Notes under the pieces: model-generated
Database searches by the model: none
Seen by the model: the letters and a program-made list of their open reading frames with translations, nothing else
Told to the model about the DNA's origin: nothing
Assembly: GCA_015063005.1 (NCBI GenBank)
Contig: SUTF01000001.1
Coordinates: 62,001-126,000, forward strand
DNA length: 64,000 nt
Reading direction: 5' to 3'
Source: Methanobrevibacter millerae
Lineage (GTDB): Archaea > Methanobacteriota > Methanobacteria > Methanobacteriales > Methanobacteriaceae
Made by a program: the position numbers and the translations under genes
Shown: in pieces, positions 1 to 64,000 of the stretch
Position numbering within the stretch: the stretch's first letter is position 1
How the letters are laid out: the number at the start of each line of letters is the position of its first letter

Positions 1-413
1 GACGTGAAATCATTGAGGAATCATTGACAAAAAGTGGAAAAATCATTATCACTACTACATTTGAGGAAGCTATTTATGTTACAAATGAATATGCGCCTGA
101 ACATTTAATCATATCCACAAAAGATGACGATGAAACACTCTCACAGATTAAAAACGCAGGTTCAATATTTTTAGGAAAATATTCCCCAGTAGCGGCAGGA
201 GATTATGGATCTGGAACAAATCACGTATTGCCTACTGGCGGTGGGGCAAAAATGTATTCTGGCCTTTCAACTGAAGCGTTTATCAAAAAGCCTACAGTTC
301 AAAGAATAACAAAAGAAGGTTTAGCACAATTATCCAAAACTTCAGTCCCAATAGCTGAATATGAAGGATTTTTCGCTCATTCAGATTCCTTTAAAAGAAG
401 ATTAGAAAAATAA
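1..413 (+). CDS. hisD: Histidinol dehydrogenase, C-terminal part (cut by window edge)
   Basis: Oxidises L-histidinol to L-histidine, the last two steps of histidine synthesis, with NAD and zinc. The frame is open from base 3, so the gene begins outside the window; the apparent TTG start at 24 is internal. Visible family marks are the PEHL segment, [14 protein letters not shown] (which includes the zinc-binding Asp region), [12 protein letters not shown] and the tail [10 protein letters not shown], which matches the conserved Glu/His pair near the HisD C terminus. About 137 residues of a protein that is usually near 430 are present. U-rich tracts follow the stop (about 430-460) and may end the transcript. 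Confidence 0.95.
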
Positions 414-583
414 TTTCTATCTTCAAAACTTTTTTTAGAATTCGCCACTCTCTTTTTTTAATTCAACTAGTCAATTTTTCTAAATTTTCTTAATGATTTT
501 GTTTAGACTTCAATCATGCTAAATCCTAAATTTTATAATAATTAATATCAAATATACGAATATAAAATTAAGGAGTTAATACA

Positions 584-1126
584 ATGGAAGAACTAGTAGA
601 TATGCGTGAAATGACAGAACAAGAACTAATAGAAGCAGGACAAATGGCTGAAATCGTATTTAAATTAAACCATACATTACCAAACAGCGAAGAATACAAC
701 AATCTATTAAAAGAATTGTTAGGCAATAATCTAGGCGAAAACAGTACAATTATAGCACCAATAGCTGGAGCCGCATTTGATCATATAAAAATCGGAGATA
801 ATGTTTTCATCAACTCAAATATCCTTTTGATGGCAAGAGGCGGAATAACAATAGAAGATAATGTGATGATTGCAGGAAATGTTCAGCTTCTTTCAAATAA
901 CCATGACGAGTATGACAGACAAATTCTAATCTGCAAACCTATTTTGATTAAAAAGGGAGCATGGATTGGAGCTGGGGCAAGCATATTGCCTGGAGTTACC
1001 GTTGGAAAGTATGCAATCGTTGGTGCCGGAGCAATAGTGACAAAAGACGTTCCCGACTATGCAGTTGTAGTAGGTTCACCTGCGAAAGTTGTTAAAACCT
1101 TAGACAAGGAAAAATTCGAAAAATAA
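584..1126 (+). CDS. Hexapeptide-repeat (left-handed beta-helix) O-acetyltransferase
   Basis: Likely transfers an acetyl group from acetyl-CoA to a sugar or similar hydroxyl acceptor in the cytoplasm. The 180 residues have a short helical N terminus, then repeated hexapeptide steps such as [13 protein letters not shown] and [14 protein letters not shown], the NNHD motif with the expected catalytic His, and the closing [18 protein letters not shown] and [10 protein letters not shown] motifs of the maltose/galactoside acetyltransferase group. An AAGGAG ribosome site lies 8 bases before the ATG. It stands alone, convergent with the next gene. The acceptor cannot be read from sequence. Confidence 0.88.
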
Positions 1127-1193
1127 TTAAAGCATTACTTTATTGATGTTGTATAAATTTTATAAAAAAAGAAGAGAAGTGATATGAAATCAC

Positions 1194-1922
1194 TTAAATG
1201 TTTATAGATGCCGGCAAATTATGGGTGTTTCCATAATCTATCATAATACTTACACAGATATCCAACATTCTTGATGGTGAAATGTCAGCCACACCACCTG
1301 TGTAAACTCCAACATAATTTGGAAGAGCGCCGTTTCTATCAATCCATGATGAGAACCTGTTTGACATGTCCACATAATTTTCACGAGCAATAGTCTGTGA
1401 ATTATCACGACCGCTTGGATGAGGTGCACCTGAAGGATTTCCCACAGAAATTGTTGCATCAGGATTGCCTTGACCAATCAAAGCAACAGATTTGGATAAA
1501 ATATATGTACACTGCTCTTTTGTAAGAGAAAGTGACTGGAATTGCACTGGGAAATTACCGCCGGAATTCTTAATAGCCTGAGCTAATGCCGGAGCTTCAC
1601 TTACAGGAAAACTGCTTAATGAAACAGCTTTGGAGCTTGAAGGAGCTGCCTGTTGAGATTGACTGCCAGCAGTTGCACTGCTGGAAGAATCGCCATTGAA
1701 TAAACCAGTTCCAAAACCTACAAAAACAATTGCCAAAACAACAATAGCTGCAATCAAAACACCTATTATGATTTTTTTAGTTTTTTCATCATCATTGGAT
1801 GAAGTATTCACATTATTAGAAGCAGCATTGTTTACAGCATTTTTCTGCTTGATTTGGCTCCCACAATGTTTACAGAATTTTGAACCATCTTTAATTTCTT
1901 CCCCACATTTAGGACAATACAT
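1194..1922 (-). CDS. Zinc-ribbon membrane protein with pseudomurein-binding-like C-terminal domain
   Basis: A 242-residue protein. Residues 1-20 form a zinc ribbon (C3, C6, C17, C20). A lysine-rich linker and one transmembrane helix (about 50-71) follow, then a Ser/Ala/Gln-rich linker and a C-terminal domain. That domain contains RNGALPNYVGVYTGG followed by an ILDICVSIMID-type helix, which resembles pseudomurein-binding repeats (LPNYV core). I infer a ribbon inside the cell and a wall-binding domain outside. The start is set by GAGGT before the ATG. The cell-wall assignment is by motif resemblance only. Confidence 0.7.
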   Translation of the reverse strand: MYCPKCGEEIKDGSKFCKHCGSQIKQKNAVNNAASNNVNTSSNDDEKTKKIIIGVLIAAIVVLAIVFVGFGTGLFNGDSSSSATAGSQSQQAAPSSSKAVSLSSFPVSEAPALAQAIKNSGGNFPVQFQSLSLTKEQCTYILSKSVALIGQGNPDATISVGNPSGAPHPSGRDNSQTIARENYVDMSNRFSSWIDRNGALPNYVGVYTGGVADISPSRMLDICVSIMIDYGNTHNLPASINI

Positions 1923-2015
1923 AAAATACCTCTAAATCAATTATCTACTTAATTATTCTATGTTTCTTATTTAAAATATTTTTTTTATAAAATAAAAAAA
2001 AGGAAAAGATTGAAA

Positions 2016-3104
2016 TTATTTATCCATCTTTTCAATAAACTGTCCGGTGAATGCATCATATTTCATTTTTTCAACAACTTGACCAGAGGAATCTTTTAGT
2101 GAAACAATATAATAATCCCCATCTTCTTTAACTCCAACAGTATAACCCGGGTACTGTTTTTCGAGTTCAAGCTTAAATTCATCCATATCTACTTTTTGTT
2201 GGCCACTATCACCACCTGTTGATGAACCGCTATCGCCACTTGTAGAAGCTACACTGGAACCTGATGCACCATTGCCTGAAAGAAATGGAACAGAACCACC
2301 ATTTGATTGAGCTGCATCCCCATCAGCAGCAGAACCAGCATTTGAATCACCAGAACTTAAGAAACCAACAACATTAGAAACTTGTGGATTATCTAAAAGA
2401 GAAGTGTTTGCATTGTTTGCAACAGCACCATTTGAACTTGCACTGGCATTTGAACTAGCTGTTTGGGTAAATTCGCTTGCAGTGTATTGATCTAAAGTTC
2501 CTTGGTCAGAAGCAGCATTATATCCATCAACAATCATAGCAGTATTGTTTTGGAAAACAGCAGCATTAAATATATCATTATTAACTTGTAAAACAAGAGC
2601 TTTTATCAAATAAAAATCATTATGGATTTCCAAATGAGGTGGAGGAGCAATACCTGGAACAACAGGTTTTGGTTTTACACTTTTTTGGTGATTAGAGAAA
2701 ACTACACTGTTAGCCATGTCAGTTACTAAATTTTGATCTTTTGCTCCAAGCGCAACAGCTTCCTTACCATTAGTGATTAACACGTTAGTATCATCCCCCT
2801 GTACAAATGCAACTGATTGTGGAGGTTGATTTTTTAAAGCGATTACTGAAGCACCAGTAACACCTTTCAAATAATTACTTGCTGAAGCATTATCCTTAAA
2901 CGGATGAATGGCAATACCATATTTACTGTCAGCATAACCATCGTTAGTCTTTACAAAATTTGCATCTGACGGTACATTAACTTTTATACCATCAAAATCT
3001 ACCTGTTTCATAGGGCCATTGCTTAGAAGTGTTGCCCCAACAACACCCGCTGTAATAATCCCTACGATAACTATAAGAAAAATTATGTGAGAATTAAGTT
3101 TCAT
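2016..3104 (-). CDS. Predicted membrane-anchored surface protein with low-complexity linker
   Basis: Unknown function. 362 residues: an N-terminal transmembrane helix (about 6-27), a globular domain that begins DFDGIKVNVPSDANF and runs to about residue 145, a long Ala/Ser/Asn/Gly-rich stretch (about 210-300), and a C-terminal 60-residue domain with YPGYTVGVKEDGDYYIVSL that looks PepSY-like. I chose the ATG at 3104 because AGGTGAT sits 7 bases before it; a GTG further upstream lies inside that ribosome site. It is divergent from the zinc-ribbon gene at 3222. The domain naming is tentative. Confidence 0.65.
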   Translation of the reverse strand: MKLNSHIIFLIVIVGIITAGVVGATLLSNGPMKQVDFDGIKVNVPSDANFVKTNDGYADSKYGIAIHPFKDNASASNYLKGVTGASVIALKNQPPQSVAFVQGDDTNVLITNGKEAVALGAKDQNLVTDMANSVVFSNHQKSVKPKPVVPGIAPPPHLEIHNDFYLIKALVLQVNNDIFNAAVFQNNTAMIVDGYNAASDQGTLDQYTASEFTQTASSNASASSNGAVANNANTSLLDNPQVSNVVGFLSSGDSNAGSAADGDAAQSNGGSVPFLSGNGASGSSVASTSGDSGSSTGGDSGQQKVDMDEFKLELEKQYPGYTVGVKEDGDYYIVSLKDSSGQVVEKMKYDAFTGQFIEKMDK

Positions 3105-3221
3105 AAGAAAAATCACCTAAATTATATATAATTTATACACATAAATATTTATAGATAATATTATATAAAATTTGTTTATGTCTACATCATAATATGATAA
3201 TAACAAACAGGTGTTGAAAAA

Positions 3222-4076
3222 ATGGTTAAATGTCCAAACTGTGGAGAAGAATCCGAATCCAATTTCTGTCCAAATTGTGGTGAAAAATTAGAAGCGGAAA
3301 TTACATGTCCTCACTGTCAATCTAAAATCGAAGCAGGTTCTCTTTTTTGTTCAGAATGCGGTGAGAAAATTGAAACTGATGAAAAAGAAGAGGATGAAAA
3401 AACTCCAGACAAAGAAGATACAATAGAAAAAAAAGAAACTGATGAAAAAACTCCAGACAAAGAAGATACAATAGAAAAAAAAGAAACTGATGAAAAAGAC
3501 AAAAATGAAGAGAAAAAATCCTCAGATAACAATGAAACTTCCAATAAAGAAGACAAAAATGCTAAATATTGTCCGCATTGTAGTGAAAAGTTGGATGAAG
3601 ACGGAGCAATATTCTGTTCCAACTGTGGAAAAATGGTAGAAGTTGATGAATATTCATTTAACGGAATCATTCAAAGCATTAAATTTAAACGATTGATTAT
3701 TGTATCATTGTTAGGATTTGTGGTTACATTTGTACTGGGAATAATTCTTTCATTTGTAGCAGGAGCAATCGGATCCCAATCCATAACATATCCTGTATTT
3801 TTAATAATCGCATTATTTATTGGCATTGGATTTTTCGCATCATTTTTCAAGGATATACTCAATTCAGGCCTTTGCGGAATCATAATAGGACTTTTATTTG
3901 GAATATTAGCAAATACTGCAGTTGAAATATCAACAGGATTTGCATATAGCTACACAATATTTTCAGGATATGAAATCGCAATATTCACTGTTTTAGGCTT
4001 GATATTTGCTTTAATAGCAAACAAACTCTTAAGAAATATCGTTTTAAAATATGTCAATGCAGATAACATATTTTAA
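3222..4076 (+). CDS. Multi-zinc-ribbon membrane protein
   Basis: Unknown function. 284 residues with three CxxC-CxxC zinc ribbons (two adjacent within residues 1-47, the third at about 116-137) separated by a very acidic/lysine linker. That linker contains a perfect 16-residue duplication (see repeat 3393-3488). The C-terminal half has about four transmembrane helices (from residue 158 on), with gly/ala-rich helices like other small archaeal zinc-ribbon membrane proteins. GGTG precedes the ATG. The ribbons are probably cytoplasmic and may bind nucleic acid or protein; this is inference. Confidence 0.7.
   Translation: MVKCPNCGEESESNFCPNCGEKLEAEITCPHCQSKIEAGSLFCSECGEKIETDEKEEDEKTPDKEDTIEKKETDEKTPDKEDTIEKKETDEKDKNEEKKSSDNNETSNKEDKNAKYCPHCSEKLDEDGAIFCSNCGKMVEVDEYSFNGIIQSIKFKRLIIVSLLGFVVTFVLGIILSFVAGAIGSQSITYPVFLIIALFIGIGFFASFFKDILNSGLCGIIIGLLFGILANTAVEISTGFAYSYTIFSGYEIAIFTVLGLIFALIANKLLRNIVLKYVNADNIF
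3393..3488 (+). repeat. Perfect 48-nt tandem duplication inside the zinc-ribbon gene
   Basis: Two head-to-tail identical 48-base units, 3393-3440 and 3441-3488, each encoding DEKTPDKEDTIEKKET. The reading frame is kept. No base differs between the copies, so the duplication is recent or maintained by slippage or recombination. Confidence 0.95.
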
Positions 4077-4189
4077 AAATATTTTTCTATTTTTTATTTT
4101 TTTAATTAAATTAACATACTTTTATTAAAGATAAATTATAAATTTAAATGCATAATGAAAATTTAATTTTATAACCTGAGGTGAATTAA

Positions 4190-5509
4190 TTGCAAGGTTT
4201 ATTAAATGATTGGAGAAGAACTAATTACGCTAAAGATACAACTCCAGAAATCGCTGGAGAAGATGTTACAATCATGGGATGGGTTCATGAAATCCGTGAT
4301 TTAGGCGGAATCATCTTTGTAATCATCCGTGATGTAACAGGCAGAGTACAAATCACAGCACCTTCCAAAAAGGTAGATGCTGAAATATTAGAAGAGCTAA
4401 GAGCTTTCAGAAAAGAGTCTGTTGTAGCAGTTAAAGGTACTGTTCAGGAAGCTGGAAAAGCACCTAACGGTGTTGAAATCATTCCTAAAGAAATTAAAAT
4501 GTTAAACTTATCAAATCAACCTTTACCAATGGATCCAACTGAAAAGGTAAAAGCTGAAATTGATACCAGACTCAATTCAAGATTCTTGGATTTAAGAAAA
4601 GAAAATGTATCTGCAATATTCAAAATTAAAGGACAAATGTTCCACACTATCAGAGATTTCTTTTATGAAAATGGATTTTATGAAATTAATACTCCTAAGC
4701 TCGTAGCATCAGCTACTGAAGGTGGAACAGAATTATTCCCTATCACTTACTTTGAAAAAGAAGCATTCCTCGGTCAATCCCCACAATTATACAAACAGAT
4801 GATGATGAGTAGTGGAATGGACAAAGTATTTGAAATCGGTCAGATTTTCAGAGCAGAAGAGCATGATACCTTAAGACACTTGAATGAAGCCGTTTCCATC
4901 GATGCTGAAGCTTCATTTATGGATGATGAGGACATGATGAAAGTCTTAAATGACATGCTTGTAAACGTCATAAGCGACATCAACGAAAACTGTTCAGAAG
5001 AATTGGAAATTTTAGGTCATGAATTGCCTGAAGCTGAAGGAGAATTCCCTAAAGTCACCTATGATGAAGCAGTAGACATAATCAATTCTAAAGGCGTTGA
5101 AATGGACTGGGGAGAAGACTTATCACGTGACGCTGAAAAAGCATTAGGCGACACTATGGGAGGATTCTACTTCTTGACCAAATGGCCTTCCGCAATCAAG
5201 CCATTCTATGTAATGCCATTTGAAGATGATGAAAAATATGCACATGCATTCGACTTGATGTACAACAACTTGGAGTTATCTTCAGGTGCTACTCGTGTAC
5301 ACCAATACGATTTACTTGTAAAACAGATTGAGGAAAGAGACTTAAACCCAGACGGATTCGGAAGCTATCTAAAAGCATTCGAATACGGAATGCCTCCTCA
5401 TGCAGGATGGGGTGTAGGTGCTGACAGATTGACTATGGTACTTACAGGATCCGAAAACATTCGTGAATGTGTACTCTTCCCAAGAGACAGACACAGATTA
5501 ACTCCATAG
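4190..5509 (+). CDS. aspS: Aspartyl-tRNA synthetase (archaeal type, probably non-discriminating)
   Basis: Charges tRNA with aspartate. The 439 residues show an N-terminal OB fold ([18 protein letters not shown]), class II motif 2 (IFRAEEHDT) and motif 3 ([13 protein letters not shown]), the short archaeal/eukaryal form without the bacterial insert. Translation starts at TTG 4190, because GAGGTGA lies just upstream and no nearby ATG has a ribosome site. In methanogens this enzyme commonly also charges tRNA-Asn, which a GatCAB amidotransferase then corrects; gatA is at 54972. The FAD oxidoreductase at 5516 follows with only 6 bases between. Confidence 0.95.
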
Positions 5510-5515
5510 ATAAAA

Positions 5516-6700
5516 ATGGAATATGATATAGCTATTATAGGTGGTGGTCCTGCCGGAATTATGGCAGCAATTGCTTGTCCGGCGGACTTGAATGTAGTAT
5601 TGCTTGAAAAAAACTCCTCACTTGGTGTTAAATTACTTTTAACAGGAGGAGGAAGATGCAATATTACCAACAACAAACCACTTAAACAGCTATTAACTTT
5701 TTTTGATGAAAAGAATTTTTTAAAGCACTCATTTTACACTTTTACAAATGATGACCTGTTTTCACTTTTTGATTTTGGATTTATTGAAGAGGACAACAAC
5801 AGAATTTTTCCTGAAAGTGAAAAATCAATCGATGTTTTAAACGGCCTTAAAAAGCATTTAAAGGATGTTGAAATCAGATATGACTATGAAGTTAGAAAAA
5901 TTACTGATAATTTTATAATAAACGATGAAATCAAAGCTAAAAAAGTTATAATAGCTACAGGTGGAGTGACATATCCTCAAACAGGATGTGATTCCAGCAA
6001 TTATTTTCTAACCGATATGCCATTGACCAAAATAAAATATGGACTCTCACCATTAGTGACAAAAGAGGACTTAAGTGCAATAGCCGGCATTACCCTAAAG
6101 AATGTTGAATGCATCTATAAGAAAACCCGAGTTAAAGGTGATGTATTGATAAGCCATGTCGGCCTGACAGGACCTGGAATCATTGATTTGAGCAGCAAAA
6201 TATCAAAGGACTTGGATTATAATCTTCTAGAGGACAAATGTGACATAAGATGTGAAGTAAGCATTGATTTATTTCCAGAACTATCACGTGAAGATTTAAA
6301 GTCAAAATTAAGCAGTGACTTTTCTAAAAAAGGAAAAACTCAAATTAAAAACTACTTAAAGGAATATTTAACAAATAACTTCATAGAATATTTCCTGAAT
6401 AGTATTGATTTAGCTTCCGATACCCAATTAAGCAGAATCAATAAGAAAAGTAAAAACAGATTAGTTGAGAATCTTAAAAGATTTACATTTGAAATTGTTG
6501 ACTTCAACAAAGACCTGGCAAAGGTTACAGTCGGCGGGATTGAGCTAAAAAATATCAATCCAAAAACTATGGAGTCAAAAATAACCTCAAATCTTTACTT
6601 TGCCGGCGAAGTTCTTGACCTTGATGGACCTACAGGAGGATATAATTTAAAAATTGCCTTTTCGACAGGTTTTTTAGCTGGAAAATCTGCAAGCGAATAA
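5516..6700 (+). CDS. HI0933/BaiN-type FAD-dependent oxidoreductase
   Basis: Flavoprotein of the HI0933-like family, substrate unknown. 394 residues begin with a Rossmann FAD motif (IAIIGGGPAGIMAA), the second family block KLLLTGGGRCNITN at about 43-56, an internal VIIATGG, and a C-terminal FAD block (LYFAGEVLDLDGPTGGYNL). It sits 6 bases behind aspS without its own ribosome site, so it is probably translated with aspS. Length and motif order match the family. The physiological reaction of these proteins is mostly undefined. Confidence 0.88.
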   Translation: MEYDIAIIGGGPAGIMAAIACPADLNVVLLEKNSSLGVKLLLTGGGRCNITNNKPLKQLLTFFDEKNFLKHSFYTFTNDDLFSLFDFGFIEEDNNRIFPESEKSIDVLNGLKKHLKDVEIRYDYEVRKITDNFIINDEIKAKKVIIATGGVTYPQTGCDSSNYFLTDMPLTKIKYGLSPLVTKEDLSAIAGITLKNVECIYKKTRVKGDVLISHVGLTGPGIIDLSSKISKDLDYNLLEDKCDIRCEVSIDLFPELSREDLKSKLSSDFSKKGKTQIKNYLKEYLTNNFIEYFLNSIDLASDTQLSRINKKSKNRLVENLKRFTFEIVDFNKDLAKVTVGGIELKNINPKTMESKITSNLYFAGEVLDLDGPTGGYNLKIAFSTGFLAGKSASE

Positions 6701-6819
6701 TAATATTTACTATAAAAATTTTCGATGTATATAGCTATAATCTCTTATTCAGTAGGATTTAGAGAATCAAAAAGATTTCAACCATCCCTATCAATAATCG
6801 TGACTTTTACGGAGGAAAT
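6700..6819 (-). pseudogene. Decayed third copy of the small JAB-associated gene
   Basis: Read on the minus strand from 6819, the frame gives VTIIDRDG, then a stop where the intact copies have Trp, then NPTE followed by another stop. The start codon has become ATT. The leader before the start (about 6820-6835) is also recognisable. It is therefore a dead paralog of the genes at 7580-7747 and 6871-7014; its exact 3' limit is unclear. Confidence 0.8.
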
Positions 6820-6870
6820 GTTAATGATTCCCCTTACATAACTCATTAATATAACTTAATATGAGTTAAT

Positions 6871-7014
6871 TTATCCAAATGAAGAATAATACCATTTTCT
6901 ATAACTATATTCTATATTTTTAACAGCTTCACGATGTTCTTCTTCAGTGGGATTTGTAGAACCAATAGGATCCCAGCCATCCCTATCAATAATAGTAGCT
7001 TTTTCAGGTGACAT
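6871..7014 (-). CDS. Small protein, second copy of the JAB-associated partner (47 aa)
   Basis: A short open frame of unknown function, MSPEKATIIDRDGWDPIG at the N terminus, then NPTEEEHREAV and an aromatic tail ending in SSFG. The first 30 residues are close to those of the 55-residue protein at 7580-7747; the C terminus differs. The same leader with GAGGT and 9-base spacing precedes the ATG. Upstream, the last residues of a JAB-like gene (EVRYH then stop) are still readable, so the copy arose by duplicating the end of the gene pair. It may be expressed, but no promoter is apparent. Confidence 0.6.
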   Translation of the reverse strand: MSPEKATIIDRDGWDPIGSTNPTEEEHREAVKNIEYSYRKWYYSSFG

Positions 7015-7189
7015 GTTAATGATACCTCACTTCAGTTAATTAAATATTATGTTTTATTTCATTTTTTATATATCATATCAAAAATTCAGAATAGAGATTA
7101 TTAGAAAAATCTGAACCATGAAAGACGATTTTAAATAAAAATCACCAACATTACAGCACTGTTAATATTTTATGAGTTGTTGTTTTAGA

Positions 7190-7447
7190 TTTTGGTTTTT
7201 TCGTGCAGGACATTACATTCGTACCATCGTATTCTCATGCGTCATAAGTAATTTTTAACGCCGTTTACTATTTTGAATCTTTTTTTTAAATTTCTTTGAA
7301 AGGATTATTTTAAAAAATCCTTCGAGTATATTGTTGGTTTTTGGAATGTCTTTTCTTTTGATGTGGTTTATTGTTTGTCAAGTCTTTTTTAAGATTTTTA
7401 ATGAATTTTGCTATTTCTTTGGGTAAAAAGTCTAATTGATTGTACAT
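7190..7447 (-). pseudogene. Degraded transposase C terminus
   Basis: Three minus-strand frames can be joined into a transposase-like end: a segment starting MYNQLDFLPKEIAKFIKNL, then TNNILEGFFKIILSKKF, then RFKIVNGVKNYL, an in-frame stop, and MRIRWYE. The TNN-x-LE / FF and RxRW pattern is typical of the C-terminal part of several IS transposases. At least two frameshifts and one stop are needed, so it is a relic. No terminal inverted repeats were found. It lies between copies of the small JAB-associated gene. Confidence 0.6.
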
Positions 7448-7579
7448 TGTGCTTTTTTAGGTGAAAAAAGTTTATTTGTTAATCAAATCCCTTTTTTACC
7501 AATATAAACGAATATTTTGAATGCTATGCTAAAAAGATTCTTACATAAAGTTAATAAAAAAAGAATATGGATTATAACT

Positions 7580-7747
7580 TCATATATCAACAAATGTTGA
7601 TTTTTGAAGTTTCAAATTTATTCCTAATTCATCATAAAAATCTTCGATAGCTTTTTCAGCCTCTAATTTCTCTTCTTCAGTAGGATTTACAGATCCAATA
7701 GGATCCCAACCATCCCTATCAATAATAGTAACTTTATCTGGTGACAT
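7580..7747 (-). CDS. Small conserved partner of the JAB-like protein (55 aa)
   Basis: Unknown function. It reads MSPDKVTIIDRDGWDPIG, then NPTEEEKLEAEKAIEDFYDELG (split here: a Pro-Thr turn followed by an acidic amphipathic helix) and ends TFVDI. The ATG at 7747 lies one base after the stop of the JAB-like gene, and its ribosome site GAGGT is inside the end of that gene, so the two are translationally coupled. Two further copies downstream (6871-7014, and a dead one near 6819) share the DRDGW core. The pairing suggests a protein partner or regulator of the JAB-like protein; this is inference. Confidence 0.75.
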   Translation of the reverse strand: MSPDKVTIIDRDGWDPIGSVNPTEEEKLEAEKAIEDFYDELGINLKLQKSTFVDI

Positions 7748-7748
7748 G

Positions 7749-8426
7749 TTAATGATACCTCACTTTACTTAAATTAATATTAATTTTAATTTTATTATTT
7801 ATATATTTTAACAAAGAATCACCATATACTTTACTTTCATCATTTTCAAAATGAATAGAATGAAAATAAAATAATTTTGCTTTTCCCCTAATTTCTTCAA
7901 CAACCTCTTTATCAAAAACTCCTTTTGCTTCCAAAATCCAAAATTCATCATATCCGCATATTAACTCATAATCTTCATTTTCTATTTCTAAAATTTGAAA
8001 ATTTTTACCTGAGGGAGCTGACAAAAACCCTTTGGGATGATTATGGATGCTGGCTACATTTTTACCTTTAAAATGAATTTCATATATTTCTTCCCTAATT
8101 CTTCCATCAAGATTATCCTCAACAAAACAGTATATGATTTCTCCCGTCTTATAATCAAAGAAAAGCATACATTCGTAGGAAAGATGTGCAGTTTTTCTTC
8201 TAAACAAGTCAACTAGCTTAACTGCTTTTTGGCTGAATTCATCAGGTAAATCTTCACTTGATATGGATGGTATATCCCAGTCCACATCCAGATGGCAATA
8301 CTTCAAAAATTCCTGGTCTTTGAGCCTCAATTCAAAGGGCAACACAAAGGCTCCCTTGTCATCGATTTTGAAATCATCAATAAATGACATCAAAGATGTT
8401 TTTAAATTTTTTCTAATAGCTAACAT
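7749..8426 (-). CDS. JAB/MPN-like protein (putative metalloprotease fold)
   Basis: 225 residues. The core about 85-170 has YECMLFFDYKTGEI, then ASIHNHPKGFLSAPSGKN and EDYELICGYDEFWILEAKG. The HxHP-x7-SxxN series resembles the JAMM metal motif (HxHP..SxxD) with Asn in place of the last Asp, so metal binding or catalysis is uncertain. A TATA-like TTTATATACT about 28 bases upstream of the ATG, with no ribosome site, fits a leaderless transcript. It is coupled to the small gene at 7580-7747. Possible jobs are peptide processing, deubiquitinase-like activity or a toxin domain; the sequence does not decide. Confidence 0.65.
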   Translation of the reverse strand: MLAIRKNLKTSLMSFIDDFKIDDKGAFVLPFELRLKDQEFLKYCHLDVDWDIPSISSEDLPDEFSQKAVKLVDLFRRKTAHLSYECMLFFDYKTGEIIYCFVEDNLDGRIREEIYEIHFKGKNVASIHNHPKGFLSAPSGKNFQILEIENEDYELICGYDEFWILEAKGVFDKEVVEEIRGKAKLFYFHSIHFENDESKVYGDSLLKYINNKIKININLSKVRYH

Positions 8427-8580
8427 AATTGTTAATTAGTTAAAAAAGTATATAAATTAGCCATTTTCAAATAAAAACAATTTTACTGCCTTATTTCATT
8501 ATTATCATCACTTTGAAATTTTTCAATGATTATGCCAAATACTAAAATATTTTAACTGTTTTTTTACATATAATTATAAT

Positions 8581-9210
8581 ATGACAGACCAAATGTTTAT
8601 GGGTGCATCAACTAAACAAGGCTATGATATCGCTACCAAAAGTAGAGAGATTATCCGTGGCCTTATAGGTGATGAAATTAAGGATTTGAAACCTGCTGAA
8701 AAAGACATTGTAGAACGTATCGTTCACTCAACAGCTGATCCGGAATATGCAAAATTAGTCCATATAAGCGATGACTTTGTTGACGTTGCCATGAAGTCAT
8801 TGAGAAACAATGAAACAATATTAACTGACATTAATATGGTTAAATATGGAATAACACGATATGATGGTGGAGTGGAGTGCTACATCAAAAATGAGGAAGT
8901 TAAAAAAATAGCTAAAGAGCATCAAATCACAAGGGCAGCTGCTGCCATCAGGTATGCGAGCCAAAATGATTTTGAAGGAATTGTCGTTTCAGGCAATGCT
9001 CCGACTGCTGTATTTGAAGCAATGGACTTATACGAAAAAGGTGAAATAAATCTTAAGGCAATAGTGGGAGTTCCTGTTGGTTTTGTTGGAGCTGCCGATT
9101 CCAAGGAAGCCTTGAGAAATTCAAATATACCTAATGTCATCACTGAAGGACCTAAAGGTGGAACACCTATAGCAGTTGCTTGTGTAAACTCATTAATCCA
9201 ACATTTATAA
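8581..9210 (+). CDS. cbiC: Cobalt-precorrin-8 methylmutase
   Basis: Moves the C-11 methyl to C-12 to give cobyrinate in anaerobic cobamide synthesis, the cofactor of methyl transfer in methanogenesis. The 209 residues match Cbi[13 protein letters not shown] with the catalytic His (residue 49), [33 protein letters not shown] and [15 protein letters not shown]. No ribosome site precedes the ATG, and an AT-rich TATA-like stretch lies just upstream, so the transcript may be leaderless. It leads the run cbiC-hemL-signal peptidase-argS, and hemL (tetrapyrrole supply) fits the pathway. Confidence 0.94.
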
Positions 9211-9218
9211 GTGATAAA

Positions 9219-10493
9219 ATGACTGAAGAATTATTTAATGAATCTAAAAAATACTTCCCCGGAGGAGTTAATTCACCAGTTCGTGCATTCAAGCCTTATC
9301 CATTTTTTGTTAAAAGTGCTGGTGGCTGTAAAATAACCGATACTGAAGAGAATACCTATATCGACCACTGTCTGGCTTACGGTCCATTGATACTTGGACA
9401 TGCAAATCCTAAAGTGGTGCGTGAAGTGTCAAATCAGTTGACTATAGGTACTGCCTATGGAGCACCAACCGAAAATGAAATCAAACTTGCACGTGAAGTT
9501 GTTGATAGAATTCCTTCTGCTGAAATGGTCAGATTTTGTAATAGCGGGACTGAAGCTACAATGAGCGCCATCAGATTGGCACGTGGATTTACAGGACGTG
9601 ACAAAATCATCAAATTTGAAGGAGCATATCACGGAGCACATGACTATGTATTGGTTAAAGGAGGATCAGGTGCAGCATGCCTTCCGGATTCTGCAGGAAT
9701 TCCAACAGACACAACAAAAAACACATTGTCAGTTCCATTCAACGATGAGGAAGCCCTAACTGAATTGATTGAAAAGGAAGGGAAAAATGTAGCATGTTTA
9801 ATAATGGAAGTTGTAATGGGCAATGTTGGATGTATTGAACCTAAGGCAGGATTTTTAGAGTTTGTCCGCAAGATTACTGAAGAAAACGATATAGTGTTAA
9901 TATTTGATGAAGTCATCACTGGTTTTAGAGCTTCCAGAGGCGGTGCTCAACAATACTATGGAGTAACTCCTGATTTAACAACACTAGGTAAGATTGTTGG
10001 TGGAGGACTTCCAATGGGTGCTTTCTGTGGAAAAAGAGAAATTATGGAGTTAATAGCTCCCCAAGGACCAGTTTACCAGGCAGGTACATTTAGTGGCAAC
10101 CCGATTTCTGTCCAGGCAGGATTATCAACCATGTCACAGCTGGACGATAAATTCTATAAAGATTTAGAAAGAAAAGGTAATTTCCTAAGAGGAAACATTG
10201 AATCAATAATTGATGACGAGCAGTACAATATCCAATGCGTTGGACTCGCATCAATGTTCCAGATATATTTGAATCCTGCAGAAGTTTACAATTATGCTGA
10301 TGCTCAAAAGTCTGATACTGAAAGCTTTTTAAGATACTTTAGAGCTCTTTTAAAAGAAGGTGTGTTCATACCGCCTAGTCAATTTGAATGTAACTTTATT
10401 TCAAGTGCACACAGCATGGCAGACCTGCAAGATACGTCCGATGCAATCGAAAATGCCCTGGCTGTTGCATTTAAAAAGAAAAATAAATTTTAA
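9219..10493 (+). CDS. hemL: Glutamate-1-semialdehyde 2,1-aminomutase
   Basis: PLP enzyme that makes 5-aminolevulinate from glutamate-1-semialdehyde (C5 pathway to tetrapyrroles, including cobamide and F430). 424 residues: [12 protein letters not shown], the class III aminotransferase blocks [18 protein letters not shown] and [10 protein letters not shown], and the PLP lysine in [17 protein letters not shown] place the start at ATG 9219, 8 bases after the cbiC stop, preceded by GTGAT. A longer open frame from 9180 overlaps cbiC and lacks family residues. The signal peptidase gene follows after 9 bases. Confidence 0.96.
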
Positions 10494-10502
10494 GGTGTTT
10501 AA

Positions 10503-10925
10503 ATGGTAGATTACAAAGAACTTGCATCATATGCAGTTATTCTCATAATCGTTTTAATAGCTGCCCAACACCTGAACGTTGTTGTTTCAGGCAGTATGGA
10601 GCCAGTATTCTACAGAGGAGACATAGTTGTCATTGAAAAGGCAAATTTCCTGGGAATACATGAGTTCAATTCAAGCGACGTTAAAGTGGGAGATATTGTA
10701 GTTTATGATGCAGCATGGTTTAACCAACCAGTCATTCACAGAATTATCGACATTAAAGATATTAATGGAACGACGATGTATGTAATTAAGGGTGACAACA
10801 ACAATCGGACGGATCCTTATTATGTAACTTCAAATCAAATCGAGTCAAGAGTGCTTACATGGGGAGACAACCCACTCGTCATTCCATGGATTGGTCACAT
10901 TTCATTATGGTTAAGAGGATTATAA
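10503..10925 (+). CDS. Archaeal/ER-type signal peptidase I
   Basis: Cleaves signal peptides of exported proteins such as the adhesins in this window. 140 residues with one N-terminal transmembrane helix (about 8-22). The catalytic Ser is in VSGSMEP (residue 31), the His in PVIHRI (79), and Asp in KGDNNNRTDP (98 and 104), the Ser-His-Asp arrangement of the Sec11-like enzymes, which lack the bacterial Lys. AAGGTG precedes the ATG. It is embedded between hemL and argS with spacings of 9 and 10 bases. Confidence 0.92.
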   Translation: MVDYKELASYAVILIIVLIAAQHLNVVVSGSMEPVFYRGDIVVIEKANFLGIHEFNSSDVKVGDIVVYDAAWFNQPVIHRIIDIKDINGTTMYVIKGDNNNRTDPYYVTSNQIESRVLTWGDNPLVIPWIGHISLWLRGL

Positions 10926-10935
10926 AGGTGAGTTA

Positions 10936-12636
10936 ATGTATTTTGAGATAGAAAAACAAGCTATTGATGCTTTAAACAAAGCATTAGATCAATATGATGA
11001 AGAAATAGACAGGAACTTCCGTTTGGAATTTCCACCAGACCCTAAATTAGGGGATTTGGCCAGTACAATAGCATTCGCGCTTACAAAGAAATTAAAAACT
11101 TCACCAAATCTTGTTGCTGAGGATTTGGTTTCAAAAATCGAAGTGCCTGAAATATTTGAAAAGGTTCAAAACTTCGGTCCTTACGTCAATTTCTTTATTG
11201 ACTATGCGAAATTTTCAAAACAATTATTGGAAAAAGTAGATGAAAGCTATGGTCAGCTTGAAAAGGTAGATGAAAAGATTGTATTGGAACACACTTCCGC
11301 AAATCCAAACGGACCATTGCATATTGGACATGTCCGTAACTCCATTTTTGGAGATTCCCTATCAAGACTATTGAAATTGGCAGGTCGTGAAGTCCAAACC
11401 CAATACTATGTAAATGACATGGGACGCCAAATCGCAATCATAGTCTACGGAATAACCGAAATGGGCTTGAAAATCGAAGCCCAGGAAGGAGAAAAAATAG
11501 ATGAAAAGATAGGCAAGCTATACTTCCAGGCAAACAAGGAAGTTGAAGAAAACGAAGCGGCCAATGAAAAGGTAAGCGAACTTATTCAAAAGTACGAAAA
11601 AGGCGAAGATGAAGATTTAAACAAAGTCTTTGAGCATGTAGTTGAAAGCTGCATTTCAGGAATCAAGGATACCCTTAAAAGAATCAACATTCATCACGAT
11701 GACTTTGTATGGGAAGGTACATTCGTGAGAAACGGGGAAGTAAGTGACCTTGTCGATTACTTTGAAAAGGAAGGATTCGTATCACATGAGGAAGTTGACT
11801 ATATTGACTTGAAATTCTACAATATTGAAAAGGAATTTGTGCTGAGAAGATCAAACGGAACTTCTCTTTACTCAACAAGAGACTTAGCATATCACAGATA
11901 CAAAGCAACCCTTGGAGATTTGGTTTTAGACATTTTAGGTTCAGACCACAAGCTATCCTCACAACAGATGAAAGTCATATTTGAAGAAATCCTAAAAGAA
12001 AAGGCTCTTGAAGTAATATTTTATGAATTCATCACATTACCAGAAGGTTCAATGTCTACAAGAAGAGGAAAATTCGTATCAGTAGACGACTTGGTTGATG
12101 AAGCAATCTTAAGGGCAACTGAAGAAATCAAATCCAGAAACCCTAACTTAAGTGATGAGGAAATAAAGCCAATGGCTGAAAACATCGGAATTGGAGCAAT
12201 CAGATTCTTCATTGCAAAGCTATCCCCTGAAAAGCACTTGACATTCAAATGGGATGAAGCATTAAGCTTTGAAAGAGGATGCGCTTCAATACAATATGCA
12301 CATGCAAGAGCATGCAAATTGCTGAATAAATCAGGAAAAGATGTATCATCACTCAGTGTTGCAGACGATTGGGTGCCTAATGATTCCGAACAGGATTTAG
12401 TGAGATTGATTGCCAAATTCCCACAGGTAGTTGAAGACTCCGCCAACAAGAAAAGGGTTCACAACATAACCCAATACTGTCAGGACCTGGCAGGATCATT
12501 CAACAAATTCTACAAATCCCAACAGGTTATCGGATCTGATGTTGAAGACACCAGATTGATATTGGTTGACAGGGCAAAAACAACCATCAAAAACGCATTA
12601 GACATTCTAGGAGTGCCTGCTCCTGAAAAAATGTAG
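10936..12636 (+). CDS. argS: Arginyl-tRNA synthetase
   Basis: Charges tRNA-Arg; class I synthetase. 566 residues with the N-terminal Add-1 domain, the HIGH box in NPNGPLHIGHVRNSIFGD, the variant KMSKS region EGSMSTRRGKFVSVDDL, and the C-terminal DALR anticodon-binding domain (QYAHARA onward). AAGGTGA precedes the ATG. It is the last gene of the cbiC operon; a strong hairpin and U-tract begin at its stop codon. Confidence 0.97.
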   Translation: MYFEIEKQAIDALNKALDQYDEEIDRNFRLEFPPDPKLGDLASTIAFALTKKLKTSPNLVAEDLVSKIEVPEIFEKVQNFGPYVNFFIDYAKFSKQLLEKVDESYGQLEKVDEKIVLEHTSANPNGPLHIGHVRNSIFGDSLSRLLKLAGREVQTQYYVNDMGRQIAIIVYGITEMGLKIEAQEGEKIDEKIGKLYFQANKEVEENEAANEKVSELIQKYEKGEDEDLNKVFEHVVESCISGIKDTLKRINIHHDDFVWEGTFVRNGEVSDLVDYFEKEGFVSHEEVDYIDLKFYNIEKEFVLRRSNGTSLYSTRDLAYHRYKATLGDLVLDILGSDHKLSSQQMKVIFEEILKEKALEVIFYEFITLPEGSMSTRRGKFVSVDDLVDEAILRATEEIKSRNPNLSDEEIKPMAENIGIGAIRFFIAKLSPEKHLTFKWDEALSFERGCASIQYAHARACKLLNKSGKDVSSLSVADDWVPNDSEQDLVRLIAKFPQVVEDSANKKRVHNITQYCQDLAGSFNKFYKSQQVIGSDVEDTRLILVDRAKTTIKNALDILGVPAPEKM

Positions 12637-12673
12637 ATGAGTTATCCAACTCATCACTACTTCTTTTTTAATT
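12636..12673 (+). terminator. Terminator after argS
   Basis: A perfect 8-bp stem GATGAGTT/AACTCATC with a 4-base loop (12636-12655) is followed by a T-rich stretch containing six T in a row. It begins within the stop codon of argS and ends the cbiC-hemL-signal peptidase-argS transcript. Confidence 0.8.
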
Positions 12674-12909
12674 AATTTTAGACATCTTAAATTAAATTCA
12701 TTTTTTAAAAAATATGATTTGATTAGGTGTTAATGACTTAAAAATCAATATACATTTTAAACTTTATTTTTAAAATAGAGAAAAATATAAATAGTATGTT
12801 TCACTCAGAACAATTTTTCACAGTCAGAACAATTTTTTAAAGCCATAAATTCCTTAAATTTATATATTAAAACTTATAAAAGCTATTAAGTGTAGGAGGT
12901 GATAATGCT

Positions 12910-12999
12910 ATGGATTATGAAAAAATGAGATTCATCTCAGCAATTCTAATGTTGATCACTGCATTAATCGAATTGCTGAAATGTATATTATGGGATTAA
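12910..12999 (+). CDS. Small hydrophobic peptide (29 aa)
   Basis: Function unknown. The peptide begins MDYEKMRFISAILMLITALI and ends CILWD; one amphipathic or transmembrane helix covers most of it. The case for a real gene is the near-perfect ribosome site AGGAGGTGAT at 12895-12904 with 5-9 bases to the ATG, and a TATA-like TTTATATATT about 30 bases upstream of the ribosome site. An overlapping ATG at 12905 gives only seven codons. Size and charge pattern fit small membrane regulators or type I toxin-like peptides; neither can be claimed. Confidence 0.6.
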   Translation: MDYEKMRFISAILMLITALIELLKCILWD

Positions 13000-13084
13000 T
13001 TTCCCATAATAATTACTCATATTTTTCTTGTCCAATAGTATATAATACTTCCTACCCCCATTGAAAATTAAGAGTTGATTATCA

Positions 13085-13213
13085 ATGTTAAAATCAGTAT
13101 TAACAATAATTCAAATAATTTTGTGTATCATAATAATATTTTTAGGATATCGAAAAAAGGAAAATATAAATATTCTAATAGGAATATGCCTCTTGATATT
13201 ATCAGTCTTATAA
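13085..13213 (+). CDS. Small two-helix membrane protein (42 aa)
   Basis: Function unknown. Two hydrophobic helices (about residues 4-20 and 30-42) are separated by a basic loop, GYRKKENIN. The ribosome site is weak (GTTGAT about 5 bases before the ATG). The frame ends 12 bases before the stop of the convergent uvrA-like gene. Its composition is clearly membrane-like, which in AT-rich DNA also arises by chance, so this call is tentative. Confidence 0.4.
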   Translation: MLKSVLTIIQIILCIIIIFLGYRKKENINILIGICLLILSVL

Positions 13214-13225
13214 AATAGAAAGCAG

Positions 13226-15682
13226 CTACATCTTTTCAGCCAGATATTTACCTGTCAGGCTTTTTGAGGAATTAACGACATCATCCAAACTTCCACTAAC
13301 CAATATCTCACCGCCATAGTTATCATCATCTATTCCAATATCAATAATATGGTCTGCATTGGCTATCAAGTCCAAATCATGTTCAATAACAATAACCGTT
13401 GCACCTCTATCAATCAAATTATCAAATACATCAATCAATACCTTCACATCCAACGGATGAAGGCCTATTGTGGGCTCGTCAAATATGAATATCGAATTTT
13501 TCTGTGACTTTCCTATTTCAGATGCCAATTTAAGCCTTTGGGCTTCACCGCCTGAAAGACTTGGAGTGGCTTCACCCAAAGTAAGATATCCCAATCCCAA
13601 ATCAGACAGTTTCTGCAATTTAGATGTAACTTTTTTTAACTCAAATAACTCTTCCAAGGCTTCATCAATAGTCAGAGACATTATATCTGCAAGAGAAAGT
13701 CCATTGAATCTTGTATTTTCAATATCCCCATTGTATCTTGAACCGTCACAGTCAGGACATGTCATTTCCACATCGGGAAGGAACTGCACATCCATTGAAA
13801 CACTTCCGGTTCCATTGCATGTTTCACATCTCAACTTACCAGTATTATATGAAAAGTCAGCGGTCTTATACTCATCGGATAGCTTGGAGAACTCTCGCCT
13901 TAACTCATCAAGAACCTTTGAGTATGTTGCAACAGTGCTTCTGACATTTTTTCCAATCGGAACGCTGTCAATCAGATCAATTTTTTTAATGTCGCCGCAT
14001 TCCAAATCACGAACAGCATCAGGTAAATCCGCATCATCAATATGGGCTTTGATGGCAGGATAAAGAGCTTCCAAAAGAAGTGTCGTCTTTCCACTTCCAG
14101 ATACGCCAGTTACAACAGTAAGCTTTCCTTTTGGAATTTCAACATCCATTGACTTTACATTATGGATTTCAGATGTTTTGATATTGATAACACCATTTTC
14201 AAATACGTTTCCTGATTTATTCCTTATAATGATTTTTTCTGAATTTGTCAGAAATGGTGCTATTTGCGAAGAATGATTGAGCTTTATTTCATCCAATGAC
14301 CCCTGAGCTATTATATTTCCACCATCTGCACCTGCAGTTGGACCCAATTCAACCATATAATCGGCAATACCTAGAATTCTTGTATCATGGTCAACCAAAA
14401 TGATTGAATTTCCATCATCAACAAGACGCCTTATAACACTTATCAATCCGTTGACATTATCGGGATGAAGACCTATTGACGGCTCATCCAAAACATATAA
14501 AACACCAGTCGTATGGTTTCTTAGGGTTTTTGCAAGCTGCATCCTTTGAAGCTCACCTGTTGATAATGTATTGGCAGGCCTGTCAAGTGAAATGTAGCTT
14601 AAGCCTAAGTCAAGCAGAATATTTGCATTGTCCATGAATTCCTCAAGAATATTTTCTGCCATCGGCCTTACTTCACCGGGAAGTTCACTTACGACTTTTT
14701 GAAGCCATATTACCAGTTCCTTAAGGTTCATCTGACATGCTTCAGCCAGATTTATTCCACCAAAAAGCGTCTGTCTGGCTTTTGAATTGATTCTCGTTCC
14801 ATTGCACACGGAACAAACCTGTGTCGTTAAGTATTTATTAATTCTTTGAAGACCTTTTTCTGTTTTTGCTTTCTTAAGAGCTTCTTCAACTGCCTTGTGG
14901 GCATTCCTATACTCAGCATTCAATTCAAATAGCTTGCCGTTTTTAGAAGGAATGTTGATATATCTTTTAACTGAAGGGCCATTATAGACTATTTCCTTTT
15001 CTTCATCAGTCAAATCCTTAAACGGCACATCTATTCTAACTCCCAGCTCGCCTGCAACATGATACATCCAGGATATTCCAAACATGTTCCATGACTCGAC
15101 TGCACCCTCCTCAAGGGTTTTTGTTTCATCCCCAACCAATGTGGAATCGTCAATTCCTCTAATGTAGCCTGTTCCACTGCATTCGGGACATGCTCCATCG
15201 GAATTGAATGCATATTCCTCAGCACCCAAACCATAGAATTCCTCACCGCATTGAGGACATTTGATTGGAATTTCACGGGCAACATTCAATGTAGGATCTT
15301 GCAAGTGTCCATTGGGGCAGGTGTAATTGCCGCATCTTGAATACAATAATCTCAAGGAGTTTAAAAGTTCAGTTGAGGTTCCGAATGTCGAGCGGATATT
15401 TGGAACATTAGGACGCTGATGAAGGGCAAGTGCTGCCGGAACATACTGTATCAAGTCGACCTGCGCCTTTTGAGTCTGTGAAATCCTGCGTCTCGTATAA
15501 GTTGAAAGAGCATCCAAATATCTTCTTGAGCCTTCAGAGTAGAGAACTCCCAAGGCAAGAGAGGACTTTCCGCTTCCTGAAACACCTGAAATAGCTACAA
15601 TCTTACCGAGAGGAATATCAACATCAATGTTTTTTAAATTATGAACCTTAGCTCCCCTAATGATTATCATATCTTTGTACAT
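13226..15682 (-). CDS. UvrA-like excinuclease ATPase, class II (UvrA2 type)
   Basis: Tandem ABC ATPase that binds damaged or drug-modified DNA. 818 residues, shorter than the roughly 940 of true UvrA. First half: Walker A GVSGSGKSSL (about 34-43), signature LSTGELQRMQLA, Walker B YVLDEPSIGLHP. Second half: GVSGSGKTTLL, zinc finger CETCNGTG...CPDCDG, LSGGEAQRLKLA, FIFDEPTIGLHP. The length deficit fits loss of the UvrB-binding domain, as in UvrA2 proteins tied to drug or antibiotic tolerance. No uvrB or uvrC lies nearby. No clear ribosome site precedes the ATG at 15682; ATG 15670 is an alternative start. Confidence 0.88.
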   Translation of the reverse strand: MYKDMIIIRGAKVHNLKNIDVDIPLGKIVAISGVSGSGKSSLALGVLYSEGSRRYLDALSTYTRRRISQTQKAQVDLIQYVPAALALHQRPNVPNIRSTFGTSTELLNSLRLLYSRCGNYTCPNGHLQDPTLNVAREIPIKCPQCGEEFYGLGAEEYAFNSDGACPECSGTGYIRGIDDSTLVGDETKTLEEGAVESWNMFGISWMYHVAGELGVRIDVPFKDLTDEEKEIVYNGPSVKRYINIPSKNGKLFELNAEYRNAHKAVEEALKKAKTEKGLQRINKYLTTQVCSVCNGTRINSKARQTLFGGINLAEACQMNLKELVIWLQKVVSELPGEVRPMAENILEEFMDNANILLDLGLSYISLDRPANTLSTGELQRMQLAKTLRNHTTGVLYVLDEPSIGLHPDNVNGLISVIRRLVDDGNSIILVDHDTRILGIADYMVELGPTAGADGGNIIAQGSLDEIKLNHSSQIAPFLTNSEKIIIRNKSGNVFENGVINIKTSEIHNVKSMDVEIPKGKLTVVTGVSGSGKTTLLLEALYPAIKAHIDDADLPDAVRDLECGDIKKIDLIDSVPIGKNVRSTVATYSKVLDELRREFSKLSDEYKTADFSYNTGKLRCETCNGTGSVSMDVQFLPDVEMTCPDCDGSRYNGDIENTRFNGLSLADIMSLTIDEALEELFELKKVTSKLQKLSDLGLGYLTLGEATPSLSGGEAQRLKLASEIGKSQKNSIFIFDEPTIGLHPLDVKVLIDVFDNLIDRGATVIVIEHDLDLIANADHIIDIGIDDDNYGGEILVSGSLDDVVNSSKSLTGKYLAEKM

Positions 15683-15791
15683 GGTAATGATATTTGGAAA
15701 ATAAAATTAATAAATATTTAGAGGATTTTGAACTCCCCGCATAAGATGTCTAGATATACATACAAAATAGAATTAACAGATAATTTTTTAC

Positions 15792-16696
15792 ACTAAAAGA
15801 AACTTAAATTTAACACTACTTGATAAACTATGTTACTTATATAACTGCACGCATGAATATATCCTGGGAGAAAGTGATGAATATGAAAAACAGAAAATTA
15901 TGTTTAAATCTGGAAATGATATGGACTTAAATGTTATAGCTAAAATAAATCAGTTGTCATTTCATTTAAAAACTTTAAGGGAATTTGAATATGGAGAAAA
16001 AGAAGTTAAATTCCCCAAATTAAACATTAATTTAAGAAGAGAGCTTGGACTTGATGAATATTCACAATAAACATTTTTACATTACTCCTACAAAAAATTC
16101 CAAACACGACAATAGTTAAATTTCCAATGAAAAGAAGTGTTAGTGGATGCTGCTTTAAAAAAAATAACGATTCAATTATTCTAATAAATTCCGCCCATTC
16201 ACCAGGCAGGCAAAATTTCACTTTAGCACATGAATTATATCATATATTAGATAATGATAAAAAAGTTTATATTTGTTCTGATGGTTTAAAAAACGAAATA
16301 GAAGAAAATGCTGATGAATTTGCTTCTAACTTTATAATTACAGAGCATGGACTATATGATTTTATTGAATCAAACGATATTGATAAGTGGAATATTGATG
16401 ATGTAATTAAATGTGAACAATATTTTCAGATTGACCATAATTCCTTAATTAGAAGATTATATTCTGAAAAATTGATTGATAGATCTCAATTCGCTGACTT
16501 TTCATTTAATATTATTTCTAAAGCCCGTAAACTAGGATATGATATGTCATTATATGAGTCTCAAAATAATAATGAGTATTATTCTATTGGCCATATGATT
16601 CCTCTTACAGAAAAAGTATGTCAAAAAGGAAATATATCCCAAGGCAGGAAAAAAGATATTTTACTTGACCTTTTTAGATACGATATTGTATATTAA
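15792..16696 (+). pseudogene. XRE-ImmA/IrrE antitoxin-type metallopeptidase, frameshifted and 5' truncated
   Basis: Residual first frame reads LTLLDKLCYLYNCTHEYILG, the last helix of an XRE HTH domain, then continues to LGLDEYSQ and a stop at 16068. The protein resumes in another frame as INIFTLLLQKIPNTTIVKFPM and runs to 16696, with the zinc motif HELYHIL and the second-helix NADEFASNFI region of ImmA/IrrE peptidases. One missing C in the TCAC-AATAAAC stretch near 16065 explains the break. Most of the HTH is absent. The intact downstream frame (ATG 16127) could still make a peptidase domain. It sits directly before a PIN gene, as in XRE-COG2856 toxin-antitoxin loci. Confidence 0.75.
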
Positions 16697-16706
16697 TGGA
16701 GGAAAG

Positions 16707-17135
16707 ATGTCTGATAAACCTATTTTCTATGATTCAGATGTTTTGATATGTTTTCTGAAAATAAACGAAATAGAAATATTAAAAGAATTGTTTTCAAAAG
16801 TTATCATATCAAAAAATGTTAAAGAAGAATTAACTAATGTTAATGCACCTAAAAATGAAGTGAATGAAATAAATAGATTGATTGAAGAAAAATTCATTGA
16901 AGTTGTAGAAATTGAAGTATTATCTTCAGAATATTCCTATTATAAATGTATGATTAATGGATTTTGGAGTAATGGAGAGAAACTAGGATTTGGCGAATCG
17001 TCAGCAATGGCATTAGCAATAAGCAATAATGGTATTGTTGCAAGTAATAATCTAAAAGATGTTAGTGATATAAGTGATAATTTCAATATTCCAATTATTA
17101 CATCCTCTTTAATCTTATATTCAGTTTTGAATTAG
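16707..17135 (+). CDS. PIN-domain-like putative toxin nuclease
   Basis: 142 residues. Candidate metal-binding acids of a PIN domain are in IFYDSDVLICFL, VKEEL, GFGESSAMALA and ASNNLKDV, in the usual order. PIN proteins cut RNA, often tRNA or mRNA, in toxin-antitoxin pairs. The start is the ATG at 16707, because GGAGG is 4 bases upstream; it lies 10 bases after the ImmA-like gene. The partner antitoxin is broken, so a functional toxin would need silencing or another antitoxin. Otherwise the protein is already weak or used elsewhere. Confidence 0.72.
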   Translation: MSDKPIFYDSDVLICFLKINEIEILKELFSKVIISKNVKEELTNVNAPKNEVNEINRLIEEKFIEVVEIEVLSSEYSYYKCMINGFWSNGEKLGFGESSAMALAISNNGIVASNNLKDVSDISDNFNIPIITSSLILYSVLN

Positions 17136-17352
17136 GATCAAATAGTAAAATCGAATTAATGATATTTGGAATAAAATTATTAAAAAACCAACCAAAAACT
17201 TCCTAAAAAAACATTTGACGAATATTAGAGGAACTATTCGAAAAAGACTGTTGTGAACTATTGAAAAATTATGATTTCAAAAAAATATATTGTGCTTAAA
17301 CAAATAAGACGAGCCAAACATTATCGATGTTAAAATATATTGTAGATTATGA

Positions 17353-17886
17353 TTAATCTACAAAATGAATATAATCCTCTTTTCTTGGAGCTGCCTTTGG
17401 ATTTGTCATATCTGGATAACCTAGAACAACATGGCCAATTCCTTCATAGCTTTCAGGAATTCCCCATTCTTTCAGCAGTTCCTTGCCCTTTGGAGATGCG
17501 AATTCATCCCTTGCACGGTGAATCCAGCAGGACCCCACACCAATTGCATGAGCCGCATTAACCAAAACAGTTAACACGCTAGCTCCGTCCTCAACATATG
17601 TCGGCATTTCACTGTTTGCCAGTACAATTAAAAGCGTTTTTCCTCCATAGAACGGATCCATATCATCCGGAACTTCAGTTGGGAAAAAACTTCTGTTCCA
17701 ATCGGAAAATTCCTTAATTGTTTCTGGATTTTGAATTACAACGATTTTTGGAGACTGTCTTCCAGCGCCTGTAGGAGCATAGGTGCCTGCATCCAAAATG
17801 ATGTTTAACTCTTCATCACTAATCTGTTCGTCTTTAAACTTACGGATACTTCTTCTTGATTTCAAATCTTCAATAGTTTGATTCAT
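17353..17886 (-). CDS. Nitroreductase family FMN oxidoreductase
   Basis: Reduces nitro compounds, quinones or similar with NAD(P)H using FMN. 177 residues with the family entry IEDLKSRRSIRKFKDEQI, the ILDAGTYAPTGAGRQS block and a C-terminal GIPESYEGIGHVVLGYP. I choose the ATG at 17886 because GTGAGG lies upstream; a GTG at 17898 is inside that site. Just upstream are a duplicated tail of the neighbouring marR gene and two 21-bp operator-like dyads, so transcription is probably controlled by a repressor. Confidence 0.9.
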   Translation of the reverse strand: MNQTIEDLKSRRSIRKFKDEQISDEELNIILDAGTYAPTGAGRQSPKIVVIQNPETIKEFSDWNRSFFPTEVPDDMDPFYGGKTLLIVLANSEMPTYVEDGASVLTVLVNAAHAIGVGSCWIHRARDEFASPKGKELLKEWGIPESYEGIGHVVLGYPDMTNPKAAPRKEDYIHFVD

Positions 17887-17957
17887 CCAATCCCTCACTA
17901 ATTTTGATTAAAGTTAATATATGCCTCTTCAGTTAAATCATTAATGATTATAATGTA
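17870..17957 (-). repeat. Duplicated marR 3' end overlapping the nitroreductase start
   Basis: This stretch repeats the last part of the marR gene (18029-18123) with scattered changes and a short deletion. In the marR frame it still reads NDLTEEAYIN near the 5' side and GLDESNY before the stop, broken by a stop in between. The nitroreductase ATG lies inside the copy. It suggests that a second marR gene once overlapped the nitroreductase gene. Confidence 0.75.
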
Positions 17958-18002
17958 ACATAAAATCTATTACATTTAATATGTAATATAAAATTAGTTA
18001 CA
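17954..18002. promoter_or_regulatory. Two operator-like 21-bp dyads upstream of the nitroreductase
   Basis: TGTAACATAAAATCTATTAC(A) at 17954-17974 and TGTAATATAAAATTAGTTAC(A) at 17982-18002 are near copies, each TGTAA-N11-TTACA. Centres are 28 bases apart. They lie between marR and the nitroreductase gene, about 70 bases before its ATG, where a winged-helix repressor would act. Confidence 0.6.
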
Positions 18003-18028
18003 TAATATGAAAACAATTATATGAATAT

Positions 18029-18457
18029 TCAATAGTTTGATTCATCCAATCTCTTACTAATTTTAATTAGAGCTCTTTTAAAACTTAAAAATTCCTCTTC
18101 AGTCAATTCATTTTTTATAATATCGTCCCACTTTTCATCACAGTCCATAACGCTTTTAGCAACTCCAACCCCATCATCAGTAATTGTGATGATTTTTTTC
18201 CTTTTAAGAGGAGTCTTTTTAATTAATCCTAGCTTTTCAAGTTTATTCAAATTTCTTGTTACAGTGCTTTCATTTAATGAAAATAATGTGGCCAATTGCT
18301 CTTGGCTAAGTCCATCATTTTTATAGATTCCTATTAAAAATGGATAAAGGCCATATGTCAAATTAACATCCTTTATCTGCTTGTTTAGAAATTTAGCATG
18401 ATATCTGTATATCAGTGAAATATATGGTGTTGTAGGCAAATCCATGCTAAATTCCAT
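18029..18457 (-). CDS. MarR-family transcriptional regulator
   Basis: 142-residue winged-helix repressor. Winged-helix core: GLSQEQLATLFSLNESTVTR (recognition helix), NLNKLEKLGLIKKT and the wing LKRKKIITITDDG; flanking helices form the dimer. The ATG at 18457 is favoured by a GTGGTG site 8 bases upstream; its start overlaps the end of the MATE gene by 11 bases, so the two are co-translated. It probably represses the MATE-marR operon through the paired palindromes at 19833-19864, and its ligand would be a drug or other exported compound. Confidence 0.88.
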   Translation of the reverse strand: MEFSMDLPTTPYISLIYRYHAKFLNKQIKDVNLTYGLYPFLIGIYKNDGLSQEQLATLFSLNESTVTRNLNKLEKLGLIKKTPLKRKKIITITDDGVGVAKSVMDCDEKWDDIIKNELTEEEFLSFKRALIKISKRLDESNY

Positions 18458-19820
18458 TTCCAACACCACTTTTGATTAATTTGTTGATGTAAAGCTCAAT
18501 GCATGCATAGCAAATCAGGGATCCTATTCCCCCACCTAAAAGCATTCCACAGTATATTCCGAATTCGCCCATGTTGAAAACAAATCCCAAAAGATATGCA
18601 AATATCAAGACCAGTATGAACTCTCTGAAAGTCGTCAGTATAAATGAAATTGTTCCTTTACCTACACCCTGGAAAACATTACCCGCACTTGCTCCAAATG
18701 GAACATATAATATAAACAGACACATTATCTGCAGGAAACTGGCTATCAATGGCTCCAGCTGTGCACTGTTTTCTGAATATGAGAAAATGAATGCTATTTG
18801 GTTGGCAAATACGTTCAATATGATACATACGATAATGGATGCTATTAATGCAACCTTAACGGCATATCTTGCAGTCACTCTTAAGTTTTCATATTTTTTA
18901 GCGCCGAATGCAACACCGGCAACGGAAATAGCTGCTGTTCCAACACCAATAGCCGGAAGCATTCCAATGTTTATGATTCTCCATCCCGCTGTATATACTG
19001 CCACTGACACAGGTCCGGAAACAATAGTGAGCATATAATTTACGAAAATTGTCAAAACAGACAATACCAGCTGCTCCAGACTTGCAGGAATACCTACAAC
19101 AAGAATGTCCTTATACATTTTCCAATCGTTAGTAAAGTCCTCGATGTCATATGAAAGGTAAGTGTCCTTTTTTACAAAAATCCAGTAAAACATCAAAAGC
19201 AGACTTATGAATGGTCCAAGTGCTGTTGCCCATGCAGCCCCAGCGATTCCCATGTTTAATGTGTATATGAATATTGGATCTAAAATCATGTTGATAATGG
19301 CCGCCAGTGCAATGGGAACTGTTGCTCTTTTGATGTCTCCTTCTGCTCTGAATGCCCCGCCAACAATTGGCGGCATCAATAGGGCAAATGTCCATATAAA
19401 AATTATGAACCCATACTCCATTGCATAATCAATTACGCTGCTTGCTCCCATCATATTAAGCAATGGCTCCATAAATGCAATGAAAAGTATTGAAATAACA
19501 ATTGAAATAATTATACTTAAAATTAGATTATGAATAGCTGCATTGTTAGCGGAAGTCATGTCTTCAGCCCCAATATAACGTGAAATTAATGAATTACCAC
19601 CTGCACCTATTCCATTTCCAAAACCGACAAGAATCATGAATAATGGTGTGATGTATCCTAAGGCTGCCAAAGGTTCGGCGCCCAGTCCCGCTACCCATAT
19701 GCTGTCAATGATGTTGTTTGCAAAAATCAGGAACATACTGGCTATAATTGGAAGTGATAATTTGTTTATTGCTTTTTTAGGGTCTCCTGTAATCATTTCT
19801 ATATTTGAATTCTTTTCCAT
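18447..19820 (-). CDS. MATE-family multidrug/metabolite efflux transporter
   Basis: Exports small, often cationic or aromatic, compounds in exchange for Na+ or H+. 457 residues with 12 predicted membrane helices in two homologous halves; typical beginnings are KLSLPIIASMFLIFANNIID and a second-half VGIPASLEQLVLSVLTIFV. Length is normal for the family. It is the first gene of an operon with marR; GAGGT precedes the ATG. The promoter carries two 12-bp palindromes. Confidence 0.9.
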   Translation of the reverse strand: MEKNSNIEMITGDPKKAINKLSLPIIASMFLIFANNIIDSIWVAGLGAEPLAALGYITPLFMILVGFGNGIGAGGNSLISRYIGAEDMTSANNAAIHNLILSIIISIVISILFIAFMEPLLNMMGASSVIDYAMEYGFIIFIWTFALLMPPIVGGAFRAEGDIKRATVPIALAAIINMILDPIFIYTLNMGIAGAAWATALGPFISLLLMFYWIFVKKDTYLSYDIEDFTNDWKMYKDILVVGIPASLEQLVLSVLTIFVNYMLTIVSGPVSVAVYTAGWRIINIGMLPAIGVGTAAISVAGVAFGAKKYENLRVTARYAVKVALIASIIVCIILNVFANQIAFIFSYSENSAQLEPLIASFLQIMCLFILYVPFGASAGNVFQGVGKGTISFILTTFREFILVLIFAYLLGFVFNMGEFGIYCGMLLGGGIGSLICYACIELYINKLIKSGVGNGI

Positions 19821-19832
19821 AATTTACCTCAC

Positions 19833-19880
19833 TTGCATATGCAATTGTACTCTTGTATATGCAATTGTTACTATTTAAAT
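19833..19880 (-). promoter_or_regulatory. MATE-marR promoter with two MarR-type palindromes
   Basis: TTGCATATGCAA (19833-19844, a perfect palindrome) and TTGTATATGCAA (19853-19864) have centres exactly 20 bases apart, about two helical turns. A TATA-like element (ATTTAAATAG on the minus strand, 19871-19880) lies upstream, so the sites would cover the transcription start. This is the expected layout for autorepression by the co-transcribed MarR protein. Confidence 0.7.
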
Positions 19881-20022
19881 ATTTTGATAAAGCCAAATAC
19901 TCATCAAATGCTCTTGGAAAAGCAATATAAAATAATCTATAAATAATTGTTTGAACATATTTAGCTTTAATAATTTAAAATATGTTTATATCAAATTAAA
20001 AAAAACCACAGGAGGATTGAAA

Positions 20023-20529
20023 ATGGATTTTAATAAAGAAAAATTCAAAGAAGTATTGCATTACATAATAAATGAATGCGGTACAAAAAACAATGTTGGA
20101 AAAACAGTTTTATATAAATTATTATATTTCTCAGATTTCAACTATTTTGAATTATACGAAAAATCTATAACCAATGAATCCTATCGAAAGTTACCTCGTG
20201 GTCCAGCACCAATACATTTTGATGTAGCAGTAAATGAATTAATAACAGAAGGGAAAATAAGCGTAACAACTAAAAATATTCCATTAGGTAGAGTTATGTA
20301 TAATTATTTCTCTTTAAAACAACCCTCAATGAATTTTAATAAAACAGAATTAGCTGTAATTAATAATATTATTGATGAATTAAGCTATATGACTGCAAAT
20401 CAAATTAGTGAATACTCTCATGGAGATATGCCTTGGAGAGCAACTGAAGATATGGACATTATAGATTATGGTTTTGTTTTTTATAGAAATCCAGAATATG
20501 TAAAAAGACATTATGACGAATCAGATTGA
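20023..20529 (+). CDS. Panacea/SocA-like (DUF4065) antitoxin
   Basis: 168 residues. The family marks are KTVLYKLLYFSDFNYFELY near residues 27-45, then KLPRGPAP, and the late YSHGDMPWRATEDMDIIDY. Panacea-domain proteins neutralise many unrelated toxins and are encoded next to them. The start at 20023 is fixed by GGAGG at 20011-20015; an upstream in-frame ATG at 19951 has no site. The next gene overlaps by 17 bases, the normal layout of a toxin-antitoxin pair. Confidence 0.82.
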   Translation: MDFNKEKFKEVLHYIINECGTKNNVGKTVLYKLLYFSDFNYFELYEKSITNESYRKLPRGPAPIHFDVAVNELITEGKISVTTKNIPLGRVMYNYFSLKQPSMNFNKTELAVINNIIDELSYMTANQISEYSHGDMPWRATEDMDIIDYGFVFYRNPEYVKRHYDESD

Positions 20530-20881
20530 AATAGGATACGACAAAAGATTTCTCAAAGAGAAAAGAAAATTTAAAAGAAAATGTCCTTCAATCGATGAAG
20601 ATTTCAAAAGATTCGAAAAAGCCCTGAAAGTTGATTTAAAAGATAACAATTATAAAATTCCTTTGAATACAAAGAAATATTCAAAAATTTCTGGCTTAGA
20701 CAAAGAGGTAATTCTACCTGCATTTGTTGCAAAAGTATTTTACTGCGAAAAAATGAATAAAGGATCAAAATCCTGATTTAGAATTTCCTTCATATATGAT
20801 GCTAGTGAATATTATATTTATTTTGTTGAATTCTATTTTAAGCAAAAGAATGAAATAGAGAACAAAGAGAGAATTAATTAA
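20513..20881 (+). pseudogene. RelE/ParE-like toxin gene interrupted by an in-frame TGA
   Basis: The open part (20513-20776) encodes 87 residues, with YDKRFLKEKRKFKRKCPSI at the start and KVFYCEKMNKGSKS before TGA at 20774. The same frame continues past the stop as FRISFIYDASEYYIYFVEFY and ends with TAA at 20879, giving 122 codons in all. The continuation holds the beta-strand and YxIYF features expected at a RelE-type C terminus, so TGA most simply replaces GGA (Gly). Truncation should remove the catalytic strand. A terminator hairpin lies 44 bases past the longer end, in keeping with the original gene length. Confidence 0.78.
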
Positions 20882-20924
20882 CTATTCAAGTAATATTTTC
20901 TTTTAAAAAGAATATTAATACTGG

Positions 20925-20962
20925 AATGTTAAAGAAAACATTTAACATTCTCATTTAATTTT
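20925..20962 (+). terminator. Terminator of the Panacea-toxin operon
   Basis: Perfect 9-bp stem AATGTTAAA/TTTAACATT with a 7-base loop (20925-20949), followed by T-rich sequence with six T in a row near 20959. Confidence 0.6.
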
Positions 20963-21052
20963 TTAAAAAAATAGGTTTATTTTACAAAACAACTTCGAAC
21001 TAATTATTTAAATATTTATAAAAATATACTTTTTAATAAGGAGAATTTTATT

Positions 21053-22363
21053 ATGAAAGTCTTAGTTGTTGGAACAGGTGCTCGTGAACATGCCATAGCT
21101 GATGCTTTAAAGGATGATGTTGAGTTATACTGTTATATGAGTAAAGTAAACCCTGGAATGAGTAAAATTGCAGAGTTTAAACAAGGCGATGAAGGAGAAG
21201 TTGAAAAAGTAGCCGAATTCGCTAAGGAAAATGACATTGAAATTGCATTTATCGGTCCTGAAGCTCCACTCGAGAAAGGAATCGTTGACGAACTTGAAAA
21301 GAATGGAATCAAATGTGTAGGGCCATGTAAAAGTGCTGCAAGAATTGAAACCGATAAATCCTTTATGAGAAAACTATTTGAAGATTATGAAATTGATGGA
21401 TCATTGATTTACAGAGTCTTTGATAACTACGAAGATTTAAGTGCATTTCTAGATGACTTTGACCGTTATGTAGTTGTCAAACCTGTTGGATTGACAGGTG
21501 GAAAAGGAGTTAAGATTGTTGGTGACCATTTAAAAGACAATGATGAAGCAAAAGAATACTCCAAAGAAGTAATTGACAATGCAATGGGAGGATTTGCTCA
21601 AGTAATTATTGAAGAAAGAGTTATTGGCGAAGAATTCACAATCCAGGCATTCTGTGATGGCGAACATTTAGCTCCGATGCCGGCAGCTCAAGACCACCCA
21701 CATGCATTTGAAGGAGACCAAGGTGCCATTACCGGAGGTATGGGATCATACTCTGATGCAAACGGACTATTGCCATTTTTAACACAAGATGATTATGACA
21801 ATGCAGTTAAAATTATGGAAGATACCATCAAAGCAATAGCTAAAGAAGCAGAACCCTACAAAGGCATTCTATACGGCCAGTTCATGTTGACAGCTGACGG
21901 ACCACGTTTAATCGAATACAATGCAAGATTTGGTGACCCTGAAGCAATGAACGTATTGCCTTTACTTAAAACTCCATTAGTTAATGTCTGTAAGGCAATT
22001 GTAGATGGAACACTAGATAAAGTTGAATTTGAACCTAAAGCAAGCGTTTGTAAATACATCGTACCTGACGGATATCCTGAAACAGAATATGCCGGAGAAT
22101 TGATTGAAGTTGATGAGCAGTCCATTGAAGATATGGGCGCAAAAGTATTCTATGCTGCAGTAGGACTTGAAGATGACGGAATTCACCTGTCCGGTTCAAG
22201 AGCTCTTGGTATCGTTGCAAGCGGTGCAAGCATTTCTGAAGCTGAAGAAATTGCTGAAAAAGCATGTGATTATGTCAAAGGAAATGTTTACCACAGACGT
22301 GATGTCGGTACCCAGGAATTAGTTGAAAAACGTGTTGCACACATGAAAGAAATTTTAAATTAA
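21053..22363 (+). CDS. purD: Phosphoribosylamine-glycine ligase
   Basis: Joins phosphoribosylamine and glycine with ATP in step 2 of purine synthesis. 436 residues: N-terminal Rossmann-like [33 protein letters not shown], then an ATP-grasp domain with [16 protein letters not shown] and [25 protein letters not shown] sits before the ATG, and a TATA-like TTTAAATATTTATAAAA lies about 35 bases further upstream. It is a single-gene unit; a T-rich tract follows its stop. Confidence 0.96.
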
Positions 22364-22600
22364 ATTTCTTTTTTCTTTTTTAAGAATTACCCTCACCCCC
22401 AACATAATTTTAAAGTGAATATAATATTGTTTTTTCAGAGTTATATTGTATAAACAATTTATTTTTAAAAAAAAGGTTATATTATACGAAAAATTACTTA
22501 ATAACCTATATATTACTTCAAATAAACAATTAAATGATAATTATCAATTTTTAAAAAATTTTTTTCGGAAAAAATTTAAAAAATTGAGGTATAAAAAGTT

Positions 22601-23508
22601 ATGAACATAAAAACTGAAAATCTTTTCGAAAAATTAATTGACAATATGATGAAAGAAACAAACCACAATCCGAGAGACTACTGCTTTAGATACATTGTTA
22701 GCATGTATCCTAAAGAAGTACATGATGCATTTGATTTTCCAGGAGAATATATGGATAATTTAAAGGTAGAGGTCTTTACAGAGGATGGAAGAAACTTAAA
22801 AATGGATTGTGCTCAATTAGTAATGCCAAAAGGAGACATAACATGCAAATCAACAATAAATGTAGAACATCAAACATATCCAATACATGATGAAAAAGTA
22901 GGGACAATATATGATTACAAACTTTTTTTAATTCACAAAACCAATATTCCTTCCAATTCGATTGTAATGACAAATAAGGACTTAGGAAAAGAAATAATAA
23001 ATTGTGAAACACATGATCAACTATTTAAACTTCATGTGGAAGTTGCAACAAAAGAAAAAATTTCAAAAAGATTAAAAATATTAAAGGACATAGAAAAAGT
23101 AACTTAGAGTTACCCCGAAAAGAAGCAATGTATTTTGCATATATTTCTATATTCACTGATGAAAAAAATGCAAAAGAAGATATGGAAGAAATCGCGAAAA
23201 TATTTTCTAAAATAGACAAAATAGAATCAAACCTCTAATTACACATTCACCAAGTCCTAAAAAAAATGATTAAATTTCATTTTAGAGACGATGAAAATAA
23301 ATGCAGGGAGTTGATAATAATGATATCTGAATCCATATTTCAAAAAAATCTAGAAGGATTAACATACAAAGAAATAAGCGAAATAAGAATGGATGAATTA
23401 AACCAACAAATGAAACAAAAAGACAAACAAATGAAAGAAATAGAAAATGAAAACCAACAACTAAAACAACAACTAAAAGAACTAAAACAACAAAAAGAAA
23501 AAGAATAA
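22601..23508 (+). pseudogene. Decayed nuclease-like/coiled-coil protein gene (frameshift plus stop)
   Basis: The first frame (22601-23107) starts MNIKTENLFEKLIDNMMKET and ends after DIEKVT. The protein then continues one frame over as LELPRKEAMYFAYISIFTDE through KIDKIESNL, hits TAA at 23236, and goes on in that same frame as LHIHQVLKKMIKFHF to a Gln/Lys-rich coiled coil ending at 23508. So one frameshift near 23100 and one nonsense codon break a gene of about 300 codons. The LKMDCAQL and NVEHQT segments recall the D...ExQ arrangement of Rpn/PD-(D/E)XK nucleases, but this is only a resemblance. Confidence 0.65.
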
Positions 23509-23793
23509 TGAAAAAACCGGGAAAAACTTCGCAAAAACCCCTAATTAGACATTTCATTAGTCCTAAAAAAAATGATTAAATTTCATTTTAGAGACGATGA
23601 AAATAAATGCAGGGAGTTGATAATAATGATATCTGAATCCATATTTCAAAAAAATCTAGAAGGATTAACATACAAAGAAATAAGCGAAATAAGAATGGAT
23701 GAATTAAACCAACAAATGAAAGAAATAGAAAATGAAAACCAACAACTAAAACAACAACTAAAAGAACTAAAACAACAAAAAGAAAAAGGATGA
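23231..23793 (+). repeat. 306-bp tandem duplication of the 3' end of the decayed gene
   Basis: The stretch from about 23231 is repeated from about 23537, offset 306 bases. Both copies contain MIKFHFRDDENKCREL and the EGLTYKEISEIRMDELNQQ coiled-coil start. Copy 2 lacks a 21-base segment encoding KQKDKQM and ends KEKG instead of KEKE. The coding part is otherwise almost identical. Copy 2 (ATG 23572 to 23793, 73 residues) is therefore an orphan gene tail, not an independent gene. Confidence 0.85.
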
Positions 23794-23820
23794 AATAATT
23801 ATTTCATCCAAAAATTCTTA
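23788..23820 (+). terminator. Perfect 22-bp palindrome at the end of the duplicated tail
   Basis: GGATGAAATAA/TTATTTCATCC at 23788-23809 is a perfect 11+11 palindrome that includes the TGA stop of the second tail copy. With few T residues after it, it may be a terminator or a protein site. Confidence 0.4.
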
Positions 23821-24078
23821 TTAACACCTAATTAAAAAAAATCATGAACCATCACATATACCAAACCAATATTTCAAAAATGATTTAGAGACTAAGAACT
23901 ATCTAAAATATGAATGAAAAAATTAAAAAAAGTAAATAATTTTCTATCACTTTAATGAAAATAACGATTAATTATTTTAATAGTATAACTTATAACTATC
24001 AAAATTATTAAAAATAATCACCAAATAATGGAAGTATAATTTTAAATTATAACTCTTAAGTTATAATACATACATGTA
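23810..24078. other. AT-rich gap without a recognisable gene
   Basis: No open frame with a ribosome site, tRNA fold or repeat family was seen between the duplicated gene tail and the terminator of the large adhesin. Confidence 0.5.
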
Positions 24079-24111
24079 AAAATAAAAAAAGAGTAGGAAA
24101 TGAAATTTTCC
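24078..24111 (-). terminator. Terminator of the large adhesin gene
   Basis: On the minus strand, a short GGAAA/TTTCC stem (24096-24111) just past the stop is followed by TTTTTTTATTTT. Archaeal termination depends mainly on such U-tracts. Confidence 0.6.
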
Positions 24112-24121
24112 CACATTAATG

Positions 24122-27100
24122 TTATTTTTTTCTTCTTAAAGTTCCAACAGCCAAGGTAAATAATGCTAGCAATACCATTATTAATGGATTACCAGTAGCT
24201 GGAGTTACATCAACAGCTTTTGTAGCTGGAACTGGAGGTTCAACATCAGGAACGTCTTCAACTACAATATAGTCAGAGTCATTGTTGTTGGTCATGTTAG
24301 GATCATATGTATCACTGACTACTCTTGCCTCATTGACTATTGTACCTGTAGCATTTACCAATGTTTGAATTATTAAAATTGCAACATCACCATTTTGCAT
24401 GTCACCAATAGTCCAAACACCAGTATTAGGGTCAAATGAACCAGTTGTTAAATCATATGCAACCAAAATTAATGCATTGGATAAAACATCACTAGCTCTT
24501 GTGTTAATTGCAGTATCAGGACCTAAATTAGTAACTTTAATACTCCAAGTTACATATTCTCCATCAATAGCTATTACAACTTTTTCTATGGATAAATCCG
24601 CTGAAGGACTTACATTAGTAGTGTTGTTAGCATTGTTGTTATCCGAATTAGGATCATAAGTACTGCTGTTAACAACAGCAACATTTAAGATTTCCTGATT
24701 GGAGATATTTACCAAAGTTTTAATAGACAAAGTAGCTGTCTTATTATAAGCTAAATTACCAATAGTCCAAACTCCTGTTGCCGCATCATAGCTGCCTATT
24801 GAAGCCTCACTGGATTGGAAAACAAGACCAGACGGTAAGTTATCAACAACAATGACATTTTCACTGTCAGATGGACCACTATTAGTTACGATTATAGTCC
24901 ATGTAATCACATCACCGAAATTAGGATTTGAATCGCTTACAAGTTTTACAACTGATAAATCAGCAACAGGATTAACGACAGTTGTGTTGTTTGCTGTCTT
25001 ATTTTCTGATTCAGTAGAACCTACAGTTACGATATTGGTAAAGTTACCTACTTCAGTAGTGTTGAAGCTTACAATTAAGGTAACTGCCTCATGTACATTT
25101 AAGACTTTATTTAAAGTCCAGATGTTTTTACCGTTTACAACAGCATGTGTCCAATCATTGTTTTTAACATATGAATCATAAGTCAAACCATCATAAGAAG
25201 TTTCTTCAATAACCACATTATGTAAAGCAACTTCGCCAGTGTTTCTAACAATAATTTCAAATGAAGTTTGGTTCCCAACAGAAACGATAGGAGTTAAAGC
25301 AATTTTTTGAACATCCAATTTAGGCTCTGAAACCTTAGTTGTATTGTTAGTGGTTTTGTTTTCAGTTTCATCTGAACCTGCAACCACGACATTGGTAAAG
25401 TTACCTTTACCTGTAGTGTTGAACACAACAAAGAATCCTACAATTTCATTAACAGCCAAATCAGAGTTTAAAGTCCATCTGTGTTTACCGTCAACAACAG
25501 AATGAGTCCACAATACATTATCCAAGTATGAATCATATATCAAACCATCATAAGAAGACTCCTCAACAAACACATTAGTCAATACAGCCTCACCGACATT
25601 TCTAACAACAATCTCGAAAATAACCTGATCACCAACCAAAACAACAGGAGTCAAAGTAATCTTCTCAACATCCAATTTGCCTTCAACGACAGTAGTGGTA
25701 TTATTAGTAGTCTTATTCTCAGTCTTATCTGAACCTGCAACAACAACATTCGTGAAATTACCAGAGCGGGTAGTGTTGAATGTTACGGTGAATCTATTTT
25801 CACCGCCAATAGCTAAAACACCATTGTATTTGAAAATATTACCTTCCTTATTCCAATTAACGCCATTAAAGCTGTCGTAAACTAAACCGTCGAAAGACTT
25901 TTCTTCAACAAATACGTCATCCAAAGCACAGTCACCAGTGTTTCTAACGATAATTTCAAAGACAACTTGTTCACCCAAATGAGCAATAGGAGTTACAGTA
26001 ATCTTTTCAACAGTCAAATTAGGACTGTAAACTGTAGTAGTATTGTTAGTGGTCTTATTTTCAGTCTTATTAGAACCTGAAACAATCACATTAGTGAAAT
26101 TACCAGACCTAGTAGTATTAAACGCAACAGTAAAACTTGAAACATCACCAGCAGCTAAAACACCACCATAAGTGAAAATATTATCCGCATAATTCCAGCC
26201 ATCACCATCGAAACTATCATAAACTAAACCGTCAATAACACTTTCCCTAACAAACACACCATCCAAATCACAATCACCAGTATTTCTAACAACAATCTCA
26301 AAGACAACCTGCTCACCCAAATAAGCAACAGGAGTCAAAGTGGTTTTTGTTACATTCAATTGAGGATTGTGAGGATTGGTAGTGTTGTTAGCAATATTAT
26401 TTGATTCGTTAGAATCAGGAGTGGTACTGTTAACGACTGCTACATTTATAACCGTGACATTGCTTATATTAACCAAAGTAATGATGTTTAAAATAGCTGT
26501 TTGAGTATTGATTAAATCTCCGATAGTCCAAATACCACTTGTTGCATTATAATTTCCATCAGATTCTTTGAATATTAATCCATTAGGTAATTTATCTTCA
26601 ACATAAACATTTTTTGCAGTTGCTGGGCCATTGTTTGTTACGATTATTGTCCAAACAATTTCTTCACCATATTTAGGATTTTTATTTGAAACTAATTTAA
26701 CTACAGATAAGTCAGCACCAACCACATTAGTTGTATTGTTTGCTGATTTATTTTCTGAGCCGCTACTGTTAGCTACAACAACATTAGTGAAATTACCTAT
26801 TTTAGTCGTATTGAATATCACGAAGAAATTTGCGGTTTTTTTAGCCTCCAAAGTTGAATTATATGTCCAGCTCAAACCATCATTCTTAATCCATTTATAA
26901 GTATTGTCATACCAGCCAGCATAGGTTAAACCTTCAAATTCTTTTTCATATACTGTAAGATCATTTAATTCAATGTTTCCATAGTTGTTTACGACAATTT
27001 CAAATATTACCTGTTCGCCAGCGACTACTGTATTATTGACAGTAATCTTTTTGACATCAAATTCAGGTTTTACAACATCAATACTATCATTAGAAGTCTT

Positions 27101-30100
27101 GTTTGGAATAACATCACTGGTTAATGTCACGAAATTATTAAAGTGACCGACCTTAGTAGTATTGAATGCTACAAAGAAACCAGTAACAACGCCAGGAGAT
27201 AAAAATGAAGTAAATGTCCAACTATGCTTACCAGTTTGATTCCAGTAACCAGTATCATCATAAATTCTGTCGAATACAAGACCATCATCAAAGTTCTCAT
27301 GAACAGTGAAATTACGTAATGTTACATCACCAGTATTTCTGATAATAATTTCAAAGTAAGCAATATCACCTAAAGGAATGATTCTATTAACTGTAAGCTT
27401 TTCAATAGTGTAGTCTGGTTTTACTACATCAACAGTATCGTTTGAAGTCTTGTTAGGAATATCATCACCTGTTAAAGTCACGACATTAGTAAAGTGACCG
27501 ACCTTGGTAGTATTGAATGTTACAAAGAAACCAGTGACAACACCCGGAGATAAATAAGAATTAAATGTCCAACTGTGATTACCCGTCTTACTCCACAAAC
27601 CAGTATCATCATACCAGTTATTGTAAACAAGCCCATCATCAAAGAAAGTTTCATGAACTGTGAAATTACGTAGGGTTGTTTCACCCGTGTTTCTTATAAT
27701 AATATCAAAGTATGCACCTTCACCTAAAGTAACAACCTTATTAACAGTGACCTTTTCAATAGTGTAATCAGGTTTTAAAACTGTTACTGTATCGTTTGCA
27801 GTTTTGTTAGGAACCTCATTTGAATTGACTACAATCACATTTGTAAAATTACCTGCTTTAGTGGTATTGAATACTACAAAGAATCCAACATATTCATTAG
27901 GCTCTAAACTGGTTTTTAAAGACCAGGTTAAATCCCTGTTTTTAGTCCATGATCCTGTGTCATCATACCATCCTGCATAAGTTAAGCCTTCAAAGGATTT
28001 CTCTTCAACGACAACATTAGTCAAGGAAACCTTTCCAGGATTTCTAACAAGAATCTCAAAGGTAACTTGATTTCCAAGAGTAACTACATCATTTATAGCT
28101 AATTTACCCACTTCCAATTTTGGTTCTACAACTTCTACAGTGTCATTAGTCGTTTTATTTTCTGTTTCATTTGATGTTGCAGTAATGACATTGACCAACT
28201 CACCGGTTTTATTGGTTTCAAAAATTATATAGAAACTAGTAGTCTCTCCTTTATAGAGTGTAGCGTTATATGTGAATGTCATGTCACCATTATAAATCCA
28301 TGTTTCTTCAATATCATAGAAATTAATGAATTTTAAACCGTCATAGGATGTTTCATGAATGGTTACATTATGTAGCCTTTTATCACCAATATTTCGAACA
28401 ACTATTTCAAATGTAACACGGTCTCCAACTGTTACCAATTTTTTTAAAGCGATTTTTTCAACTGACAAGTTAGGATTAGTTGCATTTTCTTCCGGATCAA
28501 CTGGAGGTTTTACATAAACTTCAGTAGTGTTGTTTGCAGTTTTATTTTCAACTTTGTCTGCACCGGCAGTAACGGTATTTGTCCAATTGCCCACTTCAGT
28601 TGCATTGAATACTACAGTTAATGTCGCAACCTGATTTGGTTTTAAAGATGAAACAAATTTCCATCCAGGATTAGTGTCATTGAAATTATATGACCATAAT
28701 CCATTATCGACAAATGTTTTATAAGTCAAGTTTTGATAATCTGTCTCTTCAATGAATAGGCCAGTTAAATCAACCTTACCGACATTTTTTACAATAATCT
28801 GGAACCTAGTTAAGTTATTTAAAGGAACAATAGGATCCAAAGATATTTTCTCAACAGTGAAATCCGGCGCTACAACAGTAGTATTGTTTTTAGCCGTTTT
28901 GTTTTCAGTTGTTTTATTAGATGTTACAACAACCACATTAGTGAAATTACCAACCTTAGTTGCATTAAACACTACAAAGAAACCATGAGTTTGCTGAGTG
29001 GCAAATACACCATCATATACCCAAGAATAATTACCCCGGTATTTCCAATGAGTACCCAAACCATAAGCATGATCAAATACAAGTTCATCAGGAATCTCCT
29101 CTTTGACAACGACATTAGTTAAATCCACAACACCAGTATTTGTAACAACAATCTCAAAGGTAACTTGATCTCCAATAGCTACAAGAGAATTTAATGAAAT
29201 CTTTTCAACAGTGAATTCAGGTTTAACGACTTTTGTAGTATTGTTAGTGGTTTTATTATCCGCATTTTCACTGCCTGCAACAATCACATTAGTGAAATTA
29301 CCTGTCTTAGTGGTGTTGAAGTAAACAGTAAAACCATGAGTCACACCCGGAGCGAATGAAAAACCATAAGTCCATCTGAGTTTACCGTCAACTTCAGACT
29401 CATTCCAAAATCCAAGAGTATTAGCATGATCAAAAATCAAACCTTCATGTTCAAATTCCTCAATAAATACATTAGTCAGATTAACCAAACCAGTATTTCT
29501 CACAATAAGCTCAAAAATAACTTGATCACCTAAAATAACTTGTGGAGTTATGGTAATTTTTTCTACACTAAGTTCTGGTTTAACAACTTTTGTAGTATTG
29601 TTTGCAGTTTTATTATCAGCATTGTCCCCGCCTGCAACAACCACATTAGTAAAATTGCCAACCTCAGTGGTATTGAATACGACAGTGAACCCGTGAGTCA
29701 CGCCAGGAGCAACAGGGAAATCATAAGTCCATCTAGTCTTATTATTAACAGTGGATTCAATCCATAAAAACTCAGTATTAGCATGATCAAAAATCAAACC
29801 TTCATAATCAAATTCATCAACAAACACGTTAGTCACATTTACCAAACCAGTATTTTTGACAATAATCTCAAAAATAACTTGGTCTCCTAAGCTAACCAAA
29901 GGAGTTATGGTGACTTTTTCAACACTAATTTCAGGTTTTACAACAGTTGTGTCATTTTTAGCAGTTTTGTTTTCTGTTTCATCACTGCCAGCAACAACAA
30001 CATTGGTAAAGGTACCGGTTTTGTTTGTATTAAATACGACAGTTAAAATAGTGACTCCATCTATATCCAATTGGTCTTTTAAAGTCCATCTATTTTTACC

Positions 30101-33100
30101 ATTTACAATAGCATGATTCCAGCGAGATTGATTTTGGGCATAGGCAAATTCCAAGCCGTCATATGAAAATTCTTCAATGAAAACATTGTTCAAAGTAGTT
30201 AAACCAGTGTTTCTAACAACAATCTGGAATTTTACCTGTTCGCCAAGAGCAACTAATGGAGTGATTGAGATTTTATTTACAATGAAGTTGGATTCAAGAA
30301 CTTTTGTATCATTTGAAGCATTGTTGTTGCTCATGTTGGAATCCGGTGTGCTTGAGTTTGCAAATACATTATTAACGATTGTGGTATTGTCTTCAATTAT
30401 TTTTGTTAAAATATTCAAAGTTGCTGTGGCTCCTTTTGCCAAATCACCAATATCCCATCTTCCAGTAGCTAAATCATATTTTCCATTTGAATCGTCACTT
30501 ACATATGAAATTCCTGATGGAAGAACATCAATAGCATATGCATCAACTGCAATATCCGGACCGTTGTTGGTAACTTTAATTGTCCATGTTATGGTATCGC
30601 CAACTACAGATACTTTTTGGGAAACTAATTTGATTACACTTAAATCTGAAAGAGTATTGGATTTTGTAGTGTTATTAGCAATGTTGTTGGTTTCGTTTGG
30701 ATCATAAACACTGCTGTTAACGGTAGCTACATTCAATATAGTAGTGTTTGTAATGTTCACGATAGTTCTGATTTGTAAAACTTTTGTATCACCAACATTT
30801 AACTCACCAATATACCAAATGCCCGTAGTTTCATCATAATTTCCATCAGCACCATTGAAGATTAATCCATTTGGCAATTTATCGACAGCATAAGCATCAT
30901 TGACATTGCTTGTACCCTTATTGGTGACTTTGAGAATCCAGACAATTTCATCCCCCAAGTTAGGAGTCTTATTTGAAACCATCTTTTCAATAGCTAAATC
31001 GGCAAGAGGCAATATTTCAAAGTATGTCATGTTAGTGATGAATTTATATAAACCGTCTTCAGCGTGAGTTACGTTTACAGAATAGTTTCCTGGAAGCAGA
31101 CCTTTTTCAGATACTGTCAAGTTACCTAAAATACCTGTTTTGCCAGTGATGTTAATTACAACTTTTCCGGTTTCAAGGTGAGTGACTATTACAGTAATGT
31201 TTTGATTGTCTTCACGAGAATCCTGATAAACAAGAGTACCTCCCTCACTTTCCTCAACACTAGGCTTTGGATTAACAATATTAGGACCGGAATTAGTTCT
31301 ATTATTAACAGAAAGTTCATATGTTACATTCTTAAAGAAAATATTATTTGGACTGCCGTCATTATAGATTGCATTAATAATATTGTCCCCTCCTTTATGG
31401 GTAACCTCAATAGTTACATTAGCTTCAGGATCATAATAGAAACGCTTATCATTTGTAATTCCAGTAATAAGATAACTCCATGCCTGATTTTCAATGAAAG
31501 TGTCATCTTCAATTGTTAAATTTTGTCCTCGGTTATATATCGCAGAACCGTTACGTGCGATATTATTTTCGAAATTTGAATAGGAAATATTGGAATTGTT
31601 TCCTTGAATATATACGGCCCCACCTAAACCCTGATTAAGGTCGTCCGTAGAAGCAATAGCTGTATTTGAAGTGAAGTTAGAATTTGTAATTGTCAGATTA
31701 TCCCCTTGAGAGTGAATAGCACCACCATGATAAACAGCACTATTGTTTTTAAATACAGAATTATTGATTAAAGTATTATCTCCTTGCACATAAACACCGG
31801 CACCACCGTTTGATGCAGTGTTGTTTTCAAAAGTTGAATTTTCGATTATCGTATTGTTTCCTATAATATAAACTGTACCTCTTGAACATTCATGATTATA
31901 GAATCCAGTATTTATAACGGATGAATTTTCACCGTGGACATAAATAGCTGAACCATTTCCTTCAGTTGCATAGTTATCCCAAAAAGTACAGTTTATTGCC
32001 TTGTTGTTATTTCCTGTAATGTGTACTGCTCCACCTTCTTCAGTACCGGTATTGTTTCTGAAAGTACAATTCAGTATTGTATTATAATGACCTTCAGGGA
32101 TTCCATCTAAACCATGGTCAATACCAGCGAGCATGTAAGCTGCCCCTTGTTTAGCAGTGTTGTTTTCAAATAAACAGTTTTCAACGACCAAATAATTTTG
32201 GCTGGAACCTATAGCTCCTCCTCTTTCAGTTGCAGTATTATTGATGAAAGTACAGTTTATAATGTTGCTGTGGTAATCTTCAGTGATAGCATCATTACCG
32301 TGAACATAGATTGCTCCACCAATACCTGCCCTACAATTTATAAAATTAGAATTAAATACATCCACACGATTTCCATACTCCCCACCAATACAGATAGCAC
32401 CGGAGTGTCTGTTAGTTGTACAGTTTACAAAGTTACAATTATCTAAGGTTGAATGATATGCTACTACCATAGCACCATATTCATAATTATTTTCATCCTC
32501 TTCAATCAAAGAATGACATTCTGTAAAATTAACATCATTCAAATTACATCCTCTTATAACAAAACCTGCAACATTAAATGAAAAATTTTCAAATTTGACA
32601 TGGGTCAAGTTACAGTTTTGAATAATCATACCATATGCATAATCTTCCCTATAATTTTTAAAGGTTATATTTTCTAAAACACAGTTATAAAATTCACTAC
32701 GCATATCCAAAGTGATAGGAACTACGTTTCCTGCATCAATAACCCCATTTTTGAGAGTTAAATGACCTGCCCTTACTCTTGAATTTCCACCTATTGGAAC
32801 AGCAATTATAGTTTTTCCTTCCAAATCAATAATATCTCCGTCTTGAGCATTATTTATTGCACTGCGAAGATCAGCAAAATAATTACCCTCAACAGTAATT
32901 ATTTTTCCTGATTGAAGAACATTCCCTTCATCTAAACTTGATCCTAAAACATTTTCTCCAACGGTCTTATCAAAATAAACCTCATTTTCCGAAATTGAAA
33001 TCTGGCTTTTTTCATTGTCACTATCATTTGAATAATCAATTTCCTGACTTACTCCATCATCAATAATGGTATTATCTTCAACGATAGCGACTTCAGAAGA

Positions 33101-33217
33101 TATTTCTAAAATATCTGTCGAATTATCATCAACGATTTCTTCTGCAGAAACCGACCCTATTGAGAAAAAAATTATTATCATCAAAGATGATATGATAATT
33201 TTCATTTTTTTATTCAT
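24122..33217 (-). CDS. Giant adhesin-like surface protein: beta-helix plus 19 DUF11 repeats
   Basis: 3031 residues. A signal peptide (about 1-25) is followed by a right-handed parallel beta-helix (about 140-570; repeated GGAIYVHG / NSTFENNTA-type coils), an Ig-like segment (about 650-735), then 19 DUF11-type repeats (about 740-2985) with the recurring VEKIT-x-TP...GDQVIFEI pattern. It ends TPATGNP, a hydrophobic helix and RRKK (residues 3005-3031). N-x-S/T sites are abundant. It is probably displayed on the pseudomurein wall to bind partners. The start ATG at 33217 is set by a G-rich site (GTGGGGG) before it. A TATA-like element is at 33254-33265. Repeats differ enough to be old, unlike those of the second adhesin. 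Confidence 0.85.
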   Translation of the reverse strand: MNKKMKIIISSLMIIIFFSIGSVSAEEIVDDNSTDILEISSEVAIVEDNTIIDDGVSQEIDYSNDSDNEKSQISISENEVYFDKTVGENVLGSSLDEGNVLQSGKIITVEGNYFADLRSAINNAQDGDIIDLEGKTIIAVPIGGNSRVRAGHLTLKNGVIDAGNVVPITLDMRSEFYNCVLENITFKNYREDYAYGMIIQNCNLTHVKFENFSFNVAGFVIRGCNLNDVNFTECHSLIEEDENNYEYGAMVVAYHSTLDNCNFVNCTTNRHSGAICIGGEYGNRVDVFNSNFINCRAGIGGAIYVHGNDAITEDYHSNIINCTFINNTATERGGAIGSSQNYLVVENCLFENNTAKQGAAYMLAGIDHGLDGIPEGHYNTILNCTFRNNTGTEEGGAVHITGNNNKAINCTFWDNYATEGNGSAIYVHGENSSVINTGFYNHECSRGTVYIIGNNTIIENSTFENNTASNGGAGVYVQGDNTLINNSVFKNNSAVYHGGAIHSQGDNLTITNSNFTSNTAIASTDDLNQGLGGAVYIQGNNSNISYSNFENNIARNGSAIYNRGQNLTIEDDTFIENQAWSYLITGITNDKRFYYDPEANVTIEVTHKGGDNIINAIYNDGSPNNIFFKNVTYELSVNNRTNSGPNIVNPKPSVEESEGGTLVYQDSREDNQNITVIVTHLETGKVVINITGKTGILGNLTVSEKGLLPGNYSVNVTHAEDGLYKFITNMTYFEILPLADLAIEKMVSNKTPNLGDEIVWILKVTNKGTSNVNDAYAVDKLPNGLIFNGADGNYDETTGIWYIGELNVGDTKVLQIRTIVNITNTTILNVATVNSSVYDPNETNNIANNTTKSNTLSDLSVIKLVSQKVSVVGDTITWTIKVTNNGPDIAVDAYAIDVLPSGISYVSDDSNGKYDLATGRWDIGDLAKGATATLNILTKIIEDNTTIVNNVFANSSTPDSNMSNNNASNDTKVLESNFIVNKISITPLVALGEQVKFQIVVRNTGLTTLNNVFIEEFSYDGLEFAYAQNQSRWNHAIVNGKNRWTLKDQLDIDGVTILTVVFNTNKTGTFTNVVVAGSDETENKTAKNDTTVVKPEISVEKVTITPLVSLGDQVIFEIIVKNTGLVNVTNVFVDEFDYEGLIFDHANTEFLWIESTVNNKTRWTYDFPVAPGVTHGFTVVFNTTEVGNFTNVVVAGGDNADNKTANNTTKVVKPELSVEKITITPQVILGDQVIFELIVRNTGLVNLTNVFIEEFEHEGLIFDHANTLGFWNESEVDGKLRWTYGFSFAPGVTHGFTVYFNTTKTGNFTNVIVAGSENADNKTTNNTTKVVKPEFTVEKISLNSLVAIGDQVTFEIVVTNTGVVDLTNVVVKEEIPDELVFDHAYGLGTHWKYRGNYSWVYDGVFATQQTHGFFVVFNATKVGNFTNVVVVTSNKTTENKTAKNNTTVVAPDFTVEKISLDPIVPLNNLTRFQIIVKNVGKVDLTGLFIEETDYQNLTYKTFVDNGLWSYNFNDTNPGWKFVSSLKPNQVATLTVVFNATEVGNWTNTVTAGADKVENKTANNTTEVYVKPPVDPEENATNPNLSVEKIALKKLVTVGDRVTFEIVVRNIGDKRLHNVTIHETSYDGLKFINFYDIEETWIYNGDMTFTYNATLYKGETTSFYIIFETNKTGELVNVITATSNETENKTTNDTVEVVEPKLEVGKLAINDVVTLGNQVTFEILVRNPGKVSLTNVVVEEKSFEGLTYAGWYDDTGSWTKNRDLTWSLKTSLEPNEYVGFFVVFNTTKAGNFTNVIVVNSNEVPNKTANDTVTVLKPDYTIEKVTVNKVVTLGEGAYFDIIIRNTGETTLRNFTVHETFFDDGLVYNNWYDDTGLWSKTGNHSWTFNSYLSPGVVTGFFVTFNTTKVGHFTNVVTLTGDDIPNKTSNDTVDVVKPDYTIEKLTVNRIIPLGDIAYFEIIIRNTGDVTLRNFTVHENFDDGLVFDRIYDDTGYWNQTGKHSWTFTSFLSPGVVTGFFVAFNTTKVGHFNNFVTLTSDVIPNKTSNDSIDVVKPEFDVKKITVNNTVVAGEQVIFEIVVNNYGNIELNDLTVYEKEFEGLTYAGWYDNTYKWIKNDGLSWTYNSTLEAKKTANFFVIFNTTKIGNFTNVVVANSSGSENKSANNTTNVVGADLSVVKLVSNKNPKYGEEIVWTIIVTNNGPATAKNVYVEDKLPNGLIFKESDGNYNATSGIWTIGDLINTQTAILNIITLVNISNVTVINVAVVNSTTPDSNESNNIANNTTNPHNPQLNVTKTTLTPVAYLGEQVVFEIVVRNTGDCDLDGVFVRESVIDGLVYDSFDGDGWNYADNIFTYGGVLAAGDVSSFTVAFNTTRSGNFTNVIVSGSNKTENKTTNNTTTVYSPNLTVEKITVTPIAHLGEQVVFEIIVRNTGDCALDDVFVEEKSFDGLVYDSFNGVNWNKEGNIFKYNGVLAIGGENRFTVTFNTTRSGNFTNVVVAGSDKTENKTTNNTTTVVEGKLDVEKITLTPVVLVGDQVIFEIVVRNVGEAVLTNVFVEESSYDGLIYDSYLDNVLWTHSVVDGKHRWTLNSDLAVNEIVGFFVVFNTTGKGNFTNVVVAGSDETENKTTNNTTKVSEPKLDVQKIALTPIVSVGNQTSFEIIVRNTGEVALHNVVIEETSYDGLTYDSYVKNNDWTHAVVNGKNIWTLNKVLNVHEAVTLIVSFNTTEVGNFTNIVTVGSTESENKTANNTTVVNPVADLSVVKLVSDSNPNFGDVITWTIIVTNSGPSDSENVIVVDNLPSGLVFQSSEASIGSYDAATGVWTIGNLAYNKTATLSIKTLVNISNQEILNVAVVNSSTYDPNSDNNNANNTTNVSPSADLSIEKVVIAIDGEYVTWSIKVTNLGPDTAINTRASDVLSNALILVAYDLTTGSFDPNTGVWTIGDMQNGDVAILIIQTLVNATGTIVNEARVVSDTYDPNMTNNNDSDYIVVEDVPDVEPPVPATKAVDVTPATGNPLIMVLLALFTLAVGTLRRKK

Positions 33218-33254
33218 TTTATACCCCCACAATCACTTTTCAATAAATTAGACA

Positions 33255-33941
33255 ATATATAAAATATTGAATTAATTAAAACCATACTTTATTTCATGGT
33301 GAAAGATAGTTGTTAAATAATAATATTGTCCCATTTCTTACAATAACAATAAATTTAAAATTTAAAGTTACATATGTTCTTGATACATTTCGCATATCTT
33401 TATAAAAAATAGTAGACGAATATTCCGATATGTTACAATTTTACTTAAATCTGTATTAAAATAACAATTATTATTTAATTTTTCTTTATATATAAACATT
33501 ATATTATTTATCCATTCTTAGTAGAAAATAAAGCTTTTTAATCTATTTGATAAGTAAGAAAAGTAGAAAAAATCTCCATTAGAAAAATCTATTGTAAAAC
33601 AAAAAATCAGTTTTTCAATACCATTAAAAAAGAATAAATAAACATCAAAAATAAGATTATAATACAATAACCAATATATACCAAATTAACCGTGAAACAA
33701 TTAAAAAGATTGTTGATGTATTATTTACTCTAATCCATGATACTCGTTTTTCGTGAATAATTCAATATAAATTATATTATAGAAATAAACATTCCATAAT
33801 ATACAATATGTTACTTTAATATGATTTAAGTTTATATTGTAACTATTACCGAAAACAATACTATTTAATAGAAAGACCTACTTCAAACTATCGAACAGAT
33901 AATTAATATTAAAGTAAAAAATAGTATAAATATTTTATTTT
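33255..33941. other. Long AT-rich intergenic region between the two adhesin genes
   Basis: About 690 bases without an open frame that has a ribosome site. The right-hand (adhesin-1) side holds the TATA-like ATTTTATATATT (minus strand, 33254-33265). The rest is low-complexity A/T sequence; an undetected small RNA cannot be excluded. Confidence 0.5.
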
Positions 33942-33976
33942 AAAATTAAAAAATATAGGGAAAAAAGTATTTCCCT
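33942..33976 (-). terminator. Terminator of the second adhesin gene
   Basis: On the minus strand a perfect 7-bp stem AGGGAAA/TTTCCCT (33957-33976) follows the stop after 6 bases and runs into a T-rich stretch. Confidence 0.65.
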
Positions 33977-33982
33977 AAATGT

Positions 33983-36900
33983 TTATTTTTTTCTTCTTAA
34001 AGTTCCAGCAGCTAATACGAACAATGCAAGTAATACCATGACTAATGGGTTACCGGTAGCTGGAGTTACGTCAACTGGCTCAACATTTTCTTTTACAGGT
34101 TGTTGAGGAGTTTCAGGAACATCACTGACAACTACAGTTTCATTATCATAGTTATTGCTCATGTTAGGATCGAATGTGTCACTGGTTACGTTAGCTTCGT
34201 TGGTGATTTCACCAGTAGTCAATACAATAGTTTGCATTATCATTACTGCTTCTTCACCGTTTTCCATGTCCCCAATAGTCCATACACCAGTGTTTACATC
34301 ATATAATCCTTTTGAAGCATATGAGTTAATGTATTGTAAAGTGTTTGGCAATACATCGATTACTCTTGCATTTACTGCTTTATCCGGACCGTTGTTTACA
34401 ACATAAAGTCCCCAAGTAACTTTATTTCCATCAATAGCATAAACTACTTTAGTAATAGCTAAATCAGCCATATAGGTCTTGTTATCCTCAGGAGTTGTTT
34501 TATTTTCATCAGGAACTGGTCTGTCAATTACAGTAGTTATATTGTTCGCTGGTATGTCTTGGGTCTTATCGCTTGAAGCGAAAACAACATTTGTGAAAGT
34601 TCCAGCTTTATTTGTGTTGAATACAACATAGAAGCTTAAATATTCTCCTGCATATAATGGAGTGTTTAAAGTCCAGGATAAATCATTGTTTTTAGTCCAT
34701 AAATTATTATTATCAATGAAGGAATCATATATGAGACCGTCAAATGAGTTTTCACGGACAGTTACATCATTTAAGACAACTTTTCCTGCATTGTGAACAA
34801 CAATTTCAAATTTAACTTTTTCTCCGACATAGACTGTTCTGTTTACTGTGATTTTTTGAACTTCCAATTTAGGTTGCAATACTTCTACGGTATCGTTAGC
34901 TGTTTTGTTTGGAATTTCAGTGGAATCTGCAACTACAACATTTACGAAGTTACCTGTTGTGGTAGTATTGAATACAACAAAGAATCCTGCATATTCACCA
35001 ACACGTAACGGAGTGTTTAAAGTCCAGGATAAACCACTGTTTTTAGTCCATAAACCAGAATTATCAATGAATGAATCATATACAAGTCCAGCGAAAGAAG
35101 TTTCACGAACTACAACATTGTTTAAGTCTGTTTGACCTAAGTTGTGGACAACAATTTCAAACATTACCTGTTCTCCGACTAAAACTGATCTGTTGATAGT
35201 GATTTTTTCAACAGCGAAATCAGGTTTAATTACTTTTACAGTATCATTAGCTGATTTTTTATCGGTTTCATTGGAATCAACAGATACAATATTGGTAAAG
35301 TCTCCAGGATTGGTGGTTTTAAATACTACATAGAATGAAGCAATTTCACCAACATATAATGGAGAATTCATAGTCCATGTTAAACCGCTGTTTTTAGACC
35401 ACAAACCAGTGTTGTCATACCAGCTGTCATAAGTTAAACCAGTGAATGAATCTTCACTTACAGTTACATCATGCAATACAGTATCACCGGTGTTTGTAAC
35501 AATAATTTCAAATACAGCATTACTTCCGGCAATTACAACTTTATGTAATGCAATTTTTTCAATGTTGATATTTGGATTTTTGGAAGGATCCTCTTCAGGA
35601 GTAGGTTTAGTATTATTGTAAACGATAGTAGTGTTGTTTGCAACTTTATTGTCAGTTTCATCTGAGGATACTGTCACAATGTTTGTGAAGTTACCTACAG
35701 CAACAGTGTTGAAGTTAACAATCAATGTAACCATTTCATTTACATTTAAGACTCTGTTTAAAGTCCATATATTCTTACCGTTTGCTACTGAATGAGTCCA
35801 TAATCCGTTATTTACAAATGAATGGTAAACCAATCCATCGTATGAAGTTTCTTCAAGAACGACATTGTGTAATGGGATTTCTCCAATGTTTTTAACAAGG
35901 ATTTCAAATGAAGTCTGATTTCCAACATGGACAACAGGAGTCAAAGTAATCTTTTGAACATCAATATTTCCTTTGAATACGTCAACGGTATCGTTGTCAG
36001 TTTTGTTAGGGGTTTCGTCTGAGCCAGCTACAATAACATTGACAAATTTACCGGTATTGGTAGTGTTGAATACTACAAAGAATCCTGCATATTCACCAGC
36101 GTATAAAGGAGTGTTTAATTTCCATGACAAGTCGCTGTTTTTGGTCCATAATCCAGTGTGGTCTATGAATGAATCAAATTTAAGACCATCATAAGACTCT
36201 TCACGGACAACAACATTGTTTAAGGTCACTTTTCCGGTATTTTCAACAATAATTTCAAATGTTACTTGGTCACCTACCATAACTGATTTGTTGATGGATA
36301 TTTTTTGAACATCCATTTCAGGTTTAATTACTTCAACAGTATCATTAGCTGATTTTTTATCGGTTTCATTAGAGTCAACTGAAACAATGTTTGTGTATTT
36401 TCCTGGAGTGGTAGTGTTGAATACTACATAGAATGAGGCCATTTCACCAACATACAATGGAGTGTTCAAAGTCCAGGTTAACTCATTATTAGACCATAAT
36501 CCAGTATTATCAAAGAAAGTTGTGTATTCTAAACCAACAAATGAATCTTCGGTTACGGTAACATCATGCAATACAACTTCACCAGTGTTAGTAACTATAA
36601 TTTCAAAGATAGCTTGCTGTCCAACAATCACAACATCATTTAAAGCTATTTTTTCAATGTTTATGTTAGGGTTTTTAGTCGTATTGGATTCAGGTTCCGG
36701 AGTAGTCTTATTGTAAACATTGGTAGTGTTGTTTGCAATCTTATTTTCAGTCTCGGTAGAACCTACAGTTACGATATTAGTAAAGTTACCCACTTCAACA
36801 GTGTTGAAGTTAACAATCAAGTTAACAGCTTCTCTAACGTTTAAGACTTTGTTTAAAGTCCATATATTCTTACCGTTTGCTACTGAATGAGTCCATAATC

Positions 36901-39679
36901 CGTTATTTACAAATGAATCGTAAACCAATCCATCATATGAAGTTTCTTCGAGAACTACATTGTGAAGAGCAACTTCACCAGTGTTTCTAACAACAATTTC
37001 AAATGAAGTTTGGTTTCCAACAGGAACGATAGGAGTCAAAGTAATCTTTTGAACATCCAATTTAGGTTCAACAACCTTAGTAGTGTTGTTGGTAGTCTTG
37101 TTTTCTGTTTCATCAGATCCGGCAACAACAACATTGGTAAAGTTACCTTTCTGGGTAGTGTTGAATACTACAAACAATCCAACGACTTCATTTACAGCTA
37201 AATTAGTGTTCAAGGTCCATGTATTTTTACCGTTTGCAATTGAATGAGTCCAGTATCCGTTGTCAATGAACTTTTCATATTTTAATCCAGCATAGGATGT
37301 TTCTTCAACAAAGACATTGGTTAAAGTAGCTTCTCCAATATTTTTAACGATAATTTCGAAAGTAACTTGGTCTCCAACTAAGACAACAGGATTAATGGTA
37401 ATTTTTCTTACATCCAATTTAGGTTCAACAACGGTAGTGGTGTTGTTGGTAGTCTTGTTTTCAGTTTTGTCAGATCCTGCAACAACAACATTGGTAAATT
37501 TACCTTTCTGGGTAGTGTTGAATGTTACAATTAATGTTTCAACTTCATTAACTGCCAATACTTTGTTTAATGTCCATACATTTTGTTGACCATTATACTT
37601 CCATAATCCATTATCCTCAAAGGAAGCATAAGTCAAACCTTCATAAGACAACTCTTTAACAAATACATTTTCTAAAGCAACATCACCAGTGTTTTTAACA
37701 ATGATTTCGAATTTAACTTGGTCTCCAACTGAAACTTTTGGAGTAATAGTGACTTTTTGAACATCTAATTTAGGCTCCAATACAGTAGTATTGTTGTGAG
37801 TGGTTTTGTTTTCAGTTTCATCAGAACCTGCAACAATAACATTTGTAAAGTTACCTTTTCTAGTAGTGTTGAATACAATGAAGAATCCTTTTACTTCATT
37901 TACAGCCAAATTGCCGTTTAATGTCCATCTGTTTTTATTATTGGTAATTGAATGAGTCCAATATCCATTATCAATGAACTTTTCATATTTTAAACCAGCA
38001 TAGGATGTCTCTTCAACAAAGACGTTAGATAACTCAATATCTCCAGTGTTTCTAACAACGATTTCAAAAGTAACCTGATCTCCAACTAAAACCTTAGGAG
38101 TAATGGTGATCTTTTGAACATCGAATTTACCATCTACAACAGTAGTGGTATTATTAGTTGTTTTGTTATCACTTTCATCTGAGCCTGCAATAATAACATT
38201 GGTAAAGTTACCTTTATGGGTAGTATTGAATACAATAAAGAATCCCATGACTTCATTTACAGCTAAATTGCTGTTTAAAGTCCATCTGTTTTTACCGTTG
38301 GTAACTGAATGAGTCCAATATCCATTATCTAATACTTTTTCAAATTTTAAACCAGCATAGGATGTCTCTTCAACAAAGACATTAGACAAATCAATATTGC
38401 CTGTGTTTCTAACAACGATTTCAAAAGTAACTTGATCTCCAACTAAAACCTTAGGAGTAACGGTAATCTTTTGAACATCCAAATTACCCTTTAAGACAGT
38501 AGTAGTATTATTGGCCTTTTTACTATCTGTCTCATCGGAATCTGCAACTACACAGTTAACAAAAGTACCATTCCTATGAGTGTTGAATGCAATAGTAAAG
38601 CTAGCAGATTCGCCAACTCTCAAAACATCATTATAATAGAAAGTATTGCCATTCCTTCTCCATTTGGTTTTATCATTATAATCGGAAAAAGACAAACCGT
38701 CAGGAATCTGTTCCTCAACAAATACATTATTCAAATTAACGTCACCAGTGTTTCTAACAGTTATCAGGAACAGGGTTTGCTCTCCAACTTTAACATTAGG
38801 AGTTAAAGACTTCTTGTCTACTTCCATACCTGGATTTTTAGGAGTAGGTGGAATTTCTTTTATGATTTTCTTAAATCCGAATAATGTTTGATATGTGGAA
38901 GATGACTTAAAAGCTAAAAATTCGTATTTTACCTCATGAGTATCATCGAGTTTATAGGTTATGCCCTCTTCAGGAATCCATTCCCCGTTGTTATGTCTGT
39001 TAATAATATCATAATAGGCATTTTTTAATATTGGATCTCCATCCAAATCTTGCATACAATATTTATTTGTATCATATTGAGTTAAATACCATATTAACAT
39101 TTGAGTACGTGAGAACGAACCCGCAGCAATTCTCCAAAAACGTACTTTTTCTTGGAATTCTGGCCTATCCGCATAATGAATTACCGCTAATCTTAATTTA
39201 TTATCAACACGAGCTCCCGTTTCAACGTGTGTTAATATGTATTGCTGCTCTGTAATATATGGAGTACCAGATGTTGGAAAAGTACCTAACCTTTTCGCAC
39301 AAAAAGCAGTAAATCCATTAGACATGGAAACATAGTCTGCTCCCCTTCCTTGGGTCACAACAGATTCTCCAAAAGATAAAACTTCCGTATTATCTTTGTT
39401 TGATGTTTTTAAAGTAACAATACCATCTTCAATTATTTCCTCGTTAGATAAGCTCAACGTTTCATTATCACTTATACTTTCTTCACTCGATAAACTCAGC
39501 GTTTGATTATTTTCAATACTTTCTTCGTAAGATAAGCTTAATGCTTCATCTCCTGCCACATAACTTTCTCCAACACTTAAGACAGCAGATTCGGTTATGT
39601 TTTCACTAGCGGAAACTATGCCTAAGCTTAATGATAAAGTTAATAATAAAATTAATCCATATAAAATCTTTTTGTTCAT
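33983..39679 (-). CDS. Adhesin with candidate thioester domain, 13 DUF11 repeats and TPATG tail
   Basis: 1898 residues. Signal peptide (1-25, cleavage near SASEN); a linker with three repeated LSLS-x-EES units; a domain at about 105-270 with FCAKR (Cys127) and SRTQMLIWYL (Gln193) that matches the Cys ... TQxx[IV]W pattern of Gram-positive thioester (TQXA) domains. Thirteen DUF11 repeats follow (from about 284), then TPATGNP (1872-1876), a hydrophobic helix and RRKK. Repeats 6-8 and 9-11 are a recent block duplication. ATG 39679 is chosen because GGTG precedes it and the signal peptide starts there. A covalent host- or surface-binding adhesin is inferred. Confidence 0.82.
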   Translation of the reverse strand: MNKKILYGLILLLTLSLSLGIVSASENITESAVLSVGESYVAGDEALSLSYEESIENNQTLSLSSEESISDNETLSLSNEEIIEDGIVTLKTSNKDNTEVLSFGESVVTQGRGADYVSMSNGFTAFCAKRLGTFPTSGTPYITEQQYILTHVETGARVDNKLRLAVIHYADRPEFQEKVRFWRIAAGSFSRTQMLIWYLTQYDTNKYCMQDLDGDPILKNAYYDIINRHNNGEWIPEEGITYKLDDTHEVKYEFLAFKSSSTYQTLFGFKKIIKEIPPTPKNPGMEVDKKSLTPNVKVGEQTLFLITVRNTGDVNLNNVFVEEQIPDGLSFSDYNDKTKWRRNGNTFYYNDVLRVGESASFTIAFNTHRNGTFVNCVVADSDETDSKKANNTTTVLKGNLDVQKITVTPKVLVGDQVTFEIVVRNTGNIDLSNVFVEETSYAGLKFEKVLDNGYWTHSVTNGKNRWTLNSNLAVNEVMGFFIVFNTTHKGNFTNVIIAGSDESDNKTTNNTTTVVDGKFDVQKITITPKVLVGDQVTFEIVVRNTGDIELSNVFVEETSYAGLKYEKFIDNGYWTHSITNNKNRWTLNGNLAVNEVKGFFIVFNTTRKGNFTNVIVAGSDETENKTTHNNTTVLEPKLDVQKVTITPKVSVGDQVKFEIIVKNTGDVALENVFVKELSYEGLTYASFEDNGLWKYNGQQNVWTLNKVLAVNEVETLIVTFNTTQKGKFTNVVVAGSDKTENKTTNNTTTVVEPKLDVRKITINPVVLVGDQVTFEIIVKNIGEATLTNVFVEETSYAGLKYEKFIDNGYWTHSIANGKNTWTLNTNLAVNEVVGLFVVFNTTQKGNFTNVVVAGSDETENKTTNNTTKVVEPKLDVQKITLTPIVPVGNQTSFEIVVRNTGEVALHNVVLEETSYDGLVYDSFVNNGLWTHSVANGKNIWTLNKVLNVREAVNLIVNFNTVEVGNFTNIVTVGSTETENKIANNTTNVYNKTTPEPESNTTKNPNINIEKIALNDVVIVGQQAIFEIIVTNTGEVVLHDVTVTEDSFVGLEYTTFFDNTGLWSNNELTWTLNTPLYVGEMASFYVVFNTTTPGKYTNIVSVDSNETDKKSANDTVEVIKPEMDVQKISINKSVMVGDQVTFEIIVENTGKVTLNNVVVREESYDGLKFDSFIDHTGLWTKNSDLSWKLNTPLYAGEYAGFFVVFNTTNTGKFVNVIVAGSDETPNKTDNDTVDVFKGNIDVQKITLTPVVHVGNQTSFEILVKNIGEIPLHNVVLEETSYDGLVYHSFVNNGLWTHSVANGKNIWTLNRVLNVNEMVTLIVNFNTVAVGNFTNIVTVSSDETDNKVANNTTIVYNNTKPTPEEDPSKNPNINIEKIALHKVVIAGSNAVFEIIVTNTGDTVLHDVTVSEDSFTGLTYDSWYDNTGLWSKNSGLTWTMNSPLYVGEIASFYVVFKTTNPGDFTNIVSVDSNETDKKSANDTVKVIKPDFAVEKITINRSVLVGEQVMFEIVVHNLGQTDLNNVVVRETSFAGLVYDSFIDNSGLWTKNSGLSWTLNTPLRVGEYAGFFVVFNTTTTGNFVNVVVADSTEIPNKTANDTVEVLQPKLEVQKITVNRTVYVGEKVKFEIVVHNAGKVVLNDVTVRENSFDGLIYDSFIDNNNLWTKNNDLSWTLNTPLYAGEYLSFYVVFNTNKAGTFTNVVFASSDKTQDIPANNITTVIDRPVPDENKTTPEDNKTYMADLAITKVVYAIDGNKVTWGLYVVNNGPDKAVNARVIDVLPNTLQYINSYASKGLYDVNTGVWTIGDMENGEEAVMIMQTIVLTTGEITNEANVTSDTFDPNMSNNYDNETVVVSDVPETPQQPVKENVEPVDVTPATGNPLVMVLLALFVLAAGTLRRKK

Positions 39680-39807
39680 AATTACACCATGCCATAAATA
39701 TAAAATTTTCATTTTAACTTAAATATCACCTGATATGTCAAATTAATAATCTAATACTTTTAAGTTTCTTAATTAATAAAATATGTAAATTATCTGTCTC
39801 TTTTTAT

Positions 39808-40620
39808 TCATTCGATTGTTCTACTCGGAAAAAAGCCATACTCATAATAATTAAAATTCATGAAAATCTTCACAAAATTAGAAAATGTTTGAAAACAAGA
39901 CAATGAAAATAAGTTAAAGTTTGAAAAATTAGGGTTTAAAATATTATATATAAAACTATCTGCACTAGCAACAATTCCATCTGCACTACCAACGATTGAA
40001 TTGTCAATTGAAAATGCGAATTTGGTATGTAATTTATCATTAGATATAACTATGCTTTTTTCAACATCATGAGTCAATATATGACAATATCCGTTATAGA
40101 ATATAAGATCATCATGTATCAATGCTTTAAATTTATCTATTTTATGTTTAAATTCTGATAAACTTTCACCAAAATCAATAGTTTTAAAACTTATATTAAG
40201 TTCCATACAAATAAAAACTTCATAATCGGTTAAAAAATCTTTAAAAATATGAACTAACCCTATAGAATTTAAATTCAAACGAGTGTCGTTATCCAAAGTT
40301 TCATTTATCAAAGATTCAATATAAGTATTATTATATTGATAATTTTCAATTTCATTATAATTTTCAGGTTCGTTAATTATATAAGAATCAATATACTCTT
40401 GATTATTTTCAACTGGAGCAATCTCTTCCTCACTGATAACGCCATTTTCAACAACATCATCCATTTTTAACTCCTCTAAATCAAGCTGATTAACTTCGAC
40501 GAATTCTTGGATTTGAATTTCAATATTATCACTATTAACCGTTTCATTAATGTCACTAGCAGAAACTGCAGAGATCATGAAAAATGCCAATATTGCAATA
40601 ATCATTAATTTCTTTATCAT
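39808..40620 (-). CDS. Small secreted protein of unknown function
   Basis: 270 residues. A clear signal peptide (MIKKLMIIAILAFFMISAVSA) is followed by an Asn/Glu-rich, acidic segment with Tyr-rich parts (about 55-105) and a more globular C-terminal half with Cys residues. I did not recognise a family. The start at 40620 is set by GGTGAT 5 bases upstream; the longer ATG at 40638 lacks a site and would spoil the signal peptide. It is downstream of no other gene, and its stop is 100 bases from the adhesin start, on the same strand, so it may belong to the same surface gene set. Confidence 0.55.
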   Translation of the reverse strand: MIKKLMIIAILAFFMISAVSASDINETVNSDNIEIQIQEFVEVNQLDLEELKMDDVVENGVISEEEIAPVENNQEYIDSYIINEPENYNEIENYQYNNTYIESLINETLDNDTRLNLNSIGLVHIFKDFLTDYEVFICMELNISFKTIDFGESLSEFKHKIDKFKALIHDDLIFYNGYCHILTHDVEKSIVISNDKLHTKFAFSIDNSIVGSADGIVASADSFIYNILNPNFSNFNLFSLSCFQTFSNFVKIFMNFNYYEYGFFPSRTIE

Positions 40621-40638
40621 CCAAATCACCAAAGTCAA

Positions 40639-41224
40639 TTATAACCGTATAATAATTTTTTCCTAAAAATAGCTATTTTGTTTGTAATAGCTAAAACAAT
40701 TTTAATTTTTCATCATATATAAATGTATACACTTAAAGCATGAATTTTCTAAAAATTAATCACTGTATATCTATTTGATATTTTATTATCGTAGTGTTTA
40801 GAAAATTTAAGAAAAATAGATATTTTCAAATTATAACATAGTTATATAAAATGCTTTCCAAAAAAACAAAATATCGTTTGGAAAGTATCAAACAAATTAG
40901 AGTAAAGTTTAGAAAAAAAATCTATAATATATGGGAGAAACGCCTTAAAAATAGGTATAAATAGCATTTCAATACAATAAATACAATATTTAAGAATCAG
41001 AATAGATGTTTAAAAAATAACTTAAATACATAATTAATTTATATAAAATTCAAAAATATAATTATTAATATAAAAATATAACAATAGATATATAAACTAA
41101 ATTAAAAATTTTCAAATTTAAATCTTAATTACTTTAACACATTTTCAAGAAAAAAATACAAAATTAAGGAAAAATCATATACATTATTAAAAATTAAATA
41201 TACTATAAAATATAATATTATATT
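40639..41224. other. AT-rich intergenic region with a 9-bp inverted repeat
   Basis: No credible open frame. It includes a perfect 9-bp inverted repeat CTTTCCAAA/TTTGGAAAG (40854-40862 and 40877-40885, loop 14) and an imperfect one, TTTTCTAAA near 40744 and TTTAGAAAA near 40798. Multiple TATA-like stretches precede the radical SAM gene at 41225. Confidence 0.5.
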
Positions 41225-42343
41225 ATGACAACATTAGAGAAAATGAAAATATTAACTGACTCAGCACAGTATGATCTGTGTGATTATGTAAATCATAACA
41301 AGAGTTCACAAGTTAATTTACCCGGAATTTATGAAGCAACAGGACATAATGGTTGTAAAATTCCACTTTTCAAAACTCTTTTGACAAATAAATGTAAAAA
41401 TGATTGCAAATACTGCATTAACCAATCCAAAAGAAACTTCACAAGATTAGAGCTAGCACCGGAAGAACTTGCCAGAAGCTTTCTAAATTATTATAATAGA
41501 GGTCTTGTAAACGGTCTATTTTTAAGCTCAGGAATTGAAAAGGATGAAGATTATACAATGGAAAAAACAATAGAAACAATTAGAATTCTAAGGAAAGATT
41601 ATGGATATGATGATTATATACATCTAAAAATTGTTCCTGGAGCATCCAAAGACTCAATAAAAAGAGCCATGGCACTAGCTAATAGGGTTAGCATTAATAT
41701 AGAAGCTGCTACACCATCTGGACTTGCAGAACTATCCTCTACAAAAGACTATAATAAGGATATATTGAAACGTCTTCATTGGATTGACAGTCTACATGGG
41801 AAAAGTACAACATATCCAAATTCTACCCATACCACGCAACTCATAGTCGGTGCGAATGATGAAAGTGATAGGGAAATTTTACATAGAATGGAAAAAATAT
41901 ATAGTAAAACAAAATTGAAAAGAACATATTTCTCTGCATTTTCACCAATTAAAGAAACCGAATTCGAAAATAAAGATGCATGCAGTACAGATAGAACTGC
42001 AAAATTATATAATGCAGACAGTTTATTGAATGATTATCGCTTCAAGCTTAAGGAACTTGTTTTTGATGAAAACAATCAGTTGTCTTTAACCCAGGATCCT
42101 AAAATTTCAGCGGCTGAAAATATGAATATATTCCCTGTAGAAATAAACACCGCACCATTTGTCGAGTTAATTAGAGTTCCGGGTATCGGTATAAAATCCG
42201 CTAGAAAAATTATTTCTATTAGAAAAAAAATGCCATTTAAAAATAAGAATGAACTAAAAAAATTAGGTGTAGTTATAGACAGGGCTGAAAAATATATAAA
42301 GATAGACGGGGCTTATCAAAGTCTATTAGAAAATTTCCAATAG
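41225..42343 (+). CDS. Radical SAM protein with C-terminal HhH domain (DNA modification/repair type)
   Basis: 372 residues. The 4Fe-4S motif is CKNDCKYC (C-x3-C-x2-C) at about 58-65, followed by a TIM-barrel radical SAM core and a C-terminal helix-hairpin-helix DNA-binding motif (IRVPGIGIKSARKIISIRKKM, split here as LIRVPGIG and ARKIIS). This combination fits the COG4277/TIGR03916 family predicted to act on DNA, usually beside a UDG-like partner, which is not seen here. No ribosome site; TATA-like sequence ends right at the ATG, so it may be leaderless. It ends base-to-base against the convergent gene at 42344. Confidence 0.85.
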   Translation: MTTLEKMKILTDSAQYDLCDYVNHNKSSQVNLPGIYEATGHNGCKIPLFKTLLTNKCKNDCKYCINQSKRNFTRLELAPEELARSFLNYYNRGLVNGLFLSSGIEKDEDYTMEKTIETIRILRKDYGYDDYIHLKIVPGASKDSIKRAMALANRVSINIEAATPSGLAELSSTKDYNKDILKRLHWIDSLHGKSTTYPNSTHTTQLIVGANDESDREILHRMEKIYSKTKLKRTYFSAFSPIKETEFENKDACSTDRTAKLYNADSLLNDYRFKLKELVFDENNQLSLTQDPKISAAENMNIFPVEINTAPFVELIRVPGIGIKSARKIISIRKKMPFKNKNELKKLGVVIDRAEKYIKIDGAYQSLLENFQ

Positions 42344-42994
42344 CTATTTCAAATCTTCAAATAAATCCCAAATTTCAGGATACTTTTTAGAAACTGCTTC
42401 ATCAATCAATATGGAAGCTTCCCTACTAATACTGAATTCAGGTTCTGTTTTTCTTAAGTATCTAAATACTGCTGCAGATCTTGAAGACCATAAGGTAATT
42501 CTTGGATTTTTATCTACAATATCAAGTACTTCAGCTACATTTTCTTGTCTTTTGATTTCTTGTGGATTTGATAAACTGTCTTGACCGTCTTCAGTAGAAG
42601 ATATGTTTTCGGATGAGTCAATATTCTCATCGTTTTCCTCTGTGATTTCCTCATTTGACGTTTCTTCCGGTTTATATTCCTCTTCATCTTCTTGTCCATC
42701 ATCGCTATCAACATCATTTACATTAGATTCATCAACAACAGAATCATCTTCACTAGATTCTTCAATATCATTTACATTAGATTCATCAACAACAGAATCT
42801 TCATCACTAGATTCTTCAATATCATTAATATTAGATTCATCATCTTCACTAACTTTATCAATAGATTCTTCAGAATCGACATTTTCATCTTCTTTCAGCA
42901 TATCCTCTAAAGATAAAGCACTATTGCTATCAAAATCTTCATCATAAAATTCAGGTATTAATGAATCCAAACCTTTACCAAGCCCACGTGCCAT
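42344..42994 (-). CDS. ParA partner with a ParB-like N-terminal motif and acidic linker
   Basis: 216 residues. The start MARGLGKGLDSLIPEF matches the first residues of bacterial ParB/Spo0J (RGLG[KR]GLxxL), the part that contacts ParA. No ParB nuclease or HTH core follows. Residues 25-140 are a Ser/Asp/Glu-rich linker with repeated VVDESNVNDIEESSEDD units. The last 70 residues form a compact domain (EVLDIVDKNPRITLWSS, REASILIDEAVSKKYP). It is 1 base after the parA stop and shares its frame neighbourhood, so the two are one operon. It is either a minimal ParB-like adaptor or a cargo/adaptor for ParA; DNA binding is not shown. Confidence 0.7.
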   Translation of the reverse strand: MARGLGKGLDSLIPEFYDEDFDSNSALSLEDMLKEDENVDSEESIDKVSEDDESNINDIEESSDEDSVVDESNVNDIEESSEDDSVVDESNVNDVDSDDGQEDEEEYKPEETSNEEITEENDENIDSSENISSTEDGQDSLSNPQEIKRQENVAEVLDIVDKNPRITLWSSRSAAVFRYLRKTEPEFSISREASILIDEAVSKKYPEIWDLFEDLK

Positions 42995-42995
42995 C

Positions 42996-43772
42996 CTAAT
43001 CACTTCCGTCTCTTTCTAATATTTCTTTAGCTAATTTTAAATAAGATTTAGTTCCAGTACTATCCGGATCATAAATTAAACATGGTTTACCAAAACTCGG
43101 AGCTTCAGCCAATCTAATATTTCTAGGAATAATAGTTTTAAAAAGGAGATTTGTTTCTCCAAAGTAGTTTTTCAACTCCTTATGAACATCCCTGCTTAAT
43201 CTGGTCCTTTTATCATACAATGTCAATAATACTCCTTTAATTGGAGTAGGGCTCCTAAGTCTTTGTTCTACAAGTTTAATGGTATTAATCAAATCTGCAA
43301 CACCTTCAAGTGCATAATATTCAGCCTGAATAGGTATCAATACACTATCAGATGCAACTAATGCATTTACAGTTAAAACTCCTAGGGAAGGAGGTAAATC
43401 AATGAATATATAATCAAATAATGGAACAACATCCTTTAGCGTTTCTTTTAAGATAATATGATAATTCTCCTTTTGGCTTAATTCAACACCAGCCCCACTT
43501 AATGAAATGTTACTAGGAATAATAAATAAATTCTTAATAAAAGTAGGAATTGTTGCTTTTTTAACATTAATATCCCCAATAATAGCATCATAAATAGTAT
43601 TTTCCAATTCGTTTTTATCTATTCCAAAGCTTGTTGTTGCATTAGCTTGAGGATCCATATCAACAACTAAAACAGATTTTCCCATTACAGCTAATGAAGT
43701 TGCAGTATTTACAACAGTAGTAGTCTTACCACAACCTCCTTTTTGATTCATTACAGCAATTACTTCACTCAT
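42996..43772 (-). CDS. parA: ParA/Soj-family ATPase
   Basis: Deviant Walker-A ATPase that positions DNA or protein cargo by nucleoid binding. 258 residues with NQKGGCGKTTTVVN (about 9-22, signature Lys), VVDMDPQANATTSFG and YIFIDLPPSLGVLTVNAL. It leads an operon with the ParB-N-terminus-like gene. Directly upstream lies the long array of AAGTTA/TAACTT repeats (43797-44258), a possible binding array for this system and likely part of its control region. Confidence 0.92.
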   Translation of the reverse strand: MSEVIAVMNQKGGCGKTTTVVNTATSLAVMGKSVLVVDMDPQANATTSFGIDKNELENTIYDAIIGDINVKKATIPTFIKNLFIIPSNISLSGAGVELSQKENYHIILKETLKDVVPLFDYIFIDLPPSLGVLTVNALVASDSVLIPIQAEYYALEGVADLINTIKLVEQRLRSPTPIKGVLLTLYDKRTRLSRDVHKELKNYFGETNLLFKTIIPRNIRLAEAPSFGKPCLIYDPDSTGTKSYLKLAKEILERDGSD

Positions 43773-43796
43773 TGAATAATTCTCCTAATACAATTT

Positions 43797-44258
43797 AAGT
43801 TATAAGGTCTAACAAATAAATTAGACCCTCTAACTTAAATGAGATAAATTATAAGTTAACATGAATAAGATTTAAATTTTAAGTTAAAAGGTCCAACATC
43901 AAAGTTAAACCCCCTAACTTAAATGAGATAAATTATAAGTTAACATGAATAAGTTAAAAGAAATAACTTAAAACTTCTAATTTTTATCTTAAACCTTCTA
44001 AGTTAGCAGGAATAACTTATAAAGAATAAGTTAAACCCTCCAACTTAAAAGTGATAAATTTTAAGTTAACATGAATAAGTTAAAAGAAATAACTTTTAAC
44101 ATTTAAGTTATTATTAATAAGTTAAAAGATTTAACTTTTAACTGTTAAGTTATATTTTATAACTTCTATCTTATAAAGTATTTGTTTTCACAAATAAGTT
44201 ATTAGTTATAAGTGATAAGTTAGAGAAAAATTAATAGTTATAAGTTATAAGTTATTAC
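43797..44258. repeat. Array of AAGTTA/TAACTT hexamers upstream of parA
   Basis: About 17 AAGTTA and 7 TAACTT hexamers (my count) fill 460 bases of gene-free DNA. A longer unit, starting with (T/C)AACTTAAA and ending in TTAAGTTAACATGAATAAG-type sequence, occurs at 43831, 43915 and 44041. The steps, 84 and 126 bases, are multiples of 42, roughly four helical turns. It is not a CRISPR array (no regular repeat-spacer pattern). Its place upstream of parA suggests a centromere-like or regulatory array; an origin element is an alternative. Confidence 0.8.
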
Positions 44259-44303
44259 TTATAACAAAAAAAATAAAAAAAAATAAAAAGAGTGAAAATC
44301 ATT

Positions 44304-45605
44304 CTATTTTGCATTTTGCATAGTTCCTTCAAAGTAAGAAGCATATCCTTTTAAATCAAGCATTCCATGACCAGAGAAATTGAATACAATGGTTTTTTCT
44401 TCACCAGTCTCTTTGCATTTCAATGCTTCATCTATTGCAACTTTAATTGCATGGGTAGTTTCAGGTGCAGGAACAATACCCTCAGTACGGGCAAAAGTAA
44501 TTCCAGCTTCAAATACATCTTTTTGATGAACTGCCCTAGGGGAAATATATCCTTCTTTAGTTAAAAGTGAAACAATAGGAGACATTCCATGATATCTTAA
44601 TCCACCGGCATGAACTGATGGTGCAACAAAGTCATGGCCTAAAGTAAACATCTTAAGCATAGGAGTAAATCCATTGACATCTCCAAAGTCATAATCATAA
44701 GATCCTTCAGTTAATGTAGGACAGGCACTAGGTTCAACTGCAATGAATTCAGTATCTGAATTACCTGCAATTTTATCCTTAAGCAATGGGAAAAATGAAC
44801 CTGCCAAGTTACTTCCACCACCTGCACATGCAATCATTACATCAACTTCCTCTTCAGCTTTCTCTAATTGTACTTTAAGTTCCTGACCTATCACGGTTTG
44901 ATGTAACATAACATGGTTTAATACACTACCTAGAGAATATTTAACATCATCATTAAGCAAAGCCTCTTCCATAGCTTCAGAAATAGCTACACCCAATGAA
45001 CCAGGGTGGTCTGGATTTTCCTTAAGAATTTGACGTCCGATTTCGGTATTTTCACTAGGTGAAGCAAAAACCTGACCGTCATAAATATGCATAATATTTT
45101 TCCTGTCCGGCTTTTGATTGAATGATACCTTAACCATATATACAGTACAGTCCAAATCCAGCATATTACAAGCTAAAGATAATGCAGTTCCCCATTGTCC
45201 AGCACCAGTTTCAGTAGTTAACCTTTCAACGCCCTCTTTTTTAGCAAAATATGCTTGAGGAATAGCTGAATTTAACTTATGTGATCCTGTAGGAGAAGTA
45301 TCTTCTCTTTTAAAATAAATCTTAGCAGGGGTGTTTAAAAATTTTTCAAGTCTTGTAGCTCTAAACAAAGGAGAAGGACGACCTACCTGCATATACAATT
45401 CCCTGACTTCCTGAGGAATGTTAATGTATCTGTCAGGTGAAAACTCCTGTTCTAAACCAGCTTTGGTAAAAGCCTTTTGTAAATCTGAAATTTGATCCTT
45501 TCCTTCACTATTTTTTGGTTCTGGAAGTGGATTAGGCAAATCAGCAAGAATATTATACCATTTTTTTGGCACTTCATCAGAATCTAGGGTAATTTTATAA
45601 TTCAT
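44304..45605 (-). CDS. trpB2: Tryptophan synthase beta chain, TrpB2 type
   Basis: PLP enzyme that makes tryptophan from indole and serine; TrpB2 proteins are the long, second form common in archaea and often work without TrpA. 433 residues: the PLP Lys is in [14 protein letters not shown], then [30 protein letters not shown] and the C-terminal [10 protein letters not shown]. The promoter contains TGTACA elements that resemble the TRP boxes bound by TrpY in Methanothermobacter. A T-rich tract follows the stop on the minus strand (44263-44294). Confidence 0.92.
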
Positions 45606-45623
45606 ATTAATATTTTATATTAA

Positions 45624-45659
45624 TGTACTATTTAAAACTTTTTTGTACAAAAATGTACA
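45624..45659. promoter_or_regulatory. TRP-box-like TGTACA sites between trpB2 and the DUF1786 gene
   Basis: Exact TGTACA at 45644-45649 and 45654-45659, with a one-off TGTACT at 45624-45629. The minus-strand TATA-like TTTTAAATAG for trpB2 lies between the pair and the one-off site. In Methanothermobacter, TrpY binds TGTACA boxes at the trp operon and at trpB2, so the same control is likely here. The divergent gene could be affected too. Confidence 0.75.
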
Positions 45660-45697
45660 ATTAATATATTAATAAAATGAACACAATAAGAAATATT

Positions 45698-46735
45698 ATG
45701 AGAATTTTAGCTATTGATGTTGGTACAGGAACACAGGACATGATGATATATGATGATGAAAAGGAATTGGAAAATTCAATTAAATTGGTACTTCCTTCCC
45801 CACATTTGTTTATTTCACAACAAATCAGTGAAATAGAAAACGACCTTTATTTTAAAGGGGAAATAATGGGTGGAGGAAAAATTAAAAGAAGCCTGCAGCA
45901 GCATATGGAAAAAGGATACAATGTTGTTATGGAGGAAACTCCGGCAAAAACAATAAGGGATAAGATATCTCAAGTAGAGGCACTTGGTATAGAAATAGCT
46001 TCAAGTGAAAAGGAATACAGAGACTATACAAAAATAACTCTTGGAGACATCAACATAACAAAATTATCCGAGTTTTTGCTTGGATATGATTTGGAATTCG
46101 ATTTCGATGAAATAGCAATAGCAGTGCAAGACCATGGATATAATGAAAATATGGGAGACAGGGATTTTAGATTCGAAAAATTCAGAGAAAAATTAAAAGA
46201 GCCAATCAGACCAGAAGAATTCTCATTTAAAGGAAACGTTCCTGATTACTACACCAGAATGAAGGCAGTGGAAAGATGTATCAAAAACGAAGGAATAGAT
46301 AAAACACCACTATTAATGGATACCAAATTTGCTTCAATAGCAGGAATGTGCTATGATGAAACCGCATCAAAATTAAATAGCTTTATTGCAATAGACATAG
46401 GAAACGGACATACGACTGCAGCATCAATTGAAAATGGAAAAATACAGGCAATATTTGAACATCATACATCATCTTTAACACCGGAAAGTTTGGAAAATTA
46501 TCTAAAAAGATTAGCCGATGGAGTAATTACAAACGAAGAGGTTTATAATGATCATGGGCATGGAGCTCATGTAATAAATCCTATTTCAAAAATTGAAAAG
46601 GTATTGGTTTCAGGCCCAAAACGTGAATTGATAGAAAAAACCAATCTTGACTGGCACCATGCATGTCCCGGAGGAGATGTTATGATGACCGGAACAGTAG
46701 GATTAATTAAAACATTCGAGGAAATATATGTATAA
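45698..46735 (+). CDS. DUF1786 protein
   Basis: Unknown function. 345 residues with an actin/hexokinase-like start (MRILAIDVGTGTQDMMIYDD) and a second such segment FIAIDIGNGHTTAASIENG, which suggests an ASKHA-type ATPase fold. Archaeal homologs are often misnamed pyruvate formate-lyase activating enzyme; no radical SAM cysteines are present. ATG 45698 begins the conserved part; ATG 45677 is possible. The last 8 bases overlap the PHP gene, so the two are coupled. TGTACA sites lie upstream. Confidence 0.8.
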   Translation: MRILAIDVGTGTQDMMIYDDEKELENSIKLVLPSPHLFISQQISEIENDLYFKGEIMGGGKIKRSLQQHMEKGYNVVMEETPAKTIRDKISQVEALGIEIASSEKEYRDYTKITLGDINITKLSEFLLGYDLEFDFDEIAIAVQDHGYNENMGDRDFRFEKFREKLKEPIRPEEFSFKGNVPDYYTRMKAVERCIKNEGIDKTPLLMDTKFASIAGMCYDETASKLNSFIAIDIGNGHTTAASIENGKIQAIFEHHTSSLTPESLENYLKRLADGVITNEEVYNDHGHGAHVINPISKIEKVLVSGPKRELIEKTNLDWHHACPGGDVMMTGTVGLIKTFEEIYV

Positions 46736-47390
46736 AATGGACTCACATATTCACTGTGAATATTCACCGGACTCCAAATCTAAGTTAGAGGATATTTTCA
46801 AAGTAGCTAAAAGCAGAAATATAGATATCATTGCAATAAGCGATCACAATACTGTTGAAGGCTCAAAAGAAGCTCAAAGATTAACAAAAAATGATGATGA
46901 TCTGCTTGTAATACCCTCAATAGAAATATCATCGTTAAACGGTCACATCTTGGGCTTTGGATGTCAGGAACACATAAAAAGAGACTTGCCTGGCCAGGAA
47001 ACAATAGACCTGATTCATGACCAGGGAGGTCTTGCAATAATACCTCATCCATATTGCTTTTACAGACATGGTCTCCTGTGCAAAGAAGACTACAATGATT
47101 TGAAAATAGATGCAATTGAAACAAAAAACGCCCGTTTTATAGTAGGTTACTGCAACAATAAAGCGAAAAAATTATCCGAAAAAGAAAAGCTTCCTGCATT
47201 GGGAGCCAGTGATGCTCACTTTTATAAATTCGTTGGAGACTGTTACTCAAAAATAGATTGTGAAAAAGACATAGATAGCGTTTTAAAAGCAATTAAAAAA
47301 AATAAAGTTGAAGCATTTGGAAAAGGAACTTCAAATATACGTTTATCCAAATACTTATTCGACTATAAAATATTGAAAAAATACGGCTGA
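46728..47390 (+). CDS. PHP-domain metal-dependent phosphoesterase
   Basis: Likely hydrolyses a phosphoester (nucleotide or sugar phosphate). 220 residues with the four PHP motifs: DSHIHCEYSPDS, AISDHNTVEG, IPHPYCFY and GASDAHFY, which supply the His/Asp ligands for a trinuclear metal site. It overlaps the DUF1786 gene by 8 bases and is convergent with albA. The true substrate is unknown. Confidence 0.88.
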   Translation: MYKMDSHIHCEYSPDSKSKLEDIFKVAKSRNIDIIAISDHNTVEGSKEAQRLTKNDDDLLVIPSIEISSLNGHILGFGCQEHIKRDLPGQETIDLIHDQGGLAIIPHPYCFYRHGLLCKEDYNDLKIDAIETKNARFIVGYCNNKAKKLSEKEKLPALGASDAHFYKFVGDCYSKIDCEKDIDSVLKAIKKNKVEAFGKGTSNIRLSKYLFDYKILKKYG

Positions 47391-47391
47391 T

Positions 47392-47658
47392 TTATTTTTC
47401 AAGCCTAATTTCAATAATGGAAACGTTGGTTTTTTCGTTGTTATAGTTTTCAACTTCTTCGGTGGAAATTTGAATATCACCAACAACAGCATCTTGAACA
47501 AAACTGTTTCTAACAATTTCAGCAGTGTCTACAGCACGACTAATGGCTTTTCCTCTAGCCCTTAAAGTGACTGATTCATTATCATTAAATTGTGTTACAA
47601 CAGCTAATACATAGTTCATTACTGGCTTATTTCCTATAAATATAGTATTTTCTTCCAT
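47392..47658 (-). CDS. albA: DNA/RNA-binding protein Alba
   Basis: Small chromatin and RNA-binding protein. 88 residues with the conserved [14 protein letters not shown] start, [20 protein letters not shown], and a beta-hairpin with basic tips. The Lys in GNKPVMN and its surround are typical. GGAGGATT sits 4 bases before the ATG. Together with the histone at 62778 it shows both chromatin proteins are used. Confidence 0.92.
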
Positions 47659-47712
47659 TTTAATCCTCCATTTTAGATTTGATTGACATGATTGTATTAC
47701 ATAATATTTTGA

Positions 47713-49254
47713 TTAAATTTCTGACCTTTTAATTAATAGTAATTTATTAATTGAATCCAAGACAGCTAAAATACTAGCCATGACTATATCATCATTAATT
47801 GCTCTACCTGTAGATTTATTACCTTCCTTATCAGAAGAAATAACAAAAACATCCGCTAAAGCATCAGTTCCTCCATTTATAGCTTCAAGATTATATTCTT
47901 CAAGTTCTATATCCATTGTATCTTGGATTAAATCACGAATAGCATTTAATGCAGCATCAACCGGACCAACACCAGTGTCAGAAGTTTCTTTTTCAACGCC
48001 GTCAATTTCAAGTTTTACGGTTGCAGTAGGAGAAACAATAGCGCCACATAACAATCCCAAACCTTTTAGCTTTATTGGAGTTTCACGAGCAGAACCTAAT
48101 TCTGTCAAAGCAATAGCTTTTAAATCGTCATCAGTTACACATTTACCCTTATCACCTAAAGCTTTAATTTGATTAAATACTTTATCAAATTGTTCATCGT
48201 TTAAATCAATATGATATTCTTTTAATTTAGATTTTAAAGCATTAGCTCCAGTATGTTTTCCTAAAACTATTTTTCTAGAATGTCCTACAAGTTCCGGCGA
48301 AATGGGTTCATATGTAGATGAATTATTTAATATACCATGAACATGAATACCTGATTCGTGGGCAAATGCATTGTCACCGACAATTGGCTTATTGACAGGC
48401 ATTTTAATACCTGTTAATCTACCTACGAATTCTGAGAGACTATATAATTGAGAAGTATCGACATTTAGTTTTATTCCATAAGCAGAATGAAGTGCAACAA
48501 CAATTTCTTCAAGAGATGTATTACCTGTTCTTTCTCCTATACCATTTACAGTTACATGAGCTTGGTTTGCGCCGCATTCAATAGCTGTTAAGGTATTTGC
48601 AGTAGCTAGGCCAAAATCATTATGGAAATGAACACTTATTGGAGTTTTAAAATTACTTTTAATGTCCGTAATCAAATCTCTTGTAATAATTGGAGTTAGA
48701 ATACCAACAGTATCTGGAATATCCAAAAAATCAGCTCCTGCATCAACAACATCCCTGTAGATTTCAAATAAGAAATCACGTTCAGTTCTTGTAGCGTCTT
48801 CTGCTGAAAATTCAACGCTTAGGCCATGATCTTTAGCGTATTCCACAGCTTCAACTGCAGTTGATATTGTAGTTTCCTTAGACATTTTTAATTTATAGTC
48901 CCTATGCAATGGAGAAGTACCTATGAATGTATGAATATAATCCAAATCAGCATCTAAAACAGCATCGATATCATTTTTAACACTCCTTGCCAAGCCCACA
49001 ACCGTAGAGCTTAAATTTAAGGATTTGATTTGTTTAGATGAAATCAATTCACCTTTTGAAGAAGCAGGAAAACCTACTTCAATTTTATCAACGCCCACAT
49101 TATCCAATTTTTGAGCGATTTGAATCTTATCGTCAACAGTAAGTGCAACACCGGGAGTTTGTTCGCCGTCTCTGAGAGTTGTATCTAAAATATAAATCTC
49201 ATCAGCAAGATTCATATTTTGTTTCTTTATAGTTTCTATGTCTTCATCAAACAT
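47713..49254 (-). CDS. leuA: 2-isopropylmalate / (R)-citramalate synthase family protein
   Basis: Condenses acetyl-CoA with a 2-oxoacid (2-oxoisovalerate for leucine, or pyruvate for isoleucine by the citramalate route). 513 residues with [16 protein letters not shown], the metal-site [29 protein letters not shown] and the C-terminal allosteric LeuA dimer domain (from about 385). The length favours LeuA over CimA, but substrate choice cannot be settled by eye. GGAGAATTACTA precedes the ATG. Two TGTACA sites are upstream. Confidence 0.82.
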
Positions 49255-49342
49255 TAGTAATTCTCCATAAGGTATTAATATTAATAATTTATTTTATTAA
49301 TTAAATAGTTATCGTTTAATTTTACCGATGAAAATTAATAAA

Positions 49343-49379
49343 TGTACATAAAATAACAATTTAGAAGTTAAAATGTACA
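49343..49379. promoter_or_regulatory. Paired TGTACA sites upstream of the leuA-like gene
   Basis: TGTACA at 49343-49348 and 49374-49379, centres 31 bases apart (three helical turns), about 90 bases before the leuA-like ATG and with nothing else in the gap. They match the TRP-box core and the pair before trpB2. Confidence 0.5.
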
Positions 49380-49407
49380 TATTTATGAATATCGGATTTT
49401 TTAAATT

Positions 49408-50613
49408 CTACTTCCTGACTTTTCTGACAACAACAATTATCACCACCAAAAGAATTGCTAAAATTGCTAAAGTGTAATATAAAAATACTGAAGCAGGTGC
49501 TTCATTTTTCTCAATGTTCAGTGAATACAAATAACCATCATTTCCAGAAATAAACAAACTGTTTCCATTAATTGCCGGAGATGAAGTGACAGGTGAATTG
49601 AATAACATGCATCCAGGATTATAACTGAAATCTTCAATTCCTGAATATTTGTTTAAAACATGTGCACTTCCATCATTTGATCCAAATACTACCTGATTTT
49701 CTTTAAGTGCAGCAGTTGAACGAACTGGAGAAGAAGTGGAATGGCTCCATTTTACAGTTCCGTCACGAATATCCAAACAAGTTAAATTTCCTTCATCTGA
49801 TCCTATAAAAATGTTATTGTCATATTCATCTATTGTTGGAGAGCTTCTAACCTTATTGTTAAGGTCTACTTTCCAATCTAGCTTACCGTCACTTTCATTG
49901 ATTGCATAAATGCTTCCATCATCAGATCCAATGAATATTTTTTCATCACCATATGATGGAGAAGAATATATTGAATCACCAGTAGTATATTCCCAATCAA
50001 CATCTTTAGAGTTAATATCTACGGCATATATTTTTCCATTTGTGGAACCGATATATGCTGTGTCATTTATAACCATTGGAGAAGATTGCAATTTACCATC
50101 CAAATCTACATCTACCTTAACGTCACCAGTTTCATTATCAAATCCATATAAATGTCCATCGTCACATCCTACATAAACAACATTCTCATAAAGATAAGCT
50201 GTTGAGGAAATAGGAGATGAAGTTGAATATTCCCAAATTACCTTATGACTATTCACATCAATTGCGCTGAAAGAATCTTCACTACCTATATATAATGTAT
50301 CATTATAAACAATTGGAGTTGCATTAGTAGCAGATTTTAAATCAACGTTCCAGTTTTCACTACCATCAACCATGTCAATAGATTTTAATTGACCATTACT
50401 TGAAGCTAAGTATAAGTAATCACCAGAGATTGCGGGAGATGAAAAAATCGGAGATCCAAAATTAAATGTCCATAAGTTTGTTACAAAATCTGACTCATCA
50501 CCAACATATCCTCTGTGGGTATAGTCATGACCGAATGAAATCCAATCGGCTCCGGCAATTGGAGTTAAACACAAAAGCACCATCATTATAGCTATAACAA
50601 TTTTTTTATACAT
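49408..50613 (-). CDS. Secreted/membrane PQQ-like beta-propeller protein
   Basis: 401 residues: signal peptide (about 1-22), then about seven PQQ-type beta-propeller repeats (pattern like AIDVNSHKVIWEYSTSSP / VYVGCDDGHLYGFD), and one C-terminal membrane helix with a basic end. It probably faces outside. BamB-like or an unknown binding role is possible; there is no visible active site. ATG 50613 is set by AGGAGGT. It follows the ABC exporter permease gene by 10 bases, and so may work with the exporter. Confidence 0.8.
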   Translation of the reverse strand: MYKKIVIAIMMVLLCLTPIAGADWISFGHDYTHRGYVGDESDFVTNLWTFNFGSPIFSSPAISGDYLYLASSNGQLKSIDMVDGSENWNVDLKSATNATPIVYNDTLYIGSEDSFSAIDVNSHKVIWEYSTSSPISSTAYLYENVVYVGCDDGHLYGFDNETGDVKVDVDLDGKLQSSPMVINDTAYIGSTNGKIYAVDINSKDVDWEYTTGDSIYSSPSYGDEKIFIGSDDGSIYAINESDGKLDWKVDLNNKVRSSPTIDEYDNNIFIGSDEGNLTCLDIRDGTVKWSHSTSSPVRSTAALKENQVVFGSNDGSAHVLNKYSGIEDFSYNPGCMLFNSPVTSSPAINGNSLFISGNDGYLYSLNIEKNEAPASVFLYYTLAILAILLVVIIVVVRKVRK

Positions 50614-50623
50614 ATTAAACCTC

Positions 50624-51784
50624 CTATACATCTCTGTTAAATCTTTTAACACCAATAATAAAGAACAATAAGGTAAATCCTAAAAGAACCACCAAATCCA
50701 ACCAGACATCACCTAAAGTCTGGCCTTTTAACATTATTCCCCTCATGGCATCATTCAAATAAGTTAATGGGAAAATATAAGCCAATTTCTGTAGAATCCA
50801 AGGCATTGTTTCAATCGGATAGAATACTCCTGAAACAAACATCATAGGCATTGAAAACGGCAATACTATTTGAGCATAATCTTCTTGAGTCTGGGTTCTT
50901 GCAGACAACATAATACCAAAACCAACAAAACACAATGCACCTATAACCAGGACGATAAACGTCTGAAGTATTCCACCTTTTATACTAACATTGAACAGCA
51001 ATATCGACATGAATATCAGTATCAGTGCCCTTACTAGTTCAATAAGTAATTTTGCAGCGATTTTACCACCAATTACAGTTGAAACTGATGTCGGTGTCAT
51101 GAACAAACGTGCAAGCTCACCTGTTTCTCTTTCACCTGCAATGGTTGCACCCATACCCATCATACAGCTCATCATGACAGTCATTCCTAAAACGGCAGGA
51201 ACTAAAAAGTCAATATACTTAATGTTACCATAAATTCTGTTTATATGCAAACCGATATCATCCTTGAAATTGTTGAATTGATGAGAAATTGATGGGCTGG
51301 CAGTAGAATTCTGACTGACAGCAGTGACTGAACCTGACGCTACCATATTAGACAATCTTGAAAATATTGCCTGTGTGGATGAGTCTAGAATTTGGGAAGC
51401 CATCTGATCTGAAGAATCCAAATACAGCGTTACTGCCTTTTGGTTCGACGAGTTCGTATCGTCATAATCCTCAGGCATTATAATAGCTGCCTTAACCTCC
51501 CCCTTATCTACCATGCGTTCTGCCTTGTCCTGGTCATCAATAATTTCAACGACATGATACGTTTCAGTTGACTTAATCGTGTCCAATGTCAAATCAGTCA
51601 AATCCCCATGGGATTGGCTTACAACAACTATAGGCAAATCTGTCATGTCTCCTCCCATACCATAACCAAAAAGCAAAATCATGATTATTGGAAATGCTAG
51701 AATAGAAACTAAACGTGGAGGGTGGCGCTTAAGGCTAATCAGTTCTTTTTTAATCATCCATCCAAATTTCTTAAGCTCTATCAT
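50624..51784 (-). CDS. ABC-2-type transporter permease
   Basis: 386 residues: one N-terminal helix (about 20-40), a large extracellular domain with DLTDLTLDTIKSTE and a Ser-rich part, then five helices from about 190 to the end, with GMGATIAGERETGELARLFM as the family signature. This is the exporter form with the first large loop, like the DrrB/YhgE group. ATG 51784 is chosen because AGGTGA lies 6 bases upstream. It overlaps the ATPase gene by 14 bases. Confidence 0.87.
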   Translation of the reverse strand: MIELKKFGWMIKKELISLKRHPPRLVSILAFPIIMILLFGYGMGGDMTDLPIVVVSQSHGDLTDLTLDTIKSTETYHVVEIIDDQDKAERMVDKGEVKAAIIMPEDYDDTNSSNQKAVTLYLDSSDQMASQILDSSTQAIFSRLSNMVASGSVTAVSQNSTASPSISHQFNNFKDDIGLHINRIYGNIKYIDFLVPAVLGMTVMMSCMMGMGATIAGERETGELARLFMTPTSVSTVIGGKIAAKLLIELVRALILIFMSILLFNVSIKGGILQTFIVLVIGALCFVGFGIMLSARTQTQEDYAQIVLPFSMPMMFVSGVFYPIETMPWILQKLAYIFPLTYLNDAMRGIMLKGQTLGDVWLDLVVLLGFTLLFFIIGVKRFNRDV

Positions 51785-52817
51785 CTTCATTCACCTCTGC
51801 TGTAGCTTTAATGAAAACATCTTCTAGAGAAGGTTCTTCAGTTGTAATGGACTTGATAATACCGTTTGAACTGATGACCGTATTCAATACATCATTAACA
51901 GCATTATCATCAAAATAATCAATTCTTAAATTAACACGGCCGTTATGAGCTATATTTATACTTTTAATAGAATCATTTGATTTTAAAGAATCAATGATTG
52001 AATCATCATTCCTTTCAAGTAAAAAAGACATTTTTCTTAATGCCAAATCTTCAATATCTTCTTTTGTAGAGGTGGAAACCTCACTTTCGGCAGAAATTTG
52101 AGATAATGCATCTGTCATTTCCTGCTTGTTGGATTCCAAAAGAGAATCCTTAAGACCTTGAGGAGTATCATAAGCTACCAAATTACCTGTGTTAATAATT
52201 CCAACATTATCACAGAGCATGTCTACTTCATGCATGTCATGGGAACATAAAATAATTGTATGTCCATTGTCGTTCAATTCACGAATTAAATCCCATAATG
52301 TTCTTTTGGTTGTAGGGTCAAGACCAATGGTAGGTTCATCCAAAAATAAAATCTTCGGCCTGTGAACCAAACTGGCTACAAGTGAAGCCTTTTGCTTTTG
52401 ACCACCAGACAGCTGTGAAATTCTCTTGTCCTTAGCATATTTAATGTCAACAAGCTCCATTAAATCTTCAATACGAGAATCCCTTTCGTTAGGATCAATT
52501 CCATAGTAGTCTGCACATAACTGAGAGTTTTCCATAACCGTCAAATCCTTATACAAACTGACCTGCTGAGGAACCATTCCCAAAAGTCTTCTGACTTCAT
52601 CAGGATCTTTCAAAACATCATATCCTCCAACAGTTGCCCTGCCGGAAGTGGGTTGTATCAGACAGGTTAACATTTTTATGGTAGTAGTTTTTCCCGCACC
52701 ATTTGGACCCAACATGCCAAAAATGGTCTTATCAGGAATTTCTAAATTAAGGGAATTAACCGCAGTGAAATTCTTATATACTTTAGTAAGATTTTCAGTT
52801 TCAATTGCGTTTTTCAT
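51771..52817 (-). CDS. ABC transporter ATP-binding protein (DrrA type)
   Basis: 348 residues: Walker A GPNGAGKTTTIKM (about 35-47), signature LSGGQKQKASL, Walker B ILFLDEPTIGLDPT, His-switch ILCSHDMHE, then a C-terminal extension of about 120 residues like DrrA/NatA proteins. It powers export through the permease next to it; the cargo may be a drug, lipid or peptide. ATG 52817 has AGGTGA upstream. It starts 6 bases past the padR stop. Confidence 0.9.
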   Translation of the reverse strand: MKNAIETENLTKVYKNFTAVNSLNLEIPDKTIFGMLGPNGAGKTTTIKMLTCLIQPTSGRATVGGYDVLKDPDEVRRLLGMVPQQVSLYKDLTVMENSQLCADYYGIDPNERDSRIEDLMELVDIKYAKDKRISQLSGGQKQKASLVASLVHRPKILFLDEPTIGLDPTTKRTLWDLIRELNDNGHTIILCSHDMHEVDMLCDNVGIINTGNLVAYDTPQGLKDSLLESNKQEMTDALSQISAESEVSTSTKEDIEDLALRKMSFLLERNDDSIIDSLKSNDSIKSINIAHNGRVNLRIDYFDDNAVNDVLNTVISSNGIIKSITTEEPSLEDVFIKATAEVNEDDRA

Positions 52818-52822
52818 GAAAT

Positions 52823-53215
52823 TCACCTGTTTAAGTTTAAACCAGTCATATCTTCAAAAAAAGCCACCCAATGAGGATTATCCATAACTTGACACATATT
52901 ATTCTTAAGGTGTTTAAGAACAACTTCTCCATCAGGAGTTATTGAATAGTATTTGACTCTTTTATTGTTGACCGTTTGCCATTCACCTTCAATTAGGTTT
53001 TTTGATTCCATTTTTCTAAGCAATGGATATACCTTACTGGATGTAGCCTTCAACTCACATTCATCATTGTCAAAGTCAAAAAAATCATCAAGTATCTTCA
53101 TTATCCCATAGCCATGAATTGGCTCTTTGGAAATAATCCATAAAATCAGATTATGAGTAATTCCATTAGAAAAATGCTTTAAAAATTTAACATGGCTTTC
53201 ATTCAATTCATTCAT
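52823..53215 (-). CDS. PadR-family transcriptional repressor
   Basis: 130 residues. Winged helix with LILWIISKEPIHGYGIMKIL, SSKVYPLLRKMESKNLIEGEW and a wing with NKRVKYYSITPDGEVVL, then a C-terminal dimerisation helix. It is the first gene of a four-gene unit: padR, ATPase, permease, propeller protein. It probably senses the compound exported. GTGAT precedes the ATG at 53215. The upstream gap (53216-53283) is rich in ATATATCA-type motifs but no clear operator was defined. Confidence 0.87.
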   Translation of the reverse strand: MNELNESHVKFLKHFSNGITHNLILWIISKEPIHGYGIMKILDDFFDFDNDECELKATSSKVYPLLRKMESKNLIEGEWQTVNNKRVKYYSITPDGEVVLKHLKNNMCQVMDNPHWVAFFEDMTGLNLNR

Positions 53216-53283
53216 TTTTATCACATGTGTAAAATTTTGACATATATCAACATTTATTATATATCACAACATAATATATAAAT

Positions 53284-54006
53284 ATGAAAGTAGGATTTAC
53301 AACATTGTGCATGTTCATGGACGATAACCGCAAAATTATTCAGACTGCCCATGACCATGACTTCGAAATGATAGAAATTCTTGGAGAATCACCATTCTTT
53401 TTAAAAGAACATACAATGGCTTATAAAGACTGCGGACTTGAAGTATGCATTCATGCCCCTACAGTAGACATTAATATAGCCAGTTTGAATGAAGGCATTA
53501 AAGCCGAAAGCGTTAAGCAAATGAGAGAATGCATTGATTATGCGGAAAGCATTAATGCGCGTGCAATAACAGTACATGCTGGAAAAATTGGTAGAAACGA
53601 CCCTCCTCTTAGAAAACAGGCATTGGAATTTGCATGTGAAAGCATCTCACAATTAGTTGACTATGCTGAAAATGTGATTATTTCAGTTGAAAACATGCCT
53701 GTAAGACCAGTATTTCTTGGAAATACCATAGAAGAGCTGGAAATGTTTAAAAGTGAATGCGGGTGTGGAATAACAATAGATGTAGGTCATGGGAATACAA
53801 CACAAAACAATGAAGAACTATTGGAATTAAAGGATATTACCTACTGTCATTTGAATGACAACAACGGTATTAAAGACCAGCATATTCCTTTAGGTGATGG
53901 AACACTGGATTTGAAATTGTTAAAAAAAGTCAAAAGAGGAATCATTGAACTGAATGATTTTAATAATGTTTTGAAAAGCAAAAAGGTTATTGAAAGGAAT
54001 ATCTAA
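53284..54006 (+). CDS. Sugar phosphate isomerase/epimerase-like TIM-barrel protein
   Basis: 240 residues of the AP-endonuclease-family-2/xylose isomerase-like fold: GFTTLCMF start, VCIHAPTVDINIAS, AITVHAGKIG, ISVENMP, GITIDVGHGN and the HLNDNNGIKDQHIPLGDG metal-site block. The metal ligands His, Glu and Asp are present. Substrate unknown; possible sugar isomerase or endonuclease-IV-like role. Its stop overlaps the convergent HAD gene by 4 bases. Confidence 0.82.
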   Translation: MKVGFTTLCMFMDDNRKIIQTAHDHDFEMIEILGESPFFLKEHTMAYKDCGLEVCIHAPTVDINIASLNEGIKAESVKQMRECIDYAESINARAITVHAGKIGRNDPPLRKQALEFACESISQLVDYAENVIISVENMPVRPVFLGNTIEELEMFKSECGCGITIDVGHGNTTQNNEELLELKDITYCHLNDNNGIKDQHIPLGDGTLDLKLLKKVKRGIIELNDFNNVLKSKKVIERNI

Positions 54007-54797
54007 AAGTCAATTTCCTTAACTTCCCTAATACTTTCAATGATGTAGTCAGTCTTATCCATTAATTTGGGGGACACTTCCTCTTGCTGTTCTATAGTCA
54101 ATACACTGACATCCGCTCTTTTAAATGCCAAAACATCGTTTAGACCATCTCCGACCATCATGACCTTATATCCATCATCCTGCAGAGACTTGACGACTTC
54201 ACATTTGCCACGGGTTGAAACGCTTCCATGAGCATTGTCCTTATTAATGCCTAACATATCAGCTAACCTGTTAATTGCTCCTTTTCTGTCGCCGGATGCC
54301 AATACGATTTCACATCCTTGAGCTTTCAAATCGTTTACAGTGTCAACTACCCCATCAAACAGTTTTCCTGCTGAAGTTATAGTGTATGCAATAATTCCTA
54401 AATCCATATCCAAAATAACAGCAGATCCATTGCACAACTCCATATGTGGAACTTTCTGTCTTAATATAGGAAATCCATCAGTGATGTCTGATACAACAGC
54501 TGATTTTTCATTGAATAAAATTTCTGTAACTTCATCTTTTGTAGTTTCGAAATTGGTGAAGCTTACATCAAAATCAATGTTAAACTCCTTAATAACATCT
54601 GAAAGCAATGTATTGGAATCCAATTGCAAAAGTTTGTTTGTATTGTATTGAAGGACTACCAATGCAAGAGAGTCCGTTTGGTCAATCAAATCTAGTGAAT
54701 TGATATCAGTGAACAAATTACCTGAAATAACATCCTTAATAACCCTATAACGCTCTATTAAAGTTCCTGAATTATCAAATACAACAGCCTTTTTCAT
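54003..54797 (-). CDS. HAD-family hydrolase of P-type ATPase-like soluble type
   Basis: 264 residues. Motif I is FDNSGTL: the nucleophile Asp is followed at +2 by Ser rather than Asp, a feature nearer to P-type ATPases (DKTGT) than to standard phosphatases. Motif II ASGDRKGAI and motif III MVGDGLNDVLAFKRADVSV are also as in ATPases. No transmembrane part is present, so it is a soluble relative like MJ0968. Phosphatase or ATPase activity is plausible; the substrate is unknown. Confidence 0.8.
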   Translation of the reverse strand: MKKAVVFDNSGTLIERYRVIKDVISGNLFTDINSLDLIDQTDSLALVVLQYNTNKLLQLDSNTLLSDVIKEFNIDFDVSFTNFETTKDEVTEILFNEKSAVVSDITDGFPILRQKVPHMELCNGSAVILDMDLGIIAYTITSAGKLFDGVVDTVNDLKAQGCEIVLASGDRKGAINRLADMLGINKDNAHGSVSTRGKCEVVKSLQDDGYKVMMVGDGLNDVLAFKRADVSVLTIEQQEEVSPKLMDKTDYIIESIREVKEIDF

Positions 54798-54835
54798 AGT
54801 TAATAATAGACATCTGTTAATATTTAAAAGTTTTT

Positions 54836-54905
54836 AATTATAAGTTATAAGTTATAACTAATAATCTCTGAAGAAATACTTATAAGTTATAAGTGATAAC
54901 AATAA
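54836..54905. repeat. TTATAAGTTATAAGTTATAA repeats upstream of gatA
   Basis: Overlapping TATAAGT/TAACTT hexamers, like those in front of parA, occur at 54840-54900 (AAGTTATAAGTTATAACT and CTTATAAGTTATAAGTGATAAC). There are 6-8 copies in 60 bases. This is either a shared protein site or low-complexity A/T sequence. Confidence 0.5.
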
Positions 54906-54971
54906 AAAAAACAAGTTATATAAACATTAAAAAATAAAACTATAATCATTATATTTATGTAAGGTGTTTTA

Positions 54972-56342
54972 ATGAACGTTATTGAAAAATTAAATTCCAT
55001 CAAAAATGGAGAATTAACCGCTAAGGAAAATGTTGAAAACTTCCTTAAAGTTATTAAAGAAAAAAATGACTCCATTAATGCTTTTATTGAATTGAACGAA
55101 GAAAATGCATTAAAACAAGCAGAAGCTATTGATGCTAAAATAGCTAATGGAGAAGAAGTTGGAAGCTTAGCAGGTTTAGTGTTTGGAATTAAAGCAAATA
55201 TTAATGTTGAGGATATAATTATTTCTGCTGCTTCAAAAACATTGGAAGATTACTATGGAAGTTACAATGCAACTGTTGTCGATAATATATTAGCAGAAGA
55301 TGGAATAATTATCGGTATTGCAAATATGGATGAATTTGCAGCCGGTAGTTCAACTGAAACTTCTTATTATGGACCAACCCAAAACCCTAATGCCTTAGGC
55401 AGAATCCCTGGTGGTTCATCAGGCGGTAGTGCTGCAGCCGTTGCAGCTGGAATGTGTGATATTGCATTAGGTTCAGATACCGGTGGATCCATCAGAAATC
55501 CTGCATCACACTGTGGAGTCATAGGATTTAAACCAACTTACGGTGCTGTTTCAAGACAAGGATTGCTTGATTTGTCAATGAGTTTAGACCAAATCGGTCC
55601 ATTTGCAGAAGATGTCAGTGGTATTGCACTTGCATTGAATACCATTGTTGATTATGATGAAACCGAATGTACTACCTTAAATTGGGAAGAGCCAGACTTC
55701 ACAAAATGTCTAGAGGACAAATCCCTGGAAGGAATGAAAATAGCTATTTGTAAAGACTTCATTGAAGTGACTGATGATGAAATCAACAAAACAGTTAACA
55801 TAGCTATTAACAAATTGGTTGATGCTGGTGCTGAACTTGTAGAAGTGTCATTCGATCACATTGACTTATGTTTACCTACATACTATTTAATTAACTATGT
55901 TGAATTCTTCTCAGCTACAAGAAAATATGATGGAAGAGAATACGGTTCAAGAATTGAAGAAGTTTGTGGAGATGAAGTTTTAAGAAGAATTAAAATCGGT
56001 TCACACATTGCACAAGCTGAATTCAGTGGAAAATACTACAAAAAAGCACTTCAGGCAAGGTCACTTATCCGTAACGAAATCAATGCAATGCTTGAAAACG
56101 TTGACTTGATTGTAGGTCCAACCGTGCCAAAACTTCCGCACGAAATCGGTGAAGAATTAGACCCTATGGAAATGTATGCATATGACGTGTTAACTGTAAT
56201 TGCTAACCTTGCAGGCATTCCGGCAGCAAGTATTCCAGCAGGAACTGTTAATGATATTCCAGTAGGTCTTCAAATACAAGCCAAACCATTAGACGATGAA
56301 AAAATCGTTAAAGCAATGGCAGTATTTGAAAATACTCAATAA
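54972..56342 (+). CDS. gatA: Asp-tRNA(Asn)/Glu-tRNA(Gln) amidotransferase subunit A
   Basis: Amidase that releases ammonia from glutamine for tRNA-dependent Asn/Gln formation with GatB and GatC. 456 residues of the amidase-signature family: the Lys in FGIKANI, the cis-Ser/Ser pair in PGGSSGGSAAAVA and DTGGSIRNPA, and LSMSLDQIGPFAEDV. AAGGTG precedes the ATG. gatB and gatC are not in the window. A non-discriminating AspRS at 4190 fits. A hairpin terminator follows the stop. Confidence 0.95.
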   Translation: MNVIEKLNSIKNGELTAKENVENFLKVIKEKNDSINAFIELNEENALKQAEAIDAKIANGEEVGSLAGLVFGIKANINVEDIIISAASKTLEDYYGSYNATVVDNILAEDGIIIGIANMDEFAAGSSTETSYYGPTQNPNALGRIPGGSSGGSAAAVAAGMCDIALGSDTGGSIRNPASHCGVIGFKPTYGAVSRQGLLDLSMSLDQIGPFAEDVSGIALALNTIVDYDETECTTLNWEEPDFTKCLEDKSLEGMKIAICKDFIEVTDDEINKTVNIAINKLVDAGAELVEVSFDHIDLCLPTYYLINYVEFFSATRKYDGREYGSRIEEVCGDEVLRRIKIGSHIAQAEFSGKYYKKALQARSLIRNEINAMLENVDLIVGPTVPKLPHEIGEELDPMEMYAYDVLTVIANLAGIPAASIPAGTVNDIPVGLQIQAKPLDDEKIVKAMAVFENTQ

Positions 56343-56345
56343 TTA

Positions 56346-56376
56346 AGGGTTTTTAAACCCTAACCACTTCTTTTTT
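56346..56376 (+). terminator. Terminator of gatA
   Basis: Perfect 7-bp stem AGGGTTT/AAACCCT with a 2-base loop (56346-56361), then T-rich sequence with six T in a row. Confidence 0.8.
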
Positions 56377-56478
56377 AAAATAATTAACCATTGAAAAAAA
56401 TAAAATTTTACACTTGAAATGCATGTCTAAATAAAATTTAAAAATTATAAAAATCATATGAGTATTTGAGGTTATTTT

Positions 56479-57969
56479 ATGACAAAAATTGGACTTGCTT
56501 ATGTTAAAGGTGCTGTTCCAGGTTTTGAGGAATTTGGAAACTTGCCGACAGACATTGTTAAGGAAAACGGATTGGTTAATGGAAATAAGGCAAGCAAAGA
56601 ACTTGATGCATTAATCATTCCCGGCGGAACATTAATAGAATCCAATGACATCAACATGGACTTGAACCAGGAAATCCTGAAGATGGCAAATCAAGGAACC
56701 CCGATTATCGGAATCTGTGCCGGTTTTCAGTTGCTTTCAAATCAGATAGATATCGGGCGAAAGTCAGAAGTTCCAATCATAAAGGAAGGTCTTGGATTGA
56801 TTGATGTTGAATTTTCACCATTAATTACAAGCGATAGAGTTGTTGCAAAAGTGTATGACAACTCATTTTTGACAAAAAATCAAAATGAAGACGTTAAGGG
56901 ATTTCATACTCATACCTATGGAAAGGTTGTCGGTGATGCAAAGCCTCTGTTTTATTCAAAGGTCCAGAGAATGAACTATGGTGATACAAACAAGGCCGGA
57001 GACTATAACATATTTTCAGGCGCATGCAATGACGATGGAAATGTTATCGGTACCATGATACACAACATCTTAGATGAAAATCCAACAATTGTAGAAAATT
57101 TCCTTAATCAAATAGATGCAACGGATGTTGAAGATATTTACAATAGAAATAAAAGTGTAAAGGAGCATATTCAATCTGAAGTTGGAATCGGCACAAACAT
57201 AAAAATACCCCAAATTAAAATCAACGAAAAGCCAAAATTCCTAATGATAGGAAGTAACGGATCAGATTCCGGAAAAACATTTATCCTGACGGGATTAGCC
57301 GGAGCACTTAGGAAAAAAGGTTATAAGGTAGCGCTACTTAAAGTCGGTCCGGATGTTCGTGATATAATTCCTGGACTATACTTGACAAAAGATTACATGA
57401 ATGATTTCAGTTCCATTAAAATTGGACATTTGGGATGGAGCGACATAGAATCTACAATAGCCAAACTGAATTCATCAGACTATGACATTGTATTGATTGA
57501 AGGAGTAATGAGCGTGTTTACAGGATTGTTAAATGAAAAGGTTCCGTTTTCAGCTGCTGAAATTGCAATGTCATCAAACATTCCAATGCTACTGATATCC
57601 GGAGTAAACAAGGGAGGAATAGAATCCGCTGCTGTGGATTTGGTGGCACATGCCAATATGCTTGAAAAATTTGGAGTGGATGTTAAGGGAATACTTTTAA
57701 ACAAGGTATACAATGAGAATATATTTGATAATGTCGTTCCATATATTCGCAACAATTCAAATGTCGATGAAGTGTTAAGTGTTGGAAAGCTCAAATTAAA
57801 AACAAGAGGGTTTACACCTGAAATAGAAATAAGATATGACTTATTTACAAAAGCAGCACTTGATTTAGTTGAAGAATCATTAGATCTTAATAAAATAGCC
57901 AATATGGCTCAAGAAGTTAAATTTAATCGTATAATACCATTTGAAGAAATTAAAAATAAGGTGATATAA
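56479..57969 (+). CDS. CobB/CobQ-like protein with swapped domain order
   Basis: 496 residues. The N-terminal half (1-215) is a class I glutamine amidotransferase with the nucleophile in GICAGFQLL (Cys near 94) and the His in IGTMIHNIL. The C-terminal half (from about 250) is a dethiobiotin-synthetase-like P-loop domain: GSNGSDSGKTFILTGLAG, VALLKVGPDVRDI, YDIVLIEGVMSVF. CobB and CobQ have the reverse order (synthetase first). It is probably an ATP-dependent amidase, perhaps in cobamide or F430 modification, but the substrate is unknown. It overlaps the next gene by 1 base. Confidence 0.8.
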   Translation: MTKIGLAYVKGAVPGFEEFGNLPTDIVKENGLVNGNKASKELDALIIPGGTLIESNDINMDLNQEILKMANQGTPIIGICAGFQLLSNQIDIGRKSEVPIIKEGLGLIDVEFSPLITSDRVVAKVYDNSFLTKNQNEDVKGFHTHTYGKVVGDAKPLFYSKVQRMNYGDTNKAGDYNIFSGACNDDGNVIGTMIHNILDENPTIVENFLNQIDATDVEDIYNRNKSVKEHIQSEVGIGTNIKIPQIKINEKPKFLMIGSNGSDSGKTFILTGLAGALRKKGYKVALLKVGPDVRDIIPGLYLTKDYMNDFSSIKIGHLGWSDIESTIAKLNSSDYDIVLIEGVMSVFTGLLNEKVPFSAAEIAMSSNIPMLLISGVNKGGIESAAVDLVAHANMLEKFGVDVKGILLNKVYNENIFDNVVPYIRNNSNVDEVLSVGKLKLKTRGFTPEIEIRYDLFTKAALDLVEESLDLNKIANMAQEVKFNRIIPFEEIKNKVI

Positions 57970-58394
57970 TGGCTCTAAATTTAAGCCCAGAACAAGGAGT
58001 TAAACTGACAAAAAAAGATAGAGTTCAGGTAGCAAGAAAAATACGTCAAGGATGGAAAGCAAACTGTTTAATTCCAGATTATGTCTTTGACGAAAGAGGA
58101 GATATCCAGATAGGATCCGACAAAAATCGTCGTGTAGTAAAAATAGTCAAAATCCTTGATGACGGAATTCATTTTGAAAAGGCTCTTAAAAACAAGACAC
58201 TTAGGGTTCCATGGGACAAGATTTCATTGATTGAACCTACAAAGGAAGTAAGAGACGGTTTAAAAATAGGAATGTATGATGGAAAATATGTAGTATTTAG
58301 CATCTACAATTCATATAAAATACAGCAGATTACTCAATTCATAATTGAATATATAAAAAATAAAAAAATGGATAATACTAACATGTACAGTTAG
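57969..58394 (+). CDS. Conserved hypothetical protein coupled to the CobB/CobQ-like gene
   Basis: 141 residues, soluble, basic, no family recognised. Features are LTKKDRVQVARKIRQGWK and a possible small beta-barrel (VVKIVKILDDGIHFEKAL, then LRVPWDKISLIE). The start codon shares a base with the stop of the upstream gene, and GGTGAT precedes it, so the two are translated together. A role with the upstream enzyme is likely but not defined. Confidence 0.7.
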   Translation: MALNLSPEQGVKLTKKDRVQVARKIRQGWKANCLIPDYVFDERGDIQIGSDKNRRVVKIVKILDDGIHFEKALKNKTLRVPWDKISLIEPTKEVRDGLKIGMYDGKYVVFSIYNSYKIQQITQFIIEYIKNKKMDNTNMYS

Positions 58395-59077
58395 TATTCT
58401 TCTAAATATTTTTCAATAATGTCGTTTCCTCTAAGAAGGACTAAATCATTAGCCTCAGCATATTTTCGAGCATCTTCAAATGAAGTCGCTTGGCCAGTTT
58501 CACCATCCATCATTTCACAAACGACACATACTGGAGTAACTCCGGCCATTTCACACATTGCAAGACCGATTTCAGTATGACCTCTTCTGTTTTTGACTGT
58601 GTCGACAGCTCCTCTTAAAAGACAAACATGACCAGGAGACCTGAAAGTTTTACCGAATTCATCAAATCTTTCATCCCTAAACATTTTAGCCATTTCACTA
58701 ATGGTCATTGCTCTGTCGTGGTCGGTAACACCAGTGAATGATTTTCTGTGATTTACCCAAATTGAGAATGATGATCTTTCATCATATGGAATATCATTAG
58801 GAGCAAGTTCAGCTAAATTAGGATATTTTTCTGTAGCCGCTGCCATAATATCAACCATAAATGGTAAATTGATTTCATCACAGAATTTAGAACTTATACA
58901 ATTACAAATCAATCCTCCAGCATCGTTTCTCATAGTAGCGATAGATTTTGGAGTTACAAATTCAGAAGCGATAATCATATCGATTTCGCCTTCTCTGTCA
59001 TCGTTATCATATACTAAAATAAATTTACCTTGTCTTAAAGCTTCAAAGCCTTTTTCTAAATCTGTTTCATGATTCAT
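58391..59077 (-). CDS. ribB: 3,4-dihydroxy-2-butanone 4-phosphate synthase
   Basis: Converts ribulose-5-phosphate to the four-carbon unit of riboflavin plus formate. 228 residues: NDDREGEIDMIIAS (acidic metal site), HRKSFTGVTDHDRAMTI, and the His-Glu motif RRGHTEIGLAM. It is a stand-alone RibB without a fused RibA domain, as usual in archaea. AAGGAG sits 9 bases before the ATG. An FMN riboswitch lies 54 bases upstream of the start. Confidence 0.95.
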   Translation of the reverse strand: MNHETDLEKGFEALRQGKFILVYDNDDREGEIDMIIASEFVTPKSIATMRNDAGGLICNCISSKFCDEINLPFMVDIMAAATEKYPNLAELAPNDIPYDERSSFSIWVNHRKSFTGVTDHDRAMTISEMAKMFRDERFDEFGKTFRSPGHVCLLRGAVDTVKNRRGHTEIGLAMCEMAGVTPVCVVCEMMDGETGQATSFEDARKYAEANDLVLLRGNDIIEKYLEEY

Positions 59078-59110
59078 AGTAATGTCTCCTTGTGTACTAG
59101 AACCAGGGCT

Positions 59111-59134
59111 TAAAAAAAATAATCTACTTATTCT
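59111..59134 (-). terminator. U-tract after the FMN riboswitch (possible attenuator)
   Basis: Immediately behind the last riboswitch helix, the RNA reads AAUAAGUAGAUUAUU then UUUUUU: a short AAUAA/UUAUU stem and eight U in a row. In archaea U-tracts can stop transcription, so ligand binding may decide read-through to ribB. This is inferred from position only. Confidence 0.45.
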
Positions 59135-59260
59135 CTTTCATCCGGACTTTTACCGTCGGTTTTGGAATCTCACCAAATCAACACATTGACCTTCGTGCTC
59201 ATGGACTTATTTATATTAAAATCACCACCGGTGGGGAATCACACCCCGCCCTGAGAACGT
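59129..59260 (-). ncRNA. FMN riboswitch (RFN element) upstream of ribB
   Basis: The minus-strand RNA has the RFN core pieces in order: AGGGCGGGGUG, AUUCCCCACCGGUGGU, GUCCAUGAGC, AUUUGGUGAGAUUCCAAA, ACCGACGGU and AAAGUCCGGAUG. The closing helix P1 is UUCUC/GAGAA at the two ends (59253-59257 with 59130-59134). These match the FMN-sensing aptamer. It lies between ribK and ribB and should shut down ribB when FMN is plentiful. Confidence 0.9.
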
Positions 59261-59301
59261 ATTAAAAAATATATCAATCATATATAAAATACTTTATGGT
59301 A

Positions 59302-59676
59302 TCAAAACTCAATACTTACAATATCGCCGTCTTTTAATTTGAGTTCATCTCTAAGTTTCATTGAAGCAATGAATTCAATATAGTTTTCAGTGTGCTCTGT
59401 TTTTGCTGGAAATACGATTGCTCCATTTATTGTATCATTTAAAATAGCTTTAATATATTTAACAGCACCAAAACCTTCATCAGGTTTGATAATGTTTTCA
59501 CATTCATCCTTAACTTCATTAATATCATCTAAATAGTCTTGTGGAACTACAATATTCAATGTTCCGGGATAAGGCTTAAAACCACAATTCTTAATAAAAT
59601 TATCAACGTAAAAATCCTGTGAAAGGAAAAAAGCTGCTTTTCCTAATCCCGTTGTTACTTCACCATTAAGCTTCAT
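59302..59676 (-). CDS. ribK: CTP-dependent riboflavin kinase
   Basis: Phosphorylates riboflavin to FMN using CTP, the archaeal enzyme type (MJ0056). 124 residues: GLGKAAFFLSQDFYV, CGFKPYPGTLNIVV, and the tail KLKDGDIVSIEF. The ATG at 59676 has GAGGT upstream. It is followed by the FMN riboswitch and ribB, which places the product of RibK as the ligand that controls ribB. Confidence 0.92.
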   Translation of the reverse strand: MKLNGEVTTGLGKAAFFLSQDFYVDNFIKNCGFKPYPGTLNIVVPQDYLDDINEVKDECENIIKPDEGFGAVKYIKAILNDTINGAIVFPAKTEHTENYIEFIASMKLRDELKLKDGDIVSIEF

Positions 59677-59770
59677 CAAATAACCTCATTATGATTATAT
59701 AAATTAACATATTTATATTAATTATTAAAAATATAGATAACTATTAATAAACAATATGAAAGGTATTAAA

Positions 59771-61414
59771 ATGGAAGTTAAAAAAATTAAAACAGATGTG
59801 TTAATTGTAGGGTCCGGAGGGGCTGGTTCAAGAGCAGCTATTGAAGTTGATGATACTGGTCTTAAAGCTACAATTGTATCAAAAGGATTATCATTTAGAT
59901 CTGGCTGTACTGGAATGGCTGAAGGAGGATATAATGCAGTTTTTAAAGCTGTTGATGAAGAAGACTCAATTGAAGCCCATATAAAAGACACTTTAAAAGG
60001 TGGAAGCTATTTAAATGATGAAAAATTAGTTGATATATTAGTCAATGAATCACCGAAAAGATTGATTGATTTAGAAAATTATGGAGCATTATTTGACAGA
60101 CAGAGAAATGGTAAAATCGCACAAAGGCCATTTGGTGGTCAAACATATAGAAGAACATGTTTCCAAGGAGATAGAACCGGTGCTGAACTTTTAAATGCAT
60201 TAAAAGAAGAAATCATTAGAAGAGATATTGAATGTATAGAAGAAGTAATGATAACTTCCCTTGTACAAGACGGCATTCAAGTAATAGGAGCAACCGGATT
60301 AGACTTAAAAGATTCAAGCATCATTTACTTCCAAGCAAAAGCTGTAATCCTTGCAAGTGGTGGAGCCGGCCAATTATACCCTGTAACTTCCAATACCTTT
60401 CAAAAAAATGGAGACGGATTTGCAATAGCTTATAGAGCTGGTGCAAATCTGATTGATATGGAACAGGTACAGTTCCATCCAACGGGAATGGTCACTCCAG
60501 AATCCAAAAAGGGAGTTTTAGTAACTGAAGCCGTGAGGGCTGAAGGCGGTAAACTATTGAATAAGAATGGGGAACGCTTCATGGCTAGATATTCACCTGA
60601 AAAAATGGAACTATCAACACGTGATGTAGTTGCAAGATCAATTTATCAGGAAATAATTGAAGGAAGAGGCAGTGAACATTGTGGTGTTTACCTTGACATT
60701 TCACATCTTGATGATGATTTGATTGATGAAAAATTGGAAACTATGGTTCTGCAGTTTGAAAATGTAGGTGTAGACATTAAACATGAACCTATTGAAGTAG
60801 CCCCAACAGCACATCACTTTATGGGAGGTATTAAAATAAATACAGACGCTTCATCTTCACTTCCTAATTTGTTTGCTTGTGGAGAAGTATGTGGTGGAGT
60901 TCACGGTGCAAATCGTTTAGGTGGAAATGCACTTGCAGATACACAGGTATTTGGAAAAATAGCTGGTGAAAGTGCTGCTAAGGTCGCAAAGGAAAGTGAA
61001 CTTAAGACAAATGATGACATGGTTCTAGCTGAAAAAGAAAGAATTGAAGGACTGATAAAGCCTGGTTCCATTAAAGCAAGTGAATTTAAAGAAAATATCA
61101 AAAAATTAATGTGGGAAAAAGTAGCTATTGTTCGCGAAGAGAAAACATTGAATGAAGCGCTTAGACAACTTCAGGAAATGCAAAAGGATTTGGATAATAT
61201 TGATGTATCTGATAAAAATCAGTATAACAGTGAACTATTAACGGCTTTAGAAGTAATCAACATGATTGAAATCTGTATTTTAGTCGTTAAATCTGCAATA
61301 TTGCGTCGTGAAAGTAGAGGTGCTCACTACAGAAGTGATTTCCCTGAAAGCAATGATGCATGGAAAAGAAGTATTGTTTTGAATAAAAATAAAATTAAAT
61401 TTGAAGCTAGATAG
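59771..61414 (+). CDS. tfrA: Thiol:fumarate reductase flavoprotein subunit
   Basis: Reduces fumarate to succinate with coenzymes M and B as donors (with TfrB). 547 residues: FAD motif VLIVGSGGAGSRAAIEV, the RSGCTGMAEGGYNA segment, GGQTYRRTCFQGDRTGAEL, HPTGMV, RAEGG, MGGIKINTD and GEVCGGVHGANRLGGNALADT. The His that covalently holds FAD in SdhA/FrdA (RSHT) is missing here (RSGC), so FAD should be bound non-covalently, as known for TfrA. ATG 59771 follows AAAGGT. TfrB is not in the window. Confidence 0.9.
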   Translation: MEVKKIKTDVLIVGSGGAGSRAAIEVDDTGLKATIVSKGLSFRSGCTGMAEGGYNAVFKAVDEEDSIEAHIKDTLKGGSYLNDEKLVDILVNESPKRLIDLENYGALFDRQRNGKIAQRPFGGQTYRRTCFQGDRTGAELLNALKEEIIRRDIECIEEVMITSLVQDGIQVIGATGLDLKDSSIIYFQAKAVILASGGAGQLYPVTSNTFQKNGDGFAIAYRAGANLIDMEQVQFHPTGMVTPESKKGVLVTEAVRAEGGKLLNKNGERFMARYSPEKMELSTRDVVARSIYQEIIEGRGSEHCGVYLDISHLDDDLIDEKLETMVLQFENVGVDIKHEPIEVAPTAHHFMGGIKINTDASSSLPNLFACGEVCGGVHGANRLGGNALADTQVFGKIAGESAAKVAKESELKTNDDMVLAEKERIEGLIKPGSIKASEFKENIKKLMWEKVAIVREEKTLNEALRQLQEMQKDLDNIDVSDKNQYNSELLTALEVINMIEICILVVKSAILRRESRGAHYRSDFPESNDAWKRSIVLNKNKIKFEAR

Positions 61415-61430
61415 CTTCAAAAATATTTTT

Positions 61431-62735
61431 TTATAAAAGAGCCTTTAGCTCTTCAATAGCCTTTCTAGCTTTTTTGTAAATTTCTTGTTCATCTAATGTA
61501 GTTAATTTTTTGTTTTCCATTAATATTTGTCCATTACAAATGGTAGTATCCACATTAGATCCATTTGCTGAATAAATAATGTTAGAACTTATTTTAGAAC
61601 TGTCTGGAATCATATTAGCGTTATTTGTATCAATTAATATTATATCTGCTTTTTTGCCAACTTCAATTGATCCTATTTCATCTTCCAGGCCAAGAGCTTT
61701 TGCACCATTGATTGTTCCCATAGCTATTGCCTCATCAGAAGTAAGGACTTTTGGGTCTAGAGTTGAAACCTTTTGAAGTAAGCTTGCTGTTTTTAATTCT
61801 TCAATCAAGTCTAAATTATTGTTTGATGATGCTCCATCAGTTCCAATAGAAACACATATGTCATTTTCAAGTAATTTTGATATAGGTGCGATTCCTGAAG
61901 CTAATTTCATGTTACTGCATGGGTTATGTGAAATTTTAACATCATTTTTCTTAATGATTTCAATTTCATCATCATTTAGCCATACGCAATGTGCACAGAT
62001 AACGTCAGGACCTAAAAATCCAATTGAATCCAAGTATTCGAATGGCCTTAATCCTTTTTCAGCAGAAACATCATTGATTTCCTTTTGGGTTTCACTTACA
62101 TGAATATGGATTTTCATACCTGTTTCATCAGCCAATTTACGTACTTCCTTTAATAGTTCTTCTGAAGCAGTGTATGGAGAATGAGGACCGAAAAATACTT
62201 TAATTCTTCCATCAGCAGTGTCATGACAATTCTTAAACAAAGTCATGTTTTCTTCGATTTCAGCTTTCCTTTTTTCTTCATCGCCGAAATCAATCATTCC
62301 ATATGACAATACTGCTCGAATTCCAGATTCTTCAACAGCTTTTGCAACATCTTCCATATAAAAATACATGTCAGAAAATGTAGTAGTACCCGATTTAATT
62401 AATTCAACAGCACCTAAAAGAGCTCCACTATAACAATAATCACCATTAAGATTTGCTTCCATAGGCCATATATTATCATTTAACCATTCATCTAAACTTA
62501 AATCATCAGCTAATCCTCTAAACAATGTCATTGATAAATGCGTGTGAGTATTTATAAAACCTGGAAGTAATATTTTATCGGAAGCATCAATGATTTTATC
62601 CACATTTTCCCCTGAAATATCCTCTGAAATTTCAGAAATTAAATCATTTTTAATTAGTAAATCCTTTTTTCCTTGATAATTAACAGTCGGATTTAAAATT
62701 AAAGCATTTTTAATTAAAATTGTATTATCTGCCAT
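61431..62735 (-). CDS. dadD: 5'-deoxyadenosine / S-adenosylhomocysteine deaminase
   Basis: Amidohydrolase that deaminates 5'-deoxyadenosine, methylthioadenosine and SAH, salvaging radical SAM and methyltransferase by-products. 434 residues: GFINTHTHLSMTLFRG (metal His pair), NDNIWPMEANL, HIHVSETQKE, HCVWLNDDEIEI and SIGTDGASSNNNLDL with the Asp ligand. Order and length match the archaeal DadD group. It is convergent with tfrA. Confidence 0.9.
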   Translation of the reverse strand: MADNTILIKNALILNPTVNYQGKKDLLIKNDLISEISEDISGENVDKIIDASDKILLPGFINTHTHLSMTLFRGLADDLSLDEWLNDNIWPMEANLNGDYCYSGALLGAVELIKSGTTTFSDMYFYMEDVAKAVEESGIRAVLSYGMIDFGDEEKRKAEIEENMTLFKNCHDTADGRIKVFFGPHSPYTASEELLKEVRKLADETGMKIHIHVSETQKEINDVSAEKGLRPFEYLDSIGFLGPDVICAHCVWLNDDEIEIIKKNDVKISHNPCSNMKLASGIAPISKLLENDICVSIGTDGASSNNNLDLIEELKTASLLQKVSTLDPKVLTSDEAIAMGTINGAKALGLEDEIGSIEVGKKADIILIDTNNANMIPDSSKISSNIIYSANGSNVDTTICNGQILMENKKLTTLDEQEIYKKARKAIEELKALL

Positions 62736-62777
62736 AATATCACCTAAAAAATAAAAAAAAGTAATGACTTAATATAA

Positions 62778-62990
62778 TTATAAGTCTAATTCATTTACTG
62801 CGAATTTAATATCCTCAGCTTTGATAGTTTTACGTTTTGCTAATCTTGCAGCTTCATTAGCTTTGATAGCAATATTACGTGCGATTTCTTCTAATGCTTC
62901 AGCTAATTCAACTTTTGCATCTTCACTAACTCTTTCAGCACCAGTATCTTTAATGATTCTAGCAATAGGAGCTTTTGGTATTTCTGCCAT
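62778..62990 (-). CDS. Archaeal histone (HMf-like)
   Basis: 70 residues, MAEIPKAPIARIIKDTGAER then one histone fold ending in LAKRKTIKAEDIKFAVNEL. It forms dimers and longer wraps around DNA. The start at 62990 is set by GAGGTGA 6 bases upstream; the longer frame from 63014 adds residues not found in histones. It lies upstream of dadD on the same strand and 197 bases from hisG. Confidence 0.95.
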   Translation of the reverse strand: MAEIPKAPIARIIKDTGAERVSEDAKVELAEALEEIARNIAIKANEAARLAKRKTIKAEDIKFAVNELDL

Positions 62991-63187
62991 ATTTTTCACC
63001 TCACTAAAATTCAATCAATACCTTATGATTAAAATTAAATTAATCATAAGCTAAATAACATTATATGAATATTTTATATTTAAATATTTTGGAATTATTA
63101 AGGAATACCTAAAAAAAATAATAATAAAAAAAGTATTTTAAAGCGTTTGAATTAAAATAAATATATAAAGAAAAAATTGGTGTTGAG

Positions 63188-64000
63188 ATGAAATTAAAAA
63201 TTGCAGTTCCATCTAAAGGAAGAATAAGTAATCCATCTATAGACATATTGGAAAGAGCTGGATTAGGCTTAAAAGATAATAATAATAGACAGTTAATCTC
63301 AAAAACTCATAATAAAAATATAGACATAATGTTTGCAAGAGCCTCTGACATTCCAGAATTCGTATCTGATGGAATTGTTGATATGGGAATTACAGGTATT
63401 GATTTAATTAATGAAAGTGAAAGTGAAGTAATTGAATTATTAGATTTGGACTTCGGACAAACAAAACTCGTTTTAGCTTCACCAGAGGATTCCGGAATAA
63501 ATTCAATAGAAGATGTTACATCAGAAATGACAGTTGCAACAGAATTTCCAACATTGACTAAGAAATATTTAGAAAAAAATAATTTAAATCCAAAAATAGT
63601 TAAATTAAGTGGATCTACTGAAATTGCTCCGTTTATAGGTGTTGCCGATTTAATTACTGACTTGACAAGTACAGGCACTACACTAAAAATGAATCATCTT
63701 AAAATAATTGATACAATATTGGAAAGTACAATAGTTTTAATCACTAATGAAAACTCATTGAATGAGAAGAAAACATTAGTTGAAGCCGTTAACAGAAGCA
63801 TTAAAGGAGTAATTGATGCTTTTGGCAAAAAACTTATTATGATGAATGTTAAAAGTCAGGATTTGGATGAAGTCAGAAAATTAATGCCTTCCATGGAAGG
63901 ACCAACAGTATCTGAAGTTTTATCAAAAGAAAAAACTGTTGCTATTCAGGCAGTGATTGATGAAGACCAGGTATTTGAACTTGTCAATGATTTGAGAAAT
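63188..64000 (+). CDS. hisG: ATP phosphoribosyltransferase (cut by window edge)
   Basis: First enzyme of histidine synthesis: ATP plus PRPP. The frame from ATG 63188 is open to the window end (271 codons). It has IAVPSKGRISNPSIDILERAG, the substrate-site region ISKTHNKNIDIMFARASDIP, DMGITGIDLI, and STEIAPFIGVADLITDLTSTGTTL. The sequence beyond about residue 205 is the C-terminal regulatory domain of long HisG forms, so feedback by histidine is expected. TGTTGAG is the likely ribosome site. A minus-strand open frame here (63307-63678) is its shadow. Confidence 0.93.
   Translation, partial: MKLKIAVPSKGRISNPSIDILERAGLGLKDNNNRQLISKTHNKNIDIMFARASDIPEFVSDGIVDMGITGIDLINESESEVIELLDLDFGQTKLVLASPEDSGINSIEDVTSEMTVATEFPTLTKKYLEKNNLNPKIVKLSGSTEIAPFIGVADLITDLTSTGTTLKMNHLKIIDTILESTIVLITNENSLNEKKTLVEAVNRSIKGVIDAFGKKLIMMNVKSQDLDEVRKLMPSMEGPTVSEVLSKEKTVAIQAVIDEDQVFELVNDLRN

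Follow-up and report, generated by a model that had tools for sequence, protein, structure and literature searches.

Covalent adhesion by internal thioesters is best described in the TIE proteins of Gram-positive bacteria (SfbI, BaTIE, TIEpLS20), in which a signal peptide is followed by a thioester domain (TED), a tandem stalk of isopeptide-type domains and an LPXTG-like tail. The bond-forming residues of a TED are the Cys of a [YFL]C-Phi-zeta motif and the Gln of a PhiQzetaPhiPhi motif in the last beta strand (PMC4450167; PMC6194298), whereas TQxxPhiW lies in a helix and its Gln and Trp are dispensable (PMC4450167, Walden 2015; PMC6194298, Miller 2018). Thioester adhesins were described in 2015 as exclusive to Gram-positive bacteria (PMC4450167). 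Archaea do encode alpha-2-macroglobulin/TEP proteins, which share Cys-Gln thioester chemistry with the adhesin proposed here but differ from it in fold: their motif, CxEQ, lies in a helical domain and has the Gln three residues after the Cys (PMC8416519). Archaea and bacteria also have CLIPPER fibrillar adhesins with DUF11 stalk repeats. In the accessible part of the 2025 survey of isopeptide domains (PMC12617251), whose models did not exceed 1,280 residues, few partner domains were detected in the archaeal DUF11 proteins. Adhesin-like proteins are numerous in methanogens and the functions of their tips are mostly unknown.

Here, we analysed a window of 64,000 nucleotides (the whole stretch of DNA studied) of the methanogen Methanobrevibacter millerae. 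It contains one TED-like domain, in the open reading frame at 33983-39679, which has tfrA (the methanogen CoM/CoB fumarate reductase) among its neighbouring genes. We consider it likely that this frame encodes an archaeal TIE fibrillar adhesin, with a Cys127-Gln264 thioester at the tip, an isopeptide-bonded stalk and a sortase-anchored tail. Its features, and the gene upstream, are the following.

33983..39679 (-), adhesin gene, 1,898 aa; ATG at 39679, frame open from 39712
39608..39679 (-), signal peptide, residues about 1-24, MNKKILYGLILLLTLSLSLGIVSAS; from sequence, cleavage site inferred
38852..39370 (-), archaeal thioester domain, residues about 104-276; from homology and alignment
39299..39301 (-), codon of Cys127, predicted thioester Cys, [YFL]C motif, FCAK; from motif and conservation
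38888..38890 (-), codon of Gln264, predicted thioester Gln, PhiQzetaPhiPhi motif, YQTLF; from alignment, motif as defined in PMC4450167
39101..39103 (-), codon of Gln193, in the TQxxPhiW helix motif (TQMLIW, 192-197), not the bond partner; from motif (PMC4450167, PMC6194298)
34130..38830 (-), stalk of 13 DUF11 (CLIPPER) domains; from Pfam, Lys/Glu/Asn triad in the first 12
33986..34066 (-), sorting tail, TPATG, membrane helix and RRKK, residues 1872-1898; from sequence
39808..40638 (-), small secreted protein, 276 aa from TTG; upstream of the TED adhesin, not a TED

A preliminary description of this DNA had listed a signal peptide, FCAKR with Cys127, VIHYAD, SRTQMLIW with Gln193, 13 DUF11 repeats and a TPATG tail, and all of these are present in the frame: FCAKR at 126-130, VIHYAD at 166, SRTQMLIW at 190-197, 13 DUF11 stretches (Pfam, E 4.9e-168) and the C-terminal tail TPATGNPLVMVLLALFVLAAGTLRRKK. 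It had overlooked Gln264, in YQTLFGFK, which is conserved together with Cys127. The other cysteines of the protein are at 208 and 376. The adjacent gene (24122-33232, -) encodes another adhesin, of 3,036 aa, with beta-helix/Chlam_PMP repeats, 19 DUF11 domains and the same tail, TPATGNP, as the TED adhesin; we found no TED in it.

Taken alone, the adhesin sequence lies at the edge of detection. PF08341 scores 14.3 bits (E 0.057) and aligns around the TQ motif only; the Pfam gathering score is 22 bits, which is a detection threshold and not a structural feature. A phmmer search of the PDB with the domain gave no match. The profile TIGR03934 (TQXA), put forward in the preliminary description as a check, does not match the domain at E<=1, and the NCBIfam TED models matched none of the family members tested. 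The fold of TEDs combines a beta-barrel with three helices; the AlphaFold2 model of the domain, built from two sequences, has a pLDDT of 36.8 and the Foldseek search with it was uninformative. Since the adhesin alone is below the Pfam cut-off, membership has to be argued from its family.

Five other genomes of the genus proved to contain relatives of the domain. When a profile of seven relatives (A1) was run at E<=10 against the 177,635 distinct sequences of the PDB, it retrieved nothing but two TEDs, 4c0z (Cpa) with E 1.6e-5 and 5a0d with E 1.3. The alignment with 4c0z spans its YCFN, TQNAIW and FQNLL motifs, and places Gln264 of YQTLF on FQNLL. With a profile of 60 relatives (A2), the top three PDB matches were 4c0z, 5a0g and 5a0d, again all TEDs. 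Comparison by hhalign with two TEDs of Ligilactobacillus salivarius and Cpa (probability 92, E 6.5e-7) brought Cys, TQxxIW and the terminal Gln (Gln264) into register, and 16 of the 139 genomes of the methanogen family contain PF08341 matches that exceed the cut-off. Sub-profiles restricted to the short group or to one long group failed to find bacterial TEDs in the PDB; it takes a diverse alignment to make the link. Conservation of the domain with an open frame in many other genomes takes it beyond chance. The homology to Gram-positive thioester domains claimed in the preliminary description is thus borne out at the level of the family, and at this level sequence comparison gives good support for placing the N-terminal domain among TEDs: it combines the [YFL]C (FCAK), PhiQzetaPhiPhi (YQTLF) and TQxxPhiW (TQMLIW) motifs with family-level profile similarity.

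The closest described domains are the class I TEDs (PF08341; Cpa 4c0z, CpTIE 5a0d/5a0g, SfbI). They have the three motifs in the same order as the adhesin and are likewise N-terminal on a stalk, but share about 17% identity over aligned columns with the archaeal TED. The predicted bonding residues are separated by 137 positions in the adhesin and by 105-144 across the family, compared with 152 in SfbI, 153 in PnTIE and 129 in CpTIE. Class II TEDs, where a beta-sandwich is inserted before the bonding Gln, have spacings of 171 and 204 (PMC6194298). The archaeal spacings leave no room for such an insertion, which makes the domain class I-like. Nor does it have the CxEQ motif of alpha-2-macroglobulin/TEP proteins: AKR comes directly after Cys127, and the conserved Gln lies 137 residues further on. 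The adhesin TED family is a new, divergent archaeal branch of known TEDs.

Which glutamine would bond with Cys127? The preliminary description proposed Gln193 of TQMLIW. Most TEDs do conserve this motif, and solved structures show it near the thioester (PMC6194298), but the bacterial TEDs that have been studied bond via the equivalent of Gln264 and can dispense with the TQ glutamine (PMC4450167, PMC6194298). Patterns of conservation point the same way. We gathered 122 TED-like frames, unselected for Cys or Gln, of which 98 have Cys127; clustering at 80% identity left 93. Among these, 70 of the frames with the Cys have Gln264 and 4 lack it, against 1 and 18 of those without the Cys (Fisher's test, which ignores shared descent, 1.8e-14). 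The corresponding figures for Gln193 are 40 and 34, against 5 and 14 (p 0.04). Hence, the 74 Cys-bearing relatives, with a median identity of 25%, have Gln at position 264 in 95% of cases and at position 193 in 54%. On the tree, Cys and Gln264 change jointly in 2-3 of five independent pairs and never oppositely, which is too few for significance; Gln193 changes in either direction relative to Cys. The invariance of Cys and Gln in A2 is no evidence, because its members were selected for holding both. The alignment with FQNLL of 4c0z points to Gln264 as the bonding residue more firmly than these counts do. A Cys127-Gln193 bond is therefore not supported, and we regard it as barely credible; the predicted bonding Gln sits in the last-strand motif. 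It follows that the distance between Cys127 and Gln193, which had been suggested as a refutation test, probes the wrong pair.

One might also accept the fold and doubt the chemistry. In methanogens the domain could bind its targets non-covalently, or hold a structural thioester that is unreactive to them. Some members that have lost both Cys and Gln persist as genes, and their retention suggests that a TED fold may be useful without the bond. Yet the near-constant company of Gln264 where the Cys is kept, in sequences so divergent, points to chemistry, because thioesters contribute no stability to the fold of bacterial TEDs (PMC4450167). We find this alternative unlikely, if the most serious of those considered. 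A role of Cys127 in a disulfide or a metal site is much harder to sustain: the adhesin has a second cysteine at 208, and six short partner-type members (four after clustering) have the Cys without the Gln, but 50 of the 70 intact domains have a single Cys and Cys208 is replaced by Tyr in the close relative L037. The transglutaminase-like and papain domains of other methanogen adhesin-like proteins (PMC11532034) raise the idea that Cys127 is the nucleophile of an enzyme crosslinking or cleaving surface proteins. Such an enzyme is at odds with the intact family, where the most frequent His is conserved in at most 34% of domains, and with the lack of similarity to such enzymes in Pfam or the PDB. 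Without a conserved His we rejected a cysteine protease or transglutaminase identity, which has next to no chance of being correct. A thioester between Cys127 and Gln264 is thus our preferred reading.

The stalk and the tail bring the adhesin close to TIE proteins. The best sequence match of the DUF11 repeats is 9ifr (E 0.013), a CLIPPER domain solved with an isopeptide bond whose bonded residues, as given in the accessible part of the survey, include Lys715 and Asn806 (PMC12617251). These align with a Lys and an Asn common to all of the first 12 repeats, and the acid of 9ifr aligns with an invariant Glu (for example, K404/E438/N494), so that 12 of the 13 repeats have bond-capable residues. 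The model of a repeat (pLDDT 94.6) resembles 9ifr, among other pilin domains, with TM-scores of 0.77/0.75. Alignment and model suggest that each DUF11 domain of the stalk is probably locked by a Lys-Asn isopeptide bond. The adhesin thus shares its stalk repeats, and their Lys/acid/Asn residues, with the CLIPPER fibrillar adhesins, and its tip is a TED where that survey, in its accessible part, rarely detects partner domains in archaeal proteins (PMC12617251).

The tail, with TPATG, a membrane helix and RRKK, is by its sequence an LPXTG-like sorting signal. Among the relatives, 65 have a C-terminus that a simple rule classes as complete, and 46 of these end in a related TG tail. Of 12 genomes sampled from the methanogen family, 10 have a sortase (PF04203); our search of the M. 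millerae genome, which is 89.5% complete, did not find one. No exosortase turned up in the 12 genomes and we set aside an archaeosortase reading. A tail of the form (A)TGNPL-membrane-KR recurs at the C-termini of TED proteins across the loci examined, which suggests that the methanogen family shares a sortase signal, one that extends past the small number of LPXTG proteins reported in 2010. The preliminary description saw in the succession of signal peptide, TED, repeats and sorting tail a mirror of Gram-positive adhesins. The isopeptide-type stalk and the TPATG tail favour this view: with the Lys/Glu/Asn triad of isopeptide-bonded CLIPPER domains present in the repeats, the architecture is that of a TIE adhesin. 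There are differences. TIE proteins have CnaB stalks whereas that of the adhesin is made of DUF11/CLIPPER (CnaA-like) domains, no ester domains were identified in the adhesin, and the wall of its host is, judging from relatives, probably pseudomurein, unlike that of Gram-positive hosts.

By analogy with bacterial homologues, we propose the following course of events. After secretion the N-terminal domain would fold, and Cys127 and Gln264 would condense spontaneously with loss of NH3 to form the internal thioester, Gln193 and Trp197 being placed in a supporting helix. A nucleophile of the target surface, most likely a lysine amine, might then attack the thioester and become covalently joined to Gln264. 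The twelve or thirteen DUF11 domains, each probably isopeptide-locked, would space the tip from the cell, and a sortase would fix the TPATG tail onto the pseudomurein wall.

In the archaeal genomes searched, such domains occur in one family and are frequent within it. Of 396 genomes from 204 genera, 76 have a match to A2; these belong to 4 genera, all of them Methanobacteriaceae, and about half of the sequenced relatives of M. millerae have domains related to the TED. The nearest named relative (L037), from a Methanobrevibacter MAG of goat ileum, is 65% identical over the domain. In long members, DUF11-like repeats usually come after the TED; short members, of about 250-480 aa, are membrane-tethered and form tandem pairs at several loci, one partner lacking Cys, Gln or both. 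Our search of the literature, which covered searchable text and not the TED labels of supplementary Figure S7 in the 2025 isopeptide survey, found no earlier report of an archaeal TED adhesin. The build of the adhesin and the spread of related domains suggest that methanogens may anchor themselves covalently to hosts or to partner cells; the preliminary description named gut tissue, bacteria or protozoa as possible targets. We are evenly divided on the broader proposition that Methanobacteriaceae hold a large and diversified family of thioester adhesins, including tandem short pairs, that fasten the cells irreversibly to host tissue or partner microbes through amide bonds. If the tips do bond covalently, this would give a concrete chemistry, with exact residues named, to the attachment of gut methanogens to their host or to hydrogen-producing partners, and a surface-exposed feature relevant to methane mitigation. 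What stands at the tip of archaeal DUF11 fibres is now a question directly testable by mass spectrometry.

Two scans of viral contigs with sub-family alignments gave no relative; a viral-contig locus from the domain scan was rejected as an integrase with a chance match (FQEKVRFW), and a match on a Priestia plasmid (E 0.7) is not a TED lead. Within the family, PF08341 exceeds its cut-off in genomes or at places missing from the matches of the archaeal profile (G064, G157, G159, G160 and G005:C41:3721-4098), possibly separate, more bacterial-like TED lineages of the same methanogens.

In the tandem pairs (L004, L013, L019, L022, L023, L024, L029), a member keeping Cys and Gln adjoins a neighbour without the Gln (usually replaced by Ser) and often without the Cys. 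Several of the Gln-less partners have a new Cys two residues past the lost Gln (KSDCLA). The genome of the adhesin itself has two more TED-like genes: one is short, with intact motifs, and cut by the contig end (L038, C15), the other lacks Cys and Gln (L039, C1). Another locus (L058, G079:C1:2815000-2834000) has two TEDs in a single frame of more than 5,600 residues. Finally, a secreted protein of about 220-276 aa lies directly upstream of every TED adhesin found that is of the same type as this one (39808-40638 (-) in the window, 1755-2417 in L037, 2935-3753 and 7596-8408 in L041). It belongs to no Pfam family, is not a TED and was seen nowhere else in the loci examined, and is a possible partner protein of the TED adhesin.

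Follow-up and report, generated by a model that had tools for sequence, protein, structure and literature searches.

What binds the dense array of short repeats that lies directly upstream of a parA gene in this methanogen, and what is the array for? An earlier note on the window (the whole 64,000-nucleotide stretch of DNA analyzed here, from a Methanobrevibacter genome of 20 contigs) had counted about 24 AAGTTA/TAACTT hexamers in front of this gene and suggested a partition or origin-binding site, phased at 42 bp and bound by a new protein. The array and the two genes beside it are arranged as follows.

42344 to 42994, minus strand: segB, with an ATG start giving MARGLGKGLDSLIPE; ParB-like tip, long acidic linker and C-terminal SegB ribbon-helix-helix (RHH) domain
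42996 to 43772, minus strand: segA, encoding a ParA/Soj-type Walker ATPase of 258 aa, with the array directly upstream
43796 to 44222, unstranded: main heptad array, 61 contiguous 7-bp slots of TAA-S-TTA; presumed SegB site, 24 bp to the segA start codon
44234 to 44261, unstranded: distal block of four heptads (ATAGTTA TAAGTTA TAAGTTA TTACTTA), with the lattice offset by 4 bp

Analysis of the 531-bp intergenic region (19% GC) between segA and the gene at 44304-45605, which we take to be trpB-like, revealed exactly 24 hexamers with starts from 43797 to 44249 (17 forward and 7 reverse), compared to an average of 2.6 and a maximum of 8 in 1000 dinucleotide-preserving shuffles. The three long copies described earlier, at steps of 84 and 126 bp, were also found, with AACTTAAATGAGATAAATTATAAGTTAACATGAATAAG at 43832 and 43916 and a near copy at 44042, and TRF gave periods of 84, 126 and 42 for the array. 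The proposed 42-bp phasing gave way to a shorter unit: base identity was 0.46-0.55 at each lag from 7 to 140 that is divisible by 7, compared to ~0.34 at adjacent lags, indicating a true period of 7 bp and ruling out 42 bp as the basic unit, as every multiple of 7 was equally strong. The periods of 42, 84 and 126 correspond to 6, 12 and 18 heptads and are segmental duplications of later date. A single register modulo 7 accommodated 22 of the 24 hexamers, the remaining two falling on the shifted distal lattice, and the lattice score of the array was 220.9, compared to a maximum of 19.4 in shuffles. The repeat unit is thus a heptad, the pseudo-palindrome TAA-S-TTA, whose central G or C is the sole difference between orientations, so that both strands share a common register; heptads in both orientations fill the main array without spacing. 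A search of the array region for known RNA elements and tRNAs found none.

The gene order, with segB directly downstream of or overlapping segA, was kept in most relatives examined; in the window, an alternative GTG start for segB at 43003, three codons upstream of the ATG, would create an overlap with segA if used. The ParA protein matched the profiles of 8ray ParA (1.7e-72) and Soj (3.9e-62) but that of SegA (7dut) at 1.6e-17 only, so that, by these matches, bacterial Soj is a nearer relation than Sulfolobus SegA. Its nearest neighbor, at 98% identity, came from a goat-rumen Methanobrevibacter MAG.

The product of the second gene (P0001) gave nothing significant in searches of Pfam and NCBIfam families. 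As the earlier note had stated, the known ParB DNA-binding domain is absent: Pfam showed no ParB_N domain in this protein, and PF02195 had no match in its genome. However, a profile built from 47 relatives for the last 70 residues of the protein matched the SegB crystal-structure sequences 7dv2 and 7duv at E values of 8.1e-11 and 1.6e-10, with no other credible match in the PDB, identifying the partner of ParA, at the level of sequence, as SegB, a known archaeal RHH family of centromere-binding proteins with solved structures (7DV2, 7DUV). The predicted binder is therefore this neighboring protein rather than the new one that had been expected. An AlphaFold model of the C-terminal domain contained helices at residues 24-36 and 42-57 preceded by an unpaired KNPRITLWS segment, a modeled fold as expected for a single chain of an RHH dimer. 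The best structural match of the model was chain 7dv2_C of the SegB-DNA complex (1.9 Å over 50 residues, Z 4.3), found by a second aligner only, whereas Foldseek with the 69-residue monomer model gave no significant match; because a Z of 4.3 is modest, the SegB identity rests on the sequence match. Two segments of SegB bear on its presumed function.

42347 to 42553, minus strand: SegB C-terminal domain, predicted RHH, with the KNPRITLWS ribbon segment; profile match to 7dv2/7duv and model rmsd of 1.9 Å
42953 to 42994, minus strand: SegB N-terminal tip MARGLGKGLDSLIP, which corresponds to the tip by which bacterial ParB activates ParA

The tip is of the ParA-activating type (GLG[KR]GL.ALI in ParB), and MARGLGKGLDSLIP equals the tips of ParBs encoded beside the closest bacterial ParA matches (e.g. 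MAVKRGLGKGLDSLIP in L102); in bacteria, the N-terminal tip of ParB activates ParA (PMC12462528). The acidic linker that follows is made of 54-bp (18-codon) tandem repeats (window 42707-42872), and its length is highly variable among relatives, with SegB ranging from 104 to >320 aa. A second, diverged SegB-like domain was present in one genome of genus g15 (G134, C1:478550-478738, E 3e-17), and a search for plasmid homologues of SegB found none.

Array conservation was addressed by scanning the DNA upstream of segA with a position matrix derived from the array of the window, the reversed-matrix control remaining at noise. Heptads preceded segA in nearly all Methanobacteriota examined, bearing out the expectation that the array would be conserved upstream of parA in relatives; the exception was G138, in which none were found before segA. 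Nearly all Methanobrevibacter loci showed strong autocorrelation at 7, 14, 21 and 28 bp 5′ of segA, and Methanobrevibacter-type genera had 13-82 heptads at this position, including 76 in G041, 55 in G037, 82 in G102 and 13-46 in the other long-array genomes. Shorter versions were found in families f2 and f3, which include Methanothermobacter-like genomes and G148 (8-10 heptads), and in Methanosphaera- and Methanobacterium-like genera (3-6 heptads). SegB itself was encoded by 135 of the 151 Methanobacteriota genomes, with every one of the 20 sampled genera represented.

Among the Thermococcaceae, SegB was found in 12 of the 61 genomes sampled, and each of these 12 had 3-6 heptads in the stretch from about −70 to −29 relative to segA. 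The exact tandem pattern WAASTTATAASTTA occurred in 12/12 SegB-containing genomes versus 1/24 genomes lacking SegB (Fisher p 1e-8, uncorrected for kinship and overstating independence, as the SegB-containing genomes may represent few lineages). Additional heptad sites were clustered around segAB in five single-contig genomes. The patchy occurrence of SegB in this family suggests that segAB has been lost or transferred repeatedly, its sites going with it.

These comparisons bear on the possibility that slippage has merely expanded a neutral, AT-rich tandem repeat, to which general chromatin proteins such as histones or Alba bind. The local GC content of 19%, the duplicated 84-, 126- and 42-bp units and an Alba gene 3 kb away would fit such an origin, but the heptad and its 7-bp lattice persist across two archaeal classes, GC-richer genomes included, the heptad co-occurs with SegB, and the array is unique in G037, making this explanation highly improbable.

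The complete genome of this relative (1,951,395 bp) was scanned whole for the array and for GC skew. The array upstream of segA scored 222, compared to 15.7 for the next site and 20.1 for the reversed-motif control. The cumulative GC-skew minimum coincided with the Orc1/Cdc6 gene, 23 kb from the array, so that the check on GC skew and Orc1/Cdc6 position called for in the earlier note placed the array near the origin. In most Methanobacteriota genomes with a measurable distance, segAB lay 9-42 kb from the main Orc1/Cdc6 gene, with exceptions at 73, 84, about 200 and about 310 kb; the distance was about 21 kb in the genome of the window. Since segAB is far from Orc1/Cdc6 in Thermococcaceae, the origin proximity of the array is lineage-specific.

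An AT-rich, repeat-dense array near Orc1/Cdc6 could also be an element of the replication origin bound by Orc1/Cdc6 itself. However, in G037 the array lies about 23 kb from both the orc1/cdc6 gene and the minimum of the GC skew, the 20 kb containing the orc1/cdc6 gene of the window's genome (L243) held no heptad array, and in Thermococcaceae the array accompanies segA rather than cdc6, the two genes being far apart. The origin (ORB) reading was set aside on the basis of this distance and the lack of an array beside the genome's own cdc6, leaving only a very slight chance that the array is bound by Orc1/Cdc6. Thus, of the two roles proposed earlier, binding at the origin was not supported, whereas a partition site was, by conservation 5′ of segA, proximity to the origin, uniqueness in G037 and co-occurrence with SegB.

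A further site was found within the window, and G039, a close relative, has it too, equally far from the main array.

54841 to 54903, unstranded: satellite heptad site of about 9 slots, separated from the main array by 10.6 kb in the direction of Orc1/Cdc6 and positioned 5′ of a gatA-like amidase gene

The satellite is pertinent to the strongest competing explanation, in which the array is a transcriptional operator only, with SegB autoregulating segAB and segregation proceeding via other sites or none. The main array reaches to 24 bp from the segA start and must therefore overlap the promoter, the shorter arrays, with 3-10 heptads between −20 and −100, seem operator-sized, and autoregulation was left open in Sulfolobus (PMC5120986; PMC12284271). 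In contrast, up to 76-82 heptads (>500 bp) are more than an operator requires, the satellite lies 10.6 kb away upstream of a different gene in two genomes, several sites in Thermococcaceae lie as much as hundreds of kb away from segAB, and G037 has no second array that could serve as the centromere. We consider an exclusively regulatory function unlikely, although autoregulation of the operon is also probable given that the array abuts segA.

Comparison with known systems suggested how such an array could be read. As in the SegAB system of Sulfolobus/Saccharolobus solfataricus, the locus combines a segA-segB operon, a SegB with an RHH domain (7dv2/7duv) and sites directly 5′ of segA. The published SegB consensus TCTAGASTCTAGA and high-affinity site GTAGAGTCTAGACT (PMC12284271) can, in a reading of our own, each be read as two abutting AGASTCT heptads with centers 7 bp apart, and the 13-bp site TCTAGA-S-TCTAGA would thus share its architecture with a pair of abutting pseudo-palindromic heptads, each centered on G/C. 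In contrast to the discrete 13-bp elements scattered over the Sulfolobus chromosome (39 peaks, 46 sites; PMC12284271), the window contains a single dense array of about 60 heptads with a different core, TAASTTA, presumably read by a SegB that has a bacterial ParB-type tip and long acidic linker and is paired with a Soj-like SegA. Chromosome-wide dispersal was not found, with one array in G037 and a small number of satellites in the genome of the window and in Thermococcaceae; dispersal is described for Sulfolobus but is no defining feature of SegAB. Likewise, that SegA is not nearest to Sulfolobus SegA is a lineage difference outside the functional definition of SegAB. As judged from its letters, the heptad consensus is unlike that of Sulfolobus SegB, a counterpoint to binding by SegB.

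In the delta/omega/parS system of plasmid pSM19035, each RHH ParB dimer occupies one 7-bp repeat, and at least four unbroken repeats are needed for ParA activation (PMC9499535). The two systems have in common unspaced 7-bp repeats in both orientations beside a ParA gene, at least four of them contiguous (61 here), and a reader that is an RHH ParB in the plasmid and a predicted RHH protein here. The plasmid system differs in its consensus WATCACW, in having 7-10 heptads per site, in being plasmid-borne and in its short RHH protein. Omega was absent from the SegB profile matches up to an E value of 10, RHH families often being too diverged for sequence search. No SegB-omega sequence relationship was detected; the array would work like omega/parS without being a member of that group. 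Given the paired abutting heptads of the Sulfolobus sites and the one RHH dimer per repeat of pSM19035, the lattice logic is plausibly general to SegB, with the core changed in euryarchaea. With chromosomal ParABS (Soj/Spo0J/parS), the locus shares a Soj-like ParA, a ParB-type N-terminal tip and, in Methanobacteriota, an origin-proximal site; unlike ParABS, SegB here lacks the ParB_N/CTPase domain, the site is a heptad array and the predicted reader is an RHH domain.

We propose that the array is, with high probability, a centromere-like site bound by the neighboring SegB, omega/parS-like in its working. This proposal is supported by the lattice, its conservation, its uniqueness in the complete relative, its proximity to the origin, the SegB and ParA homologies and the co-occurrence of SegB and heptads. 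The ribbon of each SegB dimer would insert into one TAASTTA heptad, and dimers packed against each other in either orientation along the uninterrupted 7-bp lattice could form a long nucleoprotein filament. The N-terminal tips (GLGKGLDSLIP), held at high local density, would then face nucleoid-bound SegA and may stimulate its ATPase, such that the origin regions of sister chromosomes are pulled or positioned. A broader proposal, which we favor by a small margin only, is that euryarchaeal SegB is a chimera of a bacterial ParB tip and an archaeal RHH domain, with a bacterial-type Soj partner, and that in Methanobrevibacter it polymerizes on a single origin-proximal heptad-lattice centromere grown from an ancestral state of about 4-10 heptads to as many as about 80. 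If true, partition sites from Sulfolobus to methanogens would rest on one and the same 7-bp RHH lattice.

The appearance of archaeal centromeres has been named as an open question (PMC5120986), and a study of SegAB from 2025, which detected no SegB site close to segAB of Thermococcus sibiricus, predicted that the site there would be divergent (PMC12284271). The TAASTTA heptad is a direct candidate both for that divergent site and for an archaeal centromere sequence, and a single unit, the 7-bp pseudo-palindrome with a central G/C, would also explain the Sulfolobus 13-mer. Although SegB sites of this kind were already known in Sulfolobus, the dense heptad-array form and a SegB with a bacterial ParB tip are new, and the switch from dispersed sites to a single dense origin-proximal array is seen in the main methanogens of animal guts.

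Finally, the window contained other features in addition to this locus. The Alba chromatin-protein gene is located at 47392-47658, about 3 kb from the array. Two giant neighboring genes (24122-39712) encode adhesin-like surface proteins (3036 and 1909 aa) that carry 13-17 DUF11 repeats, and an FMN riboswitch (RF00050, 109.7 bits) lies at 59126-59262 on the minus strand of this archaeal genome.

What the first reader, a model, noticed from the sequence alone, without database searches (positions are those of the whole stretch)
59111..59260. FMN riboswitch with a U-tract in an archaeon, between ribK and ribB
All RFN core pieces and the P1 closing helix are present, in the right order and orientation. 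FMN riboswitches are overwhelmingly bacterial. A U8 tract right behind P1 suggests transcription attenuation fitted to archaeal RNA polymerase. The ligand is made by RibK, encoded just upstream. Transfer from bacteria is a reasonable inference.
Basis: partly seen in the sequence, partly recalled or inferred. Interest (0 to 1): 0.75.

Follow-up and report, generated by a model that had tools for sequence, protein, structure and literature searches.

The report
Bacterial FMN riboswitch grafted onto archaeal gene
A vitamin-B2-sensing RNA switch normally found only in bacteria sits in front of a native riboflavin gene in methane-making archaea of the Methanobrevibacter group, apparently acquired from bacteria and then spliced onto the archaeal gene, with an added U-run that may let the archaeal polymerase read it.

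Summary
Confirmed: window 59262-59126 (minus strand) is a full-length FMN riboswitch aptamer (RF00050, 109.7 bits, cutoff 66.2). It lies between ribK and ribB and faces ribB.

Distribution: it is not a one-off. 60 of 67 same-genus genomes score above the cutoff, but only 6 of 204 sampled relative genera have it, all Methanobacteriaceae.

Origin: in four of those genera the riboswitch precedes a bacterial-type short RibB that nests among proteobacterial/spirochaetal RibBs. In the window's genus the same promoter-aptamer-platform-first-codons leader instead precedes the native archaeal RibB at its ancestral locus. This looks like bacterial acquisition followed by leader capture.

The bacterial platform is retained: an anti-aptamer GCCCUG, then a hairpin holding SD, AUG and codons 2-3. 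The U-run is archaea-specific (84/93 loci, 1.7 expected). It is tied to GCCCUG rather than P1, and in this genus it is predicted to be hidden without FMN and exposed with FMN. FMN OFF-switching by sequestration plus U-tract termination is inferred, not shown.

Literature read here says only TPP, among widespread riboswitches, occurs in archaea; I found no report of an archaeal FMN riboswitch. New variant of a known class.

The parts
59302..59679 (-). ribK, CTP-dependent riboflavin kinase (makes FMN); stand-alone, no winged-helix domain; ATG probably at 59676
   Evidence: PF01982 E 3e-34; matches PRK14165 only in positions 91-216 of 224, so the HTH half is absent
59277..59300 (-). promoter-like BRE/TATA element ACCATAAAGTATTTTATATATGAT, inferred to start the leader at about the 5' edge of P1
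   Evidence: conserved at -39 to -42 from AGGGC in most g1 loci and at -41 in 12 of 15 g9 loci; start site not measured
59126..59262 (-). FMN riboswitch aptamer (RFN element)
   Evidence: RF00050 109.7 bits, E 1.3e-24, full length
59112..59138 (-). alternative helix: P1 3' strand plus flank (59138-59128) with UUAUUUUUUUU (59122-59112), predicted in the FMN-free state
   Evidence: spacer hairpin in 46 unique g1/g2 spacers, mean z -2.3; U-run unpaired 0.73 with P1 strand blocked vs 0.03 free in the window
59112..59119 (-). U8 tract
   Evidence: U>=5 within 9 nt before CCCUG in 84/93 archaeal loci, 1.7 expected; U>=5 within 16 nt in 5/40 bacterial loci
59104..59109 (-). anti-aptamer GCCCUG, complementary to CAGGGC of P1/J1-2
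   Evidence: same place in all six genera, with rare variants, and in bacterial RFN-ribB leaders
59070..59105 (-). sequestor hairpin UGGUUCUAGUA (59105-59095) / UUACUAUGAAUCA (59082-59070), with SD in the loop and AUG plus codons 2-3 in the stem
   Evidence: MFE structure in most loci; 84% of cells paired vs at most 47% when slid, 16 both-side changes vs 5.6 in shuffles
59086..59091 (-). Shine-Dalgarno AAGGAG
   Evidence: sequence
58391..59077 (-). ribB, 3,4-dihydroxy-2-butanone-4-phosphate synthase, native archaeal long type, with N-terminal MNH/MNQ extension shared with riboswitch-borne bacterial-type RibBs
   Evidence: TIGR00506 E 3e-73; native clade with g3; ancestral ribK-ribB-cobB-like order; N-termini

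Best explanation
A genuine FMN riboswitch of bacterial descent that feeds FMN level back on riboflavin synthesis. A bacterial cassette (RFN aptamer + platform + short RibB) entered Methanobacteriaceae. In the window's genus its leader (archaeal promoter, aptamer, platform and first codons AUG AAU CAx) was joined to the native archaeal ribB at the ancestral ribK-ribB locus. Without FMN, GCCCUG pairs with CAGGGC of the aptamer core and the freed P1 3' strand pairs with the U-run, so the U-run is hidden and the SD/AUG hairpin is weakened: ribB ON. With FMN, P1 closes, the U-run becomes single-stranded (inferred: archaeal U-tract/aCPSF1 termination), and the freed CUGGUUCUAGUA closes on UUACUAUGAAUCA over SD and AUG: ribB OFF. 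Shown here: sequences, conservation, phylogeny, synteny, predicted structures. Inferred: FMN binding, direction of control, termination.
For: RF00050 hit; 60/67 same-genus genomes above cutoff, 36/37 high-quality genomes with a match; 6 of 204 relative genera. Archaeal short RibBs form one clade (98/87) inside proteobacterial/spirochaetal RibBs (100/100). g1/g2 aptamers group with those of g6, g9 and g12 (100/99), apart from bacteria. g1/g2 RibB is the native gene, sister to riboswitch-less g3 (97/93), in the ancestral order. Shared promoter and shared MNQ/MNH start absent from native RibBs. E. coli and Pasteurellaceae platforms match. Sequestor: opening cost of SD-AUG falls from 7.9 to 5.0 kcal/mol in g1 when GCCCUG is blocked; pair counts. 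U-tract: 84/93 vs 1.7 expected; U-run unpaired 0.69 bound vs 0.09 free in g1, 57/57 loci.
Against: No ligand or expression data. In g1 the computed mean AUG unpaired probability barely changes between states (0.36 vs 0.39), and in the window it does not fall with FMN (0.35 vs 0.32), so translational control may be weak. U-run gating is clear in g1, g2, g6 and g16 but small in g12 and absent in g9, and outside g1 the P1:U pairing is no stronger than shuffled U-regions. The purine-rich P1 strand would pair with any U-run. M. smithii-like members have changed codons 2-3. The ribB swap could have several steps.
Confidence: 0.82

Rival explanations
1. Pure transcription attenuation: FMN-stabilised P1 followed by U8 acts as a terminator for archaeal RNA polymerase.
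For: U-run archaea-specific and conserved; archaeal termination is U-tract driven and needs no hairpin (PMC8716108); predicted U-run exposure rises in the bound state.
Against: The U-run keeps its distance to GCCCUG, not to P1 (spacer 22-165 nt), and the sequestor hairpin including codons 2-3 is conserved, which a pure attenuator does not need.
Confidence: 0.2
2. Pure translational control as in proteobacterial ribB; the U-run is a structural element (anti-P1 strand) that drifted from CU-rich to U-rich in an AT-rich genome.
For: Same platform as bacteria; bacterial platforms also carry a pyrimidine stretch before GCCCUG complementary to P1 3' (mean z -1.32).
Against: AUG exposure in g1 changes little in the model; an uninterrupted U5-U8 in 84/93 loci exceeds composition (1.7 expected).
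Confidence: 0.35
3. A relic: the aptamer is retained but no longer regulates.
For: Decay occurs: G061 has a degenerate leader and G042 an internal deletion.
Against: Core and platform kept across 60 same-genus genomes above cutoff.
Confidence: 0.04
4. Ancient inheritance of the FMN riboswitch from a common ancestor of Archaea and Bacteria, not transfer.
For: The element spans several genera.
Against: Absent from 198 of 204 sampled genera and from the archaeal control genomes; its companion RibB nests inside bacteria.
Confidence: 0.02

Closest known systems
FMN riboswitch (RFN element, Rfam RF00050)
   Same: Full-length aptamer with conserved core; upstream of a riboflavin gene
   Different: In an archaeon; PMC2258182 (2007) and PMC3766115 (2013) list TPP as the only widespread class found in archaea
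Escherichia coli ribB FMN riboswitch
   Same: GCCCUGAUUCUGGUAA...UUACCAUGAAUCAG platform, same register of SD, AUG and codons 2-3; same target reaction
   Different: Controls an archaeal-type RibB; U5-U8 run before GCCCUG; no Rho expected in archaea, whereas E. coli ribB is reported to use Rho (cited in PMC5780412)
RFN-ribB cassettes of Pasteurellaceae and spirochaetes
   Same: Some have nearly the same platform (e.g. L241 GCCCUGAUUCUAGUAA..UUACUAUGAAUCAG)
   Different: No U-run directly before GCCCUG; gene is the short bacterial RibB
Archaeal RbkR riboflavin regulator (from memory; papers mentioning it found)
   Same: Controls riboflavin genes in archaea
   Different: A DNA-binding protein; the RibK here lacks the winged-helix half

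Membership tests
FMN riboswitch RF00050 | Covariance-model score above the curated cutoff | tested here: met
   109.7 vs 66.2 bits, full length
FMN riboswitch RF00050 | Closing helix P1 plus inner helices and conserved junction core in order | tested here: met
   cmscan alignment; only the two outermost P1 pairs non-standard. F. nucleatum FMN-contact positions (numbering from memory) appear conserved
FMN riboswitch RF00050 | Leader of a riboflavin synthesis or uptake gene | tested here: met
   ribB ORF begins 48 nt behind the model end
FMN riboswitch RF00050 | Binds FMN and changes expression | not testable with these tools
   needs in-line probing and expression assays
Proteobacterial ribB-type translational platform | Anti-aptamer GCCCUG followed by an SD/AUG sequestor hairpin | tested here: met
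Proteobacterial ribB-type translational platform | Start codon less accessible in the ligand-bound state | tested here: inconclusive
   opening cost higher when bound (7.9 vs 5.0 kcal/mol in g1) but AUG unpaired probability nearly equal (0.36 vs 0.39)
Archaeal U-tract terminator | At least four consecutive U in the leader | tested here: met
   U8 in the window; U>=5 in 84/93 loci; U4 requirement from PMC8716108
Archaeal U-tract terminator | RNA 3' ends form there | not testable with these tools
   no Term-seq data
Archaeal RbkR regulation | RibK fused to a winged-helix domain | tested here: not met
   125 aa RibK matches only the kinase half of PRK14165

The most novel reading that the evidence does not exclude
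An archaeal riboswitch that works by FMN-gated exposure of a U-run to the archaeal terminator machinery (RNA polymerase/aCPSF1): with FMN the P1 3' strand leaves the U-run and transcription ends, without FMN the U-run is hidden. A bacterial riboswitch would thus have been re-fitted to archaeal termination and moved onto a native archaeal gene.
Probability: 0.4. Interest if true: 0.85.

Novelty: new variant of a known kind. Interest (0 to 1): 0.66.

Why it matters
Reviews read here say that, apart from TPP, the widespread riboswitch classes were not found in archaea. This one is in 60 of 67 sampled genomes of a genus that probably includes Methanobrevibacter smithii, so it may be testable in a cultivable gut archaeon. 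It offers a natural experiment: a bacterial RNA switch working (presumably) with archaeal polymerase and ribosome, and a regulatory leader captured by an unrelated-by-descent version of the same gene. It also suggests that flavin analogues that hit FMN riboswitches could affect gut methanogens.

Tried and rejected
Contamination: rejected, since the element sits in the syntenic native locus in dozens of genomes. Same-genus genomes without a hit (61 of 67 have a match): G033 and G037 break at a contig end inside the leader, G026 has only a partial ribB at a contig start, G061 is decayed, G029 and G034 have no ribB found. P1:U-tract pairing as a family-wide covarying helix: not supported outside g1/g2 (z about 0 against shuffles, cross-genus swaps equal). 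Aptamer tree resolution inside archaea is poor. Literature searches found no report of an archaeal FMN riboswitch; from memory, the Infernal tutorial genome is M. ruminantium, so an automatic annotation probably exists.

Full report
OBSERVATION. The finding is real. A whole-window Rfam scan gives one hit, RF00050, at 59262-59126 on the minus strand, 109.7 bits against a gathering score of 66.2, full model length. It is the only such hit in the 2.16 Mb assembly. ribK (PF01982) ends 40 nt upstream and ribB (TIGR00506) starts 48 nt downstream, both on the same strand. The U8 is at 59119-59112.

WHO HAS IT. In the same genus 61 of 67 genomes have a match, 60 of them above the cutoff (36 of 37 of the high-quality ones have a match). 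Across the order, 6 of 19 genera have one. In a wider sample of 395 relatives in 204 genera, the same 94 genomes in 6 genera remain. The 14 control genomes, four of them archaeal, give hits only in bacteria. Genus labels: g1 = window genus. From genome length and memory only, G006 (1,853,160 bp) is M. smithii, G089 (2,937,203 bp) M. ruminantium and G126 (1,767,403 bp) Methanosphaera stadtmanae.

TWO KINDS OF RibB. In g6, g9, g12 and g16 the riboswitch precedes a short, bacterial-type RibB (about 66-68% identical to E. coli RibB for the two checked); the window RibB is the long archaeal type, 28% identical to the g16 one. In three g12 genomes a short and a long ribB coexist, the short one behind the riboswitch. 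The archaeal short RibBs form one clade (98/87) inside the RibBs of Enterobacterales, Pasteurellaceae, Vibrio, Shewanella, two alphaproteobacterial genera and a spirochaete (100/100). The exact donor is not resolved.

LEADER CAPTURE. In g1 and g2 the RibB is the native gene: sister to riboswitch-less g3 and within Methanobacterium-like lineages, in the ancestral ribK -> ribB order facing the cobB-like gene. Yet its aptamer belongs with the aptamers of g6, g9 and g12 (100/99), apart from all bacterial ones sampled. A promoter-like AAAGTATTTTA box stands at about -40 from AGGGC in both g1 and g9. g1 RibB begins MNQE/MNHE, an extension absent from other native RibBs but present in the riboswitch-borne short ones. 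In g6 the short cassette lies next to ribK, divergent from it, and next to tfrA, close to where the native ribB would lie, so a local exchange is plausible (inference). The patchy distribution on the EF-2 tree allows transfers between archaea or several losses.

PLATFORM. Behind the aptamer the archaeal copies have a U-run, then (A)GCCCUG, then (A/G)UUC...SD...AUGAAUCA. E. coli has GCCCUGAUUCUGGUAACC...UUACCAUGAAUCAG; 15 bacterial loci from the contig scan and most of the Pasteurellaceae examined have the same design. GCCCUG complements CAGGGC of the aptamer. The next segment pairs with UUACUAUGAAUCA, putting SD in the loop and AUG plus codons 2-3 in the stem; this is the predicted MFE in most loci. 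In 41 distinct arms 84% of cells are paired against at most 47% for slid registers, with 16 both-side changes against 5.6 in shuffles. Blocking GCCCUG lowers the cost of opening SD-AUG from 7.9 to 5.0 kcal/mol in g1 and from 10.6 to 5.1 in bacteria.

U-TRACT. U>=5 occurs within 9 nt before CCCUG in 84 of 93 archaeal loci, 1.7 expected from shuffled spacers and about 5% for intergenic windows here. Bacteria: U>=5 within 16 nt in 5 of 40, never adjacent. The P1-to-GCCCUG spacer varies from 22 to 165 nt, so the U-run belongs to the platform. In g1/g2 it forms a hairpin with the P1 3' strand (46 unique spacers, mean z -2.3). With that strand held in P1, mean U-run unpaired probability is 0.69; without, 0.09 (57/57 loci; window 0.73 vs 0.03). 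In g9 there is no clear difference. Archaeal terminators need four or more U and no hairpin, and aCPSF1 binds such U-tracts (PMC8716108). So the U-run is well placed for FMN-gated termination, but this is inference.

WHAT IS SHOWN AND WHAT IS NOT. Shown by computation: identity, conservation, bacterial ancestry of the cassette, native identity of the g1 RibB, shared leader, predicted alternative structures. Not shown: FMN binding, promoter start, direction of control, termination. The model gives only a slight change of AUG unpaired probability in g1 (0.36 vs 0.39), so the balance between translation and transcription is open.

NOVELTY. PMC2258182 and PMC3766115 state that among the widespread classes only TPP is known outside bacteria or in archaea; searches found no report of this element. 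Automatic Rfam annotation of these genomes probably exists. I rate it a new variant of a known kind: known aptamer class, new domain of life in the literature read, archaea-specific U-run, and a leader transplanted to a native gene. Physiologically, control of ribB would throttle the riboflavin-only branch and leave the pyrimidine branch that also feeds F420 (inference from known pathways).

Noticed in passing
L124 2262-2560 (G061): Degenerate FMN leader in front of ribB in a 1.5 Mb same-genus genome: aptamer remnants and the SD/AUG region remain but RF00050 no longer matches.
   Followed up: partly
L065 1158-1210 (G042): Aptamer with its middle missing between two CCGG-containing stretches while the platform is intact; real deletion or assembly error.
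   Followed up: no
L020 and L031 (G006, G002): M. smithii-like members have RibB starting MSKND and a changed sequestor (GUUUCUACAC), possibly pairing with codons 2-5 instead.
   Followed up: no
L047, L054 (G110, G122): Two Methanosphaera-like leaders have platforms of about 200 nt without the U-run before GCCCUG; L047 carries an anti-SD-like CCUCC.
   Followed up: no
window 57969-58394 (+): 141 aa ORF between the cobB-like gene and ribB, conserved in g1 and g3, with no Pfam or NCBIfam match.
   Followed up: no
L286 (G089:C1:1726920-1729079): A second, full-length EF-2-like gene (1163 bits) in the M. ruminantium-sized genome.
   Followed up: no
L148/L214 (Haemophilus influenzae HI-5290): The ribB frame behind the FMN riboswitch has an early stop codon in this assembly.
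   Followed up: no
L106 (G121:C121:556-1215): A g12 long-type ribB with one in-frame TGA.
   Followed up: no
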